Positions 1 to 64,000 of a stretch of DNA of 64,000 nt are shown piece after piece; the first letter of the stretch is position 1; every line of letters starts with the position of its first letter. The notes beneath the pieces were generated by a model. It saw only the letters and a list, made by a program, of their open reading frames with translations, made no database searches and had not been told where the DNA came from. Origin of the DNA: Streptosporangium album (GTDB taxonomy: Bacteria; Actinomycetota; Actinomycetes; Streptosporangiales; Streptosporangiaceae). A program made the translations under genes and the position numbers. Where the stretch lies: NCBI RefSeq assembly GCF_014203795.1, contig NZ_JACHJU010000001.1, positions 372,001-436,000 of the forward strand, given 5' to 3'.

Positions 1-107
1 AGGCCGCCGGGGCTGCGCCGCCAGGTGTCCTCCCCCGCCCGGTCGACGGGAAGGCGGTTAGCCACGATCAGAAACGGACTGCGGCCCTGCACAAATTCCT
101 CCAGATA

Positions 108-130
108 GTAGTCTTACCCGTAACGACTAC
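108..130. other. Imperfect inverted repeat in a gene-free edge
   Basis: Arms GTAGTC and GACTAC enclose a second small dyad (TTAC/GTAA) offset by one base. It lies 16 bases beyond the stop codon of the leftmost minus-strand gene, so it could be a weak terminator or an operator for a gene left of the window. I see no coding sequence in positions 1-145. Confidence 0.3.
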
Positions 131-145
131 CCAATCTGGGCGTTT

Positions 146-952
146 CTATGACTTTACAGGTGGAAGTGTCCGGTTAATCCTTAGATCCGCCCGGACCATC
201 GTGGCGAGCTTCCGGGTGGCGGCGCGGTTGAGCGCCCCGCCGGCCACGGCGCCGGTGAGGAAGGGGCCGAGCGTGGTCAGGTTGCGCCCGAGGGTACGCA
301 TCAACCGGTTGCGCAGCGCGGTCTTGGTGGCGGTGCCCAGCGCGACGGTGACCGTGGCGGGGGACATGGGGTCGACCCCGCGCTGCTTGGACCAGGCGGT
401 GACGAAGGCCATCGCCCGCTGGGAGCCGTTACCGGGCACCGGTATGCCGTAGACCTCGTGAAGCTCGGCGATGAGCTTGACCTCGATCGCGGCCACCACG
501 AGAGTCTCGGCCACAAGCTGGGCGGGGGCGGACAGCAGCAGGGGCGGAGCGGCGAACTCGGCCGCCGCGAGGGCCCCGCCGATGGCGCCGACCGTCATGG
601 TCGCCTTGGACGCGGTGCGCGCCAGGTCGTCCGCCAGCGCCTCGGAGGTGAGACCGTGGTGGTGTTCGGAGAGGGTGGCGAGATCGCGGATCGGGATGCG
701 GGGGGCCACGGCCATGAACATGTCGGCCAGCCACCGGCCCCGGCCCGTCCCGGATGCCTTGGCCTTCTTCGCCCCTGTGGTCAGCCTCGTCGTGAGGCGG
801 CCGAGCAGCCGTCGCCGCTCGGCGCCATCCATGTCGCCGGGCTCCGCGAGCCTGCCGACGATCTCGGCCACTTCGTGCTCCGGTGTGCCGGCCGACCCCT
901 CGGCCGTGGAGTCGTCCGGCTTGGCACCGGTCCCTCTGTTCTCTGACGGCAT
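146..952 (-). CDS. Conserved hypothetical protein, 268 aa
   Basis: Function not recognised. I place the start at 952 because GGAGG sits nine bases upstream; the open frame continues further 5-prime but has no comparable ribosome site. The first 50 residues are polar and look disordered. From about residue 125 there is an Ala-rich stretch with several amphipathic or hydrophobic helices (AAAEFAAPPLLLSAP, then VAETLVVAAIEVKLIAE) and a final Gly/Ala helix near residue 230. This pattern fits a membrane-associated helical protein of the EcsC-like kind, but I cannot assign a family firmly. It lies 83 bases downstream of the DUF4193 gene on the same strand and may share its transcript. Confidence 0.7.
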   Translation of the reverse strand: MPSENRGTGAKPDDSTAEGSAGTPEHEVAEIVGRLAEPGDMDGAERRRLLGRLTTRLTTGAKKAKASGTGRGRWLADMFMAVAPRIPIRDLATLSEHHHGLTSEALADDLARTASKATMTVGAIGGALAAAEFAAPPLLLSAPAQLVAETLVVAAIEVKLIAELHEVYGIPVPGNGSQRAMAFVTAWSKQRGVDPMSPATVTVALGTATKTALRNRLMRTLGRNLTTLGPFLTGAVAGGALNRAATRKLATMVRADLRINRTLPPVKS

Positions 953-1035
953 GTCTCGGAACCTCCTCAAGGCTTGTCCTGGGGCCCTACCCTTCCATTG
1001 GAGAGCACACTTCGGACAGGCCGTCGGAATGATCG

Positions 1036-1335
1036 TCAGGCCGCGCACTCCCGGCAGATCTGCTGGCCGTTCCTTTCAACGGCGAGCTGACTGCGGTGAT
1101 GCACCAGGAAGCAACGCCCGCAGGTGAACTCGTCGGCCTGACGAGGAATCACCCGGAGCGAAAGCTCCTCGTTCGACAGATCCGCACCCGGCAGTTCGAG
1201 CGACTCGGCGAGATCCGTCTCGTCGATGTCGATGCTGCCCGAGGACTTGTCGGTACGGCGTGCCTGCAGTTCCTGAAGACTGTCCTCATTGAGGTCGTCG
1301 TCGGTCTTGCGTGGGCTGTCGTAATCGGTTGCCAT
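1036..1335 (-). CDS. DUF4193 family zinc-ribbon protein, 99 aa
   Basis: This small conserved actinobacterial protein has no assigned biochemical role. The N-terminus (MATDYDSPRKTDDDL) and the run ESLELPGADLS are hallmarks of the DUF4193 family. The C-terminal third carries FTCGRCFLVHHR and a closing ICRECAA, two CxxC pairs that should bind one zinc ion. Length equals the family norm. The ATG at 1335 has GGAG eight bases upstream. In Streptomyces the same gene sits beside cutRS, as here, so synteny supports the call. Recognition rests on family motifs and is confident; function stays open. Confidence 0.92.
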   Translation of the reverse strand: MATDYDSPRKTDDDLNEDSLQELQARRTDKSSGSIDIDETDLAESLELPGADLSNEELSLRVIPRQADEFTCGRCFLVHHRSQLAVERNGQQICRECAA

Positions 1336-1607
1336 CGGTCTGCTCCATCCCCCTCATCTATCTGTCTGCGCCGGCTCGCGCGTATGTAACGCACGAGAGG
1401 CCCAACTTGTGCCCAATCCGACAGAGAGATTCCTGCTTCGGTACCCCGCTGGAATAGGCGCTGAACCTCCCTACACGTGAGGGACCCGCCGCCAATAGGC
1501 ATGGTTAGCCAAATATGGCGTAAACCACAGCGTTGGCGACATGAACCACCGTGTTCGACGGCACATCCAACCACATGTACGGCGTGAACGAGACGCCCCC
1601 CGCCGGA
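1336..1607. other. Gap between cutS and the DUF4193 gene
   Basis: This stretch of 272 bases lies upstream of the DUF4193 gene and downstream of cutS, both on the minus strand, so it must hold the DUF4193 promoter. I see no convincing small gene and no strong hairpin. It is less GC-rich than its surroundings, as expected for a promoter region. Confidence 0.4.
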
Positions 1608-2990
1608 TCAGCGTGCCTGGAGTCTCACAGTCACCACCAGACCTCCTCCGTCCCTGGGAACGGCGGTCACGTTGCCCCCGTGAGCCCGCACGACCGCACG
1701 GACGATGGACAGCCCGAGACCCGCTCCCCTGGCCGATTCGACCCGGTCGGCGTTGAGCCGCCGGAACGGCTCGAACAGGCTGTTCACCTCGTATGCGGGC
1801 ACATGCGGCCCCGTGTTGGCCACCTGAACAACCAGTGCCCCCTCCACCATTCCCGTACGTACCCACAAACGTCCGGATTCGGGAAGGTTGTGCTTTATCG
1901 CGTTCTCCACGAGATTGGCCACGCAGCGCTCCAGCAGCACCGGATCGCCTTCGGTGGCGGCGTTCCGGAGCTCGGCGGTCATGGTGACCCCGGCCTCCTC
2001 GGCACGCGAGGTGAGCTGGTCAACGGCGGTCTCGGCGACGTCCTTCATGTCCACCGGCTTGCGCACGCTAAGCTCACGCTCGCTGCGGGCCAGGAGCAGC
2101 AGGCCCTCGATGAGCTGTTCGTTGCGGGCGTTGACCTCCAGGAGCGTACGGCCCAGCGCCTTGAGATCCCCCGACGCCTCGGGGTCTCCCAGGGCGATCT
2201 CCAGGACCGTCCGATTGATCGTCAAGGGGGTCCGGAGCTCGTGTGAGGCGTTGGCCACGAATCTTCGCTGTGTGTCGAACGCCACATTGAGCCTGGTCAG
2301 CATGGCGTCGAAGGTATCGGCCAGTTCCTTGAGCTCGTCGTTGGGCCCCTTGAGGTCGATCCGCTCGTGGGCGAGCGTGGTGCCGGAGAGCTTGCGGGCC
2401 GTCGTGGTCATCTGCTGGATCGGCTTGAGCGCCCGGTCGGCGACGAGATAACCGATGATGACCGCCAGGATGCCCACGCCCGCCAGGGCCATCAGCGAGC
2501 GGCTGAGCAGGGCGTTACGTGCCTCATAGACCGCGGCGACCCGGGCCAGGTTCCACTGCTCCTGGAACTTCTGCTCGTAGAGGGCCGGCGCGTCCGGCAG
2601 GCTGACGTGCGGCCAGGCCTCGTTGATGGCCCAGCCCACCATCATGTAGATCACGAACAGCAGGAGCATCCCTGCCACGAAGAACAGCACGCCGTAGGTG
2701 ATGGTGAGCCGCCACCGGATGCTGACCCGGTCGATGACCGCCCTCGCCCAGTCGGGGATCGTGGGCCGCACCGGAGGGACACCCGTCGGCGGCGGCCCGT
2801 CCCATACCGGCGGTCCGGTCGGCGGCGGGGCCTGGGCCCGGACCGGAGAGGTGAAGGACGGCCGCTCGCCCTTCCTGGCCTCCCTCTCGGAGTGCGGGCT
2901 GATCATCGGATGGGTGGGCACGGATCCGCGCGGCTCACCGGCCGGAACGGCGGCGCGCCGTTCCTCTCCCCCGCTCTCTGGAACACTCAC
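1608..2990 (-). CDS. cutS: Sensor histidine kinase CutS
   Basis: EnvZ/OmpR-type membrane kinase, 460 aa, partner of the regulator directly upstream. A Pro-rich cytoplasmic tail (1-90) leads to membrane helix one (about 97-117), a short outer loop of about 45 residues, and helix two (about 163-183). A HAMP linker follows, then the phospho-acceptor box with His250 (FVANASHELRTP), and an ATPase domain with an N-box around AIKHN and the G-box GAGLGLSIV. The GTG start at 2990 overlaps the cutR stop by four bases (GTGA), so translation is coupled. CutRS in Streptomyces is linked to secretion stress and antibiotic control (family knowledge). Oddity: the outer loop has no cysteine. Confidence 0.88.
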   Translation of the reverse strand: MSVPESGGEERRAAVPAGEPRGSVPTHPMISPHSEREARKGERPSFTSPVRAQAPPPTGPPVWDGPPPTGVPPVRPTIPDWARAVIDRVSIRWRLTITYGVLFFVAGMLLLFVIYMMVGWAINEAWPHVSLPDAPALYEQKFQEQWNLARVAAVYEARNALLSRSLMALAGVGILAVIIGYLVADRALKPIQQMTTTARKLSGTTLAHERIDLKGPNDELKELADTFDAMLTRLNVAFDTQRRFVANASHELRTPLTINRTVLEIALGDPEASGDLKALGRTLLEVNARNEQLIEGLLLLARSERELSVRKPVDMKDVAETAVDQLTSRAEEAGVTMTAELRNAATEGDPVLLERCVANLVENAIKHNLPESGRLWVRTGMVEGALVVQVANTGPHVPAYEVNSLFEPFRRLNADRVESARGAGLGLSIVRAVVRAHGGNVTAVPRDGGGLVVTVRLQAR

Positions 2991-3640
2991 AGCTTGTATC
3001 CGACTCCGGGCACCGTCTCGATCACCTGAGGCTCGCCCAGCTTCTTCCTCAGCGTCATCATGGTGACGCGCACCACGTTGGTGAACGGGTCGATGTTCTC
3101 GTCCCAGGCCTTGTCCAGCAGATCCTCCTGGCTGACGACGGCGCCCTCGGCGCGCATCAGCTCCTCCAGGACCGCGAACTCCTTCTTGGTGAGCGCGACC
3201 TCCTGACCGTCCCTGGTGACCAGCCGCTTGCCCGGGTCGAGGCGGACCCCGGCCCGTTCCAGCACCGGCGGCAACGCCGGGGCCGAGCGGCGGCCCAGCG
3301 CCCGCACCCGCGCGACGAGCTCGATGAACACGAAGGGTTTGGCCAGGTAGTCGTCGGCGCCCAGCCCCAGCCCCTCCACCTTGTCGTCGACGTCCCCGGA
3401 GGCGGTCAGCATCAGGATGCGCGACGCGGTCCGCTCCGCCACCAGGCGGCGGCAGACCTCGTCGCCGTGGACCTTGGGCAGGTCCCGGTCCAAGACGATC
3501 ACGTCATAGTCGATGTAGCCGGTCCGTTCCAGCGCGCTGGCACCGTCGTAGGCCACATCCACGGCCATGGCCTCCCGCCGGAGCCCGGTCGCGATCGCGT
3601 CGGCGAGCACCCGCTCGTCCTCAACCACAAGCACCCGCAC
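2987..3640 (-). CDS. cutR: Response regulator CutR
   Basis: OmpR-type regulator of 217 aa. The receiver domain shows the acidic pair in VVEDE, the phospho-acceptor Asp in VIVLDRDLP, the Thr of MLTAS and the Lys of LAKPF. The C-terminal winged helix ends with FTNVVRVTMMTLRKKLGEP and a VPGVGYKL tail. I start at GTG 3640 because AGGAGG lies eleven bases upstream and the translated product then begins VRVLVVEDE, as in Streptomyces CutR; the open frame runs 56 codons further without support. It is first in a two-gene operon with cutS and diverges from a small gene at 3857. Confidence 0.9.
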   Translation of the reverse strand: MRVLVVEDERVLADAIATGLRREAMAVDVAYDGASALERTGYIDYDVIVLDRDLPKVHGDEVCRRLVAERTASRILMLTASGDVDDKVEGLGLGADDYLAKPFVFIELVARVRALGRRSAPALPPVLERAGVRLDPGKRLVTRDGQEVALTKKEFAVLEELMRAEGAVVSQEDLLDKAWDENIDPFTNVVRVTMMTLRKKLGEPQVIETVPGVGYKL

Positions 3641-3856
3641 GGCCTTTCGTACCTCCTGTGAAATAAGGGAGAGCCGCTGAGCGGCCTCCCATTGTCGGCA
3701 CACTCCCCGTAAGCCGGCGGTAAGGCCGGTGCCCCAACAACCACAGTCCGTGATGTGTGACACATACAGGTTTAGCCGATACGCGTTGCTGGGTACAGCC
3801 GGAGCCAACCCCCATACCAGCTTTACCCTTCAGTCCCCCTTGAGAAAGAAGGTGAG

Positions 3857-4021
3857 ATGGGCGAGTTCACCACCACGATCGAACACCGCCTCGACCAGGC
3901 CTACAGGAACCTGCAAGAGGCCGAGTCGAGCGGCGACGACTACCTCGCCGACACCCTCACCGCCGAGATCGAGGATCTCCGCCGTCTGGCCACAGACAAC
4001 GGCGTCCCCATCCAGCGCTGA
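3857..4021 (+). CDS. Small conserved hypothetical protein, 54 aa
   Basis: The ATG at 3857 is preceded by an AAGGTGAG purine tract and the frame ends at a TGA just before a strong hairpin. The product begins MGEFTTTIEHRLDQAY and ends RRLATDNGVPIQR. It is acidic, strongly helical and has no membrane segment or cysteine. Heptad-like spacing (LDQAYRNLQEAE) suggests a short coiled coil. A small gene at this position, between cutR and the inositol phosphatase gene, is also expected from Streptomyces synteny, which is why I believe it is real. Function unknown. Confidence 0.75.
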   Translation: MGEFTTTIEHRLDQAYRNLQEAESSGDDYLADTLTAEIEDLRRLATDNGVPIQR

Positions 4022-4025
4022 TGTG

Positions 4026-4059
4026 AAAAGCCCCCCGGTGCGTCGCCGGGGGGCTTTTT
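4026..4059. terminator. Strong bidirectional terminator
   Basis: AAAAG plus six C's is followed by a seven-base spacer, six G's and CTTTTT. The stem is about eleven base pairs with T-tracts on both strands. It separates the small plus-strand gene from the convergent inositol phosphatase gene and can end both transcripts. Confidence 0.92.
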
Positions 4060-4095
4060 CATGTGCCGGCCGGGCCTTGCGCGGCCGGCATGCCT

Positions 4096-4896
4096 TCAGG
4101 CGTCGCGCTCCGGGTTCAGCGGTACCAGCAGCTCGTGCAACTCCTCGAACAGGCCCGGCGCCGCGCAGAGCGTGAGCTCCGGGTTGGCCGGTCTGCCGTT
4201 CAGACCGCCCAACCTGGCTCCCGCCTCGGTGGCGACGAGACCACCGGCCGCGTAGTCCCAGGCCTGCGGACCCCGCTCGTAGTAGCCGTCCACCCGGCCG
4301 GCCGCCACCGAGCACAGGTCCGCCGCCGCCGAACCGGCCCGGCGGATGTCGCGCACGCGCGGCACCACGTGGGTGAGCACCTCCGCCTGGACCTTCCGCC
4401 GCCCGACCTCGTAACCGAACCCGGTGGCGATCAACGCCCGGTTCAGCGGCACACCGGTGTTGCAGTGCAGCCGCTCCCCCGCCAGCCACGCGCCCTCGCC
4501 CTTGGCCGCGGTGAAGACCTCCCCGCGGGGCACCACGTTGACCACGCCGGCGACGACCTCGCCGTCGACCTCGACCGCGATGCTGACCGCCCAGTCGGGC
4601 AGGCCGTACAGGAAGTTGACCGTCCCGTCGATCGGGTCCACGATCCAGCGGACCCGGCCGCCGCCGGTCGAGCCGCCCTCCTCGCCGAGGATCGCGTCAT
4701 CCGGCCTGACCGCCTTGATCCTGGCGCGGATCAGCTCCTCCGACGCCCGGTCCAGCGCGGTCACCACGTCGGTGGGGCTGGACTTGGTGGCCAGCACCTC
4801 GGGCCGGGCGGGCCGTTTGGCCAGGAGCATCTCCCCGGCCTCCCGGGCGATCTCCTCGGCCAGGTGGGCGAAGGTGCCCACGGTCTCCACCGTCAC
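4096..4896 (-). CDS. Inositol monophosphatase family protein, 266 aa
   Basis: Mg-dependent sugar or inositol phosphate phosphatase. The two family signatures are present: the acidic GEEGG followed by WIVDPIDGTVNFLYG (metal-binding DPIDGT), and near the C-terminus the WDYAAGGLVATEAG motif. Length matches the family. GTG start at 4896 with GGGGGGAG upstream. Its usual roles are inositol 1-phosphate hydrolysis for phosphatidylinositol and mycothiol synthesis, or histidinol-phosphate cleavage; the sequence alone does not decide. It lies downstream of the S9 peptidase on the same strand with a 54-base gap, so the two may be co-transcribed. Confidence 0.9.
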   Translation of the reverse strand: MTVETVGTFAHLAEEIAREAGEMLLAKRPARPEVLATKSSPTDVVTALDRASEELIRARIKAVRPDDAILGEEGGSTGGGRVRWIVDPIDGTVNFLYGLPDWAVSIAVEVDGEVVAGVVNVVPRGEVFTAAKGEGAWLAGERLHCNTGVPLNRALIATGFGYEVGRRKVQAEVLTHVVPRVRDIRRAGSAAADLCSVAAGRVDGYYERGPQAWDYAAGGLVATEAGARLGGLNGRPANPELTLCAAPGLFEELHELLVPLNPERDA

Positions 4897-4950
4897 GATC
4901 GCTCCCCCCTCATCGTCGTTTCGCGGGGCGCGCCGGGTGGCCGGTCCGGT

Positions 4951-6930
4951 TCACGAGAGCGACTCCGGCCGCTTCCACTCCCGGCCGAGAACGTGCTGGT
5001 CCAGGAAGGCCAGCACCGTCTCGTACCAGACGACGGCGTTGCCCGGCTTGAGCACCCAGTGGTTCTCGTCCGGGAAGTACAGGAACTTCGACTCCACGTC
5101 CGAGCGCTGCAGGTCCCACCACAGGCGCAGGCCCTCGCCGATGGGCACCCGGTAGTCCTTGTCCCCGTGGATGACCAGCATCGGCGTGGAGATCTCCGGC
5201 AGGGACAGGTGCGGGGAGAGCTTGCCGTACAGCTCACCGCCGACCGGCCCGAACTCCCGCTGCCAATAGGCGGGGGCGTCGGTGGTGCCGGCGAACTGGT
5301 CCAGGTTCCAGAGCGAGGCGTGGGTGACGATCGCCTTGAACCGGTCGGTGTGCCCGGCGACCCAGTTGGCCATGTAGCCGCCGAACGATCCGCCCATGGC
5401 GGCGGTCCGGGTGGCGTCCACCTCGGGCAGCTCCAGCGCGGCGTCGGTGATCGACATCAGGTCGGCGTGGGTGCGCGGGCCCCAGTCGGCCCAGCCGCGC
5501 CTGATCATCTCGGGTCCGTAACCGGTGGACAGGCAGGGGTCGGGCAGCAGGACGGCGTAGCCGTGCTGGGCCATGATCCACGGGTTCCACCGCCATGACC
5601 AGTCGTTCCAGCTCGACAGCGGGCCGCCGTGGATCCAGAGCAGGAACGGCGCGGGGTTCTCCGCCGAGGCCCCCTCGGGCAGCACGAGCCAGGCCCGGAC
5701 CGTCGCACCGTCGTCGGTGGTCGCGGTGACCTCGGTCAGGGTGCCGGGCAGCTCCAGCTCGGGCGCCGGGGAGGCCAGCTCCTCGACCGTGCCGTCGGCG
5801 GTGACGCGGACCGGTCCGGCGGCGCGGTCCACCGCGCTGCGCAGCGCGTAGACGGCGCCGTCGGAGGCGACGTTGAGCGAGGAGTAGGCGCCGTCGTCGG
5901 GCGTGAGCCGCGCCGGCTCGGAGCCGTCGGCGGGGACGTGGAAGATCGGGCGCCGGCCGTTGTGGTCGGCGGCCACGTACAGGGAGCGCGAGTCGGGAGC
6001 CCAGGCGATGTCCGCCGGCCAGAGCTCGCCGCCGGCGGCGTGCCCCTCCCCGGTGGCCAGGTCCACGACCCACAGGGTGGGTTCGGGGATGCTCTCGGCG
6101 GTGGCCTGGTTGGCGCGCACGCACACGACCAGACGCCCGTCGGGAGAAACCTTGATCGGACCGTCGAAGTCGTGGCCGTCCTGCTCGGCCAGGACCCGCT
6201 GGGCTCCGGCGTCGGCCGTCTCGATCGCCACCAGCCGGGAGCGCGTCTCGCCGGCCGGCAACAGCACCGTCCAGGTCGTCACGACCGTCCCGCCGTCGGG
6301 GGTCACGTCGTAGGAGGCCTCGGTCAACGCCTTGCCCGGCTGCGGGGTGAGGTCCCTGACCTCGGTCAGCCGGTCGTCGCCGAGGTTCCCGGCGAACAGC
6401 CGGGGCTCGCCGGGGCCGAGGTCATGGTCCCAGTAGCGCACCGGGGAGCTCTCGTGCAGGATCGCGCTGATCCCGGCCTCCTTGCGGGCCTTGCGCCGCT
6501 CGTCCTCGGTGGCCTCGTCACCGGGCAGGACGTCGGAGCCGAAGACCACGCTCCGGCCGCCGGTCGCGAAGCCCGCCACGCCTCCGGGCCGGGAGGCGAT
6601 CTGCCTGGCCTCGCCGCCGGCCGCGGGCAGCAGCCAGAGCGCCGGGACCTCCTCGTCTGCGTCCTTGACGGTCGGGTCGGGGCGGCGCGAGCCGAAGAGC
6701 AGATCACCCTCGGAGGTGAACTCGGCGCCGGCCTCGCCCTTGACTGATCTGGTCAGCCGGTACGGTCTGCGCCCGTCGAGGGGGATCTCCCACAGGGACG
6801 TTCCGTAGGACTTGCCGTCGGCGTTCAGGGCCTGCACGATGCTGACCAGACGGGTTCCGTCAGGGGAGAGCCGCAGGGACGCCACCCGCGGTACGCCGAC
6901 ATAGTCGCGAATGTCGTTGAAAGGGGTCAC
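4951..6930 (-). CDS. S9 family prolyl oligopeptidase-type peptidase
   Basis: Serine peptidase of 659 aa, probably cytoplasmic since no signal peptide is visible. The first two thirds form a beta-propeller with recurring SPDG-type turns (LSPDGTRLV, VSPDGRLVV, APDSRSLYV), which gates substrate access. The C-terminal alpha/beta hydrolase domain has the nucleophile in MGGSFGGYMANW, the Asp in HGDKDYRVP and the His in FPDENHWVL. The oxyanion segment is WIHGGP. The GTG at 6930 has a GGAGG that abuts it with no spacer, so either the message is nearly leaderless or a start slightly downstream is used. Likely a dipeptidyl or acylaminoacyl peptidase. Confidence 0.92.
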   Translation of the reverse strand: MTPFNDIRDYVGVPRVASLRLSPDGTRLVSIVQALNADGKSYGTSLWEIPLDGRRPYRLTRSVKGEAGAEFTSEGDLLFGSRRPDPTVKDADEEVPALWLLPAAGGEARQIASRPGGVAGFATGGRSVVFGSDVLPGDEATEDERRKARKEAGISAILHESSPVRYWDHDLGPGEPRLFAGNLGDDRLTEVRDLTPQPGKALTEASYDVTPDGGTVVTTWTVLLPAGETRSRLVAIETADAGAQRVLAEQDGHDFDGPIKVSPDGRLVVCVRANQATAESIPEPTLWVVDLATGEGHAAGGELWPADIAWAPDSRSLYVAADHNGRRPIFHVPADGSEPARLTPDDGAYSSLNVASDGAVYALRSAVDRAAGPVRVTADGTVEELASPAPELELPGTLTEVTATTDDGATVRAWLVLPEGASAENPAPFLLWIHGGPLSSWNDWSWRWNPWIMAQHGYAVLLPDPCLSTGYGPEMIRRGWADWGPRTHADLMSITDAALELPEVDATRTAAMGGSFGGYMANWVAGHTDRFKAIVTHASLWNLDQFAGTTDAPAYWQREFGPVGGELYGKLSPHLSLPEISTPMLVIHGDKDYRVPIGEGLRLWWDLQRSDVESKFLYFPDENHWVLKPGNAVVWYETVLAFLDQHVLGREWKRPESLS

Positions 6931-7035
6931 CCTCCGAACCTACATCGGGCGTCGTCACCGGTCGCGCATCCGTAGGGGCCCGCCACCGAAAAACCAGATG
7001 TGACCATGCATGAGGACGTCCCGGCATGCGGTTTG

Positions 7036-8034
7036 ATGAATGCCATGGGGACCTATGACGCATTGCTCGTCGTCTCGTTCGGAGGGCCGGAGAAGCCCGA
7101 CGACGTGATGCCGTTTCTGGAGAACGTCGTGCGGGGCCGGGGGATCCCGCGCGAGCGGCTGCTGGAGGTCGAGGCTCACTACCAGCGTTTCGGCGGGATG
7201 AGCCCGATCAACCAGCGGTGCCGCGACCTGATCACGGCGGTCGGCCCGACCATCGACCTGCCGGTCTACTGGGGGAACCGCAACTGGCATCCCTATCTGG
7301 AGGACACGCTCCGCCAGATGGCCGCCGACGGCGTGCGCAGGGCGGCGGCGTTCGTCACCGCCGCCTACAGCTCCTACTCGGCCTGCCGGCAGTACATCGA
7401 CGACATCGCGCTGGCCAGGGCCGCGGTGGAGGGCGCCCCGGAGATCGTCAAGCTCCGGCACTACTTCGACCACCCCGGCTTCGTCGCGGCCATGGTGGAA
7501 CACACCCGCGAGGCGCTCGCGGAGCTGCCGGCCGAGCACCGGGACGCCGCGCGCCTGGTCTTCACCGCACACAGCATCCCGACGTCGATGGCCGACACGG
7601 CCGGCCCGCAGGGCGGGGCCTACGAGGCGCAGCTACGCCGGGCGGCCTCGTTGATCACCGCCGAGCTGGGCGGCGACCGGCCGTGGGACCTGGTCTGGCA
7701 GAGCCGCAGCGGCGCCCCGCACATCCCCTGGCTGGAGCCCGACGTCTGCGACCATCTGCGGGAGGTCGACGCCCCCGCGGTGGTGCTGGTGCCGATCGGG
7801 TTCGTCTCCGACCACATGGAGGTCGTCTACGACCTCGACGTGGAGGCGGTGGAGGTGGCCGAGGAGATCGGTCTCCCGCTGGCCAGGGCCGCCACCGCGG
7901 GCACCCACCCCCGGTTCGTCTCGATGATCGGCGAGCTGCTGGCCGAACCGGAGCCGGTGGCCTGCGCGGCCACCTGCTGCCCCGCCCCACCGCGCCGCCC
8001 GGTCCAGCCGTCGGGGGCGGGCCGTCAGGGGTAG
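7036..8034 (+). CDS. hemH: Ferrochelatase, coproporphyrin III type
   Basis: Inserts Fe(II) into the porphyrin ring in heme synthesis; in actinobacteria the substrate is coproporphyrin III (CpfC). The N-terminus [13 protein letters not shown] and the stretch [26 protein letters not shown] (here [12 protein letters not shown]) are typical. The catalytic His lies in [12 protein letters not shown] and the second metal-site Glu in [11 protein letters not shown]. The tail CAATCC, together with the internal Cys of SACRQYIDD, gives the four-Cys set that binds a [2Fe-2S] cluster in Mycobacterium ferrochelatase (family knowledge). ATGs at 7036 and 7045 are both possible and neither has a clear ribosome site. 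Its last ten bases overlap the convergent transglycosylase gene. Confidence 0.93.
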
Positions 8035-9257
8035 GCGCGGGCGTAGCCCTGGGAGATGGACATGACCTTGGCGACATACGACCAGGAGTGGTTGTAGAAC
8101 CAGATGGCCTTCTCCAGCTTTTTGCCGCCCTGCCCCGCTCCGTTGGCGCACAGGTAGCCGGCCGCCGAGGGGACGGCGTCGTAGGGGCTCCAGATGTTCG
8201 CGACGCCGTCGCCGTCGCCGTCCACACCGTAGGTCTTCCAGGTGGCGGGCATGAACTGCATGGGCCCCTGGGCTCCCGCCGAGGACGGCCCGTTGTTGCG
8301 CCCGTGCGAGCTCTCCACCTGGCCGATCGCGGCGAGCACCGTCCATGACAGGCCAGGGCAGGCCACGGCCGACCTGCGATACAGCTCCAGGTAGCTGCCG
8401 GGCCGTCCGACGGCCACCTGCCGGACCGCGCCCGGCTGCCTGCCGGTGGTGGCCTCGTCCGTGGTCGCGTTCTCCGTGGCGGGCCTGCCGATGGTGGGCT
8501 TCTTCACGGCGGCCGTACGGCCCGCGCCCACGGTGACCACCTGGGCGCCGGAGCTCAGCAGCCTGCGCACCCGGGCGTTCAGGGTGGCCACGGCCTTCTG
8601 CGGACCGTTCACCAGCAGTGCCACGCCCGGCAGCAGCCCGAGCCGCCGCCCGGTCTCGGCGCTCACCAGGCCGTCCACGCCGGGCAGGCCGAACGGGGCG
8701 GAGGCCGCGACCCTGAGCCGGATGCCGCCGTCCACCTGGTACTGCGAGCCGAGGGCCAGCCCGAGACGGCGCACGGCCGAACTGTCGGCGACGAACTCTC
8801 CCGCGGCCAGCGCGCTCCAGACGCCGGGCTGCTCGGCCACGGCCTTCGGCGCCCAGGTGCGGAACCGGGACGGATCGACCGCGAGCAGGTTGAGTCCGAC
8901 CCCGGAGACCTTGACCGCGCCCCCGTCGAAGGAGTCCACCTTCTCCACATACTTGAGCTGGGAGATGTCCTCCAGGGTCTGCTGGGACAGTGTCGCCTGG
9001 GAGATGACCAGCAGCCGGGGCGGCGTGAGGGCGATCTCGGCGCTCTGGGGTGCCGGGGTGGGGCTGGCGACCGGAGGGCTGGGCACAGGGGTGAGCGCCG
9101 CCAGGTCCCGGACGCCGGACTCGGCCGCGGCGACCGTGAGAGAGCCGGTGGGACGGGTGACGACGAACACCACGCCGCCGACGACCGCGAGCGCGACCAC
9201 GACGGCGAGTATCGTGACGAAAGCCCACAACCGGGGAAGATGCGACACCGCGCTCAC
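8025..9257 (-). CDS. Membrane-anchored lytic transglycosylase
   Basis: Peptidoglycan-cleaving enzyme, 410 aa. One N-terminal membrane helix ([24 protein letters not shown]) holds it on the outer face. A Pro/Ala linker and an unknown domain (about 60-260) follow, then a C-terminal SLT fold. The catalytic Glu is in [11 protein letters not shown], followed by [13 protein letters not shown] and [15 protein letters not shown], the usual Gln/Met and Asp/Gly motifs. I start at GTG 9257; another GTG lies ten bases further in. The open frame upstream is antisense to the MFS gene and is not credible. It shares a promoter region with that divergent gene. Confidence 0.87.
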
Positions 9258-9374
9258 GTTAGCCCCAACAGGCCGCGGCGCGTGCCATTGCCAGGAAAAT
9301 AGCTTGCCAGGCAGTGGTTTGGTGCGAAATCGTCGGTACGATCTACGTCTGAAACGCGCAAGGGGGAACCGCCG

Positions 9375-10571
9375 GTGGTCGGGCCGTACCGGGAAATGTT
9401 CAGCGCGCCCGGGGTCAAGGGGTTCGTCATCGCCGGGCTCATCGGGCGGATGCCGATGTCCATGCTCGGCATCGGCATCATCCTGCTCATCGAGGCCCTC
9501 ACCGACTCCTTCGCCATGGCGGGTGCGGTCGCGGCCACCGTCAACGTCTCCTACGCCGTCGCCGCCCCCCTGACGGGGCGCCTGGTGGACAGGTTCGGCC
9601 AGGCCAGGGTAATCGTCCCGCTCACCCTGACACAGGGTGCCGCGCTGACGGCCCTGATGCTGTGCGCGCATCTCCGGGCACCCTCATGGGTCCTGTTCGC
9701 CGCCGGCGTCGTGACCGGCGCGAGCTCGGTGTCGCTCGGCTCGCTCGTGCGTGCCCGCTGGTCACACCTGCTGGCAGGGTCGGCCCGGCTGCACGCGGCG
9801 TTCTCCTTCGAGTCGGTCGCCGACGAGATCGTCTTCGTCGCCGGGCCCGCGCTGGTCACCGCCCTGGCCACCATGGTCAACCCCTACGCCGGCCTGATCG
9901 TGGCCCTGGCCTGCCTGGTCGGGGGCACTCTCGCCTTCGCGGCGCAGCGCGGCACCGAGCCACCGGTCCGCCCGTACGACAGGCACTCGGGCACCCCGAT
10001 CACCATTCCCGGCGTCGTCCTGCTGTCGTGCGTCTTCCTGGCGATGGGCGCGGTCTTCGGCTCGCTGGACCTGATCACGGTGGCGTTCGCCGAGGAGCAC
10101 GGCGCCAAGGCCGCCGCCGGGCTGCTGCTCGCCGCCATCGCCTGCGGAAGTCTGGTCTCCGGGCTCTGGTACGGCGCGCGGCAGTGGAAGGTCTCCCTGC
10201 GCCGCCGCTTCGTCCGCGCCCTCGGGGTCTTCGCACTCGGGCTGACCCCGATCATCCTGATCGGCGACGTCAGGGTGATGGCCCCGGCGCTGTTCCTCGC
10301 CGGGCTGGCCATCTCTCCGACGATCATCACCGGCTACACGCTGATCGAGCGGATGGTCCCGGCCAACCTGCTCACCGAGGGCATGGCGTGGCTCTCCACC
10401 GCGATCGGGTTCGGCGTGGCGCTCGGCGCCTGGGCGGGTGGCCGCCTCACCGACGCGTTCGGCGCTTCCAACGCCTACGGGTTCTCCTTCGCCTGTGCCC
10501 TCCTCGCCGTGATCATCGGCGTGGGCGGCTCCGCCTGGCTGCGGACCCCTGTCCCCCAGCAGCAATCATGA
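9375..10571 (+). CDS. MFS transporter, 398 aa
   Basis: Major facilitator superfamily carrier with about twelve predicted membrane helices. The helix 2-3 loop carries GRLVDRFGQARV, the MFS signature motif. The N-terminus is MVGPYREMFSAPGVKGFV and there is no long central loop. The GTG at 9375 follows AAGGGGGAACC. From general appearance it belongs to the uncharacterised actinomycete drug- or metabolite-exporter group; the substrate cannot be read from sequence. It is followed within 40 bases by the lactone oxidase gene on the same strand, so the two may form an operon. Confidence 0.88.
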   Translation: MVGPYREMFSAPGVKGFVIAGLIGRMPMSMLGIGIILLIEALTDSFAMAGAVAATVNVSYAVAAPLTGRLVDRFGQARVIVPLTLTQGAALTALMLCAHLRAPSWVLFAAGVVTGASSVSLGSLVRARWSHLLAGSARLHAAFSFESVADEIVFVAGPALVTALATMVNPYAGLIVALACLVGGTLAFAAQRGTEPPVRPYDRHSGTPITIPGVVLLSCVFLAMGAVFGSLDLITVAFAEEHGAKAAAGLLLAAIACGSLVSGLWYGARQWKVSLRRRFVRALGVFALGLTPIILIGDVRVMAPALFLAGLAISPTIITGYTLIERMVPANLLTEGMAWLSTAIGFGVALGAWAGGRLTDAFGASNAYGFSFACALLAVIIGVGGSAWLRTPVPQQQS

Positions 10572-10607
10572 GTATTGTTCACCTTCGCGAGCGGAGCGAG
10601 GGTGGAC

Positions 10608-11924
10608 ATGAGCGAGATCTTCCGTAACTGGGCCGGGAACCAGTCCGTCACTCCGGCGGAGGTCCGCGCCCCCTCTTCGACCCGGGAGGTGGCGCGGGCC
10701 GTACGGGACGCCGGCGCCTCGGGACGCCGGGTCCGCATGGTCGGCACCGGCCACTCCTTCACCGGGGTGGCACTCACCGACGGCCTGCTGCTGCGGCCCG
10801 ACGCGCTGACGGGGATCCGCGAGGTGGGCGACGGCTGGGTGACGGCGGCCGCGGGGACACCGCTCAGCGCACTCAACGAGGAGCTCGCCCGGATGGGCCT
10901 GGCCCTGGCGAACATGGGCGACATCACCGCCCAGACGCTGGCCGGAGCCATCCAGACCGGCACCCACGGCACCGGCAGGGAGATCGGCGGGCTGGCCGAC
11001 CAGGTGCTCGGGCTGGAGCTGGTGCTCGCCGACGGCGAGGTCGTCACGGTGTCCGGCGGCGGCACGGGGAAGATCCGCGACGGGGTCGGCGAACGCGACC
11101 TGTTCGACGCGGCCCGGGTCGGCCTGGGCGCGCTCGGCGTGGTGACGGCCGTGACCTTCCGGGTGGAGCCGTCGTTCCTGCTGCGCAGCACCCGGCAGCC
11201 GATGCCGCTGACCGGGATCCTCGACTCGCTCGACGCGCTCACCTCGGAGAACGAGCACCTGGACTTCTTCTGGCTGCCGCACACCGACACCTGCCTGACC
11301 AAGCGGAACAACCGGAGCCCCGGACCGGCGGACCCACCGGGCGCGTTCCGGCACTGGCTGGACAACAGGTTCCTGGAGAACACCTTGTTCGGCGCGTTGT
11401 GCGGGATCGGCGGGCGGTTCCCGGGCGCCGTCCCCCGGCTCAACGCGATCTCCGCGGCGGCGCTGTCGGCCTCCACCCACACCGACGCCTCCTACAAGAT
11501 CTTCACGAGCGTGCGGGACGTGCGATTCCTGGAGATGGAGTACGCCATCGCGCGCGAGCACCTCGGCCAGGCGCTCCGCGAGACCCGTGATCTCATCGAG
11601 CGACGGGACTGGAAGATCACCTTCCCGATCGAGGTGCGGGTCACCCCGGCGAGCGACGCGTGGCTGTCCACCGCCTACGGCAGGGACTCGGCCTATGTCG
11701 CCTGCCACGTCTACCGGCCGACGCCGAACCCCGCCTACTTCGAGGGCGTCGAAGAGATCATGACCAGGCTGGGCGGGCGCCCGCACTGGGGCAAGCTCCA
11801 CACCCGTGACGCGTCCTACCTGGCCACGGTCTACCCCAGGTTCGGCGACTTCTCGGCGCTGCGGGACCGGCTGGACCCGCGGCGGATCTTCGCCAACGAC
11901 TACCTGGACACCGTCCTGGGCTGA
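10608..11924 (+). CDS. FAD-linked sugar-1,4-lactone oxidase
   Basis: Flavoenzyme of 438 aa in the D-arabinono/L-gulono-1,4-lactone oxidase group. The N-terminal FAD-binding fold shows RVRMVGTGHSFTG, the family flavin motif with His in place of the covalent-FAD residue context, and QTGTHGTGRE. The C-terminal ALO domain ends with GRPHWGKLHTRDASYL and DPRRIFANDYLDTVLG; HWGK is characteristic. Start ATG 10608 is preceded by GAGGGTGGAC; the frame is open eleven codons earlier but without a ribosome site. Actinomycete homologues oxidise aldonolactones, sometimes toward vitamin C-like or alditol products. Soluble; no signal peptide. Confidence 0.9.
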   Translation: MSEIFRNWAGNQSVTPAEVRAPSSTREVARAVRDAGASGRRVRMVGTGHSFTGVALTDGLLLRPDALTGIREVGDGWVTAAAGTPLSALNEELARMGLALANMGDITAQTLAGAIQTGTHGTGREIGGLADQVLGLELVLADGEVVTVSGGGTGKIRDGVGERDLFDAARVGLGALGVVTAVTFRVEPSFLLRSTRQPMPLTGILDSLDALTSENEHLDFFWLPHTDTCLTKRNNRSPGPADPPGAFRHWLDNRFLENTLFGALCGIGGRFPGAVPRLNAISAAALSASTHTDASYKIFTSVRDVRFLEMEYAIAREHLGQALRETRDLIERRDWKITFPIEVRVTPASDAWLSTAYGRDSAYVACHVYRPTPNPAYFEGVEEIMTRLGGRPHWGKLHTRDASYLATVYPRFGDFSALRDRLDPRRIFANDYLDTVLG

Positions 11925-12443
11925 CCCGCCTGCGGAGCTCCGGCGTCTCTCCGCGCCGACTCCGCGCCGACTCCCCGCCACATGGTCCGGGTAAAGGTCT
12001 GAGCAAAGCCTCCCACGAAGAACGACGCGTCGGCGTGTCTGCCGTTGCTGCGACGGGTCCGACGGGCAGATTCGCAGACGCCCCGCGCCACTCGACCCCG
12101 AGGGAGTCCGCTGGAGATGACCTTCTCCCGCCGTTCAGACCCGCCGCCACTCCGCCCGGAGACCGGCAGGCCCGTCGCAGCGCCGTCTTTCGGCTCTTGG
12201 CCCAAGTTCACAACGGCACCCGGAGTTATTCGGGAGAATCCGTCGAGGACCCTGAACGTGCTGCTCCATACCGGTACCCGATAACAGATGAATGGAGCAA
12301 ATGTGACCGGCGTCACATCGCTGCGAGCCCCATCCAGGAAGGCGATGTTCGGACATGCCGGGTACGGTGCTGGCAGGCAACCGGCACACGCGAGAGACTC
12401 AAGGGTCCGGGGGAAGATTGAGCACGACGACGAAGGGACTCGC
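11925..12443. other. Gene-free stretch upstream of sepH
   Basis: About 520 bases between the lactone oxidase and sepH. No frame here looks coding. A short direct repeat (CTCCGCGCCGA twice) lies near 11955-11980, and the last 200 bases become AT-richer, consistent with the sepH promoter. I see no strong hairpin terminator after the oxidase gene. Confidence 0.4.
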
Positions 12444-14075
12444 ATGCAGGAGCTCCGACTCGTCGCGGTGAGTGAGGACGGGACCTATCTCGTGCTGGCG
12501 ACAGCCGGCCGGGGGACCCGGTTCACGCTGCCCGTCGACGACCGGCTCCGTGCTGCCGTCCGCGGCAACTTCTCCCGTCTCGGCCAGTACGAGATCGAAG
12601 TGGAGAGTCCGTTGCGCCCCAAGGAGATCCAGGCCCGGATCCGTGCCGGCGAGACCGCAGAGGAGATCGCCGCCACGGCGGGTATCCCGGTCGAGCGGGT
12701 GCGGTGGTTCGAGGGCCCCGTGCTCCAGGAACGTGAGTACATGGCTCAGCAGGCGCAACGCTGCGCCGTGCGACTGCCGGGCGACTCCGCTCCCGGTCCC
12801 ACCCTCGGCGACCTGGTCGCCGAGCGGCTGACCCGTCGCGGCGTGCCCGCGGACGAGATCGAATGGGACTCCGCCAAACGGGACGACAACCTGTGGCGGA
12901 TCAAGCTCGGTTTCGTTTGGAACGGTCACAGCCGCAACGCCGAATGGATCTTCGATCCGCGCCGGCGTCACATCACACCACACGACGACGAGGCCATGCG
13001 CCTGTCCGCCGGCGAATACGTCGAGCCGGTCGAGGACTCCATCGTCACGCCGTTCGTGCCGCGCGTGGCCAAGCTCGCGCCGGTGCCGCCGCTGGCACCC
13101 GAACCGCTGAACCAGCCGCCGGTCTCGTTCCCCTCGGTGGTGCGCGCCGAGCCGCCGCCCCCGACTCCGACGGCCCCGGCCAAGCCCGCGTTCGCCCAGC
13201 CCGAGGCTCCTGCGGCCTCCGTCCAGCCCGAGGCTCCGGCCGTCTACGAGCAGCCGCCGATGCCGCCGATCCCGCCGGGATACGAGCCTCCCAAGATCTC
13301 GGTGCCACCGCTGCGCGCCCCGGACCAGCCCGGATACGGGCCGGTCAGGACGCCCGAGCCGGTCAGGACGCCCGAGCCGGTCAGGACGCCCGAGCCCACA
13401 CCGGCCGCGCCCGAACTCCCCGCCGCGTGGGGACCGGTCAGGACGCCCGAGCCGGAAAGGACACCGGAGCCGGTCAGGGCGCCCGAGCCCGCCGCCGCGG
13501 AGGGACCGGAGAGGACGCCCGAGCCCGCCGCCGCGGAGGGACCGGAGAGGACGCCCGAGCCCACGCCGGTCCCGTCACCGCCCACCGTCGCGCGCGAGCA
13601 GGCCGAGACTGCCGGCGCCGAGTCCGAAACCGTCGTCGTCCCGCAGGTCGCCGAGGCCTCCCCGGCGTCCGAGGCGGCTCCCCCGGCCGAGGTCACGCCC
13701 GAGCCGGCACGGCCCGAGTCCGTCCGGGAGCAGTCCCCCGCTTCCGGGACGGAGACCGCGCGCGAGGAGGAGTCCTCCGCCCACGGGCCCGCGGCCGAGA
13801 CGGCACCGCCTCAGGACGCCTCGATAGCCGTGCCCGCGGCACGTGTCAGCGGAGACGAGCGGGCGCCCGAGGCCGAGCCGGTCGAGGAGGACACGCGACC
13901 GGCGGACACGGCGGCGGCGCGGAAGGCCGAACTCGAAAAGCCTCCGGCGGAGAAGCCCTCGGAGCAGCCGAAACCGGCGCCGGCACCGGCACGTCCCGCG
14001 AAGAAGGCCCGGGGACGGCGCGCGTCGGTGCCGACCTGGGACGAGATCATGTTCGGCGCCCGCCGCCAGGACTGA
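12444..14075 (+). CDS. sepH: Septation protein SepH
   Basis: SepH promotes FtsZ assembly and cell division in actinobacteria (family knowledge). The first 170 residues are the conserved DUF3071 region: MQELRLVAVSEDG, PVDDRLRAAVRGN, and the helix-turn-helix stretch RPKEIQARIRAGETAEEIA followed by GIPVERVRWFEGPVL. The remaining 370 residues are a low-complexity Pro/Glu/Ala tail with tandem repeats, ending in a basic patch and VPTWDEIMFGARRQD, which is the conserved C-terminal tip. ATG 12444 follows AAGGGACTCGC. The long disordered tail fits other SepH proteins. It is monocistronic and closed by the 22-bp hairpin at 14084. Confidence 0.93.
   Translation: MQELRLVAVSEDGTYLVLATAGRGTRFTLPVDDRLRAAVRGNFSRLGQYEIEVESPLRPKEIQARIRAGETAEEIAATAGIPVERVRWFEGPVLQEREYMAQQAQRCAVRLPGDSAPGPTLGDLVAERLTRRGVPADEIEWDSAKRDDNLWRIKLGFVWNGHSRNAEWIFDPRRRHITPHDDEAMRLSAGEYVEPVEDSIVTPFVPRVAKLAPVPPLAPEPLNQPPVSFPSVVRAEPPPPTPTAPAKPAFAQPEAPAASVQPEAPAVYEQPPMPPIPPGYEPPKISVPPLRAPDQPGYGPVRTPEPVRTPEPVRTPEPTPAAPELPAAWGPVRTPEPERTPEPVRAPEPAAAEGPERTPEPAAAEGPERTPEPTPVPSPPTVAREQAETAGAESETVVVPQVAEASPASEAAPPAEVTPEPARPESVREQSPASGTETAREEESSAHGPAAETAPPQDASIAVPAARVSGDERAPEAEPVEEDTRPADTAAARKAELEKPPAEKPSEQPKPAPAPARPAKKARGRRASVPTWDEIMFGARRQD
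13341..13558 (+). repeat. Tandem repeats inside sepH
   Basis: An 18-bp unit (CCGGTCAGGACGCCCGAG, encoding PVRTPE) occurs three times perfectly at 13341-13394. A 36-bp unit occurs twice perfectly at 13487-13558. More divergent PERTPEP units lie between. All are in frame, so copy-number change would lengthen or shorten the disordered tail without breaking the gene. Confidence 0.93.
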
Positions 14076-14083
14076 CCGCACCG

Positions 14084-14133
14084 CGGCGGAGCGGGGGGTG
14101 ACCGGAAGACACCGGTCACCCCCCGCTCCGCCG
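14084..14133. terminator. Perfect 22-bp stem between convergent genes
   Basis: Arms of 22 bases (CGGCGGAGCGGGGGGTGACC GG and its complement) enclose a six-base loop AAGACA. There is no T-tract, which is common in actinomycete terminators. It sits between sepH and the convergent PH-domain operon and probably stops both. Confidence 0.85.
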
Positions 14134-14153
14134 TACGGGGCCGTGGAAGACGG

Positions 14154-15917
14154 TCAGAGCCGTCCGTCCGCGACGAACGGGGCGAGCCAGCCAGGCGTCA
14201 CCTCGGCGGCGAAGGCCACGCCCTCGGTCTCGCCGACGTCGATCGCCTCGTAGCCTCCGGTGCCCGCGCCCACCCCGGCGACCACGGTCAGCAGGCCGGC
14301 ACGGCGCTGGAACCACGTCTGCCGCAGGGTCCACCCGACCAGGGCCCGCTCCTCCACCACGGCCTGGGAGCGGCGCAGCGACCCCGACCGGACCGACAGA
14401 CGGGCCCCGTCGTAGGTGTGGCCGAGGGACCGGTAGCGGTCCAGGCCGAGCGGGACGCCCAGCACCGCGAGGATCAGAGCCGGCACCGCGAGCCCCCACC
14501 AGAGCGGCGACCACACCGTGGCCGCCGCCGCGCAGAGGGCGATCACCAGCCACGGGAAGACCGCCCGGAACAGCCGGCGTCTGCGCGCCGCCACCGGGTG
14601 CGCGCGCAGCCCGGTGGCGATCGGGCCGATCGCCTCACCCACCACGTCGAGCACGACGGCGCGGGGAGACACGGGCATCAGCTGGCCCCGGGTCTCCGAG
14701 TCGCCGAGACCCGTCACGATCGCCCACGCGCGGCCGAACCCCGCGCCGCGCTCGGCCAGTCCCTCGACCAGCTCGAACCCGCGCACCCTGCGCCGTTCCA
14801 GAGACACGCTCCGGCGGGTGAGCAGGCCCCGCTCGGCGACGAGGTAGCCCTCTCTGCCACGCAGGGTGAAATTCCAGTTGAACACGGCGTACATGACCAT
14901 GCCGGCGACCGGCATGGCGAGCACCAGCAGCACCAGCGCGACGACGAGAAGAACGGGATGGCCCCAGAGCCACTCCCCCGCGCTCACCACGACCCGCCCG
15001 TCGATCCTGAGCTCCGAGCCCCACTGGAACAGCAGGCCCACGGCACCGGCCACCAGCGCGAACGGGGTCAGCAGGTAGGCGCCCGACAAGGGTCCGTAGG
15101 CAAGCCATCTGCGCGGCACCACGAAGAACACCCGCTCGGGGGTCGTCTCGCCGACCTCGTGGCGGGCCGTCAGGGGATCCGCCGTTCCCACCGGCACGCC
15201 GGAGGCGGTGAGCGGATCGGCGGACGGGTCGCCCACCGGCACGGTGGGGTCCGGTGCGCCGGCCGCCCCCTGCGCCTGGGCGCGCCGGGCCATCCGGGCC
15301 CGGGCATGCCAGAGGAGCACGGCCTTGAGCCGTTCCGCCTCCTCGACGGTCACCCCGTCAAGCTCGCCCTCCTGCTTGTCGCCGCCCGCCCCGGTGTCGA
15401 TCCTGAGCACGGCGATGCCGAGCACGCGGTGCAGCGGCGGGTTGCTGACGTCGACGCCGCGGATGCGCTCCAGCGGAATCGTCCGCACCGACCTGCTCAC
15501 CAGTGCCCTGGTGAGCTCCAGCCTGTCGCCGACGACCTTGTAGGTGAAGGTCGCCCAGCGGATGGTGGCGTAGAGGACCGACCCCACGACGCCGAAGGCC
15601 GCCCATCCGAACGAACTCGGTGAGAACCCGCCGAGGAACAGGACGCCCGCCAGCGGAAGGACGAGCGAGGGCAGCATCCGGATCGGATCCGTCAGCAGCA
15701 CCTTGGGGCTGAGCCGCAACGCCGGGCTGAAGGGCGGCGGGCCGTACCCCTGACCGCCGGGCACGGTCTGGACACCCTCCGGAACGGCCGGCGGCCACGG
15801 GGGTCCGGTTCCACCTTCGGGTGCGACCGGCGGGGGGTTCTGGAAGGGCGGCTCCGCGCGGCCCTCGCGGACGCCCGGCTCCCCGTGGGGACGACGGTCG
15901 TCGGGAGACTCGGTCAC
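14154..15917 (-). CDS. PH-domain membrane protein, YdbT-like
   Basis: Protein of 587 aa with repeated bacterial PH (DUF304/bPH2) domains separated by membrane helices. After a Pro-rich cytoplasmic tail (1-70), helix pairs appear around 80-125, 265-300 and 320-350, and again around 470-505. Each pair is followed by a bPH2 core such as DRLELTRALVSRSVRTIPLERIRGVDV or EGYLVAERGLLTRRSVSLERRRV (partial quotes of the basic-beta motif). Start GTG 15917 overlaps the upstream stop by four bases (GTGA). It pairs with the smaller gene just upstream, the same layout as Bacillus ydbS-ydbT, where the products help resist antimicrobial peptides. Confidence 0.85.
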   Translation of the reverse strand: MTESPDDRRPHGEPGVREGRAEPPFQNPPPVAPEGGTGPPWPPAVPEGVQTVPGGQGYGPPPFSPALRLSPKVLLTDPIRMLPSLVLPLAGVLFLGGFSPSSFGWAAFGVVGSVLYATIRWATFTYKVVGDRLELTRALVSRSVRTIPLERIRGVDVSNPPLHRVLGIAVLRIDTGAGGDKQEGELDGVTVEEAERLKAVLLWHARARMARRAQAQGAAGAPDPTVPVGDPSADPLTASGVPVGTADPLTARHEVGETTPERVFFVVPRRWLAYGPLSGAYLLTPFALVAGAVGLLFQWGSELRIDGRVVVSAGEWLWGHPVLLVVALVLLVLAMPVAGMVMYAVFNWNFTLRGREGYLVAERGLLTRRSVSLERRRVRGFELVEGLAERGAGFGRAWAIVTGLGDSETRGQLMPVSPRAVVLDVVGEAIGPIATGLRAHPVAARRRRLFRAVFPWLVIALCAAAATVWSPLWWGLAVPALILAVLGVPLGLDRYRSLGHTYDGARLSVRSGSLRRSQAVVEERALVGWTLRQTWFQRRAGLLTVVAGVGAGTGGYEAIDVGETEGVAFAAEVTPGWLAPFVADGRL

Positions 15918-16522
15918 GTCGCGTCGTCCCTCAGCTCTTCGGACCGCCGGGCGAGCCCCTCGGCCAGGGCGGCGGCGACCCCGTAGTCGAGACCCTTGAT
16001 CGTGGACGACCCCGCGTGGGAGGCGGTACGGATCTCGACCGTGGCCAGTCCCAGGGCCCGCTCCAGCGTGCCCTGCGCCTTGTCCACCGTCTGGATCCGG
16101 CTGACGGGGACGAACGTCCATTCCCTGGCGATCCATCCGGAACGCGCGTAGACGACGTCACCGCTGAGCTCCCACCGGTGCACGGCATAGCGCCAGAACG
16201 GCTCGGCGATCGCGCCCGGCACGACGAGCACCGCCACGAGGACCGGCAGCCACCAGATGTGGTCCACCATCCAGACGGGCAGCCAGGACCACCGGGCGCC
16301 GTCGATCCATCGGGTCAGGAAGAAGGAGCCACCGACCAGGACGACGGACCAGAACACCCCTTCCAGCAGCCACAACGCGACCGCCTTGCGGGACACCGGA
16401 TTGGCGGGGGGACGGAGTGGAACATGATCGCGGCCGAGGCTCCACCCGCCGTGCTCACTCATGCGACCTGCCACCGCGGCCCTGTCCGTGACATCGCTCT
16501 GCTCCTCCGCATGGTCGCTCAC
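15914..16522 (-). CDS. PH-domain membrane protein, YdbS-like
   Basis: Protein of 202 aa. Two membrane helices (about 50-70 and 85-105) are followed by one bPH2 domain: RYAVHRWELSGDVVYARSG, then PVSRIQTVDKAQGTLERA and VEIRTASHAGSS, all canonical for the family. The GTG at 16522 is the only plausible start after the promoter gap. It is the first gene of a two-gene operon with the larger YdbT-like protein and diverges from the ABC transporter genes at 16670. Function is inferred from family only: an envelope or membrane-stress role. Confidence 0.87.
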   Translation of the reverse strand: MSDHAEEQSDVTDRAAVAGRMSEHGGWSLGRDHVPLRPPANPVSRKAVALWLLEGVFWSVVLVGGSFFLTRWIDGARWSWLPVWMVDHIWWLPVLVAVLVVPGAIAEPFWRYAVHRWELSGDVVYARSGWIAREWTFVPVSRIQTVDKAQGTLERALGLATVEIRTASHAGSSTIKGLDYGVAAALAEGLARRSEELRDDAT

Positions 16523-16669
16523 GCTGTCAGCCTAAACGGTCGCGCCCGGGCGGGCAGACCGTCGTGTCAGCGATCTGTCAGCCGCTCCTCCGCCGTGTCA
16601 GGCGCCGATCAGAAAAGTGTCAGTGGGGCCGTGCACTCTGATGACGGTCACTAGGGAGAGAGGCTGATC

Positions 16670-17638
16670 ATGCGATATGCCATCCAGGCAGAGGGTCTGG
16701 TGAAGCGGTACGGGGAGACCCGCGCGCTCGACGGGGTCGACCTCGCCGTGCCGCAGGGACGGCTGCTCGGTGTGCTGGGCCCGAACGGGGCCGGCAAGAC
16801 CACCGCCGTGCGGATCCTGGCGACGCTGCTCCGCCCCGACGAGGGCACGGCCTCGGTCGGCGGGTTCGACGTGACCGGCCAGGCCCACCAGGTGCGGTCG
16901 CTGATCGGCCTCACGGGGCAGTACGCCGGGGTCGACGAGACTCTCACCGGGGTGGAGAACCTGGTGATGATCGGCCGCCTGCTCGATCTGTCCCGGGTGG
17001 ACGCCAGGGCCCGGGCCGCCGAGCTGCTGGAGCGGTTCGAGCTGACCGGCGCCGGGAGCCGGGCGGCCAAGACCTACTCGGGCGGCATGCGCCGCCGTCT
17101 CGACCTGGCGGCCAGCCTGGTCGGGCGGCCCCAGGTGCTGTTCCTCGACGAGCCGACCACCGGCCTCGACCCGCGCAGCCGCACCGAACTGTGGAGCGTG
17201 GTGCGCGATCTCATGGCCGACGGGGTCACGGTGCTGCTCACCACCCAGTATCTGGAGGAGGCCGACCAGCTCGCCGACGACATCGTGGTGTTCGACCACG
17301 GCAGGGTGATCGCCTCGGGCACCTCCGACGAGCTGAAGGCGACCACGGGGGCGCAGGTCCTGGAGGTCCGGCCGCTCCGGGCGGAGCACCTGGACCTGGT
17401 CGTCCAGGTCGTCACCGACGTCGTCGGCGACGTCCCCGGCGTGTCCGGCGGGAAGATCGTGGCGGCCGTGCACGACCCCGCGGTGGTGCCGGCGATCGTA
17501 CGACGGCTGGACGACCTCGGAGTCGTCGCCTCCGAGATCTCGCTCCGCAAGTCCAGCCTCGACGAGGTGTTCCTCGCCCTGACCGGCCACCCCGCCGAGG
17601 ACAGACCCACCGACAACAGAGAAGAGGTGTTCGCGTGA
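16670..17638 (+). CDS. ABC exporter ATP-binding protein, DrrA type
   Basis: Nucleotide-binding subunit of 322 aa. Walker A GPNGAGKTTAVRIL, Q-loop in GLTGQYAGVDETLTG, signature YSGGMRRRLDLA, Walker B VLFLDEPTTGLDP and a switch-His in LLTTQYLEEAD are all intact. The Q-loop form and the C-terminal extension (KSSLDEVFLALTGH) mark the DrrA/daunorubicin-resistance group. ATG 16670 follows GGGAGAGAGG. The next gene overlaps by four bases (GTGA), so the two subunits are translationally coupled and form one transporter. Substrate unknown; drugs, lipids or natural products are typical. Confidence 0.94.
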   Translation: MRYAIQAEGLVKRYGETRALDGVDLAVPQGRLLGVLGPNGAGKTTAVRILATLLRPDEGTASVGGFDVTGQAHQVRSLIGLTGQYAGVDETLTGVENLVMIGRLLDLSRVDARARAAELLERFELTGAGSRAAKTYSGGMRRRLDLAASLVGRPQVLFLDEPTTGLDPRSRTELWSVVRDLMADGVTVLLTTQYLEEADQLADDIVVFDHGRVIASGTSDELKATTGAQVLEVRPLRAEHLDLVVQVVTDVVGDVPGVSGGKIVAAVHDPAVVPAIVRRLDDLGVVASEISLRKSSLDEVFLALTGHPAEDRPTDNREEVFA

Positions 17639-18441
17639 CCACGATGACCGTTCCGGTCCCGGCTCCGGCCAGGCGGGTCGGCCTGGCCGCGGGGTTCCGC
17701 CAGACGATGACGCTCACGTGGCGCAGCCTGGTGCAGATCAAGCACAACCCCATGGAACTGCTCGACCTGAGCGCGCAGCCGGTGATGTTCCTCCTGCTGT
17801 TCACCTACGTGTTCGGCGGCGCCATCGCCGGAAACACGGAGGACTACCTGCAGTTCGCGCTGCCCGGCCTGGTCGTGCAGAACGCGCTGTTCGCGACGTT
17901 GACCACGGCGATCGGTCTCAACACCGACATCACCAAGGGCGTCTTCGACCGGCTGCGCAGCCTGCCCATCGCCCGCACCGCACCGCTGGCGGGCAGGATC
18001 ATCGCCGACACCGCCAAACAGCTCTGGGCGCTGTTCCTGTTCCTGGGGATCGGCACGATCCTGGGTTTCCGGATCCAGACCGGGGTGGCGGGTGTGCTGG
18101 GCGCGGTGGCGCTGCTGCTGGCCTTCGCACTGGCGATGTCCTGGATGTCGGTGCTCATCGGCCTGAAGGCGAAGGACCCGGAGAAGGTGCAGATCTTCGC
18201 GTTCTCGCTGATGATGCCGCTGACGTTCACCAGCAACGCGTTCGTGCCGACCAACACGATGCCCGGCTGGCTGCAGGTGTGGGTGGACGTCAACCCGGTG
18301 ACGCAGCTCGCCGACGCCGTCCGCGGCTTGCTGATCGGCGGCGAGGTCGCCGGACCGGCGATCAACTCGCTGCTCTGGGCGGTCGGGCTGGTGGTCGTCT
18401 TCGCCCCGCTGGCGATCCGCGCCTTCCGCAGCCGGACCTAA
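17635..18441 (+). CDS. ABC-2 type permease, DrrB type
   Basis: Membrane partner of the preceding ATPase, 268 aa with six predicted helices. The ABC-2 core is visible: QPVMFLLLFTYVFGGAI, the FDRLRSLPIARTAPLAGRI loop (coupling helix), and SLMMPLTFTSNAFVPTNTMP, the typical DrrB segment before WLQVWVDVNPVTQLADAVR. GTG 17635 overlaps the ATPase stop (GTGA). No third subunit is adjacent, which is normal because DrrAB works as an A2B2 complex. Confidence 0.92.
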   Translation: MTTMTVPVPAPARRVGLAAGFRQTMTLTWRSLVQIKHNPMELLDLSAQPVMFLLLFTYVFGGAIAGNTEDYLQFALPGLVVQNALFATLTTAIGLNTDITKGVFDRLRSLPIARTAPLAGRIIADTAKQLWALFLFLGIGTILGFRIQTGVAGVLGAVALLLAFALAMSWMSVLIGLKAKDPEKVQIFAFSLMMPLTFTSNAFVPTNTMPGWLQVWVDVNPVTQLADAVRGLLIGGEVAGPAINSLLWAVGLVVVFAPLAIRAFRSRT

Positions 18442-18507
18442 CCTGTCCGGAGTGTACGGCGGCCTGCCCGCCGGAAGACGGCTGTCGACGAGAATCGGGG
18501 TGGTTGC

Positions 18508-21500
18508 GTGCTGGTGGTCCATGGTGCCTGGGTGGACGGGCGGCTGGGGGTCTGGGCGGAGGACACCGCCTTGGCCCCGGGGTCCGCTTCCCGTGCCACG
18601 TTCCGCCCTCATCCGTTCGCGGCTCCCGTGGCCGCCCTCGGCGCGGTCCTCCCCGCGAGCGCCTCGCGCTCCCCTGCCGCGGCCGAGGAGCGCGAGCTGA
18701 CGATCCTGCTCCCCGGCTCCGTCCGGGGTCCGCTGCCCTCGCCCGAGTCCGGGCTGGCGCGCTCGGCGCGGAGCTCGCAGAGTTCGCGGATCTCCGCCTG
18801 GCGCGTCCCCGCGCTGCTGCTCCACCCGGCCGGCGCACTCGCCCTGCTCGATTCCCTGTCCCGTCCGGACGCGGAGCCGTACGGCCTCGGTCCCGAGGAT
18901 GAGCCCGTATGGGCCCCCGGCCTCTCCCTGCGTTACTTCGCCGTGGTCGCCGAACACGCGCGGAGCCTGGTCCGGCGCGGCCGGATCCTGCCCCGGCTCA
19001 TGCACCAGGACGGTGAGTACGCAGCCCGCTGGCGGCCCGTGCTGACCGGCGCCGATCCGGCGGCGATCGGCGACCTGGCCGCCGCCATGCCCCGGGTCTG
19101 CAGGGCCGTGCCCGGGGAGCGCCCGTCGGCGGACGTGCTGCGCGAGGCACTGAACGGCCTGGTGGACGGCGCGGCACGGCTGTCACTGCCCGAACGCCTC
19201 ATCCTCGGTCATCGGCCGGGGACCAGGGCTCCGCTGCCCGACCGCTGGCTGTACGCGCTGACCGGCGAGGACGCCACGCTCACGGCCGTCAGGGACACCG
19301 AGGCGGCCGCGCTGTCCGACGCCCTCGACGGCTGGTCCGCCTCGGCACACGAGCTGGACGGGCCGGTCCGGGCCTGCTTCCGGCTCATCGAGCCCGCCGG
19401 TGAGGAGGAGTCCTGGAAGGTGGAGTTCGGCCTCGTGCCCGGCCGCTCCCAGGCCGGCTCCGGCCGTCCGCCTGCCGGGGCGGACGACGCAGGCGGACCG
19501 GTCGGCTACCTGTCGGCCGACCAGATCAGAGCCGGGGAGAGCGCCCCCTGGCTGCCGGAGCGGCCCCAGGAGGTCCTCCGCGCCGACCTCGGCCGAGCCG
19601 TCCGGCTGCATCCCGACCTCTACGGTGCGCTGCGCGACCCCGAGCCGTCCAGCCTGGCGGTCGAGACGGCATGGGCCTTCTCCTTCCTGCGCAACGGCGC
19701 GCCCACGCTCAGAGCCGCCGGTTACGGCGTGCGGCTCCCGGCGTGGGCGGGGCGCCAGGGTCTGGGCCTGAAGCTGACCACACGCGCCGTCCCCGGCGAG
19801 GAGGGGTCCGGACTGGAGCGGCGGGTGAGCTTCCGGCTGGACGTGGCCGTCGGCGACCACACGATCACCGGGGAGGAGCTGGCCGAGCTGGCCGGGCTCA
19901 GGATCCCGCTGGTTCAGATCAGGGGGCAGTGGGTCGAGCTGGACGACCAGCAGATCAAGGCGGCGCTGGAGGTCGTCGAGCAGCGGGGCGGCGGCGAGAT
20001 GACCATGGGTGAGGTGGTCCGCAAGGTCGTGGACGGCGGTGACGAGGACCTGCCGCTGGTCGCGGTGGACGCCGACGATCTCCTGGGGGATCTCCTCTCC
20101 GGTGAGGCCGAGCGCCGCCTCACCCCGGTCGCCGTGCCACGGGCTCTGGAGGGGACCCTCCGCCCCTACCAGGAGCGCGGCCTGTCCTGGCTGAGCTTCC
20201 TGTCGGGCCTGGGCCTGGGCGGCGTCCTCGCCGACGACATGGGACTCGGGAAGACCGTCTCCACCCTCGCCCTGCTGCTGTCCGAACGCGAGGACGGCAT
20301 CCCCCTGCCGACCTTGCTGGTCTGCCCGATGTCGCTGGTCGGCAACTGGCAGAAGGAGGCTGCCAGGTTCGCTCCCTCGTTGCGGGTCTACGTCCACCAC
20401 GGCGGCACGCGCAGACGGGACGACGGGCTGTCCGCGGCGGTGCGGGAGTCCGACCTGGTCGTCACCACGTACGGCACGGCACTGCGGGACCTGGGAGCGC
20501 TGGCGGGCCTGAAGTGGGGCAGGGTGGTCTGCGACGAGGCCCAGGCGATCAAGAACGCTGCGGCGCAGCAGTCGCGGGCCGTACGGGCGATCCCGGCGCG
20601 CACCCGGCTGGCGCTGACCGGCACCCCGGTGGAGAACCACCTGGCGGAACTCTGGTCGATCATGGAGTTCTGCAACCCCGGGCTGCTCGGCCCCGCCAAG
20701 CGGTTCCGCATGCGCTACCAGGAGCCGATCGAGACGCGGGGCGACAAGGACGCCGCCGGGGCGCTGAAGCGGGCCACCGGGCCGTTCGTGCTGCGCCGCC
20801 TCAAGACCGACAAGACGATCATCTCCGACCTGCCCGAGAAGCTGGAGATGAAGGTCTGGTGCACGCTCACCCCGGAGCAGGCGGAGCTGTACAGGGCCGT
20901 GGCGAACGACATGCTGGACAGGATCGGCGGCTCCGAGGGCATCGAGCGGCGGGGCAACGTGCTGGCGACCATGACGAAGCTGAAGCAGATCTGCAACCAC
21001 CCCGCGCATCTGCTGCGGGACGGCTCGCAACTGGCCGGGCGGTCGGGGAAGCTGGCCCGGCTGGAGGAGCTGGCGGAAGAGGTCGTCGAGGAGGGCGACA
21101 AGGCCCTGGTCTTCACCCAGTACACCGAGTTCGGCTCCCTGCTGCAGCCCTACCTGGCCGCCCACCTGGACCGCCCGGTGCTGTGGCTGCACGGCGGGCT
21201 GTCCCGGAGGCGGCGCGAGGAGCTGGTCGAGCGGTTCCGCCTCGACGACGAGCCGATGCTGTTCCTGCTGTCGCTCAAGGCCGCGGGCACCGGCCTCAAC
21301 CTGACCGCCGCCAACCACGTGATCCACGTGGACCGGTGGTGGAACCCCGCGGTGGAGAACCAGGCGACCGACCGGGCCTTCCGGATCGGCCAGACGAAGA
21401 ACGTACAGGTCAGGAAGTTCATCTGCGTGGACACCCTGGAGGAGCGGATCGACGACATGATCGAACGCAAGAAGGCGCTCGCCGAGAGCGTCGTCGGCAC

Positions 21501-21579
21501 CGGCGAGGACTGGATCACCGGCCTGTCCACCGAGCAGTTGCGCGAGCTGTTCCGGCTCGGCCCCGGGGCGGTGAGCTGA
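18508..21579 (+). CDS. SNF2-family DEAD/DEAH helicase, 1023 aa
   Basis: Swi2/Snf2 ATPase. A long N-terminal region (about 1-540) is the actinobacterial helicase-associated domain. Motif I is DDMGLGKT at about 576-583, followed by Ia LLVCPMSLVGNW, motif II DEAQ at about 676, motif III LALTGTPVENHLAELWS, the second lobe with VFTQYTEFG and LLSLKAAGTGLNLTAA, and motif VI ENQATDRAFRIGQTKNVQV. GTG 18508 follows a GGGG-containing purine stretch. In actinobacteria this gene is usually followed by a SWIM zinc-finger gene; here only a 77-aa tail follows directly. Probably acts in chromatin remodelling or repair-associated DNA translocation. Confidence 0.92.
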   Translation: MLVVHGAWVDGRLGVWAEDTALAPGSASRATFRPHPFAAPVAALGAVLPASASRSPAAAEERELTILLPGSVRGPLPSPESGLARSARSSQSSRISAWRVPALLLHPAGALALLDSLSRPDAEPYGLGPEDEPVWAPGLSLRYFAVVAEHARSLVRRGRILPRLMHQDGEYAARWRPVLTGADPAAIGDLAAAMPRVCRAVPGERPSADVLREALNGLVDGAARLSLPERLILGHRPGTRAPLPDRWLYALTGEDATLTAVRDTEAAALSDALDGWSASAHELDGPVRACFRLIEPAGEEESWKVEFGLVPGRSQAGSGRPPAGADDAGGPVGYLSADQIRAGESAPWLPERPQEVLRADLGRAVRLHPDLYGALRDPEPSSLAVETAWAFSFLRNGAPTLRAAGYGVRLPAWAGRQGLGLKLTTRAVPGEEGSGLERRVSFRLDVAVGDHTITGEELAELAGLRIPLVQIRGQWVELDDQQIKAALEVVEQRGGGEMTMGEVVRKVVDGGDEDLPLVAVDADDLLGDLLSGEAERRLTPVAVPRALEGTLRPYQERGLSWLSFLSGLGLGGVLADDMGLGKTVSTLALLLSEREDGIPLPTLLVCPMSLVGNWQKEAARFAPSLRVYVHHGGTRRRDDGLSAAVRESDLVVTTYGTALRDLGALAGLKWGRVVCDEAQAIKNAAAQQSRAVRAIPARTRLALTGTPVENHLAELWSIMEFCNPGLLGPAKRFRMRYQEPIETRGDKDAAGALKRATGPFVLRRLKTDKTIISDLPEKLEMKVWCTLTPEQAELYRAVANDMLDRIGGSEGIERRGNVLATMTKLKQICNHPAHLLRDGSQLAGRSGKLARLEELAEEVVEEGDKALVFTQYTEFGSLLQPYLAAHLDRPVLWLHGGLSRRRREELVERFRLDDEPMLFLLSLKAAGTGLNLTAANHVIHVDRWWNPAVENQATDRAFRIGQTKNVQVRKFICVDTLEERIDDMIERKKALAESVVGTGEDWITGLSTEQLRELFRLGPGAVS

Positions 21580-21813
21580 ATGCCCCTTGAGAACGACGCG
21601 GACGGCTCGGCGGCGGAGGTGCCGTTCGGCGAGCGGCCGGCCGACTTCTACTCCCCCGCCGTCTCGCTGAGCCGGTTGCGTCCCCGGCCGGACCCCGCGA
21701 CGGCCCCCGCGGACCTGCTGCTGCGGGCACTGGAACCACCACCGGTCAAGGTGCGGCACATCCCGCTCGTCGACCTGTTGAGGAAGCCCTACCGGGAGCT
21801 GGGCGGCGAGTAG
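21580..21813 (+). CDS. 77-aa ORF resembling a SWIM-protein C-terminus
   Basis: The ATG starts the base after the helicase stop. The product has ADFYSPAVSLSRLRPRP near its start and ends KVRHIPLVDLLRKPYRELGGE. The order (DFW/DFY motif, DLLLRALEP, LxxLLxPxYR) resembles, from memory, the end of SWIM zinc-finger proteins encoded after SNF2 helicases in related genomes. The SWIM CxCx(n)CxH motif itself is absent. Either the large middle of the SWIM gene was deleted or this is a reduced stand-alone form. Its last 25 bases overlap the convergent AfsR-like gene. Confidence 0.5.
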   Translation: MPLENDADGSAAEVPFGERPADFYSPAVSLSRLRPRPDPATAPADLLLRALEPPPVKVRHIPLVDLLRKPYRELGGE

Positions 21814-24800
21814 GGCTCCCCTCCCCTGCCCGCGACGGCGACGATCTCCTCGCGGGACAGGAGCCGGCCGCGCTCGTAGCACCGGGAGTATTCCTCCCGG
21901 CCGAGCGCGGCCATCGTGCGCTCGGTGATCCGCACATGGTCGAAGTCGACCACCGCGTCGATGCCCCGGACCGTCGCGGCGCCCCCGAGAAGCATGGCGG
22001 CCGTGGCCGGGTCGCCCTCCGACAGCACCAGCCCGGCGGAGCCGATCAGCACGAGGCCGAGCACGGCCACCTCCGCCGACTCCAGTGCCTGCCGCAGTGC
22101 GACGCCGAGCAGCCGCCGGCCGCGGGTGAGGTCTCCCTCCTGCTCCGCCAGCAGGCCCAGCGCCGCGTTGACCGAGGCCTGGGTCGACAGCGGGACGCCG
22201 GGCGTCTCGTCGATCACGCGCATGGCCTCGGCGTAGTAGTGCCTGGCCTCGTCGAGCCCGCCGTCCTCGCGGGCGAAGTCTCCCCGGGCGCTGAGCAGGT
22301 TCAGCATGGCGATCCGGTCGCCGTTCCTGACGGCCTCCTTGAGGGCGTCCTCCAGGATCTCCTCCGCCGCCGCCCGGTCTCCCGCGAGGTTGAGCCCGAG
22401 TGCCAGCCGGGAGCGCATGTAGGCGACCTCGTCGACCGCGCCGATCTTCTCCATCAGGGCGATGGCCTCGTGGACCGCCTCCAGCGCCCGTGTGGGCTCG
22501 CCGTGGAGGAAGTCCAGCTCCGCCAGCTCGGCGAGCACATTGGCGATGCCCCAGCGGTCCCCGATCTCCCGGAAACCGCGCAGGGCGGCCGCCAGCTCGG
22601 TCCGGCCCTCGGCGATACGCCCCGCGAAGAAGTGCCCGTACCCCTCGAACAGCCGCGCCGAGGCGATCACCCACGGGTCGGGGTGGGCGAGCATCTCGTC
22701 GAGATAGTGGTCACCGCCCGTGAACACGCCGGTGAACAGCGCGATGATCGGCCCCGCCATCACCACCAGGGGATGCCACGGCCGGGGCAGCCCCTCGCGC
22801 GCCAGCCGTACCACCTCGGCCAGCTCGGCCCGCGCCCTGTCGAGCTCGATCCCGGCACCCGCCGCGTTGGCCCCGTAGGAGGCGCGGGCCAGGACGAGCG
22901 AGGCGAGGTCCGCGCCGTCTCCCACCAGCCCGAGCACCTCACGCGCGCGCCGGGCGCCTTCGATCCGGTAGCCGCGCAGCCACCAGTACCACCCCAGGGC
23001 GCCGACCATCCGCAGCGCCAGATCGAACCTGGCCGTCTCGACGGTCCATCGGAGCGCGGCCGACAGGTTGTCGTGCTCGGCGGCCATCGCGGCGACGGCG
23101 GCGAGCTGCCCGGCACCGCGGAGACCGGGATCGGACGTCTCAGCCAGTTCAGTGAAGAACACCGCGTGCGCCAGCCGTACGCGGTCGTGCTCGCCGGCCT
23201 CGGCCAGCCGCTCGGCGGCGTAGGCACGGATGGTCTCCAGCATCCGGTAGCGGACGACGGCGTCGTGGCTGTGGGCCACCACCAGCGACTTGTCCACCAG
23301 CCGGGCCAGTACGTCGAGCACGTCGGCCCGTGCCAGACCCTGCCCCGAGCAGATCGCCTCGGCGCAGTCGAGGGCGGCGCCTCCCGCGAAGGCGGACAGC
23401 CTGCGGGCCAGCGTCCGCTCCTGCTCGTCCAGCAGATCCCAGCTCCATCCGACCACCGCGCGGAGCGTCTGGTGGCGGGGCAGCGCCGTACGGCTGCCGC
23501 CGGTCAGCAGACGGAAGCGGTCGTCGAGCCGGTGCGCGATCTGCTCGGCGGAGAGTGAGCGGAGCCGGGCGGCCGCGAGCTCGATGGCGAGCGGCATGCC
23601 GTCGAGCTCACGGCAGATCCGCACCACCGCGGCGGCCTCGGCCTCGGGCCGGTATCCGGGGCGGACGGCCGCGGCGCGTTCGGTGAACAGACGCACGGCC
23701 GGGTATCCGAGGGCCTCGCCCGGATCACCGTCCCCGGGAGGGAGATCGAGCGGAGGCACCGGCCAGGTCATCTCGCCGGTGATGCCGAGCGGCTCGCGGC
23801 TGGTGGCCAGGACGCGCACCCCGGGGCACGCCGCCAGGACCTGGTCGGCGAGCGCCGCCGCCGCCTCGACCACATGCTCGCAGTTGTCCAAGACGATCAG
23901 GAGCCGTTTGCCCGCGAGGCCCGAGACGAGGCGGGCCAGCGGGTCACGGGCGGCGGGCACCGCGATCGCGGCGGCGGGAGAGGCCACAGGGGACGGATCG
24001 CGTAGTTCCAGTGCCGAGAACACCGCCTGCGGAACCTGGCTCGGCTCGGCCACCGGGGCGAGCTCCACCAGCCACACCCCGTCGGGCATCCGGCCGGCGA
24101 CCGCCTCGGCCGACTCGATCGACAGCCGGGTCTTGCCCGCCCCGCCGGGACCGAGCAGGGTGACCAGCCGGTGGCCGGCGAGGAGCTCGGTCGTCCGTGT
24201 CACGTCGCGTTCCCGGCCGACGAAGCTGGTGATCCTGGCCGGCAGGTTGCCCCGTCGCGGAGCCGCGAGCGGTGCGGCGCTCTCCACCGGAGGCGGATGG
24301 GGCGGACCGCCACCGCCGGCCGGCGAGCCGCTCTCACCGGCCGGCGGGAACCGTAGACCGTTCTCGGCCCACTCGTGGCGCAACATGGAGAGGTGGAGAG
24401 CGGCCAGCTCGGGCGAGGGATCCGCGCCGAGCTCGTCGGCGAAGGCCGCGCGGGCGTCCTCGTAGGAGGCCAGGGCCTCGACGTGGCGGCCCGAGCCGTA
24501 CAGGGCGCGCATGAGCTGGCCGCGGAACCGCTCACGCAGCGGATGGGCGGCGATCAGCGCGGGCAGCTCCGCGGCCACCTCGGTCTGCCGTCCGAGCAGC
24601 AGCTCGGCCTCGACCCGATCCTCGACGGCGGCCAGGCGGAGCGTGTCCAGCCGGGCGACCGCGGCGGTGACGGAGTGGTTGCCCGGCAGGCCGGCCAGGG
24701 CGGGCCCGCGCCAGAGCGCGAGCGCCGCGTGGAGCGCGGCGGCGGCGTCGCCCGGGGCGCCCGCCATGAGGAATTCGCGGCCCTCGGCTGCCAGCCGGAC

Positions 24801-25103
24801 GAACCGGTGGGCGTCCACCCGGTCGGGGTCGACGGCCAGCCGGTAGCCGGCCGCACCGGCCTCTACCAATCCACGCTGATCGGCCAGAACAGTACGTAAT
24901 CGGGAAATCAACGCCTGCAATGCGTTTCCCACCGCGTTCGGCGGACAGTCCTCCCACACCCCGTCGACCAGCCGGTCGATGGACACGACCCGGCCCGCGT
25001 CGAGAAGCAGCAGGCCGAGAAGGGTGCGCAGGCGTTGCCCGGTGATCTCGACCGCCTTGCCGCGACGGCGGATCTCCAGGGGCCCAAGGATGGCGAAGGT
25101 CAT
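21789..25103 (-). CDS. AfsR/SARP-type transcriptional regulator
   Basis: Large regulator, about 1104 aa. Residues 1-90 form an OmpR-like winged helix (TFAILGPLEIRRRG, LLLLDAGRVVSIDRLVDGVW), and 95-245 the BTAD domain (DAHRFVRLA, LREPF-type RFRGQLMRALYGSGRHVEAL). A P-loop NTPase follows (LLGPGGAGKTRLS near 315, LLIVLDNCEH, VRVLATSREPLG), then a C-terminal TPR array from about 700. This SARP + NB-ARC + TPR layout is the AfsR class. The exact start is unclear: ATG 25103, or a GTG/TTG a few codons upstream served by GGAGGGG. It may control a secondary-metabolite locus, but none lies adjacent. Confidence 0.9.
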   Translation of the reverse strand: MTFAILGPLEIRRRGKAVEITGQRLRTLLGLLLLDAGRVVSIDRLVDGVWEDCPPNAVGNALQALISRLRTVLADQRGLVEAGAAGYRLAVDPDRVDAHRFVRLAAEGREFLMAGAPGDAAAALHAALALWRGPALAGLPGNHSVTAAVARLDTLRLAAVEDRVEAELLLGRQTEVAAELPALIAAHPLRERFRGQLMRALYGSGRHVEALASYEDARAAFADELGADPSPELAALHLSMLRHEWAENGLRFPPAGESGSPAGGGGPPHPPPVESAAPLAAPRRGNLPARITSFVGRERDVTRTTELLAGHRLVTLLGPGGAGKTRLSIESAEAVAGRMPDGVWLVELAPVAEPSQVPQAVFSALELRDPSPVASPAAAIAVPAARDPLARLVSGLAGKRLLIVLDNCEHVVEAAAALADQVLAACPGVRVLATSREPLGITGEMTWPVPPLDLPPGDGDPGEALGYPAVRLFTERAAAVRPGYRPEAEAAAVVRICRELDGMPLAIELAAARLRSLSAEQIAHRLDDRFRLLTGGSRTALPRHQTLRAVVGWSWDLLDEQERTLARRLSAFAGGAALDCAEAICSGQGLARADVLDVLARLVDKSLVVAHSHDAVVRYRMLETIRAYAAERLAEAGEHDRVRLAHAVFFTELAETSDPGLRGAGQLAAVAAMAAEHDNLSAALRWTVETARFDLALRMVGALGWYWWLRGYRIEGARRAREVLGLVGDGADLASLVLARASYGANAAGAGIELDRARAELAEVVRLAREGLPRPWHPLVVMAGPIIALFTGVFTGGDHYLDEMLAHPDPWVIASARLFEGYGHFFAGRIAEGRTELAAALRGFREIGDRWGIANVLAELAELDFLHGEPTRALEAVHEAIALMEKIGAVDEVAYMRSRLALGLNLAGDRAAAEEILEDALKEAVRNGDRIAMLNLLSARGDFAREDGGLDEARHYYAEAMRVIDETPGVPLSTQASVNAALGLLAEQEGDLTRGRRLLGVALRQALESAEVAVLGLVLIGSAGLVLSEGDPATAAMLLGGAATVRGIDAVVDFDHVRITERTMAALGREEYSRCYERGRLLSREEIVAVAGRGGEPYSPPSSR

Positions 25104-25223
25104 TTCCGTGTCCAACCTCACCCCCTCCATGCTTTGATTCTGTCCGATTCCCGAGCATTTCCGCGCCATGGAACCTCGCGATCCGGTCTGCGCATCTTCC
25201 AGACCCGCGTAGCATCATCGGGC

Positions 25224-25790
25224 ATGGGGCAGCCGAATACGTCTACGCGCCGCCCGCGGCAGGCCATCGGAATGGTGCTCGCCGCGGCGTTCGTTGTCGT
25301 CTCATCCGGCTGTGGGATGGTGGGGAGCTCCGCCTCTGCCGACAGGCTGCAGCTGGAGCCGATCAGCGTTTCGAGTCCCCGGCTGAAGGACGGCGCACCT
25401 CTGCCGTCCGGCTACTCATGCAACGGTTCGGCCGGCAATCCACCTCTGCGGTGGTCGCGGGTGCCGGACAGGACCAAGTCCGTCGCGATCGTGGCGGACA
25501 ACAACGCACGCACCGGTGGAGAGGTGAACTGGGTCGTGTTCGACATCGACCCGCGCACCAACGAGTTGGCCGAGGGCAGCGTCCCGGTGGGAGCCGTGGA
25601 AGGAAGCACGACAGGTGGCAAGGTGGGCTATACCCCTCCATGCCACGCCCAGGAGAACTATCGTTTCACTGTCTACGCGCTCGACAGCAAGGTCGACCTC
25701 AGAAAGGGTGCCTCCCTCGACGAGACCTTGAAGAGCATCGCGGACAAGACGATCGCCTGGGGACGGCTCACCGCGGCACACATCGAGTGA
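25224..25790 (+). CDS. PEBP-family (YbhB/YbcL-like) lipoprotein
   Basis: Protein of 188 aa. The N-terminus has basic residues (STRRPRQ), a hydrophobic stretch MVLAAAFVVV and a lipobox-like SSGC, so it is probably a lipoprotein on the outer face. The mature part has the phosphatidylethanolamine-binding fold of the bacterial YbhB group: GNPPLRWSRVPDRTKSVAIV, NWVVFDIDP, and YTPPCHAQENYRFTVYALD, which carries the conserved anion-pocket His. Expected length for the family. ATG 25224 is the first after the divergent regulator; it may share a promoter region with that gene. Confidence 0.88.
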   Translation: MGQPNTSTRRPRQAIGMVLAAAFVVVSSGCGMVGSSASADRLQLEPISVSSPRLKDGAPLPSGYSCNGSAGNPPLRWSRVPDRTKSVAIVADNNARTGGEVNWVVFDIDPRTNELAEGSVPVGAVEGSTTGGKVGYTPPCHAQENYRFTVYALDSKVDLRKGASLDETLKSIADKTIAWGRLTAAHIE

Positions 25791-25973
25791 CAGGCCAGAC
25801 ACCGGAGGTAGTAGTGGTTACCGATTCTTCACTTAGGGTGTGACAACGCTCATAGTGGTCCGACACAATCAGATCCAATGTCCGAGCGCAGGTGATGCAA
25901 GGGGGCAGGTCGCGTCGATGGCCGCGCGACCTCACCGGCGCCGCTGGAAGGCCATGGCCTTGAGGGTGGTGCA

Positions 25974-27479
25974 ATGATCGCGGTCGTAGTGAGTTTGGTC
26001 GCCGTCGTGCTCCTCGTGCTCGTCGTCGTGGCACTGGGAATGCGGTCGATGAACCGCAGGGAGAGCGCGCTCCCCGCAGAGCGCCTGCGTGAAATGGCGG
26101 AGAAGGAGGCGCAGACGCCCGCCACGTCCATCGACGACTTCGCGACACGCGAACCGAAGATGAACCACTTCTCGCCTGACCTCACCCCGTTCGACGAGCC
26201 CAAGCCGCCGCGCCAGCCGCGCCCGGCGAGCTCGCGCGGCAAGAGAGGCATGAACGAGTTCGGCCAGGCCGACGACTACGACGACGACTACTGGACACGG
26301 CTCCAGGCTGACGAGGGTGGTTTCGGAGGGTCCTTGGCAGCTCGGATGGGTGCCAGCCGTCCCGTCGAAGGCGATGATCCGTCGCGAGCGGACGCCAACG
26401 CGGCCACCATGCAGGTGCCGCTACCGAGCAGATCCCCCTCTCCCCGGGTGGACGCGGACGCGGTGACCACGCAGGCACCGCTGCCGAGCAGGACACCGGC
26501 GCCCCGGCCCGCACCGGCACCGGCACCGGCACCGGCCCCCGTGTCGGCCTCGGCCTCCCTGCCGTCGGGCCTCGACGGCCTTGTCGGACCGGTGCAGCCG
26601 AATCCGGCCCCCACCAGCGCCGCACTCGCCGAGCAGAGGACGGTCACCTTCGCGGCTCCCACGCCCGGCGCCTTCGGCGAGAGCCGTACGCCGCGCTCGA
26701 GTTCCCGCAGAAGCAGCCGTAACTCCGGTCCGGGTAACGGCTCCCCCTCCCGTCCCGACCCGCTGAACGACCCGCTGGGCGGCTCCTATCCCCGTAGCAC
26801 GGGCTCGGCGGCCTCCAGCGGTTCCATGCCGGCGCTCGGCGGTTCCGCCGGCTCGGATCACGGCACCGGCCCGCTCGCCCCGATGCCTCCGATGGGCCCC
26901 ACGACCAGTGGCGGCTTCCCCGCGCCGGGCCCGGATCTGCTGGGGGCGCCCTACGGCGCCACCCCGGAACCGCCCGTCTCCGACAACCCCTGGGCCCAGG
27001 CCACCGCTCCGGGCTCCGGAGGCTGGCCGGCCACGAACGCCGCCGACATACTCGACGACCCCGCGCCGTCCTACAACTCGTACCAGACGCCGGTGTACGA
27101 CGCTCCGCCCGCGGCTTCCTACGAGGTGAGGCCCGGCTGGGCCACCATCGACGACGACACGCTCACCGGACCGACTTCGGCGATCTCCACACCGACCGGC
27201 CCCTCCCGCAGCGTCTCCTCCCATGAGGACCGTGCGGCCGAGGCGCGGCCGGGCGGGAGATACGGCTACGACCCCCAGCAGCGCTCCACCCCGGCGACGT
27301 CCGGTGCCTGGCCGGAACCCACCTCCGGAAGCGGTGACGGCGCGAACACGAGCTGGCCCAGCTACGGCGACCTCTACGGCACCACTCCCGCCGTCACTCC
27401 CGACGGACAGGGCCACGGCGACTCCCGCGGCAACCACCACCGGGCGCAGGAGCCTGACTATCCCGACTATTACCGCTGA
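25974..27479 (+). CDS. Anchored proline-rich hypothetical protein, 501 aa
   Basis: One N-terminal membrane helix (MIAVVVSLVAVVLLVLVVVAL) leads to a short conserved-looking section (MRSMNRRESALPAERLREMAE and DEPKPPRQPRPAS, with the acidic patch DDYDDDYW at about residue 102). The remaining 380 residues are low complexity, rich in Pro, Ser, Gly and Ala, with a PAPAPAPAPAPV run. No enzyme motif. The ATG has GAGGGTGG upstream and codon bias stays strongly GC-ending through the whole frame, which supports coding. Likely a cytoplasmic-facing disordered scaffold or division-associated protein; this is inference. Confidence 0.75.
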   Translation: MIAVVVSLVAVVLLVLVVVALGMRSMNRRESALPAERLREMAEKEAQTPATSIDDFATREPKMNHFSPDLTPFDEPKPPRQPRPASSRGKRGMNEFGQADDYDDDYWTRLQADEGGFGGSLAARMGASRPVEGDDPSRADANAATMQVPLPSRSPSPRVDADAVTTQAPLPSRTPAPRPAPAPAPAPAPVSASASLPSGLDGLVGPVQPNPAPTSAALAEQRTVTFAAPTPGAFGESRTPRSSSRRSSRNSGPGNGSPSRPDPLNDPLGGSYPRSTGSAASSGSMPALGGSAGSDHGTGPLAPMPPMGPTTSGGFPAPGPDLLGAPYGATPEPPVSDNPWAQATAPGSGGWPATNAADILDDPAPSYNSYQTPVYDAPPAASYEVRPGWATIDDDTLTGPTSAISTPTGPSRSVSSHEDRAAEARPGGRYGYDPQQRSTPATSGAWPEPTSGSGDGANTSWPSYGDLYGTTPAVTPDGQGHGDSRGNHHRAQEPDYPDYYR

Positions 27480-27549
27480 TTCCCCCTCCCTCGGTAAAGG
27501 CCGCCGGTAACCGCCCAGGCGGAGGGAGGGGACATCATAGAGTCTGCCC

Positions 27550-29796
27550 ATGGAGGCAGACACGAAGAGTGACACCGCCCGCACCGAGAGTCGCTTCATG
27601 TCCGTGGTGCGGCACGATCTACCCGCCTCTCTGGTGGTCTTCCTGATAGCGGTCCCTCTCTCCCTCGGCATAGCGGTGGCCTCGGGAGCACCCCTCGCGG
27701 CCGGTCTCATCGCCGCCGTGGTGGGGGGTGTGGTGGCGGGCTTCCTGGGCGGCTCTGCCGTCCAGGTGAGCGGCCCCGCCGCAGGGCTCTCCCTGGTGGT
27801 CGCCGATCTGGTCCTGACATACGGCTGGCGCGCCACCTGCATGATCACTCTGCTGGCGGGTGTCCTGCAGCTCCTCCTGGGGCTGTTCCGGGTCGCCCGC
27901 GCGGCGCTGGCGGTCTCTCCGGCCGTGGTGCACGGCATGCTCGCCGGAGTCGGCGCGGTGATCGCGCTCTCCCAGTTGCACATCGTGCTGGGCGGCAGCC
28001 CGCAACGCTCCGCCATCGAGAACCTGGTCGAACTGCCTCAGCAGATCATCCACAACCACAACCACGCGGTCTTCGTCGGCCTGCTCACCATCGCGGTCCT
28101 GGTCGGCTCGGCCCGGCTGCCACAGCGGCTGCGGATCGTCCCGGCGCCGCTGGCGGCCCTGCTGGTCGCGTCGGTGACCGCCGGGGTGTTCGGCTGGGAT
28201 GTCACCCGGGTCGACCTCTCCCAGAGCCTGAGCGAGTGGTCCACGCCGGTCTGGCCGCGAGGTGACTGGCACGCGGTCCTCGGAGCGGCGATGCTGGTCG
28301 CCCTGCTGGCCGGGGTGGAGTCGCTCCTGTGCTCGGTGGCCACCGACAAGCTGCACAACGGCAAGCGGGCCGACCTGGACAGGGAACTCACCGCCCAGGG
28401 CCTGGCCAACATGGTGACCGGCGCGCTGGGCGGCCTGCCCGTCGCGGGGGTCGTCGTACGCAGCGCGGCCAACGCCCGCGCGGGTGCGCGGAGCCACTGG
28501 TCGGCGATCCTGCACGGCGGGTGGATTCTGGTGCTCACGGTCTGTCTGGGATGGACGATCAGACTCATCCCCATGGAGGCGCTCGCCGCGCTGCTGGTCT
28601 TCATCGGCGTCCAGATGATCAACATGGGGCACCTGCGCAACCTGCGCGGCCACGGCGAGGTGCGGGTCTACGTCATCACCATGGCCGGAGTCGTGCTGCT
28701 CGGTCTCGCCGAAGGAGTGCTGTTCGGCCTGGGCCTCGCCGCGCTGTCCGCGCTGCGCCGCCTCACCTGGATCACCGTACGGGCCAGGCCCGAACCCGAC
28801 GGCCGATGGCATGTGCTGATCGGCGGCTCCCTGACCTTCCTCGGCGTGCCGAAGCTCACCTCGGAGCTGCAGGCCATCCCGTCCGGGGCGGGGGTCCAGC
28901 TGGACCTGAACATCGACTTCATGGACAACGCCGCCTTCGAGGCCGTCCATGCCTGGCGGCAGGAGCACGAGCGCGGCGGTGGCACGGTGGACATCGACGA
29001 GGTCCACGACGAGTGGTACGCCATGGCCGCCAGCGGCGCCCGGATGTTCCCTGCCAAGACGCCGCCGCGCGCGCCGGAGCGCTGGTGGCTGCCCTGGGCC
29101 CACCGGCGGAGACAGCCTGTCCCCGAGGGTCCCCGGCCCCTGACCCGGCACACGCCGGCGGCGGGCAGCCCCGCCGTACCGGACCTGCTCGCCGGGGCGC
29201 GGGAATTCCACCGTCGTACGGCGCCGCTGGTCCGTCCGTTCCTGCGTGCGATGGCACGCGGGCAGGAGCCCTCCCATCTCTTCATCACCTGCGCGGACTC
29301 CCGGGTCGTGCCGAGCCTGATCACGGCCAGCGGCCCGGGTGACCTGTTCACCGTCCGCAACATCGGCAACCTGGTGCCGCGCCGCGGCTCGGCGTCCCCG
29401 GACGACTCCGTGGCCGCGGCGATCGAGTACGCCACCGAGACGCTCAACATCCAGACCATCACGGTCTGCGGCCACTCCGGCTGTGGGGCCATGGCCGCGT
29501 TGCTGAGCGGTGGTGAGAAGGCGTCGTACATGCCGGCGCTCGATCGCTGGCTGCGCCATGGCAACCACAGCCTGGCCAGGTTCATCGCCGGCGAGAGCGA
29601 CGGCGCCGACGACGGCCCGCTGGACCGCCTCTGCAGGGTCAACGTGATCCAGCAGCTGGAGAACCTGCGGACCTATCCCGAGGTCGACCGGCTCGTCCGC
29701 GAGGGGCACCTGCAACTGGTGGGCCTCTACTTCGACATCGGCACGGCCCGGGTCCATGTCCTGGAAAAACCGCCGGTCACCGCCAGTCCGCTCTGA
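27550..29796 (+). CDS. SulP anion transporter fused to beta-carbonic anhydrase
   Basis: Bifunctional membrane protein, 748 aa. Residues about 20-410 form a SulP transporter with ten or more helices, including the GSAVQVSGPAAGLSLVVADL segment typical of SulP. A STAS-like linker (420-500) follows. The C-terminal domain is a beta-class carbonic anhydrase with zinc ligands Cys581, Asp583, His642 and Cys645 (FITCADSRVVPS and VCGHSGCGAM) plus FTVRNIGNLVP. Such fusions are thought to import bicarbonate and equilibrate it with CO2 (family knowledge). ATG 27550; the preceding gene ends 70 bases upstream. Confidence 0.94.
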   Translation: MEADTKSDTARTESRFMSVVRHDLPASLVVFLIAVPLSLGIAVASGAPLAAGLIAAVVGGVVAGFLGGSAVQVSGPAAGLSLVVADLVLTYGWRATCMITLLAGVLQLLLGLFRVARAALAVSPAVVHGMLAGVGAVIALSQLHIVLGGSPQRSAIENLVELPQQIIHNHNHAVFVGLLTIAVLVGSARLPQRLRIVPAPLAALLVASVTAGVFGWDVTRVDLSQSLSEWSTPVWPRGDWHAVLGAAMLVALLAGVESLLCSVATDKLHNGKRADLDRELTAQGLANMVTGALGGLPVAGVVVRSAANARAGARSHWSAILHGGWILVLTVCLGWTIRLIPMEALAALLVFIGVQMINMGHLRNLRGHGEVRVYVITMAGVVLLGLAEGVLFGLGLAALSALRRLTWITVRARPEPDGRWHVLIGGSLTFLGVPKLTSELQAIPSGAGVQLDLNIDFMDNAAFEAVHAWRQEHERGGGTVDIDEVHDEWYAMAASGARMFPAKTPPRAPERWWLPWAHRRRQPVPEGPRPLTRHTPAAGSPAVPDLLAGAREFHRRTAPLVRPFLRAMARGQEPSHLFITCADSRVVPSLITASGPGDLFTVRNIGNLVPRRGSASPDDSVAAAIEYATETLNIQTITVCGHSGCGAMAALLSGGEKASYMPALDRWLRHGNHSLARFIAGESDGADDGPLDRLCRVNVIQQLENLRTYPEVDRLVREGHLQLVGLYFDIGTARVHVLEKPPVTASPL

Positions 29797-29968
29797 GCGG
29801 ACGGCTTGCGCCAAGGCCCACGCGGCGGGGCTGCGCTGCCGTCCCGTCGCCGAGACCGTCCGCGACACCTGGGCCTGGCTCCGCGACCTCCCGGCACAGG
29901 ATCGTTCCTTCGGCAGGCACGGCATCGACCCCGAGAAGGAGGCCGCGATCCTCGCCGAGTGGGCATAG
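29797..29968 (+). pseudogene. Tail fragment of an NAD-dependent epimerase/reductase
   Basis: Immediately after the transporter stop, one frame reads AHAAGLRCRPVAETVRDTW, then DRSFGRHGIDPEKEAAILAEWA and a stop. These are the two closing motifs of extended short-chain epimerase/dehydratase proteins (AGL-x-RP-ETV-DTW and GI-P-KE--LL--W). No Rossmann-fold part remains and no start codon is close, so it is a leftover 3-prime end of a deleted gene. Recognition is from memory of the family. Confidence 0.6.
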
Positions 29969-29983
29969 GGGAAGGCCGCGCTG

Positions 29984-30667
29984 TCAGGCGTGGCCGTCGA
30001 GGAGCCCGGCGTCGTGGACGAGCAGCGCGATCTGGACACGGTTGTTGAGGCCGAGCTTGGCCAGGATGGCGGAGACATGGGTCTTGACCGTGGGGACGCC
30101 GAGGTAGAGCACGGCGGCGATCTCGGCGTTGGACCTGGCCTGGCCGACCGCGAGGGCGACCTCGCGCTCGCGGTCGTTCAACAGGGCCAGGCGGTCCGTG
30201 GCGTGGCTGCGACGCCGGTCGTGGTCTCCGTCGGCGACCCGGGCGATGAGGCGCCGGGTCACCGACGGGGACAGGACCGGGTGGCCCCGGGCCACCTGGC
30301 GCACCGCGGTCACGATCTCCTCGGGTGGGGTGTCCTTGAGGAGGAATCCGGCGGCTCCGGCACGGAGGGCGCGCAGGACGTGCCCGTCGGCGTCGAAGGT
30401 GGTCAGAACGATGACCTCCGGTGCGCGGCCGCGGGCGCGCAGGCTCTCGGTGGCGGTCAGCCCGTCCATCATGGGCATCCTGATGTCCATCAGGATCACG
30501 TCGGGGGCGTGCCGGTCGACCAGGGCGAGCGCCTGGGCGCCGTCACCCGCCTGGGCGACCACCCGGATGTCGGAGGCGCCGCCCAGCATCATCGCCAGGC
30601 CGGCGCGGACCAGCGGGTCGTCGTCGACGATGAGCACGCCGATCGCCGGGGGCTCGGGGGTGCTCAC
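29984..30667 (-). CDS. NarL/LuxR-type response regulator
   Basis: 227 aa. The receiver domain has VLIVDDDPLVRAGL, the phospho-Asp in VILMDIRMPMMDG, TTFD and the Lys of FLLKDTPPEE. The C-terminal LuxR helix-turn-helix reads LNDREREVALAVGQARSN, ending TVKTHVSAILAKLGLNNRVQ. GTG 30667 would overlap the kinase stop as GTGA, the pattern used by other operons here; an ATG three codons upstream is also possible. Partner of the kinase just upstream. Targets unknown; the palindrome at 31847 in front of the operon is a candidate self-regulatory site. Confidence 0.9.
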   Translation of the reverse strand: MSTPEPPAIGVLIVDDDPLVRAGLAMMLGGASDIRVVAQAGDGAQALALVDRHAPDVILMDIRMPMMDGLTATESLRARGRAPEVIVLTTFDADGHVLRALRAGAAGFLLKDTPPEEIVTAVRQVARGHPVLSPSVTRRLIARVADGDHDRRRSHATDRLALLNDREREVALAVGQARSNAEIAAVLYLGVPTVKTHVSAILAKLGLNNRVQIALLVHDAGLLDGHA

Positions 30668-31818
30668 GGTGCCCATGGTAGCCAGGCCGCCAGCCGCCAG
30701 CCGCCGTCGGCGGCGGGTCCGTGCTCCAGGTGCCCACCGGCCAGGTCGACACGTTCGGCCAGGCCCACCAGCCCCTGACCGGGCCGCCCGCCGGGCATGG
30801 GCGCCGCGGCGGGGGCGGTGTTGCCCACCTCCACGGTCAGTCCCCGGCCCGGTGCCCCCGCCAGGCGTATGCGCACCCCGGCTCCCGGGGCGTGCTTGCG
30901 GGCGTTGGTCAGGGCCTCCTGCACGATCCGGTAGGCGGTGCGGCCCACCCGGTCCGGGGCGGTCCCGACGACGTCCTCAGACAGGTCCACCCGCATCCCG
31001 GCCTGACCTGACTCGTCGGCGAGTTGCCGGACGTCGGCCAGGGTGGGCTGGGGCAGCTCGCCGACCGGGGCGCGGAGCACGCCGACGACCTCACGCAGGT
31101 CCTGCAGCGCCTGGTGAGCGCTCTCCCTGATCACCTTGGCCGCGCGGGCCACGTCTTCCGCGGGGGCGTCGGGGCGATATTCCAGCGCGCCGGCGTGCAC
31201 GCTCAGCAGCGACAGCCGGTGGCCGAGCACGTCGTGAATCTCCCGGGCGATCGCCTCGCGGACGTGGTGCTGGGCCTGCTCGGCGCGGAGGAGGCTCTCG
31301 GTCTCGGCGCGGGCCGCGCGGTCACGCAACGAGAGCACGAGCTCGCGCCGGTGGTGGACGAACAGGCCCCAGCCGACCGCGGCGCCCTGGAGGGCGACAC
31401 CGAACGCCAGCAGCAGAAGAGAGGACGTATCCGGCTCGGGACGCAGTACGACGTAGACGACGGCCGTGAGCAGGCTCAACACGAAGACGGCCGCCGTGGT
31501 CCGCGGGTGCCGGTGCACCGCGACCGTGAACAGCGCCGCCAGCATCGCACCGGCGACCAACTCGAAGAACGCCGACAGGGTGACCAGCACCACGGCGAGC
31601 TCGACCGGCCGGCGGCGGCGCAGCCACAGAGCGGCGCAGCTCAACGCTCCGGCGAGCTGGTCGAGGTTGAACAGCCACCTCGGTGACAGGAAGGGTGCCT
31701 GCAGGCGCTCGGCGGACACCAGGAGCCCGAAGGCGACCGCGAGCAGGAACAGGGCGATGTCCACGGCCCAGTCGCGGGGGCTCCGCCGGGGCGCGGAGGC
31801 GGTCACAGATCCATTCAT
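30664..31818 (-). CDS. NarL-type sensor histidine kinase
   Basis: 384 aa. Five to six membrane helices occupy about 15-160 (DIALFLLAVAFGLLV, LAVVLVTLSAFFELVAG and so on). The HisKA_3 dimerisation box is AIAREIHDVLGHRLSLLSVHA, with the phospho-His in EIHDVLGH, and a short HATPase domain follows (EALTNARKHAPGA, GQGLVGLAERVDLAGG). ATG 31818 has GGGAAGG just upstream; an earlier in-frame start would read through the 32-bp palindrome and is unlikely. Forms an operon with the regulator downstream. The signal sensed is not apparent. Confidence 0.88.
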   Translation of the reverse strand: MNGSVTASAPRRSPRDWAVDIALFLLAVAFGLLVSAERLQAPFLSPRWLFNLDQLAGALSCAALWLRRRRPVELAVVLVTLSAFFELVAGAMLAALFTVAVHRHPRTTAAVFVLSLLTAVVYVVLRPEPDTSSLLLLAFGVALQGAAVGWGLFVHHRRELVLSLRDRAARAETESLLRAEQAQHHVREAIAREIHDVLGHRLSLLSVHAGALEYRPDAPAEDVARAAKVIRESAHQALQDLREVVGVLRAPVGELPQPTLADVRQLADESGQAGMRVDLSEDVVGTAPDRVGRTAYRIVQEALTNARKHAPGAGVRIRLAGAPGRGLTVEVGNTAPAAAPMPGGRPGQGLVGLAERVDLAGGHLEHGPAADGGWRLAAWLPWAP

Positions 31819-31846
31819 CCTTCCCGGAGCGTACGGCGTCGGAGGA

Positions 31847-31878
31847 GGTATCGGCCGTTGCGCGCAGCGGCCGATACC
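31847..31878. promoter_or_regulatory. 32-bp palindrome upstream of the kinase operon
   Basis: GGTATCGGCCG and CGGCCGATACC form perfect 11-base arms around a ten-base centre that itself contains TGCGCGCA. It begins 29 bases upstream of the kinase start and also precedes the divergent membrane-protein genes at 31997. Position and symmetry fit an operator, possibly for the adjacent regulator. Confidence 0.55.
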
Positions 31879-31996
31879 AAAGTCTCGGCACACGGTACTT
31901 CCGTCGGCCATGACGGCCGGGAGCGGCTACACCGGTCGAGGTGGGAGATCCCGATGACCGATCCCCGGCCACGGCACCGATCCCTAGCGTCGAACC

Positions 31997-32227
31997 ATGC
32001 GTAAAGCCATCCAGTCGCTGGGGGTCGTCATGGTCCTCGAGGGCGTCAGCGGGACCATCGACCACCTGGCCGTCCAGCCCTTCTTCGGGCTGTTCCTCAA
32101 CTTCTTCAACCGCGTGATCGTCAGCCGCGTGGACTTCCTGGCCGACCACGCGCTCTACGCGAACCTGAGCCTGGCGGCCCTGGGGGTCGTCGTGGTCGTC
32201 GCCGCCGACCGGACCCAGCCGTCGTGA
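31997..32227 (+). CDS. Small membrane protein, 76 aa
   Basis: Two hydrophobic segments (LGVVMVLEGVSGTIDHLAV and LYANLSLAALGVVVVVAAD) flank a central region FFGLFLNFFNRVIVSRVDFL. No known domain. The frame overlaps the next gene by four bases (GTGA), which supports both being real and co-expressed. ATG 31997 has no strong ribosome site. It diverges from the NarL-type kinase operon and may belong to its regulon. Role unknown. Confidence 0.65.
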   Translation: MRKAIQSLGVVMVLEGVSGTIDHLAVQPFFGLFLNFFNRVIVSRVDFLADHALYANLSLAALGVVVVVAADRTQPS

Positions 32228-33300
32228 CGTCCAGGATCGCCTCACCCGATCCGCAGCCCCAGGGGCACCGGCCCGCGTCCGCCCCGGCCGACCACCCCGG
32301 TGGCTCCGGGCGCACGGCCCGACCCGCCTCTCGTGGGGGGCGGGCGCTACGACGCATCGCACCCGCGGTCGGGCTGTTCTTCCTCGCCCCGCTCATCGCC
32401 GAGTATCTGCTCGGCAACATCCCCACATCCGAGATCGCGGGCGCGCTCCTCCTCGCGCCGATGTATGGCGGCGGGGCGGTCCTCATCCGCGAGGCGGCCC
32501 GCCGTACCGGGCGCGGCTGGCCCACTGTCATCCTGCTGGCCTCGGCATACGGTGTGCTCGAAGCGGGCCTGCTCGACCAGTCGCTGTTCAACCCGTCCTT
32601 CGAGGGCTACGACTTCCAGGGCGCCGCGCACATCCCGGTTCTGGGGATCAGCGCCCACTATGTTCTGACCTTCGTCGGCGGGCACGCGATCTGGAGCATC
32701 GGGGTCCCGATCGCCGTCGTCGAGACCCTGGTCCCCCGTCGGAGCACCACCCCCTGGCTGGGCGGGTCCGGCCTGGCCGTCACCTGCCTCCTTTTCGTCT
32801 CCGGCTCCGCCGTCATCTTCTACGGCATATCCGAAGACGAACGGTTTCTGGCGTCGGCGTCCCAGGTGATCGGCGCCGCTGCCGTGATCGCGATCCTGAT
32901 CGGTACCGCGTTCGCCGTCGGGCGGCGTCCCCGGCCGAGGATCGACCGCCGGGCACCGGATCCGTGGCTGGTCGGCACGGTCGCCCTGGCCGTGTCGGGA
33001 CTGTTCTTCGTCCGGCCCGAAAGCTGGCCGGGCACCGCCCTCGGCGTCGCGCTCATCGCCCTGATGACAACGGTGGTCGCCCGGTGGTCGCGGCGTGCGG
33101 GATGGGCCGCCTCCCACCGGCTCGCACTGGCCGGCGGCGCGCTGCTGACCTACGTCTGGGCCGGTTTCCTCCTGCTCTCCCTGGAGAACTCCGCGAGCAC
33201 CGCCAACCTGATCGGCCAGGCGATTCTCGCTCTCGGCGCGGTCGTCCTCCTCGCCGTGGCCGCCCGAAGGACGAGACGGACATGGACGGCGGCGCCATGA
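32224..33300 (+). CDS. Polytopic membrane protein, 358 aa
   Basis: After a Pro/Arg-rich cytoplasmic tail (1-40), about nine hydrophobic helices follow. A distinctive early segment reads LFFLAPLIAEYLLGNIPTSE, then MYGGGAVLIREAARRTGRGW and EAGLLDQSLFNPSF; these look like a conserved actinobacterial membrane family but I cannot name it. There is no catalytic motif I trust. Start GTG 32224 overlaps the preceding small gene. Ends with a basic tail (RRTRRTWTAAP). Function unknown. Confidence 0.75.
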   Translation: MTSRIASPDPQPQGHRPASAPADHPGGSGRTARPASRGGRALRRIAPAVGLFFLAPLIAEYLLGNIPTSEIAGALLLAPMYGGGAVLIREAARRTGRGWPTVILLASAYGVLEAGLLDQSLFNPSFEGYDFQGAAHIPVLGISAHYVLTFVGGHAIWSIGVPIAVVETLVPRRSTTPWLGGSGLAVTCLLFVSGSAVIFYGISEDERFLASASQVIGAAAVIAILIGTAFAVGRRPRPRIDRRAPDPWLVGTVALAVSGLFFVRPESWPGTALGVALIALMTTVVARWSRRAGWAASHRLALAGGALLTYVWAGFLLLSLENSASTANLIGQAILALGAVVLLAVAARRTRRTWTAAP

Positions 33301-33451
33301 GCCGGCCGATCCGACCGGCCTCATCAGCGACGGCATCCGTTTCGGGGACGAAAACCTCGTGGCCGAGCAGACGGATCGATCTTCCTCCGCCGAGGACGGT
33401 TGATCCGTCCCAGCCGGGGAAACGGAGGGTACAAAGAGAAGAGGCTCCGCC

Positions 33452-33808
33452 ATGACCGATGCTCTGCGCCTGCCGGTGAGGTCCCAGGACACGACGCTGA
33501 TCCTGCGGCCCGAAGGGGAGCTTGACGTGAACACGGCGGTGCAGTTGCAGGACTGGCTGGACGACTACCTCGACGGCGGCCCCCGCGCGACGACCCTGGT
33601 GGACCTGTCCGGCCTCACCTTCATCGACTCCCCCGGGTTGGCTGTGCTGCTGGCCATGCGCCGGCGACTGGCCGACGGCGACGCGGTCGTCGCCTACGCC
33701 GACCCGGCCCCGCAACCCGCGCGGCTGCTGCGCATCACGGGCCTGGCGGCCAACCTGCCGGTCTTCGACACGCTGGACGAGGCCCTGCGGTCGCTGGACG
33801 CCGGGTAG
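33452..33808 (+). CDS. STAS-domain anti-sigma factor antagonist
   Basis: 118 aa, a single STAS domain. The switch segment is VDLSGLTFIDSPGLAVLLAM; the Ser in DSPGL corresponds to the residue phosphorylated by anti-sigma kinases in SpoIIAA/RsbV proteins. The end reads LLRITGLAANLPVFDTLDEAL, as usual. ATG 33452. It is one of three STAS genes within 1.7 kb, but no anti-sigma kinase or sigma factor lies beside them, so the partner must be encoded elsewhere. Confidence 0.88.
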   Translation: MTDALRLPVRSQDTTLILRPEGELDVNTAVQLQDWLDDYLDGGPRATTLVDLSGLTFIDSPGLAVLLAMRRRLADGDAVVAYADPAPQPARLLRITGLAANLPVFDTLDEALRSLDAG

Positions 33809-33841
33809 CGGTGGAGGACCGGCGATCCGTCCGGCCGGAGG

Positions 33842-34213
33842 TCAGGAGCGGGATCGCAGGGAGGCGACGGCGTCGGCGGCGGTGGGCTGCACCGCGAAGG
33901 CCTGGACGAGCCCGGTCACCCGGAAGATCCTGTTCAGCCGGGAGTTGAGGCCGGTCAGGACGACGCTGCCGCCGCGCTCCGACAGCAGCGTGCGAATGGC
34001 GAGGAAAATCCTGATACCGGTGGAATCGCAGAAGTCCAGAGCGGTCAGGTCCAGCACCAGGTCACGATGGTCCGGGGTGAGAACGGTGCGGATGTCGGCG
34101 CGCAACTGCTCGGCGTTGGTGAAATCGAGGTCCCCGGACAGGGCGACTACGGGCACGGACGCCACAGACTGCTGCGCCCCGTCCTCAAGGGTGAATCGGA
34201 CGACGGCGGTCAC
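33842..34213 (-). CDS. STAS-domain anti-sigma factor antagonist
   Basis: 123 aa, convergent with the previous STAS gene. The switch motif is LDLTALDFCDSTGIRIFLAI, with DSTGI carrying the phosphorylatable Ser/Thr. The final section RLNRIFRVTGLVQAFAVQPT is the usual helix before the C-terminus. GTG start at 34213. Closely resembles RsbV/BldG-like antagonists. Regulation by partner-switching is inferred from family only. Confidence 0.88.
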   Translation of the reverse strand: MTAVVRFTLEDGAQQSVASVPVVALSGDLDFTNAEQLRADIRTVLTPDHRDLVLDLTALDFCDSTGIRIFLAIRTLLSERGGSVVLTGLNSRLNRIFRVTGLVQAFAVQPTAADAVASLRSRS

Positions 34214-34652
34214 CGGGATATCCCTCCAATCGGAGCGGACAGGGCGTCGATGACGGGAAGCCGGTGCCGGTCGCCATGGCGGCCGGCGAGGCGTTCACAT
34301 CGCTCACCCGCTTGCTCACATCCTTCACGGAGCACTCAACGGGTCGCCCCGCAGGCGAGATCACTGCAGGGACGGCCACGCACATCCTACCTGTCGCCCC
34401 GAACGCCTCTCCAGCCGTCACGCCGACGGCTCCTCTCTTCCGGCCGGTCCCACCCGCTCCCGATGCCGATGCCGTATCCGGGTCCGGGACCGGGTCCGGC
34501 CACATGCGTCACGCGGCGACCGGGACGAGGTCTCGTCGGCTGGTCAGGCCGATGTGCTCACCGTAAGCCTCACCTCACGTATGAAGAGATCTCCGGCACT
34601 GATAGGAAGGTGTACGGCCTGCGCTGAAACCCGCGGACGTGAGGAGCCTGTC
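34214..34652. other. Gene-free stretch between two STAS genes
   Basis: About 440 bases separate the minus-strand STAS gene from the plus-strand one. Open frames here have unnatural composition for this genome and no similarity I recognise. It should hold two divergent promoters. The stretch CCGATGCCGATGCCG and GGGTCCGGGACCGGG near 34457-34498 is simple-sequence in character. Confidence 0.4.
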
Positions 34653-35093
34653 ATGCTGTTCGAGGCCGGGCGTGGCCCGGCATTCACCCTCTCATGCGAC
34701 GTGCACGAGAGGGCGACCATCATCCGTGTCGGCGGAGAGCTCGGGTTCACCTCGGCTCCGCTCCTCCGGGAGCAGCTGGACCGTTTCCGGGGGCCCGGTA
34801 CGGCCTTCCTCATCGTGGATCTGACGGATGTCACCTTCTGCGATTCGGTCGGGCTGAGCGAGCTGGTCTCCGCCCTGCAGCACAGTGAGGCCGTGGGCAC
34901 CCGGTTCGCGCTCAGCGGCGTTCACGGCTACCTGGCGCGCGTGCTGACCATCACCGGTCTCCGCAAGACCTTCGAGATCCATCCCGGCCCCGAGGACGCG
35001 CTGCGCCAGGCGTCGGCGGCCCGGCCTGACGGCGGGCGTGCCGGCTCGCCGGAGCCGGACGACGCCCCGCCTCCGCCCGCGCCCGCGTCATGA
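34653..35093 (+). CDS. STAS-domain protein with proline-rich tail
   Basis: 146 aa. AGGAG lies seven bases before ATG 34653, which decides the start; the frame is open 33 codons earlier. STAS core: ATIIRVGGELGFTSAPLLREQL, the switch VDLTDVTFCDSVGLSEL, then GYLARVLTITGLRKTFEIHP. In the switch loop DSVGL keeps the Ser. A disordered tail of about 30 residues (PEPDDAPPPPAPAS) is extra compared with minimal antagonists. Third STAS protein in this cluster. Confidence 0.87.
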   Translation: MLFEAGRGPAFTLSCDVHERATIIRVGGELGFTSAPLLREQLDRFRGPGTAFLIVDLTDVTFCDSVGLSELVSALQHSEAVGTRFALSGVHGYLARVLTITGLRKTFEIHPGPEDALRQASAARPDGGRAGSPEPDDAPPPPAPAS

Positions 35094-35211
35094 CCGGTCC
35101 TCGCCAGGCACCCGCACCGGAGGGTGGTGTGGTCTCAAGTCGCCTGCAAGCCCGCTGTCCTATCTCTTGAGACGTACGGAAGTCCCATCCCCAGTCTCAG
35201 GAGAGAAGATC

Positions 35212-35328
35212 ATGCGTGGTGCCCTGCGCTTTTCCCTCGGATTCACCACCGCCGTTCTGGCGCTCGGCCTGCCGTCCACCGCGACGGCGGGGACGGGCAC
35301 ATCGGCGGCATCCGCCGCAGCGATCTGA
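35212..35328 (+). CDS. 38-aa putative secreted peptide
   Basis: A near-ideal ribosome site (CAGGAGAGAAG, six bases) precedes ATG 35212. The product starts MRGALRFSLGFTTAVLALGL, followed by PSTATAGTGTSAASAAAI and a stop. This is a textbook Sec signal peptide with cleavage expected after ATA or TAG, leaving a mature peptide of only about a dozen residues. Either it is a genuine exported micropeptide or the 5-prime end of a secreted-protein gene truncated by an early stop. I do not see the missing domain in any frame downstream. Confidence 0.5.
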   Translation: MRGALRFSLGFTTAVLALGLPSTATAGTGTSAASAAAI

Positions 35329-35655
35329 GACGGGAACGCCTTCTCCCGGCACTCCGGCCCCCCGGTCGTTACCGTCTCGTGAGCGGTCTCCTCGGCGGCT
35401 CCGTCAACGGCACCGACGATCGATTCGAGGATCTGGCTCGCTCGGTGCCTGTTCGCGCGGTGAGGGGCGCGCTTGTTGCGTCGGATGCTCTTTCTCGAAC
35501 TCTTGTCGTTCTCACCGTAGGCATTGCGGCGATCCTTGGCGTAACTCAGCCGCTTAGCTTGCCTTTTAACCTCTGGCCTGCTGCATTGCGGCTCTGGCTG
35601 TCTCCATGCGGGATCCGGTTTCCCCTGTCGGAGGCAGGGCTGCCATAGTCGTTAG
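35329..35655. other. Gene-free stretch, AT-richer
   Basis: About 330 bases after the small secreted peptide. Base composition shifts away from the GC-ending bias of the left side around 35440, the first visible sign of the accessory region. No frame shows a recognisable protein and no strong hairpin is present. Confidence 0.4.
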
Positions 35656-36168
35656 GTGGATCATCGTTCCCGCCCCTGGGTTCAGCGACGGTTGCGGTCG
35701 CTGGTTTGGCTGGAGTTGCTCAATATCCCACTGCAGGCGGTGGTCTGGTTCGGCGTGGTGGGGTTTCCGGTGACAGCGGGAAACAGCGTGGGTTTCGCGT
35801 TGTTCGCGCTTCTCTTGCTGGAGGGAGCCGGGTATTGGTTTGCCAAACTCCGCCAGATCGCCACGCGAAACAGGTCCCTCCCAGGAGCTGGAGCCTTCGT
35901 GGTCGCCCGCAGGGGTAACGTTGCCGTGCTGGTCGCTGGATTGCTGTTCATCGTCTGGGCGGTGGTGATCGATCCGGGGGCGGGAAGCTGGCCCGGTCTG
36001 GGGTTCGGGCTGTTTGCGGTGCTGGAGCATGTGAATTACTTCCATGTCCAGCTCATGTACGACACCGCTGAGGATCTCCGCTACCTGCGCTCGCGTGGCT
36101 TGCGCCGCGCCCATCTGGCCCGCGATCTCGCAGTCCAAGGAAGAGTGCGTCGCCTATCGCGCCCGTGA
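35656..36168 (+). CDS. Hypothetical membrane protein, 170 aa
   Basis: Four hydrophobic segments: LLNIPLQAVVWFGVVGF, VGFALFALLLLEGAGYWFA, VAVLVAGLLFIVWAVVI and GLGFGLFAVLEHVNYFHV. The last is followed by QLMYDTAEDLRYLRSRGLRRAHLARDL (a charged cytoplasmic tail). GTG 35656 is the likely start, in TTAGGTGG. I recognise it only as a recurrent small actinobacterial membrane family without assigned function. It is followed by the transposase at 36323. Confidence 0.65.
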   Translation: MDHRSRPWVQRRLRSLVWLELLNIPLQAVVWFGVVGFPVTAGNSVGFALFALLLLEGAGYWFAKLRQIATRNRSLPGAGAFVVARRGNVAVLVAGLLFIVWAVVIDPGAGSWPGLGFGLFAVLEHVNYFHVQLMYDTAEDLRYLRSRGLRRAHLARDLAVQGRVRRLSRP

Positions 36169-36322
36169 TGACGAACGGTGGCCCTCGAGACCAACGCGGC
36201 TCCGCCGTTGGCCGGTTTGTTGAGGCGAGTGGAGGTTTGGTCGTTCGCGGGACATGGAGACGGCCTTGGCGTGATCATGTGCGTTGCTGAAGACGCTGAC
36301 GATCACTACCAAGGCCGTGAGG

Positions 36323-37763
36323 ATGAGTGTGCTGAACGAGGCTGCCCGTGTCGAGTCCCTGACTGTGTTGTCCCGGTTCCGGACCGGCTTCTATGACTGC
36401 CTGAGCGCGCGGGCTGATGCACTGTTCGAGCTAGCGGAGGCGTTGCTGTGTACCGACGGACCGGTCAAGACGCTGGTGGATCTGGCGTTGGCGCCCGAGC
36501 ACCGGCGCGGTCATGGCGCGTTGTACGACGGGTTGAACAGCGGCCGGATCGAGGTGGCCCGGTTGCGCCGGTCGCTGTCGGCCCTGCCGCTGCCGCGGGC
36601 CGCCGACGGGCGGATCGTGCTGGCGGTCGATGTCAGCCCGTGGCTGCGCTCGGACGCCCCCACCAGCGCCGAGCGATTGTTTTGTCACGTCTACGGGCGG
36701 GCCAAGAGCGCCTCGCAGTTCATCCCCGGCTGGCCGTACTCGTTCGTCGCGGCGCTGGAAAGCGGCCGCACCTCCTGGACCGCGATGCTGGACGCGATCC
36801 GCTCGGGCCCCGAAGACGACGCCACCGCGGTCACCGCCACCCAGCTACGCGAGGTGGTCCAGCGACTGCTGGACGCCGGCCAATGGCGCCCGGGCGAGGC
36901 GGACATCCTGATCGTGGCCGACGCCGGCTACGACGTGACCCGGCTGGCTTTCCTCCTGGAAGATCTGCCTGTTGAGCTGCTGGGACGGATCCGCTCCGAC
37001 CGGGTCTTGCAGCTCCCGGCACCTCCACGTCTGCCCGGAACCAATGGCCGCCCGGCCAAGCACGGCGGCCCGTTCGCGCTCGGCGACGCCACCACCTGGC
37101 CCTCGCCGCATATCGTCACGACCACCGAGACCACCCGCTACGGCACTGCCACCGCCACGTGCTGGGATCGGCTGCATCCCCGGCTCACCCACCGCGCGGC
37201 CTGGCTGGATCACCAGGGCGAACTGCCGATTCTGGAAGGATCACTGATCCGGCTGCAGGTTGAGCGCCTGCCCGGCAACAACGAGCCCAAGCCGGTGTGG
37301 CTGTGGTCCTCGCACACCGGCCTGACCGCAGACCAGGTCGACCGGCTCTGGCAGGCGTTCCTGCGCAGGTTCGATCTTGAGCATACCTTTTGGCTGTTCA
37401 AGCAGACTCTGGGCTGGACCACGCCCAAGATACGGGCTCCTGAAGCCGCCGACCGGTGGACCTGGCTGATCACCGTCGCGCACACCCAACTCCGTCTGGC
37501 CCGCCACCTGGCCGAGGACCTACGCCGCCCGTGGGAACGGCCCGCCGCCCCGGGCCGTCTCACTCACCCCTGCCCGGGTGCGGCGCGGCTTCCGGAACAT
37601 CCGCGAGAAGACCACCTGCCCCGCCGGTGCACCCAAACCCGGAAAGCCCGGCCCCGGACGACCACCCGGCTCCACGAACCGCCGACCGGCACCCCACTAC
37701 GACGTCGGCAAAACCATCAAGCGAGAAACCACCCTCGCTGCCCGGCTCGGACAGACAGGTTAA
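36323..37763 (+). pseudogene. Transposase gene frameshifted near its 3-prime end
   Basis: A DDE-type transposase of the group with the LSRFRTGFYDCLSARADALFELAEALL N-terminus (first 20 residues of it suffice). Catalytic regions include VLAVDVSPWLR, VADAGYD and FDLEHTFWLFKQTLGW (the Glu of the triad). Reading is intact to about 37558 (PWERPAAPGRL). There the sequence CTCACTCA, a tandem duplication of CTCA at 37559-37566, shifts the frame. The true ending RRGFRNIREKTTCPAGAPKP to GRPPGSTNRRP continues in another frame up to the TAA at 37763. I start at M of MSVLNEAARVESL. Terminal inverted repeats could not be located with confidence. Confidence 0.82.
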
Positions 37764-37919
37764 AGATCAACTTAGAGGGCGTTTGAGAAGGTCAGCTTGA
37801 GGGGTGGAGTTGCGCCACTTCAAGGAGTCGCATCAGCTCACGGAGCCGGTTGGCAGACTGCGGACATGTTCGGGGAGCGCGGCATGTCACGTATGCGGCC
37901 ACCGTGGCCGCAGCGTCGA

Positions 37920-38420
37920 TCATTGGGAGGCTGAGGCCTCCTTGACCGCGGCGGACAGCCAGACGGTCAGCGCGGTGAGGGTCACGACGGCGATGACGAT
38001 CAGTGCGGGAAAGTACCAATCTGGGAAAAGAAGCCCGAGATCGACATCGCCAGAGGGGTATAGCACGATCGCGTAAGTGCCCAATACGGCCAGGGCGAGA
38101 GTGAACAGGTAGACCATGCTGGCGGCCGTGCACAGCACGAGGCCGCTGACGGTGGATCGACGATTCAGCCAGCCACCCAGCGCGGCGAGTACGGCCGCCT
38201 CGACGGCGAGGATGAGAGTGATGCCGAGCGTCACCTTCCGCGCCCACGCGATCTCGTTGTCCAGCCGGCTTGGCAGCAAGTCGTTCCAGGGCTCGTGCCA
38301 GGAGTTGAGCCCCGTTTGGGCGGCCAACTGGAGCGCGATCAGGGTCACTCCGGCGTACAGCAACGGCGCTGCCAGAGTGCACAGCAGAGCGGGCGAGCGT
38401 TTCAGGTGTCGCAGGTCCAT
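37920..38420 (-). CDS. Hypothetical membrane protein, 166 aa
   Basis: Four membrane helices: LLCTLAAPLLYAGVTLIAL, KVTLGITLILAVEAAVLAAL, GLVLCTAASMVYLFTLALAV and WYFPALIVIAVVTLTALTVWL. A polar loop (NSWHEPWNDLLPSRLDNEIA) lies between helices one and two. The ATG start at 38420 (MDLRHLKRSPAL) is clear. No family assigned. It sits between two transposase remnants and may be a passenger or original chromosomal gene. Confidence 0.65.
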   Translation of the reverse strand: MDLRHLKRSPALLCTLAAPLLYAGVTLIALQLAAQTGLNSWHEPWNDLLPSRLDNEIAWARKVTLGITLILAVEAAVLAALGGWLNRRSTVSGLVLCTAASMVYLFTLALAVLGTYAIVLYPSGDVDLGLLFPDWYFPALIVIAVVTLTALTVWLSAAVKEASASQ

Positions 38421-38479
38421 GATCGATTAGACGGCTGACTCAAACTGAGCGTTCCGCGACGGATCACCTCTAGGTGCTT

Positions 38480-38496
38480 GAGATGGTGATCATCTC
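38480..38496. repeat. Short hairpin at the end of the IS5 remnant
   Basis: GAGATG and CATCTC flank GTGAT, directly after the transposase stop. A second near-palindrome (CACCTCTAGGTG) lies at 38466-38477. Together they probably belong to the right end of the IS5-type element, though no matching left end exists. Confidence 0.45.
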
Positions 38497-38498
38497 TG

Positions 38499-39300
38499 TC
38501 AGTTGCAGATGCAACGGGCCTGGCGTTGGGCGGGTCCGCCGCGAGTAAGGCGACGGGCAATACCGGCGATGGCGGCCCAGCGGATGATCGCCGCAGACAC
38601 CGCGGGATCGCGTTCGTAGTCGCGAGCCAGACGGCGGCAGGCGGTCAGCCAGGCCAACGTCCGCTCGACCACCCACCTGCGTGAGATGACGTTGAACCCA
38701 CGCTGGGCAGCGGGCTTGCGCACGATCTCCAGGGTGGTGCGCAGCGTGTCATGAGTCCAGTCCACCAGCCGTCCGGCGAAGCCTTGGTCGGCGAAGACAT
38801 GCCGGATCGGGGTGGTCAGGTACGTCGACAGCAAGGTGGTCTTGGCGCCGTCACGGTCTTGCCAGCTTGCGGCCATCACTGCGACCGTGACCAGCAGGCC
38901 GCTGGTGTCGGTGACGATGAACCGCTTGCGGCCGTTGACCTTCTTGTTCGCGTCGTAGCCGCGGCTGTCGCGGCCGACTGTGTCGGCGCCCTTGACGCTT
39001 TGCGAGTCGATGATCCCCGCCGACGGCTCATCGGCGCGGCCGGCCTGCCGGCGGGCCGACATGCGCAATTCGGTCAGCAGCATCTCGGTGACGCCGGCTT
39101 CTTCCCACTGCTGGAAGTACCAGTACACGGTCTGCCATGGCGGCAAGTCGGTGGGCAGGTACCACCATGGACAGCCGGAGCGCACCACGTACAGGATCGC
39201 GTTGACGATCTCCCTGCGCGGATGCTTCTCCGGACGTCCGCCGGTGTTTGGCTCGGGCAGTAAGGGCTCGATCAGCTCCCACTGCGCGTCGGTCAGGAGG
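38499..39300 (-). mobile_element. IS5-family transposase, lacking its own start
   Basis: About 267 codons of an IS5-type DDE transposase. Visible are LLTDAQWELIEPLLPEP at the N-terminal edge, SGCPWWYLPTDLPPWQTVYWY, the first Asp in GIIDSQSVKGAD, the second in HVFADQGFAG and the Glu in SRRWVVERTLAWL. The end is RARCICN-like (RQARCICN). No ATG, GTG or TTG lies near the left edge; instead the reading frame runs straight in from the SMI1/KNR4 remnant at WSLLRDA. The usual first few residues and the left terminal repeat are missing, so this is a truncated copy expressed, if at all, as a fusion. Confidence 0.85.
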
Positions 39301-40355
39301 GCGTCGCGCAGGAGCGACCAGGCGTCGCCCCGGGCAGGTTCGGCGATGGCGGCGCGCACCGCGATGTCGAAGTCCGCCTCGCCGAACCGGATCCGGAACC
39401 CGGGCACGCTCGCCCGCGCCCGGTAGTCGGCGATCAGCCGCTGGACCGATTCGGACCCGCGCTCCGTCAGACCGTCGAGTGTGGAGCTGATTGACCAGTG
39501 ATCGGTGCGCTCGTGTTTGGCGAACAGGATGGGCAGGACCTCGGCCGTCAGGAAGGGGGCGTCAAGGCGCAAGGTGAGCTTGCTGCCGCGCCCCAGCATG
39601 CGCCCAATCTCCCCGTCCGCGTCGCTGGAGCCCAGCATGGCCTGCATCTGGAACAGCAAGACTTTGGCGCGGTCACGGCCGAAGCGCGCGGCCTCCTCCA
39701 ACACCGCCAGCGGGCCGTCGACCTCGCCTGCCAGGCTCGCCAGGCGGGCTTGCTCGATCTTCGCGTCCCATTCGCGCTGGGTCTCGCACTGTGGGCGGTC
39801 CAAAGCGTGGAAGTCGGCATAGAAGTCGTACATCAGCTCATAGAAGGAGCCGTGCCGCTGCGGGCCCATGGCCGTCCAGGTGAACAGCTCGTACGCCGCC
39901 CGTTCACCGTGCTCGTCCACGTCTTTCGGGTCGAGGAACACCACGCCCGCGTCCGCCTCCAGCGAGATCTGCAGCGATCACCCGAGGAGGACGGCGACAT
40001 CCTCCTCGTCATCCTCGTCATCGATGTCATAGCAGTCCTCGGCCCACGGCGAGTCCAGATCGCGCAGCCACCCGATGTCACCGGTGCCGCAGAGCCGGTG
40101 GACGAACCTACCCGCGTCTCGCCAGCCGTCGGTCGTCAGGAGGAACTCCCGGAAGGACCGCGGCAACACGCACCCCAGCCGCGCCTCCGCCGCGGCCACC
40201 TGCTCAGCGGAGGCGGGCGGGAAGCCCAGCCAGCCATCGCTGACCGGCTCCTCGAACGCCGAGTGTGGCTCCACGTCGTAAACGGCGAGCCACTCCCCGC
40301 TCCAGCGCCTCAGGAACGGTTTCCAGGCGGCACGGTCCACGCGGCACTCCTCCAT
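39300..40355 (-). pseudogene. SMI1/KNR4-type protein, broken twice
   Basis: The first part (to 39978) encodes an SMI1/KNR4 domain: SAEQVAAAEARLGCVLPRSFREFLLTTDGW, of which LGCVLPRSFREFLLTTDGW is diagnostic. It stops at a TGA (39978-39980) within VLLG-stop-SLQISLEADAGVVFLDP; the continuation is what an intact homologue has, so CGA to TGA is the simplest explanation. The frame then continues through FTWTAMGPQRHGSFYELM to AIAEPARGDAWSLLRDA, where IS5 sequence begins at about 39300. SMI1/KNR4 proteins often act as immunity proteins in contact-dependent or toxin systems; no toxin gene is adjacent. Start ATG 40355 or further upstream is uncertain. Confidence 0.78.
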
Positions 40356-40438
40356 GTCGGTGATGTCACGCTCATCCCAGCAGAGGCCCCCGACAGAGCG
40401 GGCCGATATGGCCGTCATGAACCGGTAAGTTCCTGGGG

Positions 40439-41788
40439 GTGTCACGCAGCCCCTGGCGCTGGTGGGCTGCGGCCCTCCTTGCCGCCTCCTCCGGCCTCGC
40501 CGTCAACTGGTTCCTCCCGGACGGGTTGATCGTCTCCGGTGGGGATCCGCGCTGCCTGGGTCCCGCGGTGACCGACCAGGTTCCGGTGCATGTGGTGTAC
40601 GGCTGGCTCCCGGTGGTCTGGTACGGCGGGGTGCCCGCCGTCGTCCTGGGCCTGCTGGCCACCTGGATCGGGCTGCGACACGGCCACCCTCGGCTGGGAC
40701 GGGCAATCGTGCGGGTCCTGGTGGTGATGCCGCTGGTCGCGTACGGGGTGTGGCCGCTCGGGTTCACGGTGGACATGCTCATCGGCGGTGACTGCGTCGA
40801 CGCCTGGGGCGGCGTGCGGGGCCTGCTCTTCTTCCTCGGCCCGGAGCTTCCTCCGTTGCTGGCGGCCGCCTGCATGCTCGCCGCGACGAGGACGGCCCGG
40901 CCCGGGGGGTCGCTGCGCCGGGCCGTGGTGGCGCTGGTCCCGCTGATGCTTCTGGCGTTCCTCCCGGTCACCGATCACGCACCCGGGGCCGTGTCCGACT
41001 GCCCCGCTGACGCGAGCGACTTCGTCTGCCTGGTGCGGCAGAGCGGCGACGGACCCTACAAACGGCTGCCCGACCGGGAGTTGCTGGCCTTCGGGCGGCA
41101 ACTGTGCGAGGCGTACGTCAGGAAGGATCCGGCGGAGATCGCCCGTATCCAGCAGCGGGACGGCGTCCACGTCCTGTCGATGGCAGGCACCCTGGCCGGG
41201 ATCTGCCCCCGGGCGGCGGCGGACCTGCGGGCACAGCGCGAGCAGCAGAGCCGGGAAATGGACGAGTGGGAGGCGCAGGAACAGCGCAAGTGCGACGAGG
41301 CGCCCCGGCACCGGCCCAGGCTCCGACCGGTCAAGGTGTTCCGCGAGCGGACCTGGACCGACTACGGCGTGCTGGAAGGCTACGGCGACGCCACCGTCGC
41401 CAATGACGTCGACCCCGGCGCGTTCGGCTCCGACCTGCTGGATGCCGCGCAGCGGGACGGGCTGGTGGCCGTGTCCCAGGGGGCGGTCAACGTGCTGGTC
41501 GACTCCGACATGGACGTCTGCCTGACCGGTGAGCTCTACCGCCGCCGCCCGCCGGTGGAGACCAGGGGCTGGGACCGGGTGGTCGAGTTCGGCCTGGGCA
41601 CCTCCTCCGGCCGGATCGAACTCGCCGACCAGAGCGGCGGCGACCCCCTGCCCAACCTCGCCGGCCTGGGCAAGGGCCATTATCGGATCCGCCTGCACTA
41701 CCGCGTCTCCGAACGCGACGACTCCCAGCATCTGCTGATCATGTCGTTCCCCGGAAGGAGTGATCGCACCGTGAACCTGAAGCGCTGA
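40439..41788 (+). CDS. Membrane protein with large outer domain, 449 aa
   Basis: The N-terminal half has five to six helices (WWAAALLAASSGLAVNWFL, VWYGGVPAVVLGLLATWIGL, VLVVMPLVAYGVWPLGFTV, LFFLGPELPPLLAAACMLAA, VVALVPLMLLAFLPVT). A soluble domain of about 260 residues follows, with an even number of Cys (DCPADASDFVCLV, QLCEAYV, GICPRAA, KCDEAP, DVCLTG) that could form disulfides outside the cell. GTG 40439. The end (RIRLHYRVSERDDSQHLLIM) has a beta-sandwich look. I do not recognise the family. It diverges from the broken SMI1 gene. Confidence 0.7.
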   Translation: MSRSPWRWWAAALLAASSGLAVNWFLPDGLIVSGGDPRCLGPAVTDQVPVHVVYGWLPVVWYGGVPAVVLGLLATWIGLRHGHPRLGRAIVRVLVVMPLVAYGVWPLGFTVDMLIGGDCVDAWGGVRGLLFFLGPELPPLLAAACMLAATRTARPGGSLRRAVVALVPLMLLAFLPVTDHAPGAVSDCPADASDFVCLVRQSGDGPYKRLPDRELLAFGRQLCEAYVRKDPAEIARIQQRDGVHVLSMAGTLAGICPRAAADLRAQREQQSREMDEWEAQEQRKCDEAPRHRPRLRPVKVFRERTWTDYGVLEGYGDATVANDVDPGAFGSDLLDAAQRDGLVAVSQGAVNVLVDSDMDVCLTGELYRRRPPVETRGWDRVVEFGLGTSSGRIELADQSGGDPLPNLAGLGKGHYRIRLHYRVSERDDSQHLLIMSFPGRSDRTVNLKR

Positions 41789-41808
41789 CCACACCTCCGG
41801 GCGTCCTT

Positions 41809-42129
41809 TCACTCCAGAACGCGCTCCAGCCCGGCGTGCGGTTCAGGTTCTGGATCGACCGGTGGACAGGACGGGTTGCACAGCACGTCGACCCGGACAT
41901 CGGTGACCGGCGCGGTGATCTGCTCGACGACGTCGGCCGGGATCGTGCCGTCCATGACAACGAGCCGCTGAATCAAGACCTCCGTCTCGGCGAGGGCGAG
42001 TCCCCTGGTGCGGCACGTGCCGCACGTGGCCTCGTCCCTGACGATCGGGAAGGCGTTGAGGATGTGGGCGGCATCGTCGCGGGAGTGCCGTAGGGCGAGG
42101 GCGGACGAGTCGGCCTGTGGGCCGGGTTC
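41809..42129 (-). pseudogene. C-terminal fragment of a restriction-modification methylase
   Basis: An open frame with no start codon, bounded by stops, reads SRDDAAHILNAFPIVRDEA, then CRTRGLALAETEVLIQRLVV and ends AGLERVLE. The motif DD--HIL--FPIVR--DE---G-YRT--LIL is the usual tail of Eco57I/PglX-type DNA adenine methylases, where it lies after the target-recognition domain. No catalytic motif (NPPY) remains. I call it the leftover 3-prime end of a deleted restriction system. Recognition is from motif memory, so moderately confident. Confidence 0.55.
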
Positions 42130-42271
42130 TCATTCCGCATGCCTATGACCTGCGGCGGAATCAGGGGTATCGCCTCTGAGCTACCAGAACGCTGCCGTCA
42201 ATTGACAGCGTTCGCCGCTGTCTTCCAACGCCATGTGCCCCCGATGTGCCCCCTACGCTTCCGCGTCATCC

Positions 42272-42637
42272 TCAAGGACCGTCATCCACGCCGGCGCTTC
42301 CACGGCGCGAACGCCTTCCCCGGACAAGCGAACGCGACCCGTTCCGAAGCCACCGGATTCCGAAACCGATCAGCCACATCTGGACGGCCAGCAACGGAAC
42401 CGCCGACAGCATCCCCGTAGTGAAAGCCTCCTCCATCGCGGGCGAGCCACCACAGTCCAGGACACCGCCCCGTTCGTACTGCCCACACTGGACTCCGCGG
42501 ATGACGCTCATCACGACGAGCCAATCCGCGAACGCGAGCACCGGCAGCGACATCACCGCGACGAAAGCGGCACAGCCCGCCCTGCCCTCCCCCGCCGTGC
42601 CCGTTCTGACCGGGACCGACTCAAACCGCCGGCCCAT
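42272..42637 (-). CDS. Small membrane protein, 121 aa
   Basis: GGAG before the ATG at 42637 supports this start (MGRRFESVPVRTG). Two hydrophobic segments follow, CAAFVAVMSLPVLAFADWLVVM and MLSAVPLLAVQMWLIGFGI, separated by a Cys-containing loop VQCGQYERGGVLDCGGS. A basic tail ends the protein (RGRRSRRGS). No known family. It lies amid broken genes in the accessory zone, so it may be recent cargo. Confidence 0.55.
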   Translation of the reverse strand: MGRRFESVPVRTGTAGEGRAGCAAFVAVMSLPVLAFADWLVVMSVIRGVQCGQYERGGVLDCGGSPAMEEAFTTGMLSAVPLLAVQMWLIGFGIRWLRNGSRSLVRGRRSRRGSAGVDDGP

Positions 42638-42798
42638 GTCCTGCTCCCGCCTCATGTGAACGAAGCCAAGCATGGATATGTGATAGATCCGAGGAGAGGA
42701 TGTGAAGGTTCTGCACATCAGGCCCATGCGGCCCGCTTCGATACGGAGCGATCCTGACGCCAACTTGGTCCCCGCCGAGAACCGGCATGTGCCGGCAT

Positions 42799-43176
42799 GT
42801 CGGCGTTCAGCACGGTGACCACTGCCTGCGTCAGCGGACGAACTCGCCCACCTGCCAGCGGTCGTCACCGGCCTCCCGCCACAGACAGGCGGTCACGACC
42901 GGCATGCCGTCCTCGTCGCAGAACGCGGGCTCTTCCACACAGTGACGAAAGACTTCGGGGACCGAGTCGAGCACCCCTGGCCGCGGCCCGTCGTTCCCGT
43001 ACGGACTCATCAGCGCCTCGTGATCAAAACCGCGGATGTATGCGCCCCCGCTGAGAAGACGATGGAGCGTTCGTCTCCGGGGCCGTTACGCATCGAGGCC
43101 ATCTCCTCCACCGGACCCCGGCCTGCATCGAAGGAGCGATAACGGCTCTCCCAGTCCGGGCTCAGGATGGCCTCCA
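42799..43176 (-). pseudogene. Degraded copy of the 241-aa-type gene at 58679
   Basis: Sequence from GTCGGCGTTCAGC to GGCCTCCAA matches the intact gene at 58679-59347 at roughly 80-85 percent by eye. About 160 bases are missing after GTCAGCGG (near 42838), and the 5-prime part plus upstream DNA is missing beyond 43176. Frameshifts are scattered. The intact homologue encodes a protein of unknown function. Together with the gene at 43371 it forms the damaged half of a segmental duplication. Confidence 0.8.
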
Positions 43177-43329
43177 AAATCGTGTGCCCTCGTTACGCCC
43201 TGCCCTCGTAGATCTGGGTGATCTTGGATGTCCGATCCGGTCACCTGCGAAAACAGCTCGATCATGGGGATGAGCAGCGGTTACGCTTGCGGGCGTCTCG
43301 CGTCACTTCTCGCTGCTTTTGGTACTCCC

Positions 43330-43349
43330 ACGGAACAGCGACGGAACAG
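43330..43349 (+). promoter_or_regulatory. Iterated ACGGAACAG motif
   Basis: ACGGAACAG occurs twice, separated by CG, ending 21 bases before the start of the gene at 43371. The same arrangement occurs at 59676-59695 in front of the paralogue. Conservation amid diverged flanks suggests a regulatory element or a 5-prime UTR structure. Confidence 0.5.
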
Positions 43350-43370
43350 AGCAGAAGCTTGGAGGCGCCC

Positions 43371-43838
43371 GTGGCGATGCCCAGGAAGGGCTCACGGCCC
43401 ATCAGCGTCGACGGCACCGCCTTCCGCTGGCGGATCCGGCACAGGCCCACCTACTGCCAGGGCAATGGCTGGAGTCCCCTCACCGTCACCGTTGAACGGA
43501 CCGAGGAGCCGGGACGTGTTCTCGTGGTGTCACTTCCCTGCGCCCGGCCGGACAACCGGCTCGGAGAACGGACGATCGCGGTCCGCCCCGCCCTCGTCGC
43601 CGGATGCATCCGGCGAGCCATCGAACAGGGATGGAACCCCGGGCAACCGGGCGCGGCATTCACCCTCACCGTCACCGAGGACGAACTGGCCGTGCTCCTG
43701 GGCCAACCGCCTCAGTACCTGATCCCCTTCCTCTGGGGCATGATCCCCGAAGGCGGAGGCATCGAGGACCTCCCTCGATGCACCCAAATCTGGATCCGGG
43801 ACAAACAGCACACCAGCCAGGCACCTTCTAATCCGTAG
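43371..43838 (+). CDS. Hypothetical protein, 155 aa (duplicated family)
   Basis: Start GTG 43371 has GGAGG six bases upstream and aligns with the start of the paralogue at 59712. Both begin with PxKGSRxIxVDGTxFRWRxRxxPTYCQGN and share LLVVSLPCxRPD and GERTxAxRPALV. This copy is longer: after the shared EDELAVLLGQPP it adds about 30 residues (LWGMIPEGGGIEDLPRC and onward). No known fold; the spacing of aromatic and basic residues suggests a small beta-rich domain. Function unknown. Confidence 0.65.
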   Translation: MAMPRKGSRPISVDGTAFRWRIRHRPTYCQGNGWSPLTVTVERTEEPGRVLVVSLPCARPDNRLGERTIAVRPALVAGCIRRAIEQGWNPGQPGAAFTLTVTEDELAVLLGQPPQYLIPFLWGMIPEGGGIEDLPRCTQIWIRDKQHTSQAPSNP

Positions 43839-44114
43839 GGAAGGGCAGGCCCCTTGTCGATGGCCGGCCTGCCTGCTCAGACGGTAGATGCGGATTGGTG
43901 GAGTGTGACCATGTGAGGGGGTGTTGCTGTACGGCGCTCGTCGTGAGCCGCGGAGTGGCTAGCCGGGCGATCACTTCACGTTCACCTTTATTCGCGCGGG
44001 CTTTGATGCACGGCGCGCCCAAGATCGGCGACTTGGAACAAATCCTCAGGATTCACGCACTGTCGGCCCAACCTTTGGTCTCCTCACCGGCGTCGGTAAC
44101 GGTTGAGAGGAGTC

Positions 44115-44642
44115 ATGTTGGACCGCAACGACAGCTTCCGTGAGTTCGTCGCGGCGCATCAGCAGTCGCTGATGCGCACGGCATACCTACTCACGGGAGA
44201 CGCCCACCTCGCCGAAGACCTGCTGCAGAGTGTCCTGCTCAAGTTGCTCGGACGCTGGCCCAAGCTCTCACATATCGACAGCCCGGAGGCGTACGCGCGC
44301 AAGGCTCTGCTGAACCAGCACATCTCGTGGCGGCGGCGCCGGGCCAGCACCGAGCTGCCGAGCAGCGCGCCGCCGGAACTGTCCTACTCGAGCGAGAACT
44401 CCACGGTCGTACGGCTCGCCGTGCGTCAGGCACTTATGCGGTTGTCTCCGCGGCAGCGAGCGGTGATCGTGCTCCGTTTCTACGAGGACCGCACGGAACG
44501 CGAAACCGCCGAGTTGCTCAACTGCTCGATCGGCACCGTGAAGAGCCATGCCCACCACGCGCTGGCCCGCTTACGCGATCTAGCGCCCGACCTGGCGCCG
44601 AGGTTCGCTGAATTGAACGACATCCAGGAGGCACGCCGATGA
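44115..44642 (+). CDS. SigE-like ECF sigma factor
   Basis: RNA polymerase sigma-70 of the ECF class, 175 aa. Region 2 shows AYLLTGDAHLAEDLLQSVLLKLL and region 4 LRLSPRQ-type MRLSPRQRAVIVLRFYEDR, then GTVKSHAHHALARLRD. Actinomycete SigE-family proteins have this layout. ATG 44115 follows GAGAGGAG closely. The next gene overlaps by four bases (ATGA) and encodes a single-pass membrane protein, the usual place for an anti-sigma factor. About 275 bases upstream are gene-free and must contain its promoter. Confidence 0.92.
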   Translation: MLDRNDSFREFVAAHQQSLMRTAYLLTGDAHLAEDLLQSVLLKLLGRWPKLSHIDSPEAYARKALLNQHISWRRRRASTELPSSAPPELSYSSENSTVVRLAVRQALMRLSPRQRAVIVLRFYEDRTERETAELLNCSIGTVKSHAHHALARLRDLAPDLAPRFAELNDIQEARR

Positions 44643-45853
44643 CCTGGCTACGGGGAGTGCTGAACGACCTGGCTGAGGATTCGCCTCAGGTAGACCTGGC
44701 CGAACGGACCATCAACATCTACAAGCGCAGGCGCCAGAGTGTCATCTCACTCGTCGCGGCCGCGCTGGTGGTCGTCACCGCGCTCGGCGTGACAGCCGTT
44801 GTACGGCTGCTGCCCACCCAGCCGGGCGTTGCAACCACCCCAGATATGGTCACCGATCTCCCCGCGCGTGGGGTCGGCCCACTGAGCCACGCCTACAAGA
44901 CGTTCTGCCAGCCGGAGCACGGCAAGGTCCCGCCGGACTGCAGGGACGGCGGCTGGAGGGTGGTCACCCAGACCGGCAGGACCTACCACGTGCCGCAGGC
45001 GCTTACCAGCCTCAGCGCCTACCGGGGAGTAGGACTGCGGGACAGTCCGCTGGCGATCAGCCAGGACGGTCGCAAGATCGCCTACTACAGTGCCACGGAG
45101 AGCACTTTCGTGGTCCGCGACCTGGCCTCGGGTGAGCAACTGACGGCCCCGACCAAGGTCCCGCAGGCGTGGCTCGGCAGCATTTCCCACCTGCTGCTGT
45201 CCGGGGACGGCCGCTTCCTGGCCTTCACCAAGAACCCGGCGTTGAAAGACCCGGCCATGCTCATCGACATGCGCGAGCGCATGGTCCGCCCCCTGCCGAA
45301 CGACTGGAACCCCATCGGCCTCTCAGACGACGGCAACACAATCACGCTCGCGCAGTACGCGCCCAAATCACGGCTGCAGACGATATCGAGGCTGTGGGCG
45401 ACCTCCACGGCGGGCAACGCCACGGCCGTCGAACTGCCGCAGAACTACCACTTAAGCCCACTCGCCTCCGACGGAAAGACCGTCATGGCGATCGAGAATC
45501 GCAGCACGCTCTCCGAGCCCTGCCGTAAAGGCGACCTCGTACGCCTCGATGCGCGGACGGGCAAGGCGCTCCAGAGGATGACTGTGAGCGGACTGCCTGC
45601 GGATGCCAACGGGATCTCGTTGCGTACGTGGCGCAACGCCACCGAGGTGACAGCTCTGACCATGTCCATCCGATGCGGGCCGGCCCCCAAGAACGATCCA
45701 GGCCCATCCGAGGAACGGCGCTTCGATCCACCCTACGAGACCATGACCGCCTACGCGGTGAACACCAAAACGGGCAAGGCTCGAAAGATCGCCACCTACA
45801 CCGCGCAAAGCTACTTCGACATCGTCCTCCCCGGCCCCACAGGGGCACTTTGA
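44639..45853 (+). CDS. Membrane-anchored beta-propeller protein, sigma partner
   Basis: 404 aa. A cytoplasmic N-terminus of about 33 residues (LRGVLNDLAEDSPQVDLAERTI) precedes one membrane helix (VISLVAAALVVVTALGVTAVVRLL). An outer domain of 340 residues has TolB/WD-like strands (LAISQDGRKIAYYS, LLLSGDGRFLAFTK, IGLSDDGNTITLA, YAVNTKTGKARKI). Its stop-start overlap with the sigma gene and this topology suggest an anti-sigma or sensor role: the short cytoplasmic part would bind the sigma factor. It lacks the HxxxCxxC zinc motif of classical ZAS anti-sigma factors, so the mechanism would differ. Confidence 0.75.
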   Translation: MTWLRGVLNDLAEDSPQVDLAERTINIYKRRRQSVISLVAAALVVVTALGVTAVVRLLPTQPGVATTPDMVTDLPARGVGPLSHAYKTFCQPEHGKVPPDCRDGGWRVVTQTGRTYHVPQALTSLSAYRGVGLRDSPLAISQDGRKIAYYSATESTFVVRDLASGEQLTAPTKVPQAWLGSISHLLLSGDGRFLAFTKNPALKDPAMLIDMRERMVRPLPNDWNPIGLSDDGNTITLAQYAPKSRLQTISRLWATSTAGNATAVELPQNYHLSPLASDGKTVMAIENRSTLSEPCRKGDLVRLDARTGKALQRMTVSGLPADANGISLRTWRNATEVTALTMSIRCGPAPKNDPGPSEERRFDPPYETMTAYAVNTKTGKARKIATYTAQSYFDIVLPGPTGAL

Positions 45854-45959
45854 CTCAGGTCGTTCGTGGGGCGGTAGTCACCCTCGGCGGCACCGCCGTC
45901 CCCCGGGACCATGCCGAACCCTTCCCAAGGCGGCATCCGCAGGAAGTGTGCTGCGGGTG

Positions 45960-46178
45960 CCGCCGGATTCCCGGGAGCCGACGCCCTCTCGCATCTGTTC
46001 TCCAAGCCGGCCGAGAAGGCGGGGCTCGGGCACTGGCAACCGTACGAGCTGCGGCACTCCCGAGCCCTCGCTCATGCTCGCGCAGGTGACTCCGTTGCAC
46101 GTCGTCTCCGATGTCGTCGGGCACGCCAGCATCGCGATCATCAAGGACGTCTACGGGCACCTCATGGAGGGCGCCAAC
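45960..46178 (+). pseudogene. Tyrosine recombinase C-terminal remnant
   Basis: One frame reads LFSKPAEKAGLGHWQPYELRHS, the next (shifted by one base near 46060) reads SLMLAQVTPLHVVSDVVGH and ASIAIIKDVYGHLMEG. These give ELRH, VVGH and the catalytic Tyr of DVYGH, in the order of phage-type integrases. The reading ends abruptly in ISAs1 sequence at 46173. Both the N-terminal two thirds and the real end are lost. Confidence 0.75.
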
Positions 46179-46261
46179 CGCCGTCACGCTCAAGATTCCG
46201 GACGCTGTCTCGCCACCCTCGGCATCACGTAATCAAACCGGACAAAACGCGAGAACGCCGG
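46173..46261 (+). repeat. 89-bp ISAs1 end, left copy
   Basis: Identical to the reverse complement of 47199-47287. It encodes the last codons of an ISAs1-type transposase ([19 protein letters not shown], stop) and 29 bases beyond. It is joined upstream to integrase sequence and points toward the CHAP gene. Confidence 0.9.
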
Positions 46262-46551
46262 AGCCTTGCGGCGACGTCAGCATCGGCGGCGCAGGCGATG
46301 GGGAACGCCGCGCCGTCACCGGTGCCCTCTCCGACGAATTCGCTGCGCCGATGGCCAAACTCCAAGCAGCCCACCTAGCTGCGACATTTCGTCACGTATC
46401 TACCTCTTCCAGATTCTCTGTCAGGTTATGTCCCTGACTATCCAGAAGCTGCTAGGCACCCCAAAGGGCGCTTTCTATGCAAAACCCACACGCATCGCTG
46501 ATACCGTTTCGCCGTCATGATCACTCAAGTCTCGTAGGGAGAAATACTCTT
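46262..46551. other. Leader of the CHAP gene
   Basis: Between the left ISAs1 end and the CHAP start, 290 bases hold no recognisable gene. Composition is clearly less GC-rich than the left side of the window. A promoter for the CHAP gene must lie here; AGGTTATGTCCCTGACTATC around 46422-46441 is AT-rich enough to be a candidate but has no clear consensus. Confidence 0.35.
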
Positions 46552-47133
46552 ATGGCACTGACTGACAGCGGCGGTTCATCATCGAGAATCCTTCCCGGCC
46601 TTCTACCACGTACCACGGCGCTGACGATCGCATTCGGACTGGTGTTCGCGCAGGTTGCTCAACCGGCGACTGCCAGCACCGGCGCTCACAGCGCCCAAAC
46701 CATCGCCTCGGTTGAGGGCGACGACACCGGACCAGCTACCGGGGTCGGCACCGACATCATCGACGAGTCGGACGTCAGCGCGGCGGCCGCCTCAAATTGC
46801 CAGTGCGTCGCGTTCGTGCAGCGGTACTACGGGCTGACCGGACAGATGAGGAACGCCACCGACATGGGTGCCGTCCTGAAGCAGAACAGGTTCCAGTATG
46901 TCGGGCACGGCATAGCACCCAGGAAAGGTGACGTAGCCGTGTGGAAGGACACCTACTACCCACGCTTTGGGCACATCGCCATCGTCGAGTCGGCGACCTG
47001 GGACTCGCCTGGTTGGATCGTCAAATTCCGCGGCGCTAACCAGGGCGGGTCACTCTTCACGCAGAAGAACTGCCGAAATGTCAGCATTAGGGCAAACATG
47101 GGCTACACTGCGGCCTACTACTACCGCCGCTAA
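46552..47133 (+). CDS. Secreted CHAP-domain hydrolase, 193 aa
   Basis: ATG 46552 follows GGGAGAAATA. A Sec signal peptide is visible (LTIAFGLVFAQVAQPATAS, cut near ATA/TAS). The mature protein has the CHAP cysteine in SNCQCVAFVQRYYG, the His in PRFGHIAIVESA and an Asn/Glu partner downstream (FRGANQGG). CHAP enzymes cleave peptidoglycan amide or cross-bridge bonds outside the cell. Codon use is less GC-ending than neighbours, and the gene sits between two identical inward-facing IS ends, both signs of transfer. Confidence 0.85.
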   Translation: MALTDSGGSSSRILPGLLPRTTALTIAFGLVFAQVAQPATASTGAHSAQTIASVEGDDTGPATGVGTDIIDESDVSAAAASNCQCVAFVQRYYGLTGQMRNATDMGAVLKQNRFQYVGHGIAPRKGDVAVWKDTYYPRFGHIAIVESATWDSPGWIVKFRGANQGGSLFTQKNCRNVSIRANMGYTAAYYYRR

Positions 47134-47198
47134 GCGCGAGCGGTCCCCGCCAGGATGCGAGACCGGCTCGACCCACCTGGTGGGCATGACTCAGGGGC

Positions 47199-47287
47199 CC
47201 GGCGTTCTCGCGTTTTGTCCGGTTTGATTACGTGATGCCGAGGGTGGCGAGACAGCGTCCGGAATCTTGAGCGTGACGGCGGTTGGC
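47199..47287 (-). repeat. 89-bp ISAs1 end, right copy
   Basis: Exact inverted copy of 46173-46261, here continuous with the ISAs1 transposase fragment. The two copies face each other across about 940 bases. Outside the 89 bases the two flanks differ immediately. Confidence 0.92.
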
Positions 47288-47560
47288 CTTGGCGATGTTG
47301 GTCCGGCCGCAGAACTTCAAGATTCCGATGGCCAGATTCCGCAGGGCTGCCATGACCGCGGGTCCCGATCCGGTGCGGACCTGGCTGGCGTCCTCGCGGT
47401 AGGTGACGTCGCGGATATGGTGCAGGGCCTCGATCTGCCAGTGCGCGCGGATCCACGCGGCGAGGTCGGCGGGCCGGGCCTGATGCGGGGCCAGGCTGGT
47501 GACGGCGTAGACGGTGACGGTCTTCCACCGCCCGCCCGCGCGGGGCCTGGGAGCCACCCG
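47228..47560 (-). mobile_element. ISAs1-family transposase, C-terminal fragment
   Basis: About 110 codons: [19 protein letters not shown], then [31 protein letters not shown] and [18 protein letters not shown], ending LATLGIT. HWxIE..LHxxRDV and the NLAIG motif are diagnostic for the ISAs1 group; the final catalytic Glu is in HWQIEALHH. The N-terminal two thirds are missing; the left edge meets a sequence with two GTTAGCA repeats at about 47562. Confidence 0.87.
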
Positions 47561-47606
47561 TGTTAGCAAGCGTGTTAGCAGGTAGCGTCGATGATCTAGA
47601 AAGCGA

Positions 47607-47645
47607 GAAGGCCCGCTACCATGTTTTCCCTGGTCACGGGCCTTC
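47607..47645. terminator. Hairpin downstream of the tRNA-Arg fragment
   Basis: GAAGGCCCG and CGGGCCTTC form a nine-bp stem with a smaller inner ACC/GGT pairing. On the minus strand it lies seven bases after the tRNA 3-prime end, as expected for a tRNA terminator carried along with the scar. Confidence 0.7.
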
Positions 47646-47651
47646 CTTGTC

Positions 47652-47698
47652 TGGCGCGGCCGAGAGGACTCGAACCCCTAACCTTCTGATCCGTAGTC
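47652..47698 (-). tRNA. tRNA-Arg 3-prime half (integration scar)
   Basis: On the minus strand: anticodon-loop sequence CTACGGA (anticodon ACG), anticodon 3-prime stem TCAGA, variable region, T-arm AGGGGTTCGAGTCCTCT, acceptor strand CGGCCGC, G and CCA. The 5-prime half is absent: upstream bases do not pair with the acceptor or form a D-arm. It is therefore the duplicated attachment half left by a tRNA-targeting integrative element, not a working tRNA. Confidence 0.82.
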
Positions 47699-48049
47699 TC
47701 AGGCATAGGGTCCAGACAAGTTCACTGAGGTTCGTTTCTCCTGGTAGCGGCCTCTCGCGCATCGCGACGAACCCCAGTGAACTCGCGCTGGTTGCTACAG
47801 CCGTTGCTACAGCGGCGTTGTCGCCTACCTGTCCATACGAATGACGGCGTAGGTGCAACGTCTACGCGGTGGGTGGCGTCTCGTCATCCACCGCACGTGG
47901 CCTGAGTCGTGGGAGCCCTCAGCGTCAAGCAAGTCACTCGCGATGCGCACGGCCGCCTGGTCGAGCTGATGCGCTTCATCGCCAACCCGCTGCGGGTCCG
48001 GTTGCTGGAGGAAGGCCTACCGCTGACGCCGCCAGCGTAGAACTACGGA
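47699..48049. other. Mostly gene-free element edge
   Basis: It contains a paired repeat GTTGCTACAGCC-GTTGCTACAGC near 47798-47820. A short plus-strand frame (GTG 47909 to TAG 48040, 43 codons, RDAHGRLVELMRFIANPLRVRLL) might be a small gene or fragment, but it has no ribosome site. The direct repeat resembles the paired GTTAGCA units next to the other two tRNA scars in position. Confidence 0.4.
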
Positions 48050-48358
48050 TCACACGGGCTCTGCCCCGTGGTCCTGGGCAATGCGGTCGATGTGCGCGGC
48101 GAGCTCGAAATCCTTCTCCGTGAGCTGGTTGCCTGAATCGTGGGTCGTGATCGAGAACGTGATCCGCTGCCACCTGATGTCGATGTCCGGGTGATGCCCG
48201 ACCTCGCGGGCCTTCGCCCCGACATACAAGGCCAGGTGCAGACACTCGTGGTAGGTGTGAGCGAACGTCCGGGCGATCGCGTCACCGCGCCGCTGCCAAC
48301 CCGGAAGGTCAGCGAGACGGCGGGTCATCTCCTCGTCGGTCAACGGCTGAGGGGGCAT
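48050..48358 (-). CDS. Pterin-4a-carbinolamine dehydratase
   Basis: 102 aa. Dehydrates 4a-hydroxytetrahydrobiopterin. The conserved cluster is VGHHPDIDIRWQRITFSITTHD, with the catalytic His pair, Pro and Asp in HHPDID, and LTEKDFELAAHID at the end. Full length for the family. ATG 48358. No aromatic hydroxylase gene is nearby; in actinomycetes these small proteins are often stand-alone. It lies downstream of the regulator gene on the same strand with a 14-base gap, possibly co-transcribed. Confidence 0.93.
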   Translation of the reverse strand: MPPQPLTDEEMTRRLADLPGWQRRGDAIARTFAHTYHECLHLALYVGAKAREVGHHPDIDIRWQRITFSITTHDSGNQLTEKDFELAAHIDRIAQDHGAEPV

Positions 48359-48372
48359 CGAAGTCCTCTGAG

Positions 48373-49581
48373 TCAGGCAGTGATCGCCTTTAGCATCTCA
48401 CTCACCTGCCGCCCATGGGAGGTTCGAGCCCACGGCCTCATCGCCGGACGGATCCCGAGCAGCGCGGTCTTCATCCGCGCCGAACCGGTCTCCCGGATCA
48501 ACCGCACTACGTTGCCCGCAGTGGCCACGGCGCGCTCGGCTTCTCCGCTCGCGGCAAGCGCCGTCGCGAACCGGGCCTGAAACACACCGACGTCGCGCTG
48601 CGACTGCGACGGCTGCCGCTCCAGAGCGCTTTCCCACAGCGCGGCCGCCTCACCGTGCAGACCCAGCCGCCCGTAGCAGGTGGCGCGCTGAATACTGAGG
48701 TACTGCGGGGTCCGGCGGGCAGCATTGCCCCACGCGAAATCGTCGTCGATCGCGTCGGTCAGGTTCGCCGCTTCGTCCAAAGACCGCTCGCATTCGCGCC
48801 GGTTTCCCATGAGGGAGCGGCCATGCGCCTCCTGCTGCAGCGCCAAGATCTGGACCTTCGGGCACAGCTGACGGTGATCAGCGAGCACGGCCGAGGCGAG
48901 ATCCACCACACCAGCGCCGTCCCCGGTGTCGGTCCGCAGCATCGCCTTGTTGACCAAGGCGTACCCGATGAGCTGCGGGTCGTGGGCGCGATGAGCCATG
49001 TCCAGCGTCTCCGCCCGCCAACCAGCGGACTGTCGAAGGTCGCCGGCGTCCTGGTAGAGCCAGCCGACCAACGCGGCATACGCGGTGCCGACGCGCAGCA
49101 ACTCCCGGCGAAGCGCGTCCGAAGCTTGCCCGGCCAGCTCGCCGATGAGCCGATGCTGAGCGATCACCGTAGGGATCAAATGGTGCGGGCCAAGGTACAT
49201 GTCGGCCATGTAATGACCATGAAGCTGGGTTGAGAAATAGCCGACCAATTCCGGCGCAACATGATGATTCGGCAAGGCAGGACTTTCATGAGGTGTGATC
49301 TCCCAAGGCGCGGAGAGGTCCCCGGGCCTTGTGTCGGAGCCAAGAAGCTCATCTTCGCTCAGGTCGAACACCCGACACAGCAAGGTGACGTAGAGCGAGC
49401 TCGGACGCCATGCCCCGCTCTCCCACTGACGGATCGAGCGACAGATGCTCTCAGTTGTCGCCAGCTGCACATCATGCCCCGCCGCCTCCCTCAGTCGCGC
49501 AGCCAGGCCCTTCTGAGACAGCAGGTGATCCCTGCGTCCCTGCCGTATCAGCGCCGCCCATGGGGTCGGTTCATCGAGCAT
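48373..49581 (-). CDS. XRE-family regulator with TPR-like domain
   Basis: 402 aa. The N-terminal helix-turn-helix is unusual in length (WAALIRQGRRDHLLSQKGLAARL, then ESICRSIRQWESGAWRPSS). A long helical domain follows with TPR-like pairs (HRAHDPQLIGYALVNKAML, AVLADHRQLCPKVQILALQQEAHGRS and similar). GAGGTG six bases upstream fixes ATG 49581. Such proteins often respond to small signals and control adjacent genes. It faces the small-gene/RiPP region across an operator-like dyad at 49714 and is the best candidate for its control. Confidence 0.85.
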   Translation of the reverse strand: MLDEPTPWAALIRQGRRDHLLSQKGLAARLREAAGHDVQLATTESICRSIRQWESGAWRPSSLYVTLLCRVFDLSEDELLGSDTRPGDLSAPWEITPHESPALPNHHVAPELVGYFSTQLHGHYMADMYLGPHHLIPTVIAQHRLIGELAGQASDALRRELLRVGTAYAALVGWLYQDAGDLRQSAGWRAETLDMAHRAHDPQLIGYALVNKAMLRTDTGDGAGVVDLASAVLADHRQLCPKVQILALQQEAHGRSLMGNRRECERSLDEAANLTDAIDDDFAWGNAARRTPQYLSIQRATCYGRLGLHGEAAALWESALERQPSQSQRDVGVFQARFATALAASGEAERAVATAGNVVRLIRETGSARMKTALLGIRPAMRPWARTSHGRQVSEMLKAITA

Positions 49582-49699
49582 CTGTGCACCTCGTCGACAG
49601 TCGGATGAGAGGGGGAGGAAGGAGGAAGGCCGCCCCACCTTCCTCAAGCATCCTCTTGCTTCCTCTCCCGGTAAGCGGTTCCGAAAGGTTCTTATTGTT

Positions 49700-49749
49700 T
49701 TGACGCATTAAACGGGCCCGTTAGGACGCGGTCAACGCCTAACGGGCCC
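49700..49749 (+). promoter_or_regulatory. Promoter overlapped by a 12-bp dyad
   Basis: A plausible -35 (TTGACG, 49700-49705) and -10 (TAGGAC, 49722-49727) are 16 bases apart and point to the gene at 49776. The perfect arms GGGCCCGTTAGG (49714-49725) and CCTAACGGGCCC (49738-49749) are 12 bases apart. The left arm covers the spacer and -10, so a protein bound there would block transcription. Confidence 0.6.
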
Positions 49750-49775
49750 TTAATCGGACATCGGAGGTCCGACCC

Positions 49776-50216
49776 GTGAACCACGCTAGTACAACTCCCT
49801 TATATGGGTCGATGGATTCTCCCCTTCTGAATTCCAGACAAATAGAACATAACGACGCCGAGGAGTGCAGCGACGCAAAAGCGGAAAAGCACGACAAGGC
49901 GTTGGCTGCCGTGCAGCGACTGCTGAAGGTCCGGGGAGCTCACTCTTACGTCGTTCACACGCACCACCTGAGCCTGTTCGGCGATGGCCGACCGTTCCCG
50001 CTGGGAAAGCGCCAGCGGTACACCCCCGAACTGGTCGTTCACAGCGACGTAGGATGGGTGATCGCCACGGTGGCCATAGGGCAGCGCTCCGGCTGCTACC
50101 TGGTGTCCATATCGCAAGGCCCCAACCTCGAGACAGTGCCCTCTGCGCATCCTGAAATGGTCGCGAACCTGGTCCTCACAGCACAGCCAGCAGCACAGCC
50201 AGGCGGTACGGCATGA
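49776..50216 (+). CDS. Hypothetical protein, 146 aa
   Basis: GTG 49776. A polar N-terminal 40 residues precede a compact domain: VRGAHSYVVHTHHLSLFGDG, RQRYTPELVVHSDVGWVIATVAIG and CYLVSISQGPNLETVPS. The alternation of strands suggests a small alpha/beta protein; no motif is known to me. It overlaps the next gene by four bases (ATGA). The pair follows the operator dyad and may be regulated by the XRE protein. Relation to the RiPP operon downstream is unproven. Confidence 0.65.
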   Translation: MNHASTTPLYGSMDSPLLNSRQIEHNDAEECSDAKAEKHDKALAAVQRLLKVRGAHSYVVHTHHLSLFGDGRPFPLGKRQRYTPELVVHSDVGWVIATVAIGQRSGCYLVSISQGPNLETVPSAHPEMVANLVLTAQPAAQPGGTA

Positions 50217-50881
50217 CGAGCACCGCCACGAGCACCGACATGACGGGCACCGTGGAGCCACGGCTCCGCGTCCCCTTCGTCATCGCTCACGCGGGCGAAA
50301 GCGCGCCGCAATCTCTGTCGTTCGTCAATAAGCCGTTCAGCGGCCTGCGGCTTGTCTACGACAACCCGCGCCGTGGCGATGAGGTTGGCAGAGTACTTCG
50401 CGCCCGAGTCCTGAACAACCGGCGTGGTGAGCCGCAATGGAAGCTGCTCAACACGGCTCGCCAGTGGCGATGCATGGAAAAGCTCCTGTGCCAGGTCTGC
50501 GGCCGAGTCGCGACAGACCCGAAAACGGGCCGCATCCCGTGGATCACCACCGCCACCGCGTTCCGCGAGATCCCCGGAGACGCGGACAGCGGCCTGACCA
50601 GCGCGCCCCCGACCTGCGCCGCGTGCATCCCGGAATCGCTCAGCATGTGCCCTCGGCTTCACGTGTCATCCGCCGTCTGGACCGTGGCCCGCCGCGAGCC
50701 CGCAGCGATCCTGGCGGACATGTACAGCCCCGACCTGAACGGGAGACCCGTTCACACAGGTGAACGCAACTTCTTCGTTGGCCTGGACGAGCCGGACCTG
50801 CTTCGTTATGCGCTCGCCACACAGTTGGTCGTCCGTATCGAGGACATGCAGCCCGCGCCGCACCTGGCGGGCACCCCCTAA
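50213..50881 (+). CDS. Hypothetical protein with zinc-ribbon Cys, 222 aa
   Basis: ATG 50213 overlaps the previous stop. After 70 residues without a known motif, a Cys cluster appears: CMEKLLCQVCGRVATD, then PPTCAACIPESLSMCP. CxxC plus CxxC suggests a structural zinc site. The C-terminal part (RNFFVGLDEPDLLRYALATQL) is helical. I recall similar pairs of small proteins next to XRE regulators in actinomycetes but no function. Followed by a hairpin at 50930. Confidence 0.65.
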   Translation: MTSTATSTDMTGTVEPRLRVPFVIAHAGESAPQSLSFVNKPFSGLRLVYDNPRRGDEVGRVLRARVLNNRRGEPQWKLLNTARQWRCMEKLLCQVCGRVATDPKTGRIPWITTATAFREIPGDADSGLTSAPPTCAACIPESLSMCPRLHVSSAVWTVARREPAAILADMYSPDLNGRPVHTGERNFFVGLDEPDLLRYALATQLVVRIEDMQPAPHLAGTP

Positions 50882-50929
50882 GCCCGCGGCGGCACGGAGA
50901 GTCCTCCTCCCGTGTCGCCGCGACAAACT

Positions 50930-50972
50930 CCCCGCGAGCGGCGGTGCGCGACTTACCGGGCCGCTCGCGGGG
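50930..50972. terminator. 13-bp GC hairpin
   Basis: CCCCGCGAGCGGC and GCCGCTCGCGGGG are perfect arms around 17 bases. It lies 49 bases after the stop of the preceding gene and before the radical SAM gene, so it probably ends the upstream transcript and separates the two units. Confidence 0.65.
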
Positions 50973-50991
50973 TTCGACGGACCGCACGACA

Positions 50992-51070
50992 CCGTGGCCA
51001 CGAGACGAAATCGCCCTTCACCCCTCGCCAGAGGTGCGCGCGAAGAGCGACAACCCTCTCGTGGCCACGG
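50992..51070. promoter_or_regulatory. Spaced 14-bp inverted repeat upstream of the maturase gene
   Basis: CCGTGGCCACGAGA (50992-51005) and TCTCGTGGCCACGG (51057-51070) are exact inverted copies 51 bases apart. Each contains the palindrome GTGGCCAC. The right arm ends 43 bases before the radical SAM start. Two dimeric operator half-sites or an RNA structure in the leader are both possible. Confidence 0.5.
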
Positions 51071-51113
51071 GCACCACGGCTCCTTCCCCCCTCTATGAAA
51101 GGAACGCCACGAG

Positions 51114-52250
51114 ATGGAAGGACGATTAGAGTTTGATCGGTGGTTCGGCCGACCTGGGACACTGGTACTTCAGCCGACCACGCTATGCAATCTCGATTGC
51201 GTGTACTGCTATCTGCCGTTCCGGCGACTCAGCAATGAGATGTCCCCCGAGATCGCCCAGGCCGTTGCCGACTCGGCTGCGGATCTGACCGACCCCGGCG
51301 GCCAACTGGATATCGTGTGGCACGGCGGGGAGCCCCTGGCCCTGGGCCAGCGCAAGTTCACCGCCCTGCTCGCGCCGTTCGAGCAGCTCCGTCACGCGGG
51401 CCGAATCCAGCACAGCGTGCAGACCAACGCCACGCTCATCGACGACGAGTGGTGCGACCTGCTCGCCCGTTACCAAGTCCGCGTCGGCGTCAGCATCGAC
51501 GGCCCAGCGGCTCTGAACACCCGACGGGTCGACCTTCGCGGCCGGCCTGCCTTCGACCGGATCGTGCGCGGCATCCGCCGCCTGCGTGACCACGGCATCC
51601 GCTTCTCCGTGATCGCCGTCGTGGGGACCGAAGGCATTGAGCAGCCCGAGTCCCTCCTGGACTTCCTCGCAGACCTGGGGCCGCACACCATCGGCCTGAA
51701 CGTGGAGGAGATGGAAGGCGTCAACGACCAGCGGTGCGGGATCGCCCAAGACCAAGCCGAGCGATTCTGGCAGCGGGTCCTGAACTGGCGCAGGACCCAC
51801 GACGGAGGACCTGCGTTGCGGGAGCTCGACCGACTCGCCGACTACCTGTACCTCGCACGCAGCGGGCAGCGCGACGAGTGGTGCAGATACGGCCTCGATC
51901 CGATTCCGACAGTGTCGGTGGATGGAGACGTGGTGCTGATGTCGCCCGAGCTGGCTGGCATCAGCGACGACGCCTACGGCGACTTCCTCGCCGGGAACGT
52001 CCGCTCCCAGAGCATCTCCAGCATGCTGGCCCAGGCGCACCGGCTGCGCTACGTCCGCGAGTTCATGACCGGCCTGTCCCGCTGCCAGGCCGAATGCGAG
52101 TTCTTCGACTTCTGCCGGGGCGCGCAGGCATGCAACCGCTACTTCGAGAACGGCAGCTTCGCCACGACGGAGACCGACTACTGCCGACTCACCCGTCAAG
52201 CCCTCATCACCGCTCTGCACACCTCAACCAAAAAGGAGATCGCAGCATGA
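51114..52250 (+). CDS. amcB: Radical SAM/SPASM peptide maturase (cyclophane-forming type)
   Basis: 378 aa. The radical SAM cluster motif is CNLDCVYC (Cys25, Cys29, Cys32), followed by HGGEPLALG (the GGE SAM-binding motif). The C-terminal SPASM region has a first Cys in DEWCRYG and a cluster CQAECEFFDFCRGAQAC, then YCRL, enough for auxiliary [4Fe-4S] clusters. The start of the next gene, a small repeat-containing peptide rich in aromatic-X-Asn, overlaps this stop by four bases (ATGA). Such pairs form Cbeta-to-aromatic three-residue cyclophanes (triceptides). I use AmcB as the nearest family name from memory. ATG 51114 with AAGGA ten or more bases upstream. Confidence 0.87.
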   Translation: MEGRLEFDRWFGRPGTLVLQPTTLCNLDCVYCYLPFRRLSNEMSPEIAQAVADSAADLTDPGGQLDIVWHGGEPLALGQRKFTALLAPFEQLRHAGRIQHSVQTNATLIDDEWCDLLARYQVRVGVSIDGPAALNTRRVDLRGRPAFDRIVRGIRRLRDHGIRFSVIAVVGTEGIEQPESLLDFLADLGPHTIGLNVEEMEGVNDQRCGIAQDQAERFWQRVLNWRRTHDGGPALRELDRLADYLYLARSGQRDEWCRYGLDPIPTVSVDGDVVLMSPELAGISDDAYGDFLAGNVRSQSISSMLAQAHRLRYVREFMTGLSRCQAECEFFDFCRGAQACNRYFENGSFATTETDYCRLTRQALITALHTSTKKEIAA

Positions 52251-52432
52251 CCATGCTGGAGTGCCTGGCCACCACGGATGCGAAGGTGGTCGACGACCTG
52301 ATCAGTACCAGCACCTTTGAGAACCCCGATCCGATTCGAGCCGCCAAGTTCGACAACAAGCCGAGCTGGGACAACGGCAAGGGCGGATTCAACAACAAGC
52401 CGAGCTGGGACAACTGGAGCAAGAAGAAATAG
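52247..52432 (+). CDS. amcA: RiPP precursor peptide with F/W-x-N repeats
   Basis: 61 aa. GGAGA lies before ATG 52247. The leader (1-33) is MTMLECLATTDAKVVDDLIS then TSTFENPDPIRAA. The core has two 13-residue repeats: FDNKPSWDNGKGG (35-47) and FNNKPSWDNWSKK (48-60), closing with Lys61. Four aromatic-X-Asn motifs (FDN, WDN, FNN, WDN) are the expected sites for three-residue cyclophanes; FEN in the leader is a fifth, probably untouched. The DNA repeat is nearly exact. The start is coupled to the maturase stop and a hairpin follows. No double-Gly protease site is obvious. Confidence 0.85.
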   Translation: MTMLECLATTDAKVVDDLISTSTFENPDPIRAAKFDNKPSWDNGKGGFNNKPSWDNWSKKK

Positions 52433-52439
52433 CAGATGA

Positions 52440-52474
52440 CCGTCGTGGGCGCGGGATCACCGCGCCCACGACGG
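52440..52474. terminator. 15-bp perfect hairpin after the precursor gene
   Basis: CCGTCGTGGGCGCGG and its exact complement enclose the five-base loop GATCA, with no T-tract. It starts eight bases after the precursor stop. A partial terminator or mRNA-stabilising stem here would let the precursor be made in excess over the genes that follow. Confidence 0.75.
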
Positions 52475-52496
52475 GACCAATATGGAAGGCAAGACA

Positions 52497-53156
52497 ATGG
52501 AAACCGCCGTACGCCAGACGAGCGTTACGCTGCCCGACCTGGACGACGCCGACCTGGACGAGGTCGATTCGCTGGAAGGCGAGCACGGCAAGCTGCGCGA
52601 CTTCCGATACGCCGACGCCAGTCTGCGCGAGCTGCCCCTGTCGGGAACCCAGCTCATGGACGGGCGCATCACCGGCCTCACCACCCAGCGTGCCCGCCTG
52701 GAGGAACTGCGCCTGCACTCGGTGGAGTTCTCCGACTGCGACCTGTCCGGCCTCCGCTGGGAGGACAGCAAGCTCTCCAGGGTCGTGTTCGTCGACTGCA
52801 AGATGCTCGGCGCTGCGTGGGAGAACGTCACGCTCGATGACGTGGTCTTCGAGCGGTGCAAGTTCGACCTTGCCGCCTTCACCCACATGCGCGCCATCGG
52901 GGCAGTCATCTTCTCGTCCTGTTCCCTGCGTGAGGCGAGGTTCTCCGCAGCCGACCTGAGCGATGTGGCGTTCGACGAGTGCGACCTACACCTGACGGAG
53001 TTCGATGGCGGCACCTATCGTGGTTGCGACTTGCGCGGCAACGACCTGTCCGGCCTTCGCGGCGTGACCGCGCTCAAGAAGATCATCGTTGATCGGCCGC
53101 AGCTCCAGGGCCTCGCCGAGGCGTTCGCGGCCGAGCTGGAGATCACCGTCAGTTAG
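52497..53156 (+). CDS. Pentapeptide-repeat protein, possible immunity
   Basis: 219 aa from ATG 52497, chosen because GGAAGG lies seven bases upstream; another ATG lies five codons earlier. From about residue 35 to 190 the chain follows the five-residue A(D/N)LXX-like pattern (FRYADASLRELPLSGTQL, VEFSDCDLSGLRW, ARFSAADLSDVAFDECDL, YRGCDLRGNDLSGLRGV). These fold as a right-handed square beta-helix that can mimic DNA (Qnr, McbG). In a RiPP operon such a protein is a natural self-resistance candidate. The tail (VDRPQLQGLAEAFAAELEI) is helical. Confidence 0.83.
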   Translation: METAVRQTSVTLPDLDDADLDEVDSLEGEHGKLRDFRYADASLRELPLSGTQLMDGRITGLTTQRARLEELRLHSVEFSDCDLSGLRWEDSKLSRVVFVDCKMLGAAWENVTLDDVVFERCKFDLAAFTHMRAIGAVIFSSCSLREARFSAADLSDVAFDECDLHLTEFDGGTYRGCDLRGNDLSGLRGVTALKKIIVDRPQLQGLAEAFAAELEITVS

Positions 53157-53189
53157 GACTACGACAACTGCTGCACGGGAGGCGGAGAC

Positions 53190-53900
53190 ATGGGCGTACG
53201 ACTGCTGTTCGACCAGTTCAGCGACATCCAGGGACGTATCGACATCGGGGACGTCAGGCAGGCGGGCGACACGCCGGGCTACGACGACGGCGTGGCCGTC
53301 GTCCCACGTAGGGGCTGGGCAGCCCTCAGAGAGGAAGAGGCCGAACGATTCCGGCCCGACGCTGACACGCCGCTCAGCATGACGATCGAACTGGTCAGCC
53401 AGGATTTGCCGGTCTTCGCCTCCGACGACCTCCAAGCCCGTGTGGATGCCGCAGCCGCTCTCGACCCGCTGGAAGGCCGCTGGCCGCACAGGCGCCTCGC
53501 CTGCACAGCCAGCCCGCCCGGCCAGCTCACCAGCACCGAGGACTCCACGACTGGCCACCGGATCGGACTGCACGTCGACAACTTCGACCGGCTGACCTAC
53601 TCTGCCCGGCAGAACAGCCGCCGACGCCTCTGCCTCAACCTGGGACCCGGCACCCGCTATCTCCTGGTCGGCGACCGGGACATCAAAGAGATATGCCGCG
53701 CCCTGGGCTGTGACCAGGACAGGTACTACCCGCACACCGACGACCTGCGCCGTTACGTCGCAGATGGGCACACACTGCGGTGCCTCCGCATCCGGCTTGA
53801 CCCCGGCGAGGGATACATCGCCCCCACGGAGTTCCTGCCGCACGACGGTTCTACGGCCGGCATGCGGGAATGGTCACTCGCCGCCTTCTGGCTGGGCTGA
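53190..53900 (+). CDS. Candidate iron-dependent oxygenase in the RiPP operon
   Basis: 236 aa. Not firmly recognised. The centre reads HRIGLHVDNFDRLTY, with HVD fitting the HxD half of the facial triad of Fe(II) oxygenases, then RRRLCLNLGPGTRYLLVGD, a strand pair as in the double-stranded beta-helix. A later His in TEFLPHDGST could be the third ligand. The 33-base gap to the pentapeptide gene and the terminator right after it make it the last gene of the operon. If correct, it may hydroxylate or oxidise the modified peptide; cupin-like non-enzymatic roles are possible. ATG 53190. Confidence 0.6.
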   Translation: MGVRLLFDQFSDIQGRIDIGDVRQAGDTPGYDDGVAVVPRRGWAALREEEAERFRPDADTPLSMTIELVSQDLPVFASDDLQARVDAAAALDPLEGRWPHRRLACTASPPGQLTSTEDSTTGHRIGLHVDNFDRLTYSARQNSRRRLCLNLGPGTRYLLVGDRDIKEICRALGCDQDRYYPHTDDLRRYVADGHTLRCLRIRLDPGEGYIAPTEFLPHDGSTAGMREWSLAAFWLG

Positions 53901-53912
53901 GCCGCCCAACGC

Positions 53913-53957
53913 AAAGAAGCCCCGCCCGTCTCCGAAGAGACGAGCGGGGGCTTCTTT
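53913..53957. terminator. Strong terminator closing the RiPP operon
   Basis: AAAGAAGCCCCGC-CGTCTC and GAGACG-GCGGGGGCTTCTTT-type arms form an almost perfect 20-bp stem with loop CGAA and T/A tracts at the ends. It lies 12 bases after the last gene and can end transcripts from either side. Confidence 0.93.
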
Positions 53958-54141
53958 GAAGTCCAGCTACGGCCGGTTTCCCGGACGGCCGTACGGAGCG
54001 CCGCCTCACGACGGTGCGGTCTCGCGGTGCTCCGGGATGGGCGCCCCCACTCCTCCCGAATTCACCAAGAGAAGCAGGGCGCTTCGCAAACCGCCACGGA
54101 CATTTCCAGCACTTGTACGGCGCGTCGCCCAAGGTGTCCTG

Positions 54142-54546
54142 CTACACGTCGTAGACCTGGAGGACCTCGTCACCGTAGTGGTTAATCACCTTAACCGCGA
54201 TCTTGCCAGTGGCCGGAGACCGGAACGGCTGCGAACGCGTGGTGTAGAGCGCAGCCCAAGCGTCCTCGTCGATGTCGGCCTTGAGTGCCTGCTTGAGCCG
54301 CTTGTACGGATCGTTGCCACCGGTGAAGTAGCAATGCCGGACGAAGAACGACTCGCCGTCGTAGTCCGTGTCGATCATCCAGAGGGCGATCTCGTTCGTG
54401 CCGTTCGAGCGGATCGCGCCCTGGGTCGGGTCGTAGACGTCAATGCCCCGGATCTCCACCACAACGCCTTCAGCCGTCTGCTGGATGTCGATGTCCGGCT
54501 CGCCGAAGACCATGAACAGGTTGCCGCTGCCGGTCTTCGGCGCCAT
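54142..54546 (-). pseudogene. C-terminal fragment of a type III Mod methyltransferase
   Basis: Reads GSGNLFMVFGEPDIDI, then GAIRSNGTNEIALWMIDTDY, ESFFVRHCYFTGGNDPYKRL, ALKADIDEDAWAALY, and ends GKIAVKVINHYGDEVLQVYDV. This sequence of motifs is the tail of site-specific adenine methyltransferases of type III restriction systems. The catalytic DPPY/FxGxG part is absent and no Res gene is present. The left-over starts at about 54546, where unrelated sequence begins. Confidence 0.7.
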
Positions 54547-54833
54547 CACGGAATCCGACAACGACACCGATGAATGGCGGACTGGCATACCGGAGAGCCA
54601 CCACCTCCAGATCGGCGACATTCTGCTCTCCGCAGTAGTCGCTGGCCGTGCCAAGGCGGCTCGCGTCGAGGAATCCCACCTGCCAGCCGCAGCTGCAGGC
54701 TGTGTCTCCCCACTCCGCCGGCCAGACGCGGTAAGCGAGGCTGCTCTGCAAGATCATGAGGCATGGGCATGGCCGGCTACTGCTCGAAGACGCGGTCCAT
54801 GACGGCCTGGCCTCATCCCTATGGCGGAGACGG
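54547..54833. other. Junction sequence, possible gene fragment on minus strand
   Basis: From ATG 54757 on the minus strand one frame reads MILQSSLAYRVWPAEWGDTA, CSCGWQVGFLDASRLGTAS and LEVVALRYASPPFIGVVV before running into the Mod fragment in another frame. The composition looks protein-like but I do not recognise it. No ribosome site. Probably the 5-prime end of a third broken gene. Confidence 0.3.
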
Positions 54834-55979
54834 ATGATGACCAGCACGGCTAATGTTGATCCCATGGTCGAGCGGCGTCCCTTGATCGTGCGCAGGCTCC
54901 GGCCCGGCCACTGGGTGGCCGTCGACGCGATCGCCGCTGTCGTGCTCGCCGTCGCCTTCTGCGCGGCGGCCTGGCTGGCGTCGCAGTACGCGACGATCCC
55001 GCTGATCGCCGTCGCCTGCCTGCCGCTCGCGGTGCGGCGACTGTGGCCGTTGCCGGTGTTCTCGGTGGTCCTGGCGGCGACGGCGGTCGCGCCGCTCGCC
55101 GGGTGGGAGGAGGCGTACCCGGCGCTGGCGGTGGCTTTGCATGCCGTGGCCCTCCTCGAACCGCGGCGGCCCGCGGCGGTCGCGTTGATAGCCGCCCTGA
55201 CGCTCACCGCGGTGGGTCAGGCCGTCGCCTCGGTCTCGTGGGCCTTGGCGCTGTCGGCGTGCGGTTTCGCCTGGTTGGTGCTCGGTCTCGCCTGGATCAT
55301 CGGCGTCGCGGTCCGGGAGCAGCGCGCGCACGCGGCGCGTGCGGTCGTCCAGTCCGCCCAGGCCGCGGCCACAGCGGAGCGGCTGCGGATGGCTCGCGAG
55401 CTGCACGACGTCGTCGCGCACAGCATGAGCCTGATCTCCATGCGCGCCGGCATCGCCAACCACGTCGCCGACACCCACCCCGCCGAGGCGCGCGAAGCGC
55501 TGACGCTCATCGAGGACACCAGCAGGAGCGCGCAGGCCGACCTGCGGCGGCTGCTCGGCCTGCTCCGCGACGACCCGGCCGACCGCGAGGCGTGCTACGG
55601 CCTGGCCGCACTACCCGGGCTCGTTGTCGGAGCCGCCACGGCCGAGGTGGAGGTGGACCTGTACGTCGAAGCTGGCCTGACGGTCACCGACGGGCTCGCC
55701 TTCGTCGTCTACCGCGTCGTCCAGGAGTCGCTCACCAACGTGATCAGGCACGCGGGCCCGACGCGCTGCCGGGTCGCCGTCAGCACGTACGACCGGCGGG
55801 AGCTCGTGGTTGAGGTGATCGACGACGGTCGGGGGGAGGCGCCCGGCTGGGGCGGCGGTCACGGGTTGGCCGGAATGAGGGAGCGGGTGACCATGTACGG
55901 CGGAACCTTCTCAGCGGGGTCGGAGCCTGGGGGCGGCTTCGCCGTGCGTGCTCGGCTGCCCTTGGAAGGTGAGCGGTGA
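54834..55979 (+). CDS. NarL-type sensor histidine kinase
   Basis: 381 aa. GGCGGAGACGG directly precedes ATG 54834. Five or six helices span about 25-165. The HisKA_3 box is RMARELHDVVAHSMSLISMRA (phospho-His in ELHDVVAH), and the ATPase domain has VVQESLTNVIRHAG and GGHGLAGMRERV. The next gene overlaps by four bases (GTGA) and encodes the matching regulator. It resembles the pair at 29984-31818 in type but is not a close copy. It lies in accessory DNA between a methylase fragment and a tRNA scar. Confidence 0.9.
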   Translation: MMTSTANVDPMVERRPLIVRRLRPGHWVAVDAIAAVVLAVAFCAAAWLASQYATIPLIAVACLPLAVRRLWPLPVFSVVLAATAVAPLAGWEEAYPALAVALHAVALLEPRRPAAVALIAALTLTAVGQAVASVSWALALSACGFAWLVLGLAWIIGVAVREQRAHAARAVVQSAQAAATAERLRMARELHDVVAHSMSLISMRAGIANHVADTHPAEAREALTLIEDTSRSAQADLRRLLGLLRDDPADREACYGLAALPGLVVGAATAEVEVDLYVEAGLTVTDGLAFVVYRVVQESLTNVIRHAGPTRCRVAVSTYDRRELVVEVIDDGRGEAPGWGGGHGLAGMRERVTMYGGTFSAGSEPGGGFAVRARLPLEGER

Positions 55980-56680
55980 GCGTGTCCACGGTGCTGGTCG
56001 CCGATGACCAAGCGCTGCTGCGGGCCGGGCTGCGCATGCTCATTGACACGGCGCCCGACCTGGAGGCTGTGGGCGAGGTGGGCACCGGGCGGGAGGCGGT
56101 GGAACTGGCCAGGCGCCTCCGCCCCGACCTCGTGCTCATGGACGTACGGATGCCCGACCTCGACGGGATCAAGGCCACCGAGCTGATAAGGGCCGACCCG
56201 GTCACCGCCGCGGTCAAGGTGATGATGCTGACCACCTTCGACCTCGACGAGTACGTCTACGCCGCGTTGCGCGCGGGTGCCAGCGGATTCCTGCTGAAGG
56301 ACGCCAGACCGGGCGACCTGCTGGAAGCGTTGCGGGTGGTGGCGGCGGGCCAGGCGCTGCTGGCTCCCTCCGTCACCATGCGGCTCATCGGGGAGTTCGC
56401 CAGGCGCGAGCCGGCCGGTGTTCCGGGGGCGTTGGCGGCCAGGCTCGCCCGGGTCTCCGGCCGGGAGCGGGAGGTGCTCGTGCTGGTGGCCAGGGGGCTG
56501 GCCAACCCGCGGATCGCCGAGCGGCTCGGCCTCGGCCTGGCCACGGTCAAGACGCACATCCGCAGCCTGCTGGCCAAGCTCGACGTCCACGACCGGGCCC
56601 AGCTGGTCATCGCCGCCTACGAGGGCGGCGTGGTCACGGCCGGTTCAGCGCCGGTAGGCGACCTCGGGGAAGGCGGGTGA
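55976..56680 (+). CDS. NarL/LuxR-type response regulator
   Basis: 234 aa. Receiver: VLVADDQALLRAGLRML, phospho-Asp in VLMDVRMPDLDG, TTFDLDEYVY, Lys in FLLKDARPGDL. LuxR-type HTH: VSGREREVLVLVARGLANPR, TVKTHIRSLLAKLDVHDRAQ. GTG 55976 overlaps the kinase stop. The last 36 bases overlap the convergent hydrolase gene. Targets unknown; in Streptosporangiales such pairs commonly control neighbouring transporters, but none is here. Confidence 0.92.
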   Translation: MSVSTVLVADDQALLRAGLRMLIDTAPDLEAVGEVGTGREAVELARRLRPDLVLMDVRMPDLDGIKATELIRADPVTAAVKVMMLTTFDLDEYVYAALRAGASGFLLKDARPGDLLEALRVVAAGQALLAPSVTMRLIGEFARREPAGVPGALAARLARVSGREREVLVLVARGLANPRIAERLGLGLATVKTHIRSLLAKLDVHDRAQLVIAAYEGGVVTAGSAPVGDLGEGG

Positions 56681-57760
56681 GGGCCCGTCCAGCAGCGGCT
56701 CCTTCTGCTTGCGCAGGTGCAGGTCGAAGAAGGCCAGCGGGTAGGCCTTCTGGAAGGCCAGCGCCCGCTCGGCCGGGATCGTGCCGACGATCTCCTCGAC
56801 CTCTGCCTTGCTGAGGCCCAGCGGCTTGGCCGACATCGGGATCAGTAGGACGTCGTCGCCGAAGGAGTTGTGGGCCGCCCCCTTGAGTGTGAGGTTGAGC
56901 CTCCAGCCGCGCAGGCCATCCCAGAACGTGCGCAACGCCGGGTTGGTCGATATGCCGCCCTTTCCTTCGGTGTCGACCACCAGGTAGGGCCGGTCGAGCC
57001 CCGACTGCGCCACCTTGCCGAACACGGCGCCGTCCAGGCCCAGCCCGGCCCTGATGCGTTTGTCGGCGTACATCGCCGAGGAGGTCGCCGCGCCGCCGAG
57101 CGAGTGGCCGAACATGCCGATCCGCTGAAGATCGAAGACGTGTGCCTTGTCCAGCGTGGGCAACTGGTCCAGGACGAACCGCACGTCCGCCACCCGGACC
57201 TCGACCGCCTTGGCGAAGTCGGTCACCTCGGGCCCGGTCTCCACCCTGCCGTCGGGGAACTCGACCACCGCCGCGTCGTAGGTGTGGTCGATGGTGACCA
57301 CCACGTAGCCTCGGCTGGCCAGTTCCTCCACGACGCCGGTGCCGTACGCGCGTGAGGCGTTGGCGCCGGGTGAGTAAAGGATCACCGGCAACTTGCCGAG
57401 GCCTTGATCGATGGGGGCGCCCTCGTGACCGTCGGTCGTGTCCAGCAGAACAGAACCCGGCTTCAGCCCGTTGTCCTCCAGGTATCGGTCGGCGGCCGCC
57501 TTGGGCAGCCAAGGAGCGACTTTGTGGTTCTGCGCATCCTTCGCCGGATACCACAGGCTGACCATCAGTTCGCGCTTGGCGCCCGACGTGGTCCAGGGGT
57601 CCTGGCGCGATTGATCGGTCAGGTGTACGGATACGGTTCCCACGGGATGCGGCCCTGTCGGTGAGGGGATCATCAGGCGCTGTGCCTGGACGGTTGCCGG
57701 GGCGCCGCAGGCGGAAATCGGCAGGACCAGCGCGAACGCCAGAAGGAGAGCTCGTTTCAT
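56645..57760 (-). CDS. Lipoprotein alpha/beta hydrolase, PAF-acetylhydrolase-like
   Basis: 371 aa. Signal peptide ALLLAFALVLPISACG with lipobox ISAC, so it is tethered outside. Early motif LMVSLWYPAKDA and LPVILYSPGANASRAYG (oxyanion region) are typical of the plasma PAF-acetylhydrolase/dienelactone hydrolase-like group. The nucleophile is in IGMFGHSLGGAATS, the acid in VVDTEGK-type segment, and the His in LKGAAHNSFGD. ATG 57760 has GAAAGG nearly adjacent; another ATG lies seven codons upstream. Probably hydrolyses small esters or lipids. Confidence 0.87.
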   Translation of the reverse strand: MKRALLLAFALVLPISACGAPATVQAQRLMIPSPTGPHPVGTVSVHLTDQSRQDPWTTSGAKRELMVSLWYPAKDAQNHKVAPWLPKAAADRYLEDNGLKPGSVLLDTTDGHEGAPIDQGLGKLPVILYSPGANASRAYGTGVVEELASRGYVVVTIDHTYDAAVVEFPDGRVETGPEVTDFAKAVEVRVADVRFVLDQLPTLDKAHVFDLQRIGMFGHSLGGAATSSAMYADKRIRAGLGLDGAVFGKVAQSGLDRPYLVVDTEGKGGISTNPALRTFWDGLRGWRLNLTLKGAAHNSFGDDVLLIPMSAKPLGLSKAEVEEIVGTIPAERALAFQKAYPLAFFDLHLRKQKEPLLDGPSPAFPEVAYRR

Positions 57761-57959
57761 ACCTTTCACGATGTCGGCCATGACCAGCCGCGGCCTCGGG
57801 CGCTGGCACGATCTTCCGCTCAACCCGGGAAGGTAGCGCCCGAGGCCGACTCCACCCTGAGAGCCAGGTCCGGCGCTCGGGTTCGCGCGATGGGATGCGA
57901 AGTAAGGACGTTTCCCCTGGTCAGGATCTCCGTAGGGGGCGCCGGAAGCTGCCGGTCGC

Positions 57960-57992
57960 AAAGGCCACTCCCGGTGATCGGAAGTGGCCTTT
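57960..57992. terminator. Hairpin beside the tRNA-Thr fragment
   Basis: AAAGGCCACT and AGTGGCCTTT are perfect ten-base arms. On the minus strand it lies just after the tRNA fragment, as the native terminator of that tRNA would. Confidence 0.75.
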
Positions 57993-58000
57993 GAACTGCG

Positions 58001-58044
58001 AGCCGACGAGGGGAATCGAACCCCTGACCTTCTGTTTACAAGTC
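58001..58044 (-). tRNA. tRNA-Thr(TGT) 3-prime half (integration scar)
   Basis: Minus strand: anticodon loop CTTGTAA (anticodon TGT), then the variable region and T-arm CAGGGGTTCGATTCCCCTCG with acceptor strand to GTCGGCT. The sequence before the loop cannot form a D-arm or 5-prime acceptor strand. A paired repeat GTTAGCATCTGCGTTAGCA lies about 100 bases to the right (58150-58168). It is an attachment-site half, not a functional tRNA. Confidence 0.82.
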
Positions 58045-58203
58045 GAATGAAAACCGTCCAGGACCGTCCACCGCTGTCTCGCGCGCCTGGTCGAGCGGGT
58101 CTACGGGGTCCGGGAATCCAGGCGTGTCCAGTGTCGTCCAGGACCGTTGTTAGCATCTGCGTTAGCAAGATCACCGTTCGTGGCGTCCGGAGACCTGAGC
58201 CGG

Positions 58204-58655
58204 CTACCGCTCCGCTTGAAGGATCTCCATCGCCTGGAGCACGTCCGTGACAACGTGGTCGGCCTCGTGCTCCTGGTGCTGCGACGTCCCCCGGTCGACC
58301 CAGAGCGTGCGGAGGCCGGCGGCCCGTCCCCCACCGATGTCCTTGACGGGGTGATCACCGATCATCCATCCCCCACCGGCCAGACTCATGCCGCACCGCC
58401 GGGCGGCGATCTCGAACAGACCGGCATCGGGCTTGCGGATGCCTTCGAGTCCCGAGAGCGCGTAAGCGTCGACGGCCTCGGCCAGTCCCGTCCGCTGGAT
58501 CTTGCCGAGCTGGTTGTCCGCCGTCCCGTTGGTGACGATGGCCACCTTCCAACCGGTTGGCACAGAGGGAACTCCGCGGCCCATGCCCGGAACGCCTCGT
58601 CCAGGTTCACGAGCGTGTTATCCAGATCGAAGAGCGCGAGCCGTTGCACGATCAT
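58204..58655 (-). pseudogene. HAD-family hydrolase with internal deletion
   Basis: The start from ATG 58655 reads MIVQRLALFDLDNTLVNLDE, giving the first HAD Asp pair (DLDNT), and AFRAWAAEF. In another frame from about 58560 onward it reads GWKVAIVTNGTADNQLGKIQ (motif II Thr), GIRKPDAGLFEIAARR (Lys) and WMIGDHPVKDIGGG (motif IV Asp). All four HAD motifs exist but the cap region, normally about 60-80 residues, is gone and the two halves are out of frame. A phosphatase gene inactivated by deletion. Confidence 0.8.
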
Positions 58656-58678
58656 CACCCTACGGGCAGACGGTCTTC

Positions 58679-59347
58679 TCAACCGGCAGCGGATGGATAC
58701 CGGGCTGCAGCGAGGTCGTCGGCGAGGTCCTTTATGGTGAGGTCGGCGTTCAGCGCGGTGACCACCGCCTGTGTCAGCGGGCGGAGGACGTAGACCTGCC
58801 GCACCGCTTCGAGGGCCACGGGGACCTCGTAGTAGTCCTCGGCGAACCGCCGGAACGTCTCCGGAGACGGGTCGACGAGCCGCGCGAACAGGTGTGTCGC
58901 GCCGTCGGGGTCGCTCACGCCGTCCGGGTAGTCGATCTCGCCGACCTGCCAGCGGTCGTCGCCGGCCTCGCGCCACAGGCAGGCGGTCACGACCGGCATG
59001 CCGTCCTCGTCGCAGAACGCGGACTCGGCCACGCAGTGGCGAAAGACCTCGGGGACGGAGTCGAGCACCCCCGGCCACGGCCCGTCGTTGCCGTACGGAC
59101 TCATCACCGCCTCATGGTCGAAGCCGCGAATGTAGGCACCCGATCCCGAGAAGACGATGGAGTACTCGTCCCCCGAGCCGTTGCGCATGGAGGCCATCTC
59201 CTCCCCGGGGCTCCAGTCCGCGTCGAAGGAGTGGTAGCGGCTGGACCATTCCGGGTTCAGGATGGCCTCCAGTACCGCCATGGACCGGCACAGGTCGCGG
59301 AGCATTGGGATATCGGGTAGCAGCCGGGCCACGTCATGAGCAGTCAT
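58679..59347 (-). CDS. Hypothetical protein, 222 aa (intact duplicate)
   Basis: Start ATG 59347 (MTAHDVARLLPDIPMLRDL) has GGATGAG upstream. The protein includes LNPEWSSRYHSFDADWSPGE, GSGDEYSIVFSGSGAYIRGFDHE, MPVVTACLWREAGDDRWQVG and ARLVDPSPETFRRFAEDYYE. It looks like a complete soluble alpha/beta protein of an actinomycete family I know only as hypothetical. A damaged copy is at 42799-43176. It may be linked in function to the divergent gene at 59712, whose paralogue also accompanies the damaged copy. Confidence 0.75.
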   Translation of the reverse strand: MTAHDVARLLPDIPMLRDLCRSMAVLEAILNPEWSSRYHSFDADWSPGEEMASMRNGSGDEYSIVFSGSGAYIRGFDHEAVMSPYGNDGPWPGVLDSVPEVFRHCVAESAFCDEDGMPVVTACLWREAGDDRWQVGEIDYPDGVSDPDGATHLFARLVDPSPETFRRFAEDYYEVPVALEAVRQVYVLRPLTQAVVTALNADLTIKDLADDLAAARYPSAAG

Positions 59348-59711
59348 GCAGCTCATCCAATCGGATGCCGGTGACATCCTCCCGATGTGTTCTCCTCCTG
59401 GCACAGGGGACTACCAGCACTTCAGCAAGGGCGGCGGCTGAGACCTCGGTCGGCATCGCGGGGTGGTGCCTGACCTGTGGTCCGGCCTCTCATCGGTTCT
59501 CGGTGTTTCCGGCCTTCTCACACCCTCGTGTGCCCTCGTTGTGTCCTGCCCTCGTAGATCTGGGTGATCTCCGATGCCCTGCCCGCCCACCTGAGGAAAC
59601 CTGTCGATCAGGACGCTGAGCAGGGGCTACGGTTGCGACTGGCTTTCATCGTTTCTCGCTGGTCTCGGCCATCCCACGGAACAGCGACGGAACAGAGCAG
59701 GAGGTGGCCTC
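59348..59711. other. Divergent regulatory region of the duplicated pair
   Basis: About 360 bases. From roughly 59525 to 59711 it matches 43187-43370 (CGTGTGCCCTCGTT, CTGCCCTCGTAGATCTGGGTGATCT and later parts), more than expected for neutral spacer. No coding frame seen. Confidence 0.6.
59676..59695 (+). promoter_or_regulatory. Iterated ACGGAACAG motif, second copy
   Basis: Same 9-2-9 arrangement (ACGGAACAG-CG-ACGGAACAG) as at 43330, ending 16 bases before the start of the gene at 59712. AGGAGG follows within ten bases. Confidence 0.5.
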
Positions 59712-60086
59712 ATGGCGATCCCGAAGAAGGGCTCACGGCTCATCACCGTCGACGGCACCATATTCCGCTGGCGCGTCCGTCGTAAGCCCACGTATTGCCA
59801 AGGGAACAGCTGGGGCCCGATGACGTTCGCGGTGGAACTGGCCGACGCGTCGGGTCGCGCCCTTCTGGTGTCGCTTCCCTGCTCACGGCCGGACGCGTGG
59901 TGGGGAGAGCGGACGATGGCCATACGGCCGGCGCTCGTGACGGCGACCATACGCACGGCACTTGATCACGGCTGGGATCCACGGCAAGCAGGCAACGCCT
60001 TCGACCTTGAACTCACTGATGAGGACCTGACCGAGTTGATGAACAGCCAACCGCCGGCCTACGACGTTCCTTTCATGCGGAGATAA
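59712..60086 (+). CDS. Hypothetical protein, 124 aa (duplicated family)
   Basis: AGGAGG lies seven bases before ATG 59712. Residues MAIPKKGSRLITVDGTIFRW, RKPTYCQGNSWGPMTFAVEL, LLVSLPCSRPDAWWGERTMA and EDLTELMNSQPP align along the length with the 155-aa paralogue at 43371; it lacks that protein's C-terminal extension. No known domain. Transcribed away from the gene at 59347, with which it appears to have been duplicated as a unit. Confidence 0.72.
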   Translation: MAIPKKGSRLITVDGTIFRWRVRRKPTYCQGNSWGPMTFAVELADASGRALLVSLPCSRPDAWWGERTMAIRPALVTATIRTALDHGWDPRQAGNAFDLELTDEDLTELMNSQPPAYDVPFMRR

Positions 60087-60182
60087 CTTCCCCGGCGACC
60101 AGCACGACCATCCGCTTTCAGGCGGACTGATCATCCTGACCGGCCAAGAAGGCGTACGGACGCCGAGTGGGGTGGGATCGCC

Positions 60183-62228
60183 TCACCCCCGTATGGGTAC
60201 ACCGACGCCTGAACCCAGCTCCCTGCGGACGGGCAGCAACCGGGACAGCAGAGCCGTGGCCAGCCCGGCGATCAGCCCGGCCTCCAGCATGCGCTCCAGG
60301 ATGATCATGTGGATGATCCACGGCAGCGCCGCCCTCAAGGGGAGCACCACCAACTCCAGCACGAGGGCGTAGAGCACCGCGGCGGCCAGCCCTGCCACCA
60401 TGCCCTTGGCGACCGGCGACGTCCCGGACAACCCGGCCACGCCGGCCGCGAGGGCGGCGCCGAAAGCGGCTCCGGCTGCGACGAAGCCCGACAGGGTGGT
60501 GCCAGGGCTCTGGAAGACGTAGCCGTTGACTGTGCCCGACACCATCGCCGTGATCATCGCCGCGGCGGCTCCGCAGCCCAGAGCCAGGGCGATGCGGCCA
60601 TTGCGGCGGGGCATCGGCGGCCGGCGTTCGCCGAGGGTGGCGAGACGTACCGCCATCGGGGCCAGCATGAGCAGGACGATGGCGATCAGCAGCTGGACGC
60701 CCAGCGACAGCCGGGTGTCCAGCACGATCTGCGCGCTGATCAGGACGTGTGCCAGCGGGTCGGCTACGGCCGGATATTTCTGGATATGGGCGATGATGAT
60801 GTCGGTTTGGATGCCGTAGAACGTCCGCGCGCTCAGCGTCACCACCGCTGCGATCAGCAACAGCGGCGCCAGCGCCGACCACAGGCCGTGCACCCGCGGC
60901 GCCCACACCCTCGCCACCCACCGCACCCAGACCCCCAGCAGCAGGCCCGCCACCGCCAGCACCACCAGCCCGGCGAGCTGCACCGGCACGGGGAACGGGG
61001 CCAGCGCGTGGTCCGTCATCCTGCTCGGGGCCAGAACCCAGCCACCCGCCAGCCCCACGGCCAGGCCCAGCGGCACGTGCACGGCGTCGCTCTCCGCCCC
61101 CACGGCCCGCAACGCCCGCAATCCCAGCGCGACGGCCAGCAGCAGGGCGAACACCTCCGCTGGCCACGGCAACGTGTTGGTGCGTCCCTGCGCGGTCAGC
61201 GACGTGGCAGGATCCATGGTCAGGGAGAAACAGCCGCCCAGGGCCAGCGGAAAGACGAAGCCCTGGCGCACCAGCGGCGCCTGCTCGTCCAGCGCGGCCC
61301 GGCGTACGGCGAGATGCGGGTGGGTGCGCACCCGCAGCGACACCGGCCACCGGCGCGGAGCCGGCGCCTCCTCGAACAGGCGGCGCAGCGGCGTCGCGTC
61401 CTCCTGCCACGACAACACGCGGGCGTCGGCCGTCAGCTCACGCGACTGCAGCACCACCGAACGGGTCAGCCACGACAGCACCGCCAGTCCGGCGATCTGG
61501 GCGGCGAACAACCACGACAGCACCACGCTCGAGCCGAACGGCATCTGCTCGGACCGCAGGAACGGCGCCTGCTCCGACAGCACCCCGTTCACGGCGGCGA
61601 GCAGGCCCGGCACGAGGATCACCGCGGCGTACGATCGCCACATCGCCATCGTCACCGCCGTGATGTCCAGATCCCTGTTGCGCACGTGCGCCAGCTCGTG
61701 CAGCACCACCGCACGGAACAGCGCCCGGTCGCGCTCGAACAACATCCAGGTGCCCCGGCTGATCACGACATACCTGTGCCCGGCCCGGCCGAACGCCAGC
61801 CCGGCCACCGCGGGGTTGAGCACGTCGAGCAGGAAGACGACCCGGCGGCCGCCGAGCACCTCCTCGGACATCCGCCGCAACTCATCGTGGACCTCGCCGA
61901 CGACCGGACGCAGCCGCCGGCGGCGGATCCGCCAGGCCGGGCCGAACCAGTACTGCAGCCCTGTGAGCAGGATGAGCGTCGCGAAACAGAGCAACGTGCC
62001 CAGCCGGAGATCCTGATCGGCCGCACGGCTCATTACCTCGCACGCAGGATCGTCCCGGCCCTTCAGCGCCGCCAGCAAACACGCCTCCCTGACCTTCGCC
62101 GGGACCTCCGACCCATGCGTCGACAGCAGGTCGAACACCCCTGGCCGGTAGATCGCGGTCGTCGCGAACGCCAGACTGATCAGCAGGACGAACGCGGACG
62201 CGGTGGCCGACGGGATGCGGCCGTTCAT
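60183..62228 (-). CDS. M48-like membrane zinc metallopeptidase
   Basis: 681 aa. After one helix (AFVLLISLAFATTAIY), an outer or cytoplasmic section and a second helix, the zinc motif is VVLHELAHVRNRDLD (HExxH), followed by helices and SRELTADARVL, the distal Glu as in M48/HtpX or M56 proteins. The C-terminal half (about 350-681) has eight or more hydrophobic helices, far more than typical HtpX. ATG 62228 overlaps the upstream stop (ATGA). The acidic GHRYVVISRGTW segment before the motif matches peptidase M48. Possibly a membrane-protein quality-control protease or regulator of envelope stress. Confidence 0.85.
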   Translation of the reverse strand: MNGRIPSATASAFVLLISLAFATTAIYRPGVFDLLSTHGSEVPAKVREACLLAALKGRDDPACEVMSRAADQDLRLGTLLCFATLILLTGLQYWFGPAWRIRRRRLRPVVGEVHDELRRMSEEVLGGRRVVFLLDVLNPAVAGLAFGRAGHRYVVISRGTWMLFERDRALFRAVVLHELAHVRNRDLDITAVTMAMWRSYAAVILVPGLLAAVNGVLSEQAPFLRSEQMPFGSSVVLSWLFAAQIAGLAVLSWLTRSVVLQSRELTADARVLSWQEDATPLRRLFEEAPAPRRWPVSLRVRTHPHLAVRRAALDEQAPLVRQGFVFPLALGGCFSLTMDPATSLTAQGRTNTLPWPAEVFALLLAVALGLRALRAVGAESDAVHVPLGLAVGLAGGWVLAPSRMTDHALAPFPVPVQLAGLVVLAVAGLLLGVWVRWVARVWAPRVHGLWSALAPLLLIAAVVTLSARTFYGIQTDIIIAHIQKYPAVADPLAHVLISAQIVLDTRLSLGVQLLIAIVLLMLAPMAVRLATLGERRPPMPRRNGRIALALGCGAAAAMITAMVSGTVNGYVFQSPGTTLSGFVAAGAAFGAALAAGVAGLSGTSPVAKGMVAGLAAAVLYALVLELVVLPLRAALPWIIHMIILERMLEAGLIAGLATALLSRLLPVRRELGSGVGVPIRG

Positions 62229-62656
62229 GACGGCTTGCGGGCGAGCTCGCTCACCACCGCATCGGCCAGCGCATCGGCCTGTGTCTCCGATATGCCTATC
62301 CGGCGCGCCTTCCGGTACGCGACCTTCCGGATCTCCGCCAGCCGGGCCGGCGGCAACGGCGGCGGGCCCTCGGGCAGCTCCCTCGGACGACGGCGCAACC
62401 GGCCGATCAGCCGACCGGTCCACGAGCCGACATCCTTGCCCACATCCATGAGCACCGTGGTCACGACGCCGGAGACGATCGCCGTCACCAGCATCTCGTC
62501 CACCCCTGGCAACCCGAACCCGAGCGGCTCCCGATGAGACCTCGACCTGTTCCTGCCGCCGAGCGCGTCCCAGGTCTGATCGAACAGGGGCAATTCGGAA
62601 GGAGCGATTCTCGTCACGACTCGACGGCTGAGATCCTTGGCGAACACATCGGACAC
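62225..62656 (-). CDS. Partner protein of the M48 peptidase, 143 aa
   Basis: GGAGG five bases before GTG 62656 decides the start. Basic N-terminus (DLSRRVVTRIAPSELPLF), one likely membrane segment (VDEMLVTAIVSGVVTTVLMDVG), then a basic Pro-rich stretch (RLRRRPRELPEGPPPLPPA) and a helical tail (RIGISETQADALADAVVSEL). Its stop overlaps the peptidase start, so it is translationally coupled. It could present substrate to, or regulate, the peptidase. No homologue recognised. Confidence 0.7.
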   Translation of the reverse strand: MSDVFAKDLSRRVVTRIAPSELPLFDQTWDALGGRNRSRSHREPLGFGLPGVDEMLVTAIVSGVVTTVLMDVGKDVGSWTGRLIGRLRRRPRELPEGPPPLPPARLAEIRKVAYRKARRIGISETQADALADAVVSELARKPS

Positions 62657-62858
62657 CTGGGCCTCCAACACGGGAATTCTGTTCCCTGAAATATAGGCAG
62701 CCCCGAGGTCCGCTGTCTGTGAATCATTACACTCTGGACCAGCTCGCACTCTCCGCCACTTTTACCGTATAACGCACCCTGCGGCTTGCGGCAAGGCCCG
62801 GGGCATGCTGCCTCATCGCGCGGGCACGAATGGTCGTGCTCTCGCTGGGGCCTGGTGA

Positions 62859-63014
62859 AGGGACGATGTGGAACTGCACGAGGCCCTCCGCGCTCTTCCT
62901 CCCGAACGGCTGATCCTGCTCGTCCCCATGGACCGAGAGGAGTATGCGGAGTTCCGCTCGCGCGTGCAAGCCGCCTTGGGGATTCGAACCCCAGACCCCT
63001 TCATTACGAGTTAG
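62859..63014 (+). pseudogene. Gene 3-prime fragment running into the tRNA scar
   Basis: After a stop at 62856-62858 one frame reads VELHEALRALPPERLILLVP, MDREEYAEFRSRVQAALG and then IRTPDPFITS, the last part being translation of the tRNA fragment. PPERLILLVPMDREEY resembles the end of actinomycete membrane or NTPase-like hypothetical proteins (LPPERL-LL-P--R--Y--FR). The rest of the gene is absent. Confidence 0.4.
62969..63012 (-). tRNA. tRNA-Thr(CGT) 3-prime half (integration scar)
   Basis: Minus strand: anticodon loop CTCGTAA (anticodon CGT), then TGAAGGGGTCTGGGGTTCGA and ATCCCCAAGGCGGCTT. T-arm CTGGGGTTCGAATCCCCAA is a perfect five-pair arm with TTCGAAT loop. The D-arm half is missing. 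GTTAGCACCCGCGTTAGCA lies to the right at 63118-63136, parallel to the other scars. Confidence 0.82.
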
Positions 63015-63165
63015 AACACGATCGTCCAGGACCCTCCACAGCCGTCTTCCGGGCCTGCTCGGGCGGGCTTCATGAGATCCCTCAGTCCACGGTCGTCCAG
63101 ATCCGTCCAGACCCGTTGTTAGCACCCGCGTTAGCAAGATCGATAATTGCGGCTGGTGGTCACCC

Positions 63166-63576
63166 CTACTGCCTTCGCACGTAATGGAGTAGGCGCACAG
63201 CCTCAACGGTCACTTCCTGCTGAAGAGCAAGATCTCGTTGGAGATCCTGCTTGTCGTACAACTCGTCCCCCATCGTGCTTACCACGGGCACCCACTCGCC
63301 GCCGTCGCCGGTTGCGTAGTCCCTCCAGACTGATCCAATGTCCACCGTGTTATGTGCGGCATGGTTACGAGCTTTGATCGCGTGATCAAGAAGGTCTAGA
63401 GTGTCCGCCCAGGCGTCTCTATCACCAGCACTGAGCCGAGCCTCTATCTCCCTCAGCCGTTGCCCTGCCGTACGCCGTCTCCTCACAGTGGACGGATCGA
63501 GATGATCCAAAATCGCACCTAGAACATCTTCTACCTCGGCCGCCTGCGCGATTATCAGCCCGCGGAGTCGATGCAT
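63166..63576 (-). CDS. HEPN-like protein, 136 aa
   Basis: ATG 63576. Mostly helical. The stretch LDLLDHAIKARNHAAHNTVD contains R-N-x3-H, the Rx4-6H motif of HEPN ribonucleases, at the end of a long helix as in known HEPN proteins. The first helix is RLRGLIIAQAAEVEDVLGAIL. HEPN proteins are frequent toxins or defence effectors, often paired with a nucleotidyltransferase (MNT) antitoxin; no MNT gene is next to it in this window. It diverges from the integrase fragment at 63609. Confidence 0.65.
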   Translation of the reverse strand: MHRLRGLIIAQAAEVEDVLGAILDHLDPSTVRRRRTAGQRLREIEARLSAGDRDAWADTLDLLDHAIKARNHAAHNTVDIGSVWRDYATGDGGEWVPVVSTMGDELYDKQDLQRDLALQQEVTVEAVRLLHYVRRQ

Positions 63577-63608
63577 CGAAACTGAGGTGCCCCGAACCTT
63601 CCGGACAT

Positions 63609-64000
63609 TGGCCCGACTACGCGCCGCTGATCCTCCTGGGTGCTGCGGCCGGTCTCCGGCAAGGAGAAGCACTCGGCCTGGCTGTCGACCGGATCAACTT
63701 CGCCGAGGGCATGTTGACGGTGGACCAGCAGGTCGTGGTGATCGATCGGCGTCCAACGCTGGCTCCGCCGAAGACGAGAGCATCCGTCCGCAACGTCCCG
63801 ATACCGGCCGTTCTCGCCGATGCGCTGGCCGAATACATCGACAGGCACAAGCCTGAGGATGTGCTGTTCCGGACGACGCGCGGGAACCTGGTCCGTCGCG
63901 ACTATTTCAACGCCGACGTCCTGAAGCCCGCGATCTTCTCAGCGGGGGTGCCGGTGGACATGACGTTCCACGATCTGCGGCACACCTTCGCCAGCACGGC
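63609..64000 (+). pseudogene. Tyrosine integrase catalytic domain, partial at window end
   Basis: Reads PLILLGAAAGLRQGEALGLA (first catalytic Arg), VDRINFAEGMLTVDQQVVV, APPKTRASVRNVPIPAVL (the Lys beta-hairpin) and MTFHDLRHTFAST (HxxR), where the window ends. Sequence upstream of 63609 in this frame is not integrase-like: the SAM-like arm-binding and core-binding N-terminus is absent, cut close to the start of the divergent HEPN gene. The C-terminus with the catalytic Tyr lies beyond the window. It may be a truncated remnant, or the frame may be revived by an unseen upstream part. Confidence 0.75.

What the first reader, a model, noticed from the sequence alone, without database searches (positions are those of the whole stretch)
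51114..53957. Compact cyclophane (triceptide-type) RiPP operon
A radical SAM/SPASM enzyme, a 61-aa peptide with four aromatic-X-Asn motifs, a pentapeptide-repeat protein and an HxD-motif protein form one operon closed by a strong terminator. The maturase stop overlaps the precursor start by four bases. Three-residue cyclophanes on Trp/Phe-X-Asn are known for related maturases, but the full four-gene set with these core repeats may be new.
Basis: partly seen in the sequence, partly recalled or inferred. Interest (0 to 1): 0.88.

Follow-up and report, generated by a model that had tools for sequence, protein, structure and literature searches.

The report
Cyclophane peptide operon with guard protein
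A soil actinomycete carries a small operon of a known kind that should turn a 61-residue peptide into a chain of tight carbon-linked rings, and beside it sits a DNA-mimic-like protein that often stays when relatives lose the pathway, which suggests that it guards the cell and that the peptide may attack DNA gyrase.

Summary
In detail: four co-directional genes, a 4-base ATGA overlap, four aromatic-X-Asn motifs and a strong terminator. The core is a known family: maturase = NCBIfam AmcB (516 bits, cut-off 425), peptide = AmcA (71, cut-off 40), so "may be new" fails for that pair. Added here: (1) The pentapeptide-repeat protein (PRP) follows amcBA in 25 of 28 AmcB loci and is closest to EfsQnr, MfpA and AlbG. 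Of 41 genomes with this PRP type, 16 lack an over-cut-off AmcB; the PRP frame is whole in 15 of 16, these genomes are scattered on the tree, and selection persists. AmcB without PRP: 3 of 28. Against: eight further amc ruins hold no whole PRP. Still, immunity, hence a gyrase-type target as for microcin B17, is the best reading. (2) The HxD protein is a relative of the alpha-ketoglutarate oxygenase MicC (E 3.6e-18); all 13 genomes with a (near-)complete copy among 345 have it beside an AmcB or AmcB-like maturase. No bench data: rings, oxidation, immunity and target are inferred.

The parts
50993..51069 (.). pair of identical palindromes CGTGGCCACG (50993-51002 and 51060-51069) before amcB; candidate operator
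   Evidence: only two copies in the 64-kb window; a pair also before amcB in L043 and L051, one exact copy in L068, none in L050, L069 or L070. Function not tested.
51114..52250 (+). amcB, radical SAM/SPASM cyclophane-forming maturase, 378 aa
   Evidence: NF041718 AmcB 516 bits, cut-off 425; C25/C29/C32 and C324/C328/C334/C357 invariant in the 19 aligned sequences
52247..52432 (+). amcA, precursor peptide, 61 aa, four aromatic-X-Asn motifs at residues 35-37, 41-43, 48-50, 54-56
   Evidence: NF041721 AmcA 71.4 bits, cut-off 40
52440..52474 (+). 15-bp perfect hairpin with 5-base loop, no T run; candidate mRNA stabiliser or partial terminator that sets precursor above downstream genes (role inferred)
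   Evidence: 52433-52496: -37.5 kcal/mol, z -7.3, 0 of 200 shuffles as low; in 17 long-spacer loci, window included, 9 clear, 4 near, 4 not clear against shuffles
52497..53156 (+). pentapeptide-repeat protein resembling MfpA/Qnr/AlbG, proposed immunity protein (219 aa; alternative start 52482 gives 224 aa)
53190..53900 (+). HxD protein, MicC-like alpha-ketoglutarate/Fe(II) oxygenase, 236 aa; H128-x-D130 and H218 the probable iron ligands
   Evidence: 9VKM MicC E 3.6e-18 with the HxD and the distal His aligned; H128 and D130 invariant, H218 nearly so, in 66 rows; model pLDDT 93.6
53913..53957 (+). intrinsic terminator
   Evidence: -31 kcal/mol, z -5.6, 0 of 200 shuffles as low, T-rich 3' arm

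Best explanation
This is a triceptide RiPP operon of the AmcB/AmcA family. Step 1 (inferred from family, about 0.9): AmcB uses SAM radical chemistry to join the aromatic ring of Phe or Trp to the beta carbon of the Asn two residues on, giving up to four three-residue cyclophanes in the C-terminal half of AmcA (loss of up to 8 H). Step 2 (inferred, about 0.6): the HxD protein, an alpha-ketoglutarate/Fe(II) oxygenase, oxidises the ringed peptide, most likely by hydroxylation, as the ChlH domain (another fold) does on a cyclophane peptide. Step 3 (inferred, about 0.55): the PRP is the self-immunity protein and protects the target rather than changing the peptide. Step 4 (inferred, about 0.35): the target is DNA gyrase or topoisomerase IV, as for the PRP-guarded microcin B17, albicidin and speirobactin. 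The hairpin after amcA would keep precursor mRNA high relative to the two helper genes. No conserved protease or exporter was seen near the genes, so leader removal and release are open. Odds for steps 3 and 4 were lowered a little.
For: AmcB and AmcA over curated cut-offs. AmcB over cut-off in 28 of 345 genomes of the order; the PRP next to it on the same strand in 25 of 28. In the scan of named genomes 8 of 80 loci had an AmcA match; 7 of these have the PRP beside it (one of the 7, L078, is the same contig as L052; in L119 it is on the other strand), the eighth, L111, is a weak match. PRP: sequence and fold nearest to EfsQnr, MfpA, AlbG and PENT with a C-terminal helix, net charge -17. Retention: 41 genomes hold the PRP at 192 bits or more, 16 of them without an over-cut-off AmcB; PRP frame whole in 15 of 16; 9 of 16 keep amc remnants beside it; orphans scattered on the tree, at least 9 label changes forced by well-supported branches; orphan-orphan dN/dS 0.32 and 0.18. 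The opposite, AmcB over cut-off with no PRP: 3 of 28. HxD: MicC relative; in 13 of 13 genomes with a (near-)complete copy, of 345 searched, it lies beside an AmcB or AmcB-like maturase, one of which (L065, the one scanned) is GrrM/OscB over cut-off. Papers, passages read: OscB joins Trp C7 or Phe C4 to Asn C-beta (PMC11002830); ChlH hydroxylates a cyclophane peptide (PMC12636437); McbG and AlbG protect best against their cognate gyrase poisons (PMC7897471); a PRP in the speirobactin cluster led the authors to gyrase as target (PMC12406682).
Confidence: 0.55

Rival explanations
1. The PRP is an immunity protein for another target: like HetL, which shields HetR from the PatS peptide by binding at the same interface, it occupies the peptide's binding site on some other protein; the cyclophane is a signal or a toxin with a non-gyrase target.
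Against: By sequence the gyrase-linked PRPs score far above HetL (3.4e-24, 5.4e-23, 1.7e-21 against 7e-14), and a C-terminal helix like that used for dimers by MfpA and EfsQnr (PMC8145042 passages) is predicted.
Confidence: 0.25
2. The PRP serves biosynthesis (scaffold or chaperone for AmcA or the mature peptide), or has a house function of its own and merely sits beside the pathway; orphan copies then say nothing about immunity.
For: Tight gene order amcB-amcA-PRP in 25 of 28 loci; eight ruins without a whole PRP.
Against: Orphan PRPs mostly keep whole frames with dN/dS near 0.3 while the maturase is lost, in several clades, which a pure biosynthesis helper would not.
Confidence: 0.18
3. The locus is decaying here too and makes nothing.
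For: In the same genus several genomes show broken copies: amcB deleted or truncated (L068, L069, L070) and a frame-shifted amcA end in L043.
Against: In the window all four genes are whole, the family Cys residues, the HxD and distal His and all four core motifs are present, and hairpin and terminator are intact.
Confidence: 0.05

Closest known systems
AmcB/AmcA cyclophane RiPP (NCBIfam NF041718, NF041721)
   Same: Maturase and precursor both over the curated cut-off; aromatic-X-Asn repeats; adjacent genes
   Different: Nothing found in the core pair. The two family models name only maturase and precursor; PRP and MicC-like oxygenase are added here.
GrrM/OscB triceptides (TIGR04261)
   Same: Second-best family for the maturase (271 bits); Phe/Trp-to-Asn C-beta ring chemistry reported for OscB (PMC11002830 passages)
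   Different: Below that family's cut-off (310)
ChlB/ChlH (fused radical SAM and alpha-ketoglutarate HEXXH domain)
   Same: Cyclophane maturase paired with an alpha-ketoglutarate oxygenase (PMC12636437 passages); ChlB is the best solved sequence relative of the maturase (E 7.6e-18)
   Different: Here the oxygenase is a separate gene with an HxD...H iron site
MicC (PDB 9VKM), alpha-ketoglutarate-dependent non-heme iron oxygenase
   Same: Only solved sequence relative of the HxD protein, iron ligands aligned
   Different: 295 aa against 236; its pathway and substrate were seen in no call
McbG/microcin B17, AlbG/albicidin, MfpA and Qnr proteins
   Same: PRP of the same fold; McbG and AlbG belong to peptide-poison producers; acidic; C-terminal helix
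   Different: Peptide chemistry is cyclophane (microcin B17 and albicidin are not; recalled); 14-24% identity to these solved relatives in the structural alignments; no family cut-off reached

Membership tests
AmcB maturase (NF041718) | score over the curated equivalog cut-off of 425 bits | tested here: met
   516.3 bits
AmcB maturase (NF041718) | radical SAM CxxxCxxC and SPASM-region cysteines | tested here: met
   C25, C29, C32, C324, C328, C334, C357 invariant in 19 aligned sequences
AmcA precursor (NF041721) | score over the curated cut-off of 40 bits, beside amcB | tested here: met
   71.4 bits; 4-base overlap with amcB
Triceptide class | C-C bond from aromatic residue 1 to C-beta of residue 3 in the product | not testable with these tools
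   needs co-expression, MS and NMR
[quoted passage not shown]
Topoisomerase-protecting PRP (MfpA/Qnr/AlbG/McbG) | over the NCBIfam cut-off of a gyrase-protecting PRP model | tested here: not met
   Qnr 46.5 of 240, MfpA 29.5 of 360 bits; not filed as Qnr or MfpA, though it may work like one
Topoisomerase-protecting PRP (MfpA/Qnr/AlbG/McbG) | binds gyrase and relieves poisoning | not testable with these tools
   needs purified proteins
Alpha-ketoglutarate/Fe(II) oxygenase, MicC type | sequence relation to MicC with the HxD...H iron triad kept | tested here: met
   E 3.6e-18; HxD and distal His of the profile align with GMHIDN and IIHDGST of MicC
Alpha-ketoglutarate/Fe(II) oxygenase, MicC type | double-stranded beta-helix fold of known oxygenases | tested here: inconclusive
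GrrM/OscB (TIGR04261) | score over cut-off 310 | tested here: not met
   271.1 bits

The most novel reading that the evidence does not exclude
AMC triceptides are a new chemical class of gyrase (or topoisomerase IV) poisons made on the ribosome: multi-ring cyclophane peptides guarded by a dedicated pentapeptide-repeat protein that many relatives keep as orphan immunity after losing the pathway, with a MicC-type oxygenase tuning the ringed peptide in one branch. It would give actinobacterial triceptides of this family a target.
Probability: 0.3. Interest if true: 0.82.

Novelty: new variant of a known kind. Interest (0 to 1): 0.56.

Why it matters
I found no target or activity for AMC triceptides in the papers searched. 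A resistance gene inside a cluster is one of the few sequence-level clues to a target; a PRP was used in just this way to predict gyrase for speirobactin (PMC12406682 passages). Here the PRP is in 25 of 28 loci of one triceptide family and often stays when the maturase is lost, so a concrete and cheap prediction follows: the AMC peptide acts on gyrase. If true, it adds a scaffold unlike quinolones, albicidin or microcin B17. The HxD gene adds an untested peptide oxygenase that recurs beside two cyclophane maturase families.

Tried and rejected
Rejected: thioether chemistry for the maturase (PapB 81 bits against AmcB 516). Rejected: viperin-like defence protein (weak pVip match, 48 bits over residues 22-222 of the radical SAM domain). 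Rejected: Qnr/MfpA membership for the PRP as such (cut-offs not met). Rejected: halogenase for the HxD protein, although WelO5 is among the VIA matches, because the second ligand is Asp (recalled: halogenases carry Gly or Ala there). Rejected: ORFs 49776-50216 and 50213-50881 as part of the operon; of the loci searched only L043 and L070/L231 (for the second) and L213 (for the first) hold a relative.

Led nowhere: a class-wide sample of 393 genomes for HxD gave the window, G078 and two matches of about 30 residues. In one search, which needed two of four terms, none of the 26 papers listed of 31 uses AmcA/AmcB in this sense; no paper listed (16 of 18) or 59 (8) holds MicC. 'Triceptide' alone brings 16 papers, of which I read passages of one. 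That the PRP link is not in print rests only on the listings in an open-licence library; the original AmcB report was not held and may mention it. The neighbour clustering printed its 25 largest groups, many of them shadow frames, and these were not annotated by family; I saw no group that I recognised as transporter or protease. Five PRP copies scored between 145 and 183 bits (G115 second copy, G101, G298, G090, G210 second copy) and were left out of the 41; three of them (L226, L227, L229; 42-46% identity, no amc genes found) are in the tree as orphans. Dropped from the tree: L224 and L230 (partial PRP) and L228 (frame broken). In L060 the PRP frame runs on from the amcB stub; it is counted as whole. 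Some PRP starts are too far upstream (L040, L042, L051, L054, L060), which does not change the counts. dN/dS was run on 21 chosen pairs, not on all.
Full report
What is there. The four genes lie on the + strand between 51114 and 53900 and close with a strong terminator. The maturase stop and the precursor start share ATGA. The precursor is 61 aa with four aromatic-X-Asn motifs in its C-terminal half. The PRP more likely starts at 52497 than at 52482, because the consensus of relatives begins at the second Met and the ribosome-binding-like GGAAGG lies between the two. Contig lengths of two genus-mates (1,965,782 and 7,786,930 bases) match records named Streptosporangium, so the host is very probably a Streptosporangium; the own genome has 9.0 Mb and one AmcB.

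The core pair is known. The maturase scores 516 bits on NCBIfam AmcB (cut-off 425), 271 on GrrM/OscB (cut-off 310) and 81 on the thioether-forming PapB; the peptide scores 71 on AmcA (cut-off 40). For OscB the review PMC11002830 (passages read) gives bonds from Trp C7 to Asn or Asp C-beta and from Phe C4 to Asn C-beta. In relatives the core carries two to four motifs: for example FDNRPTWDN alone in L036, L047 and L049, and four in most loci of the window's group.

How common the set is. AmcB passes its cut-off in 28 of 345 genomes of the order. I took about 6 kb on each side of 27 of these, besides the window (L009 and a few others cut by contig ends). A PRP of this type follows amcA on the same strand in 25 of 28; it is missing in L048, L056 and L057, the last two with only 39-41% maturase identity, L048 with a peptide below the AmcA cut-off (26.6 bits). 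The HxD gene follows the PRP in 7 of 28, in L058 split over two frames. In the scan of named genomes (80 loci kept) an AmcA match was found in 8: L077, L078, L080, L081, L100, L105 and L119 (Streptomyces, Nocardiopsis, Kribbella, Saccharopolyspora), all with the PRP beside it (in L119 on the other strand; L078 is the same contig as L052), and L111, a weak match (E 0.006) between an HxD gene and the maturase, without PRP. Micromonosporaceae maturases (43-47% identity) sit beside another precursor, ending HFENIPTF(Y/F)NWNNRPR in 7 of 8 loci checked, and no such PRP was found there.

The retention test. The same 345 genomes were searched with the PRP profile. I drew the line at 192 bits by eye, after seeing the list; five copies lie between 145 and 183 bits and the rest run on from 140 downward. 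At 192 bits or more, 41 genomes have the PRP. AmcB over cut-off is present in 25 and not in 16. In 9 of the 16 remnants of amc genes still lie beside the PRP (L060, L068, L071, L218, L220-L223 and, by an HxD piece found with the profile, G008); in 7 none was seen (in G103 only the upstream side can be read). The PRP frame is whole in 15 of 16 (G331 is partial), partly because the score line favours whole copies. On a tree of 43 PRPs (25 linked, 18 orphan, three of the latter from a separate branch) the label changes 14 times, at least 9 times over well-supported branches, no more clustered than shuffled labels (312 of 500 as low). Pairwise dN/dS on 21 chosen pairs: orphan-orphan 0.32 and 0.18; orphans against the window 0.27-0.46; linked pairs in the genus 0.33-0.53; in the other clade linked 0.08-0.20, orphans against linked kin 0.14-0.30; and two wider pairs 0.26 and 0.57. 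AmcB over cut-off without a PRP is 3 of 28.

What speaks against it. Eight further ruins, with pieces of amcB, amcA or HxD but no whole PRP, are known from these searches: L069, L070, L174, L175 and L176-L179 (L174 and L175 with only 1.5 kb on each side). So among ruins with recognisable remnants about half keep a whole PRP. AmcB is longer and breaks more easily, and draft assemblies may add false breaks. The 16-to-3 asymmetry, the scatter on the tree and the low dN/dS still favour a gene with value of its own once the pathway is gone, as an immunity gene would have, but a house function is not excluded.

Why gyrase. McbG and AlbG protect best against their own poisons, microcin B17 and albicidin, both acting on gyrase (PMC7897471 passages); the PRP in the speirobactin cluster led its authors to gyrase, confirmed by mutants (PMC12406682 passages). 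The counter-example is HetL, a PRP that shields HetR from the PatS peptide (abstract of PMC7476756). I put immunity at 0.55 and gyrase or topoisomerase IV at about 0.35.

The HxD protein. No Pfam, NCBIfam, PHROG or PADLOC model claims it at a meaningful score (best Pfam E 0.03, NCBIfam 0.025). The profile of 66 relatives finds one solved protein, MicC (9VKM), E 3.6e-18, with the HxD and the distal His aligned. In 345 genomes 20 have any match and 13 a complete or nearly complete copy; in all 13 it lies beside an AmcB locus (9, two of them with a broken amcB) or an AmcB-like maturase (4; the one I scanned, L065, is GrrM/OscB at 364 bits, cut-off 310). The other matches are pieces, several in amc ruins. 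It is therefore a cyclophane-pathway oxygenase by association. The ChlH domain hydroxylates Asp and His of a peptide with preinstalled cyclophanes (PMC12636437 passages); the middle Asp of the WDN/FDN rings is the natural guess for the site here, untested.

The hairpin. Just after the amcA stop a 15-bp perfect stem folds at z -7.3. Relatives with a spacer of about 50-90 bases have stems of mostly different sequence: of 17 such loci tested, window included, 9 fold below all 200 shuffles, 4 (L036, L047, L053, L054) have 1 to 7 shuffles as low, and 4 (L034, L039, L055, L071; 14 to 35 of 200) are not clear once their G+C is kept. Relatives with a spacer of about 8-15 bases have no room for it. A role in keeping precursor message above the helper genes is my inference.

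Verdict. The operon is a real, intact member of a known triceptide family. The added value is the evidence, suggestive and not conclusive, that its PRP is an immunity gene, and the assignment of the HxD gene; together they make the target and the final chemistry directly testable.

Noticed in passing
48373-49647 (-): NsdA-family TPR-like regulator (NF053720, 187 bits, cut-off 75) upstream of the operon; a frame that reads like an HTH regulator lies upstream of amcB in some relatives (not annotated by family). Whether it controls the operon is unknown.
   Followed up: partly
50213-50881 (+): Cys-containing 222-aa protein without Pfam match, PHROG phrog_30088 (E 3e-14); a relative lies upstream of amcB in L043 (38%) and beside the amcB fragment in L070.
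   Followed up: partly
L068 (G304): An internal deletion joins the N-terminal half of amcB in frame to amcA from residue 14 on, while PRP and HxD are whole.
   Followed up: partly
L043 (G302): The amcA reading frame shifts after the second motif, so the last two motifs are out of frame, beside whole amcB, PRP and HxD.
   Followed up: no
L082, L083, L085, L087, L088, L092, L099: Micromonosporaceae maturases close to AmcB share a precursor end HFENIPTF(Y/F)NWNNRPR (7 of 8 loci checked); no PRP found nearby.
   Followed up: partly
L111 1087-3429: A contig binned as Chitinophaga carries an HxD oxygenase, a weak AmcA-like match and an AmcB-like maturase in a row, far outside Actinobacteria.
   Followed up: no
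54145-54651 (-): 169-aa frame without any Pfam or NCBIfam match at the thresholds used, directly after the terminator; it may be the end of a once longer gene.
   Followed up: no
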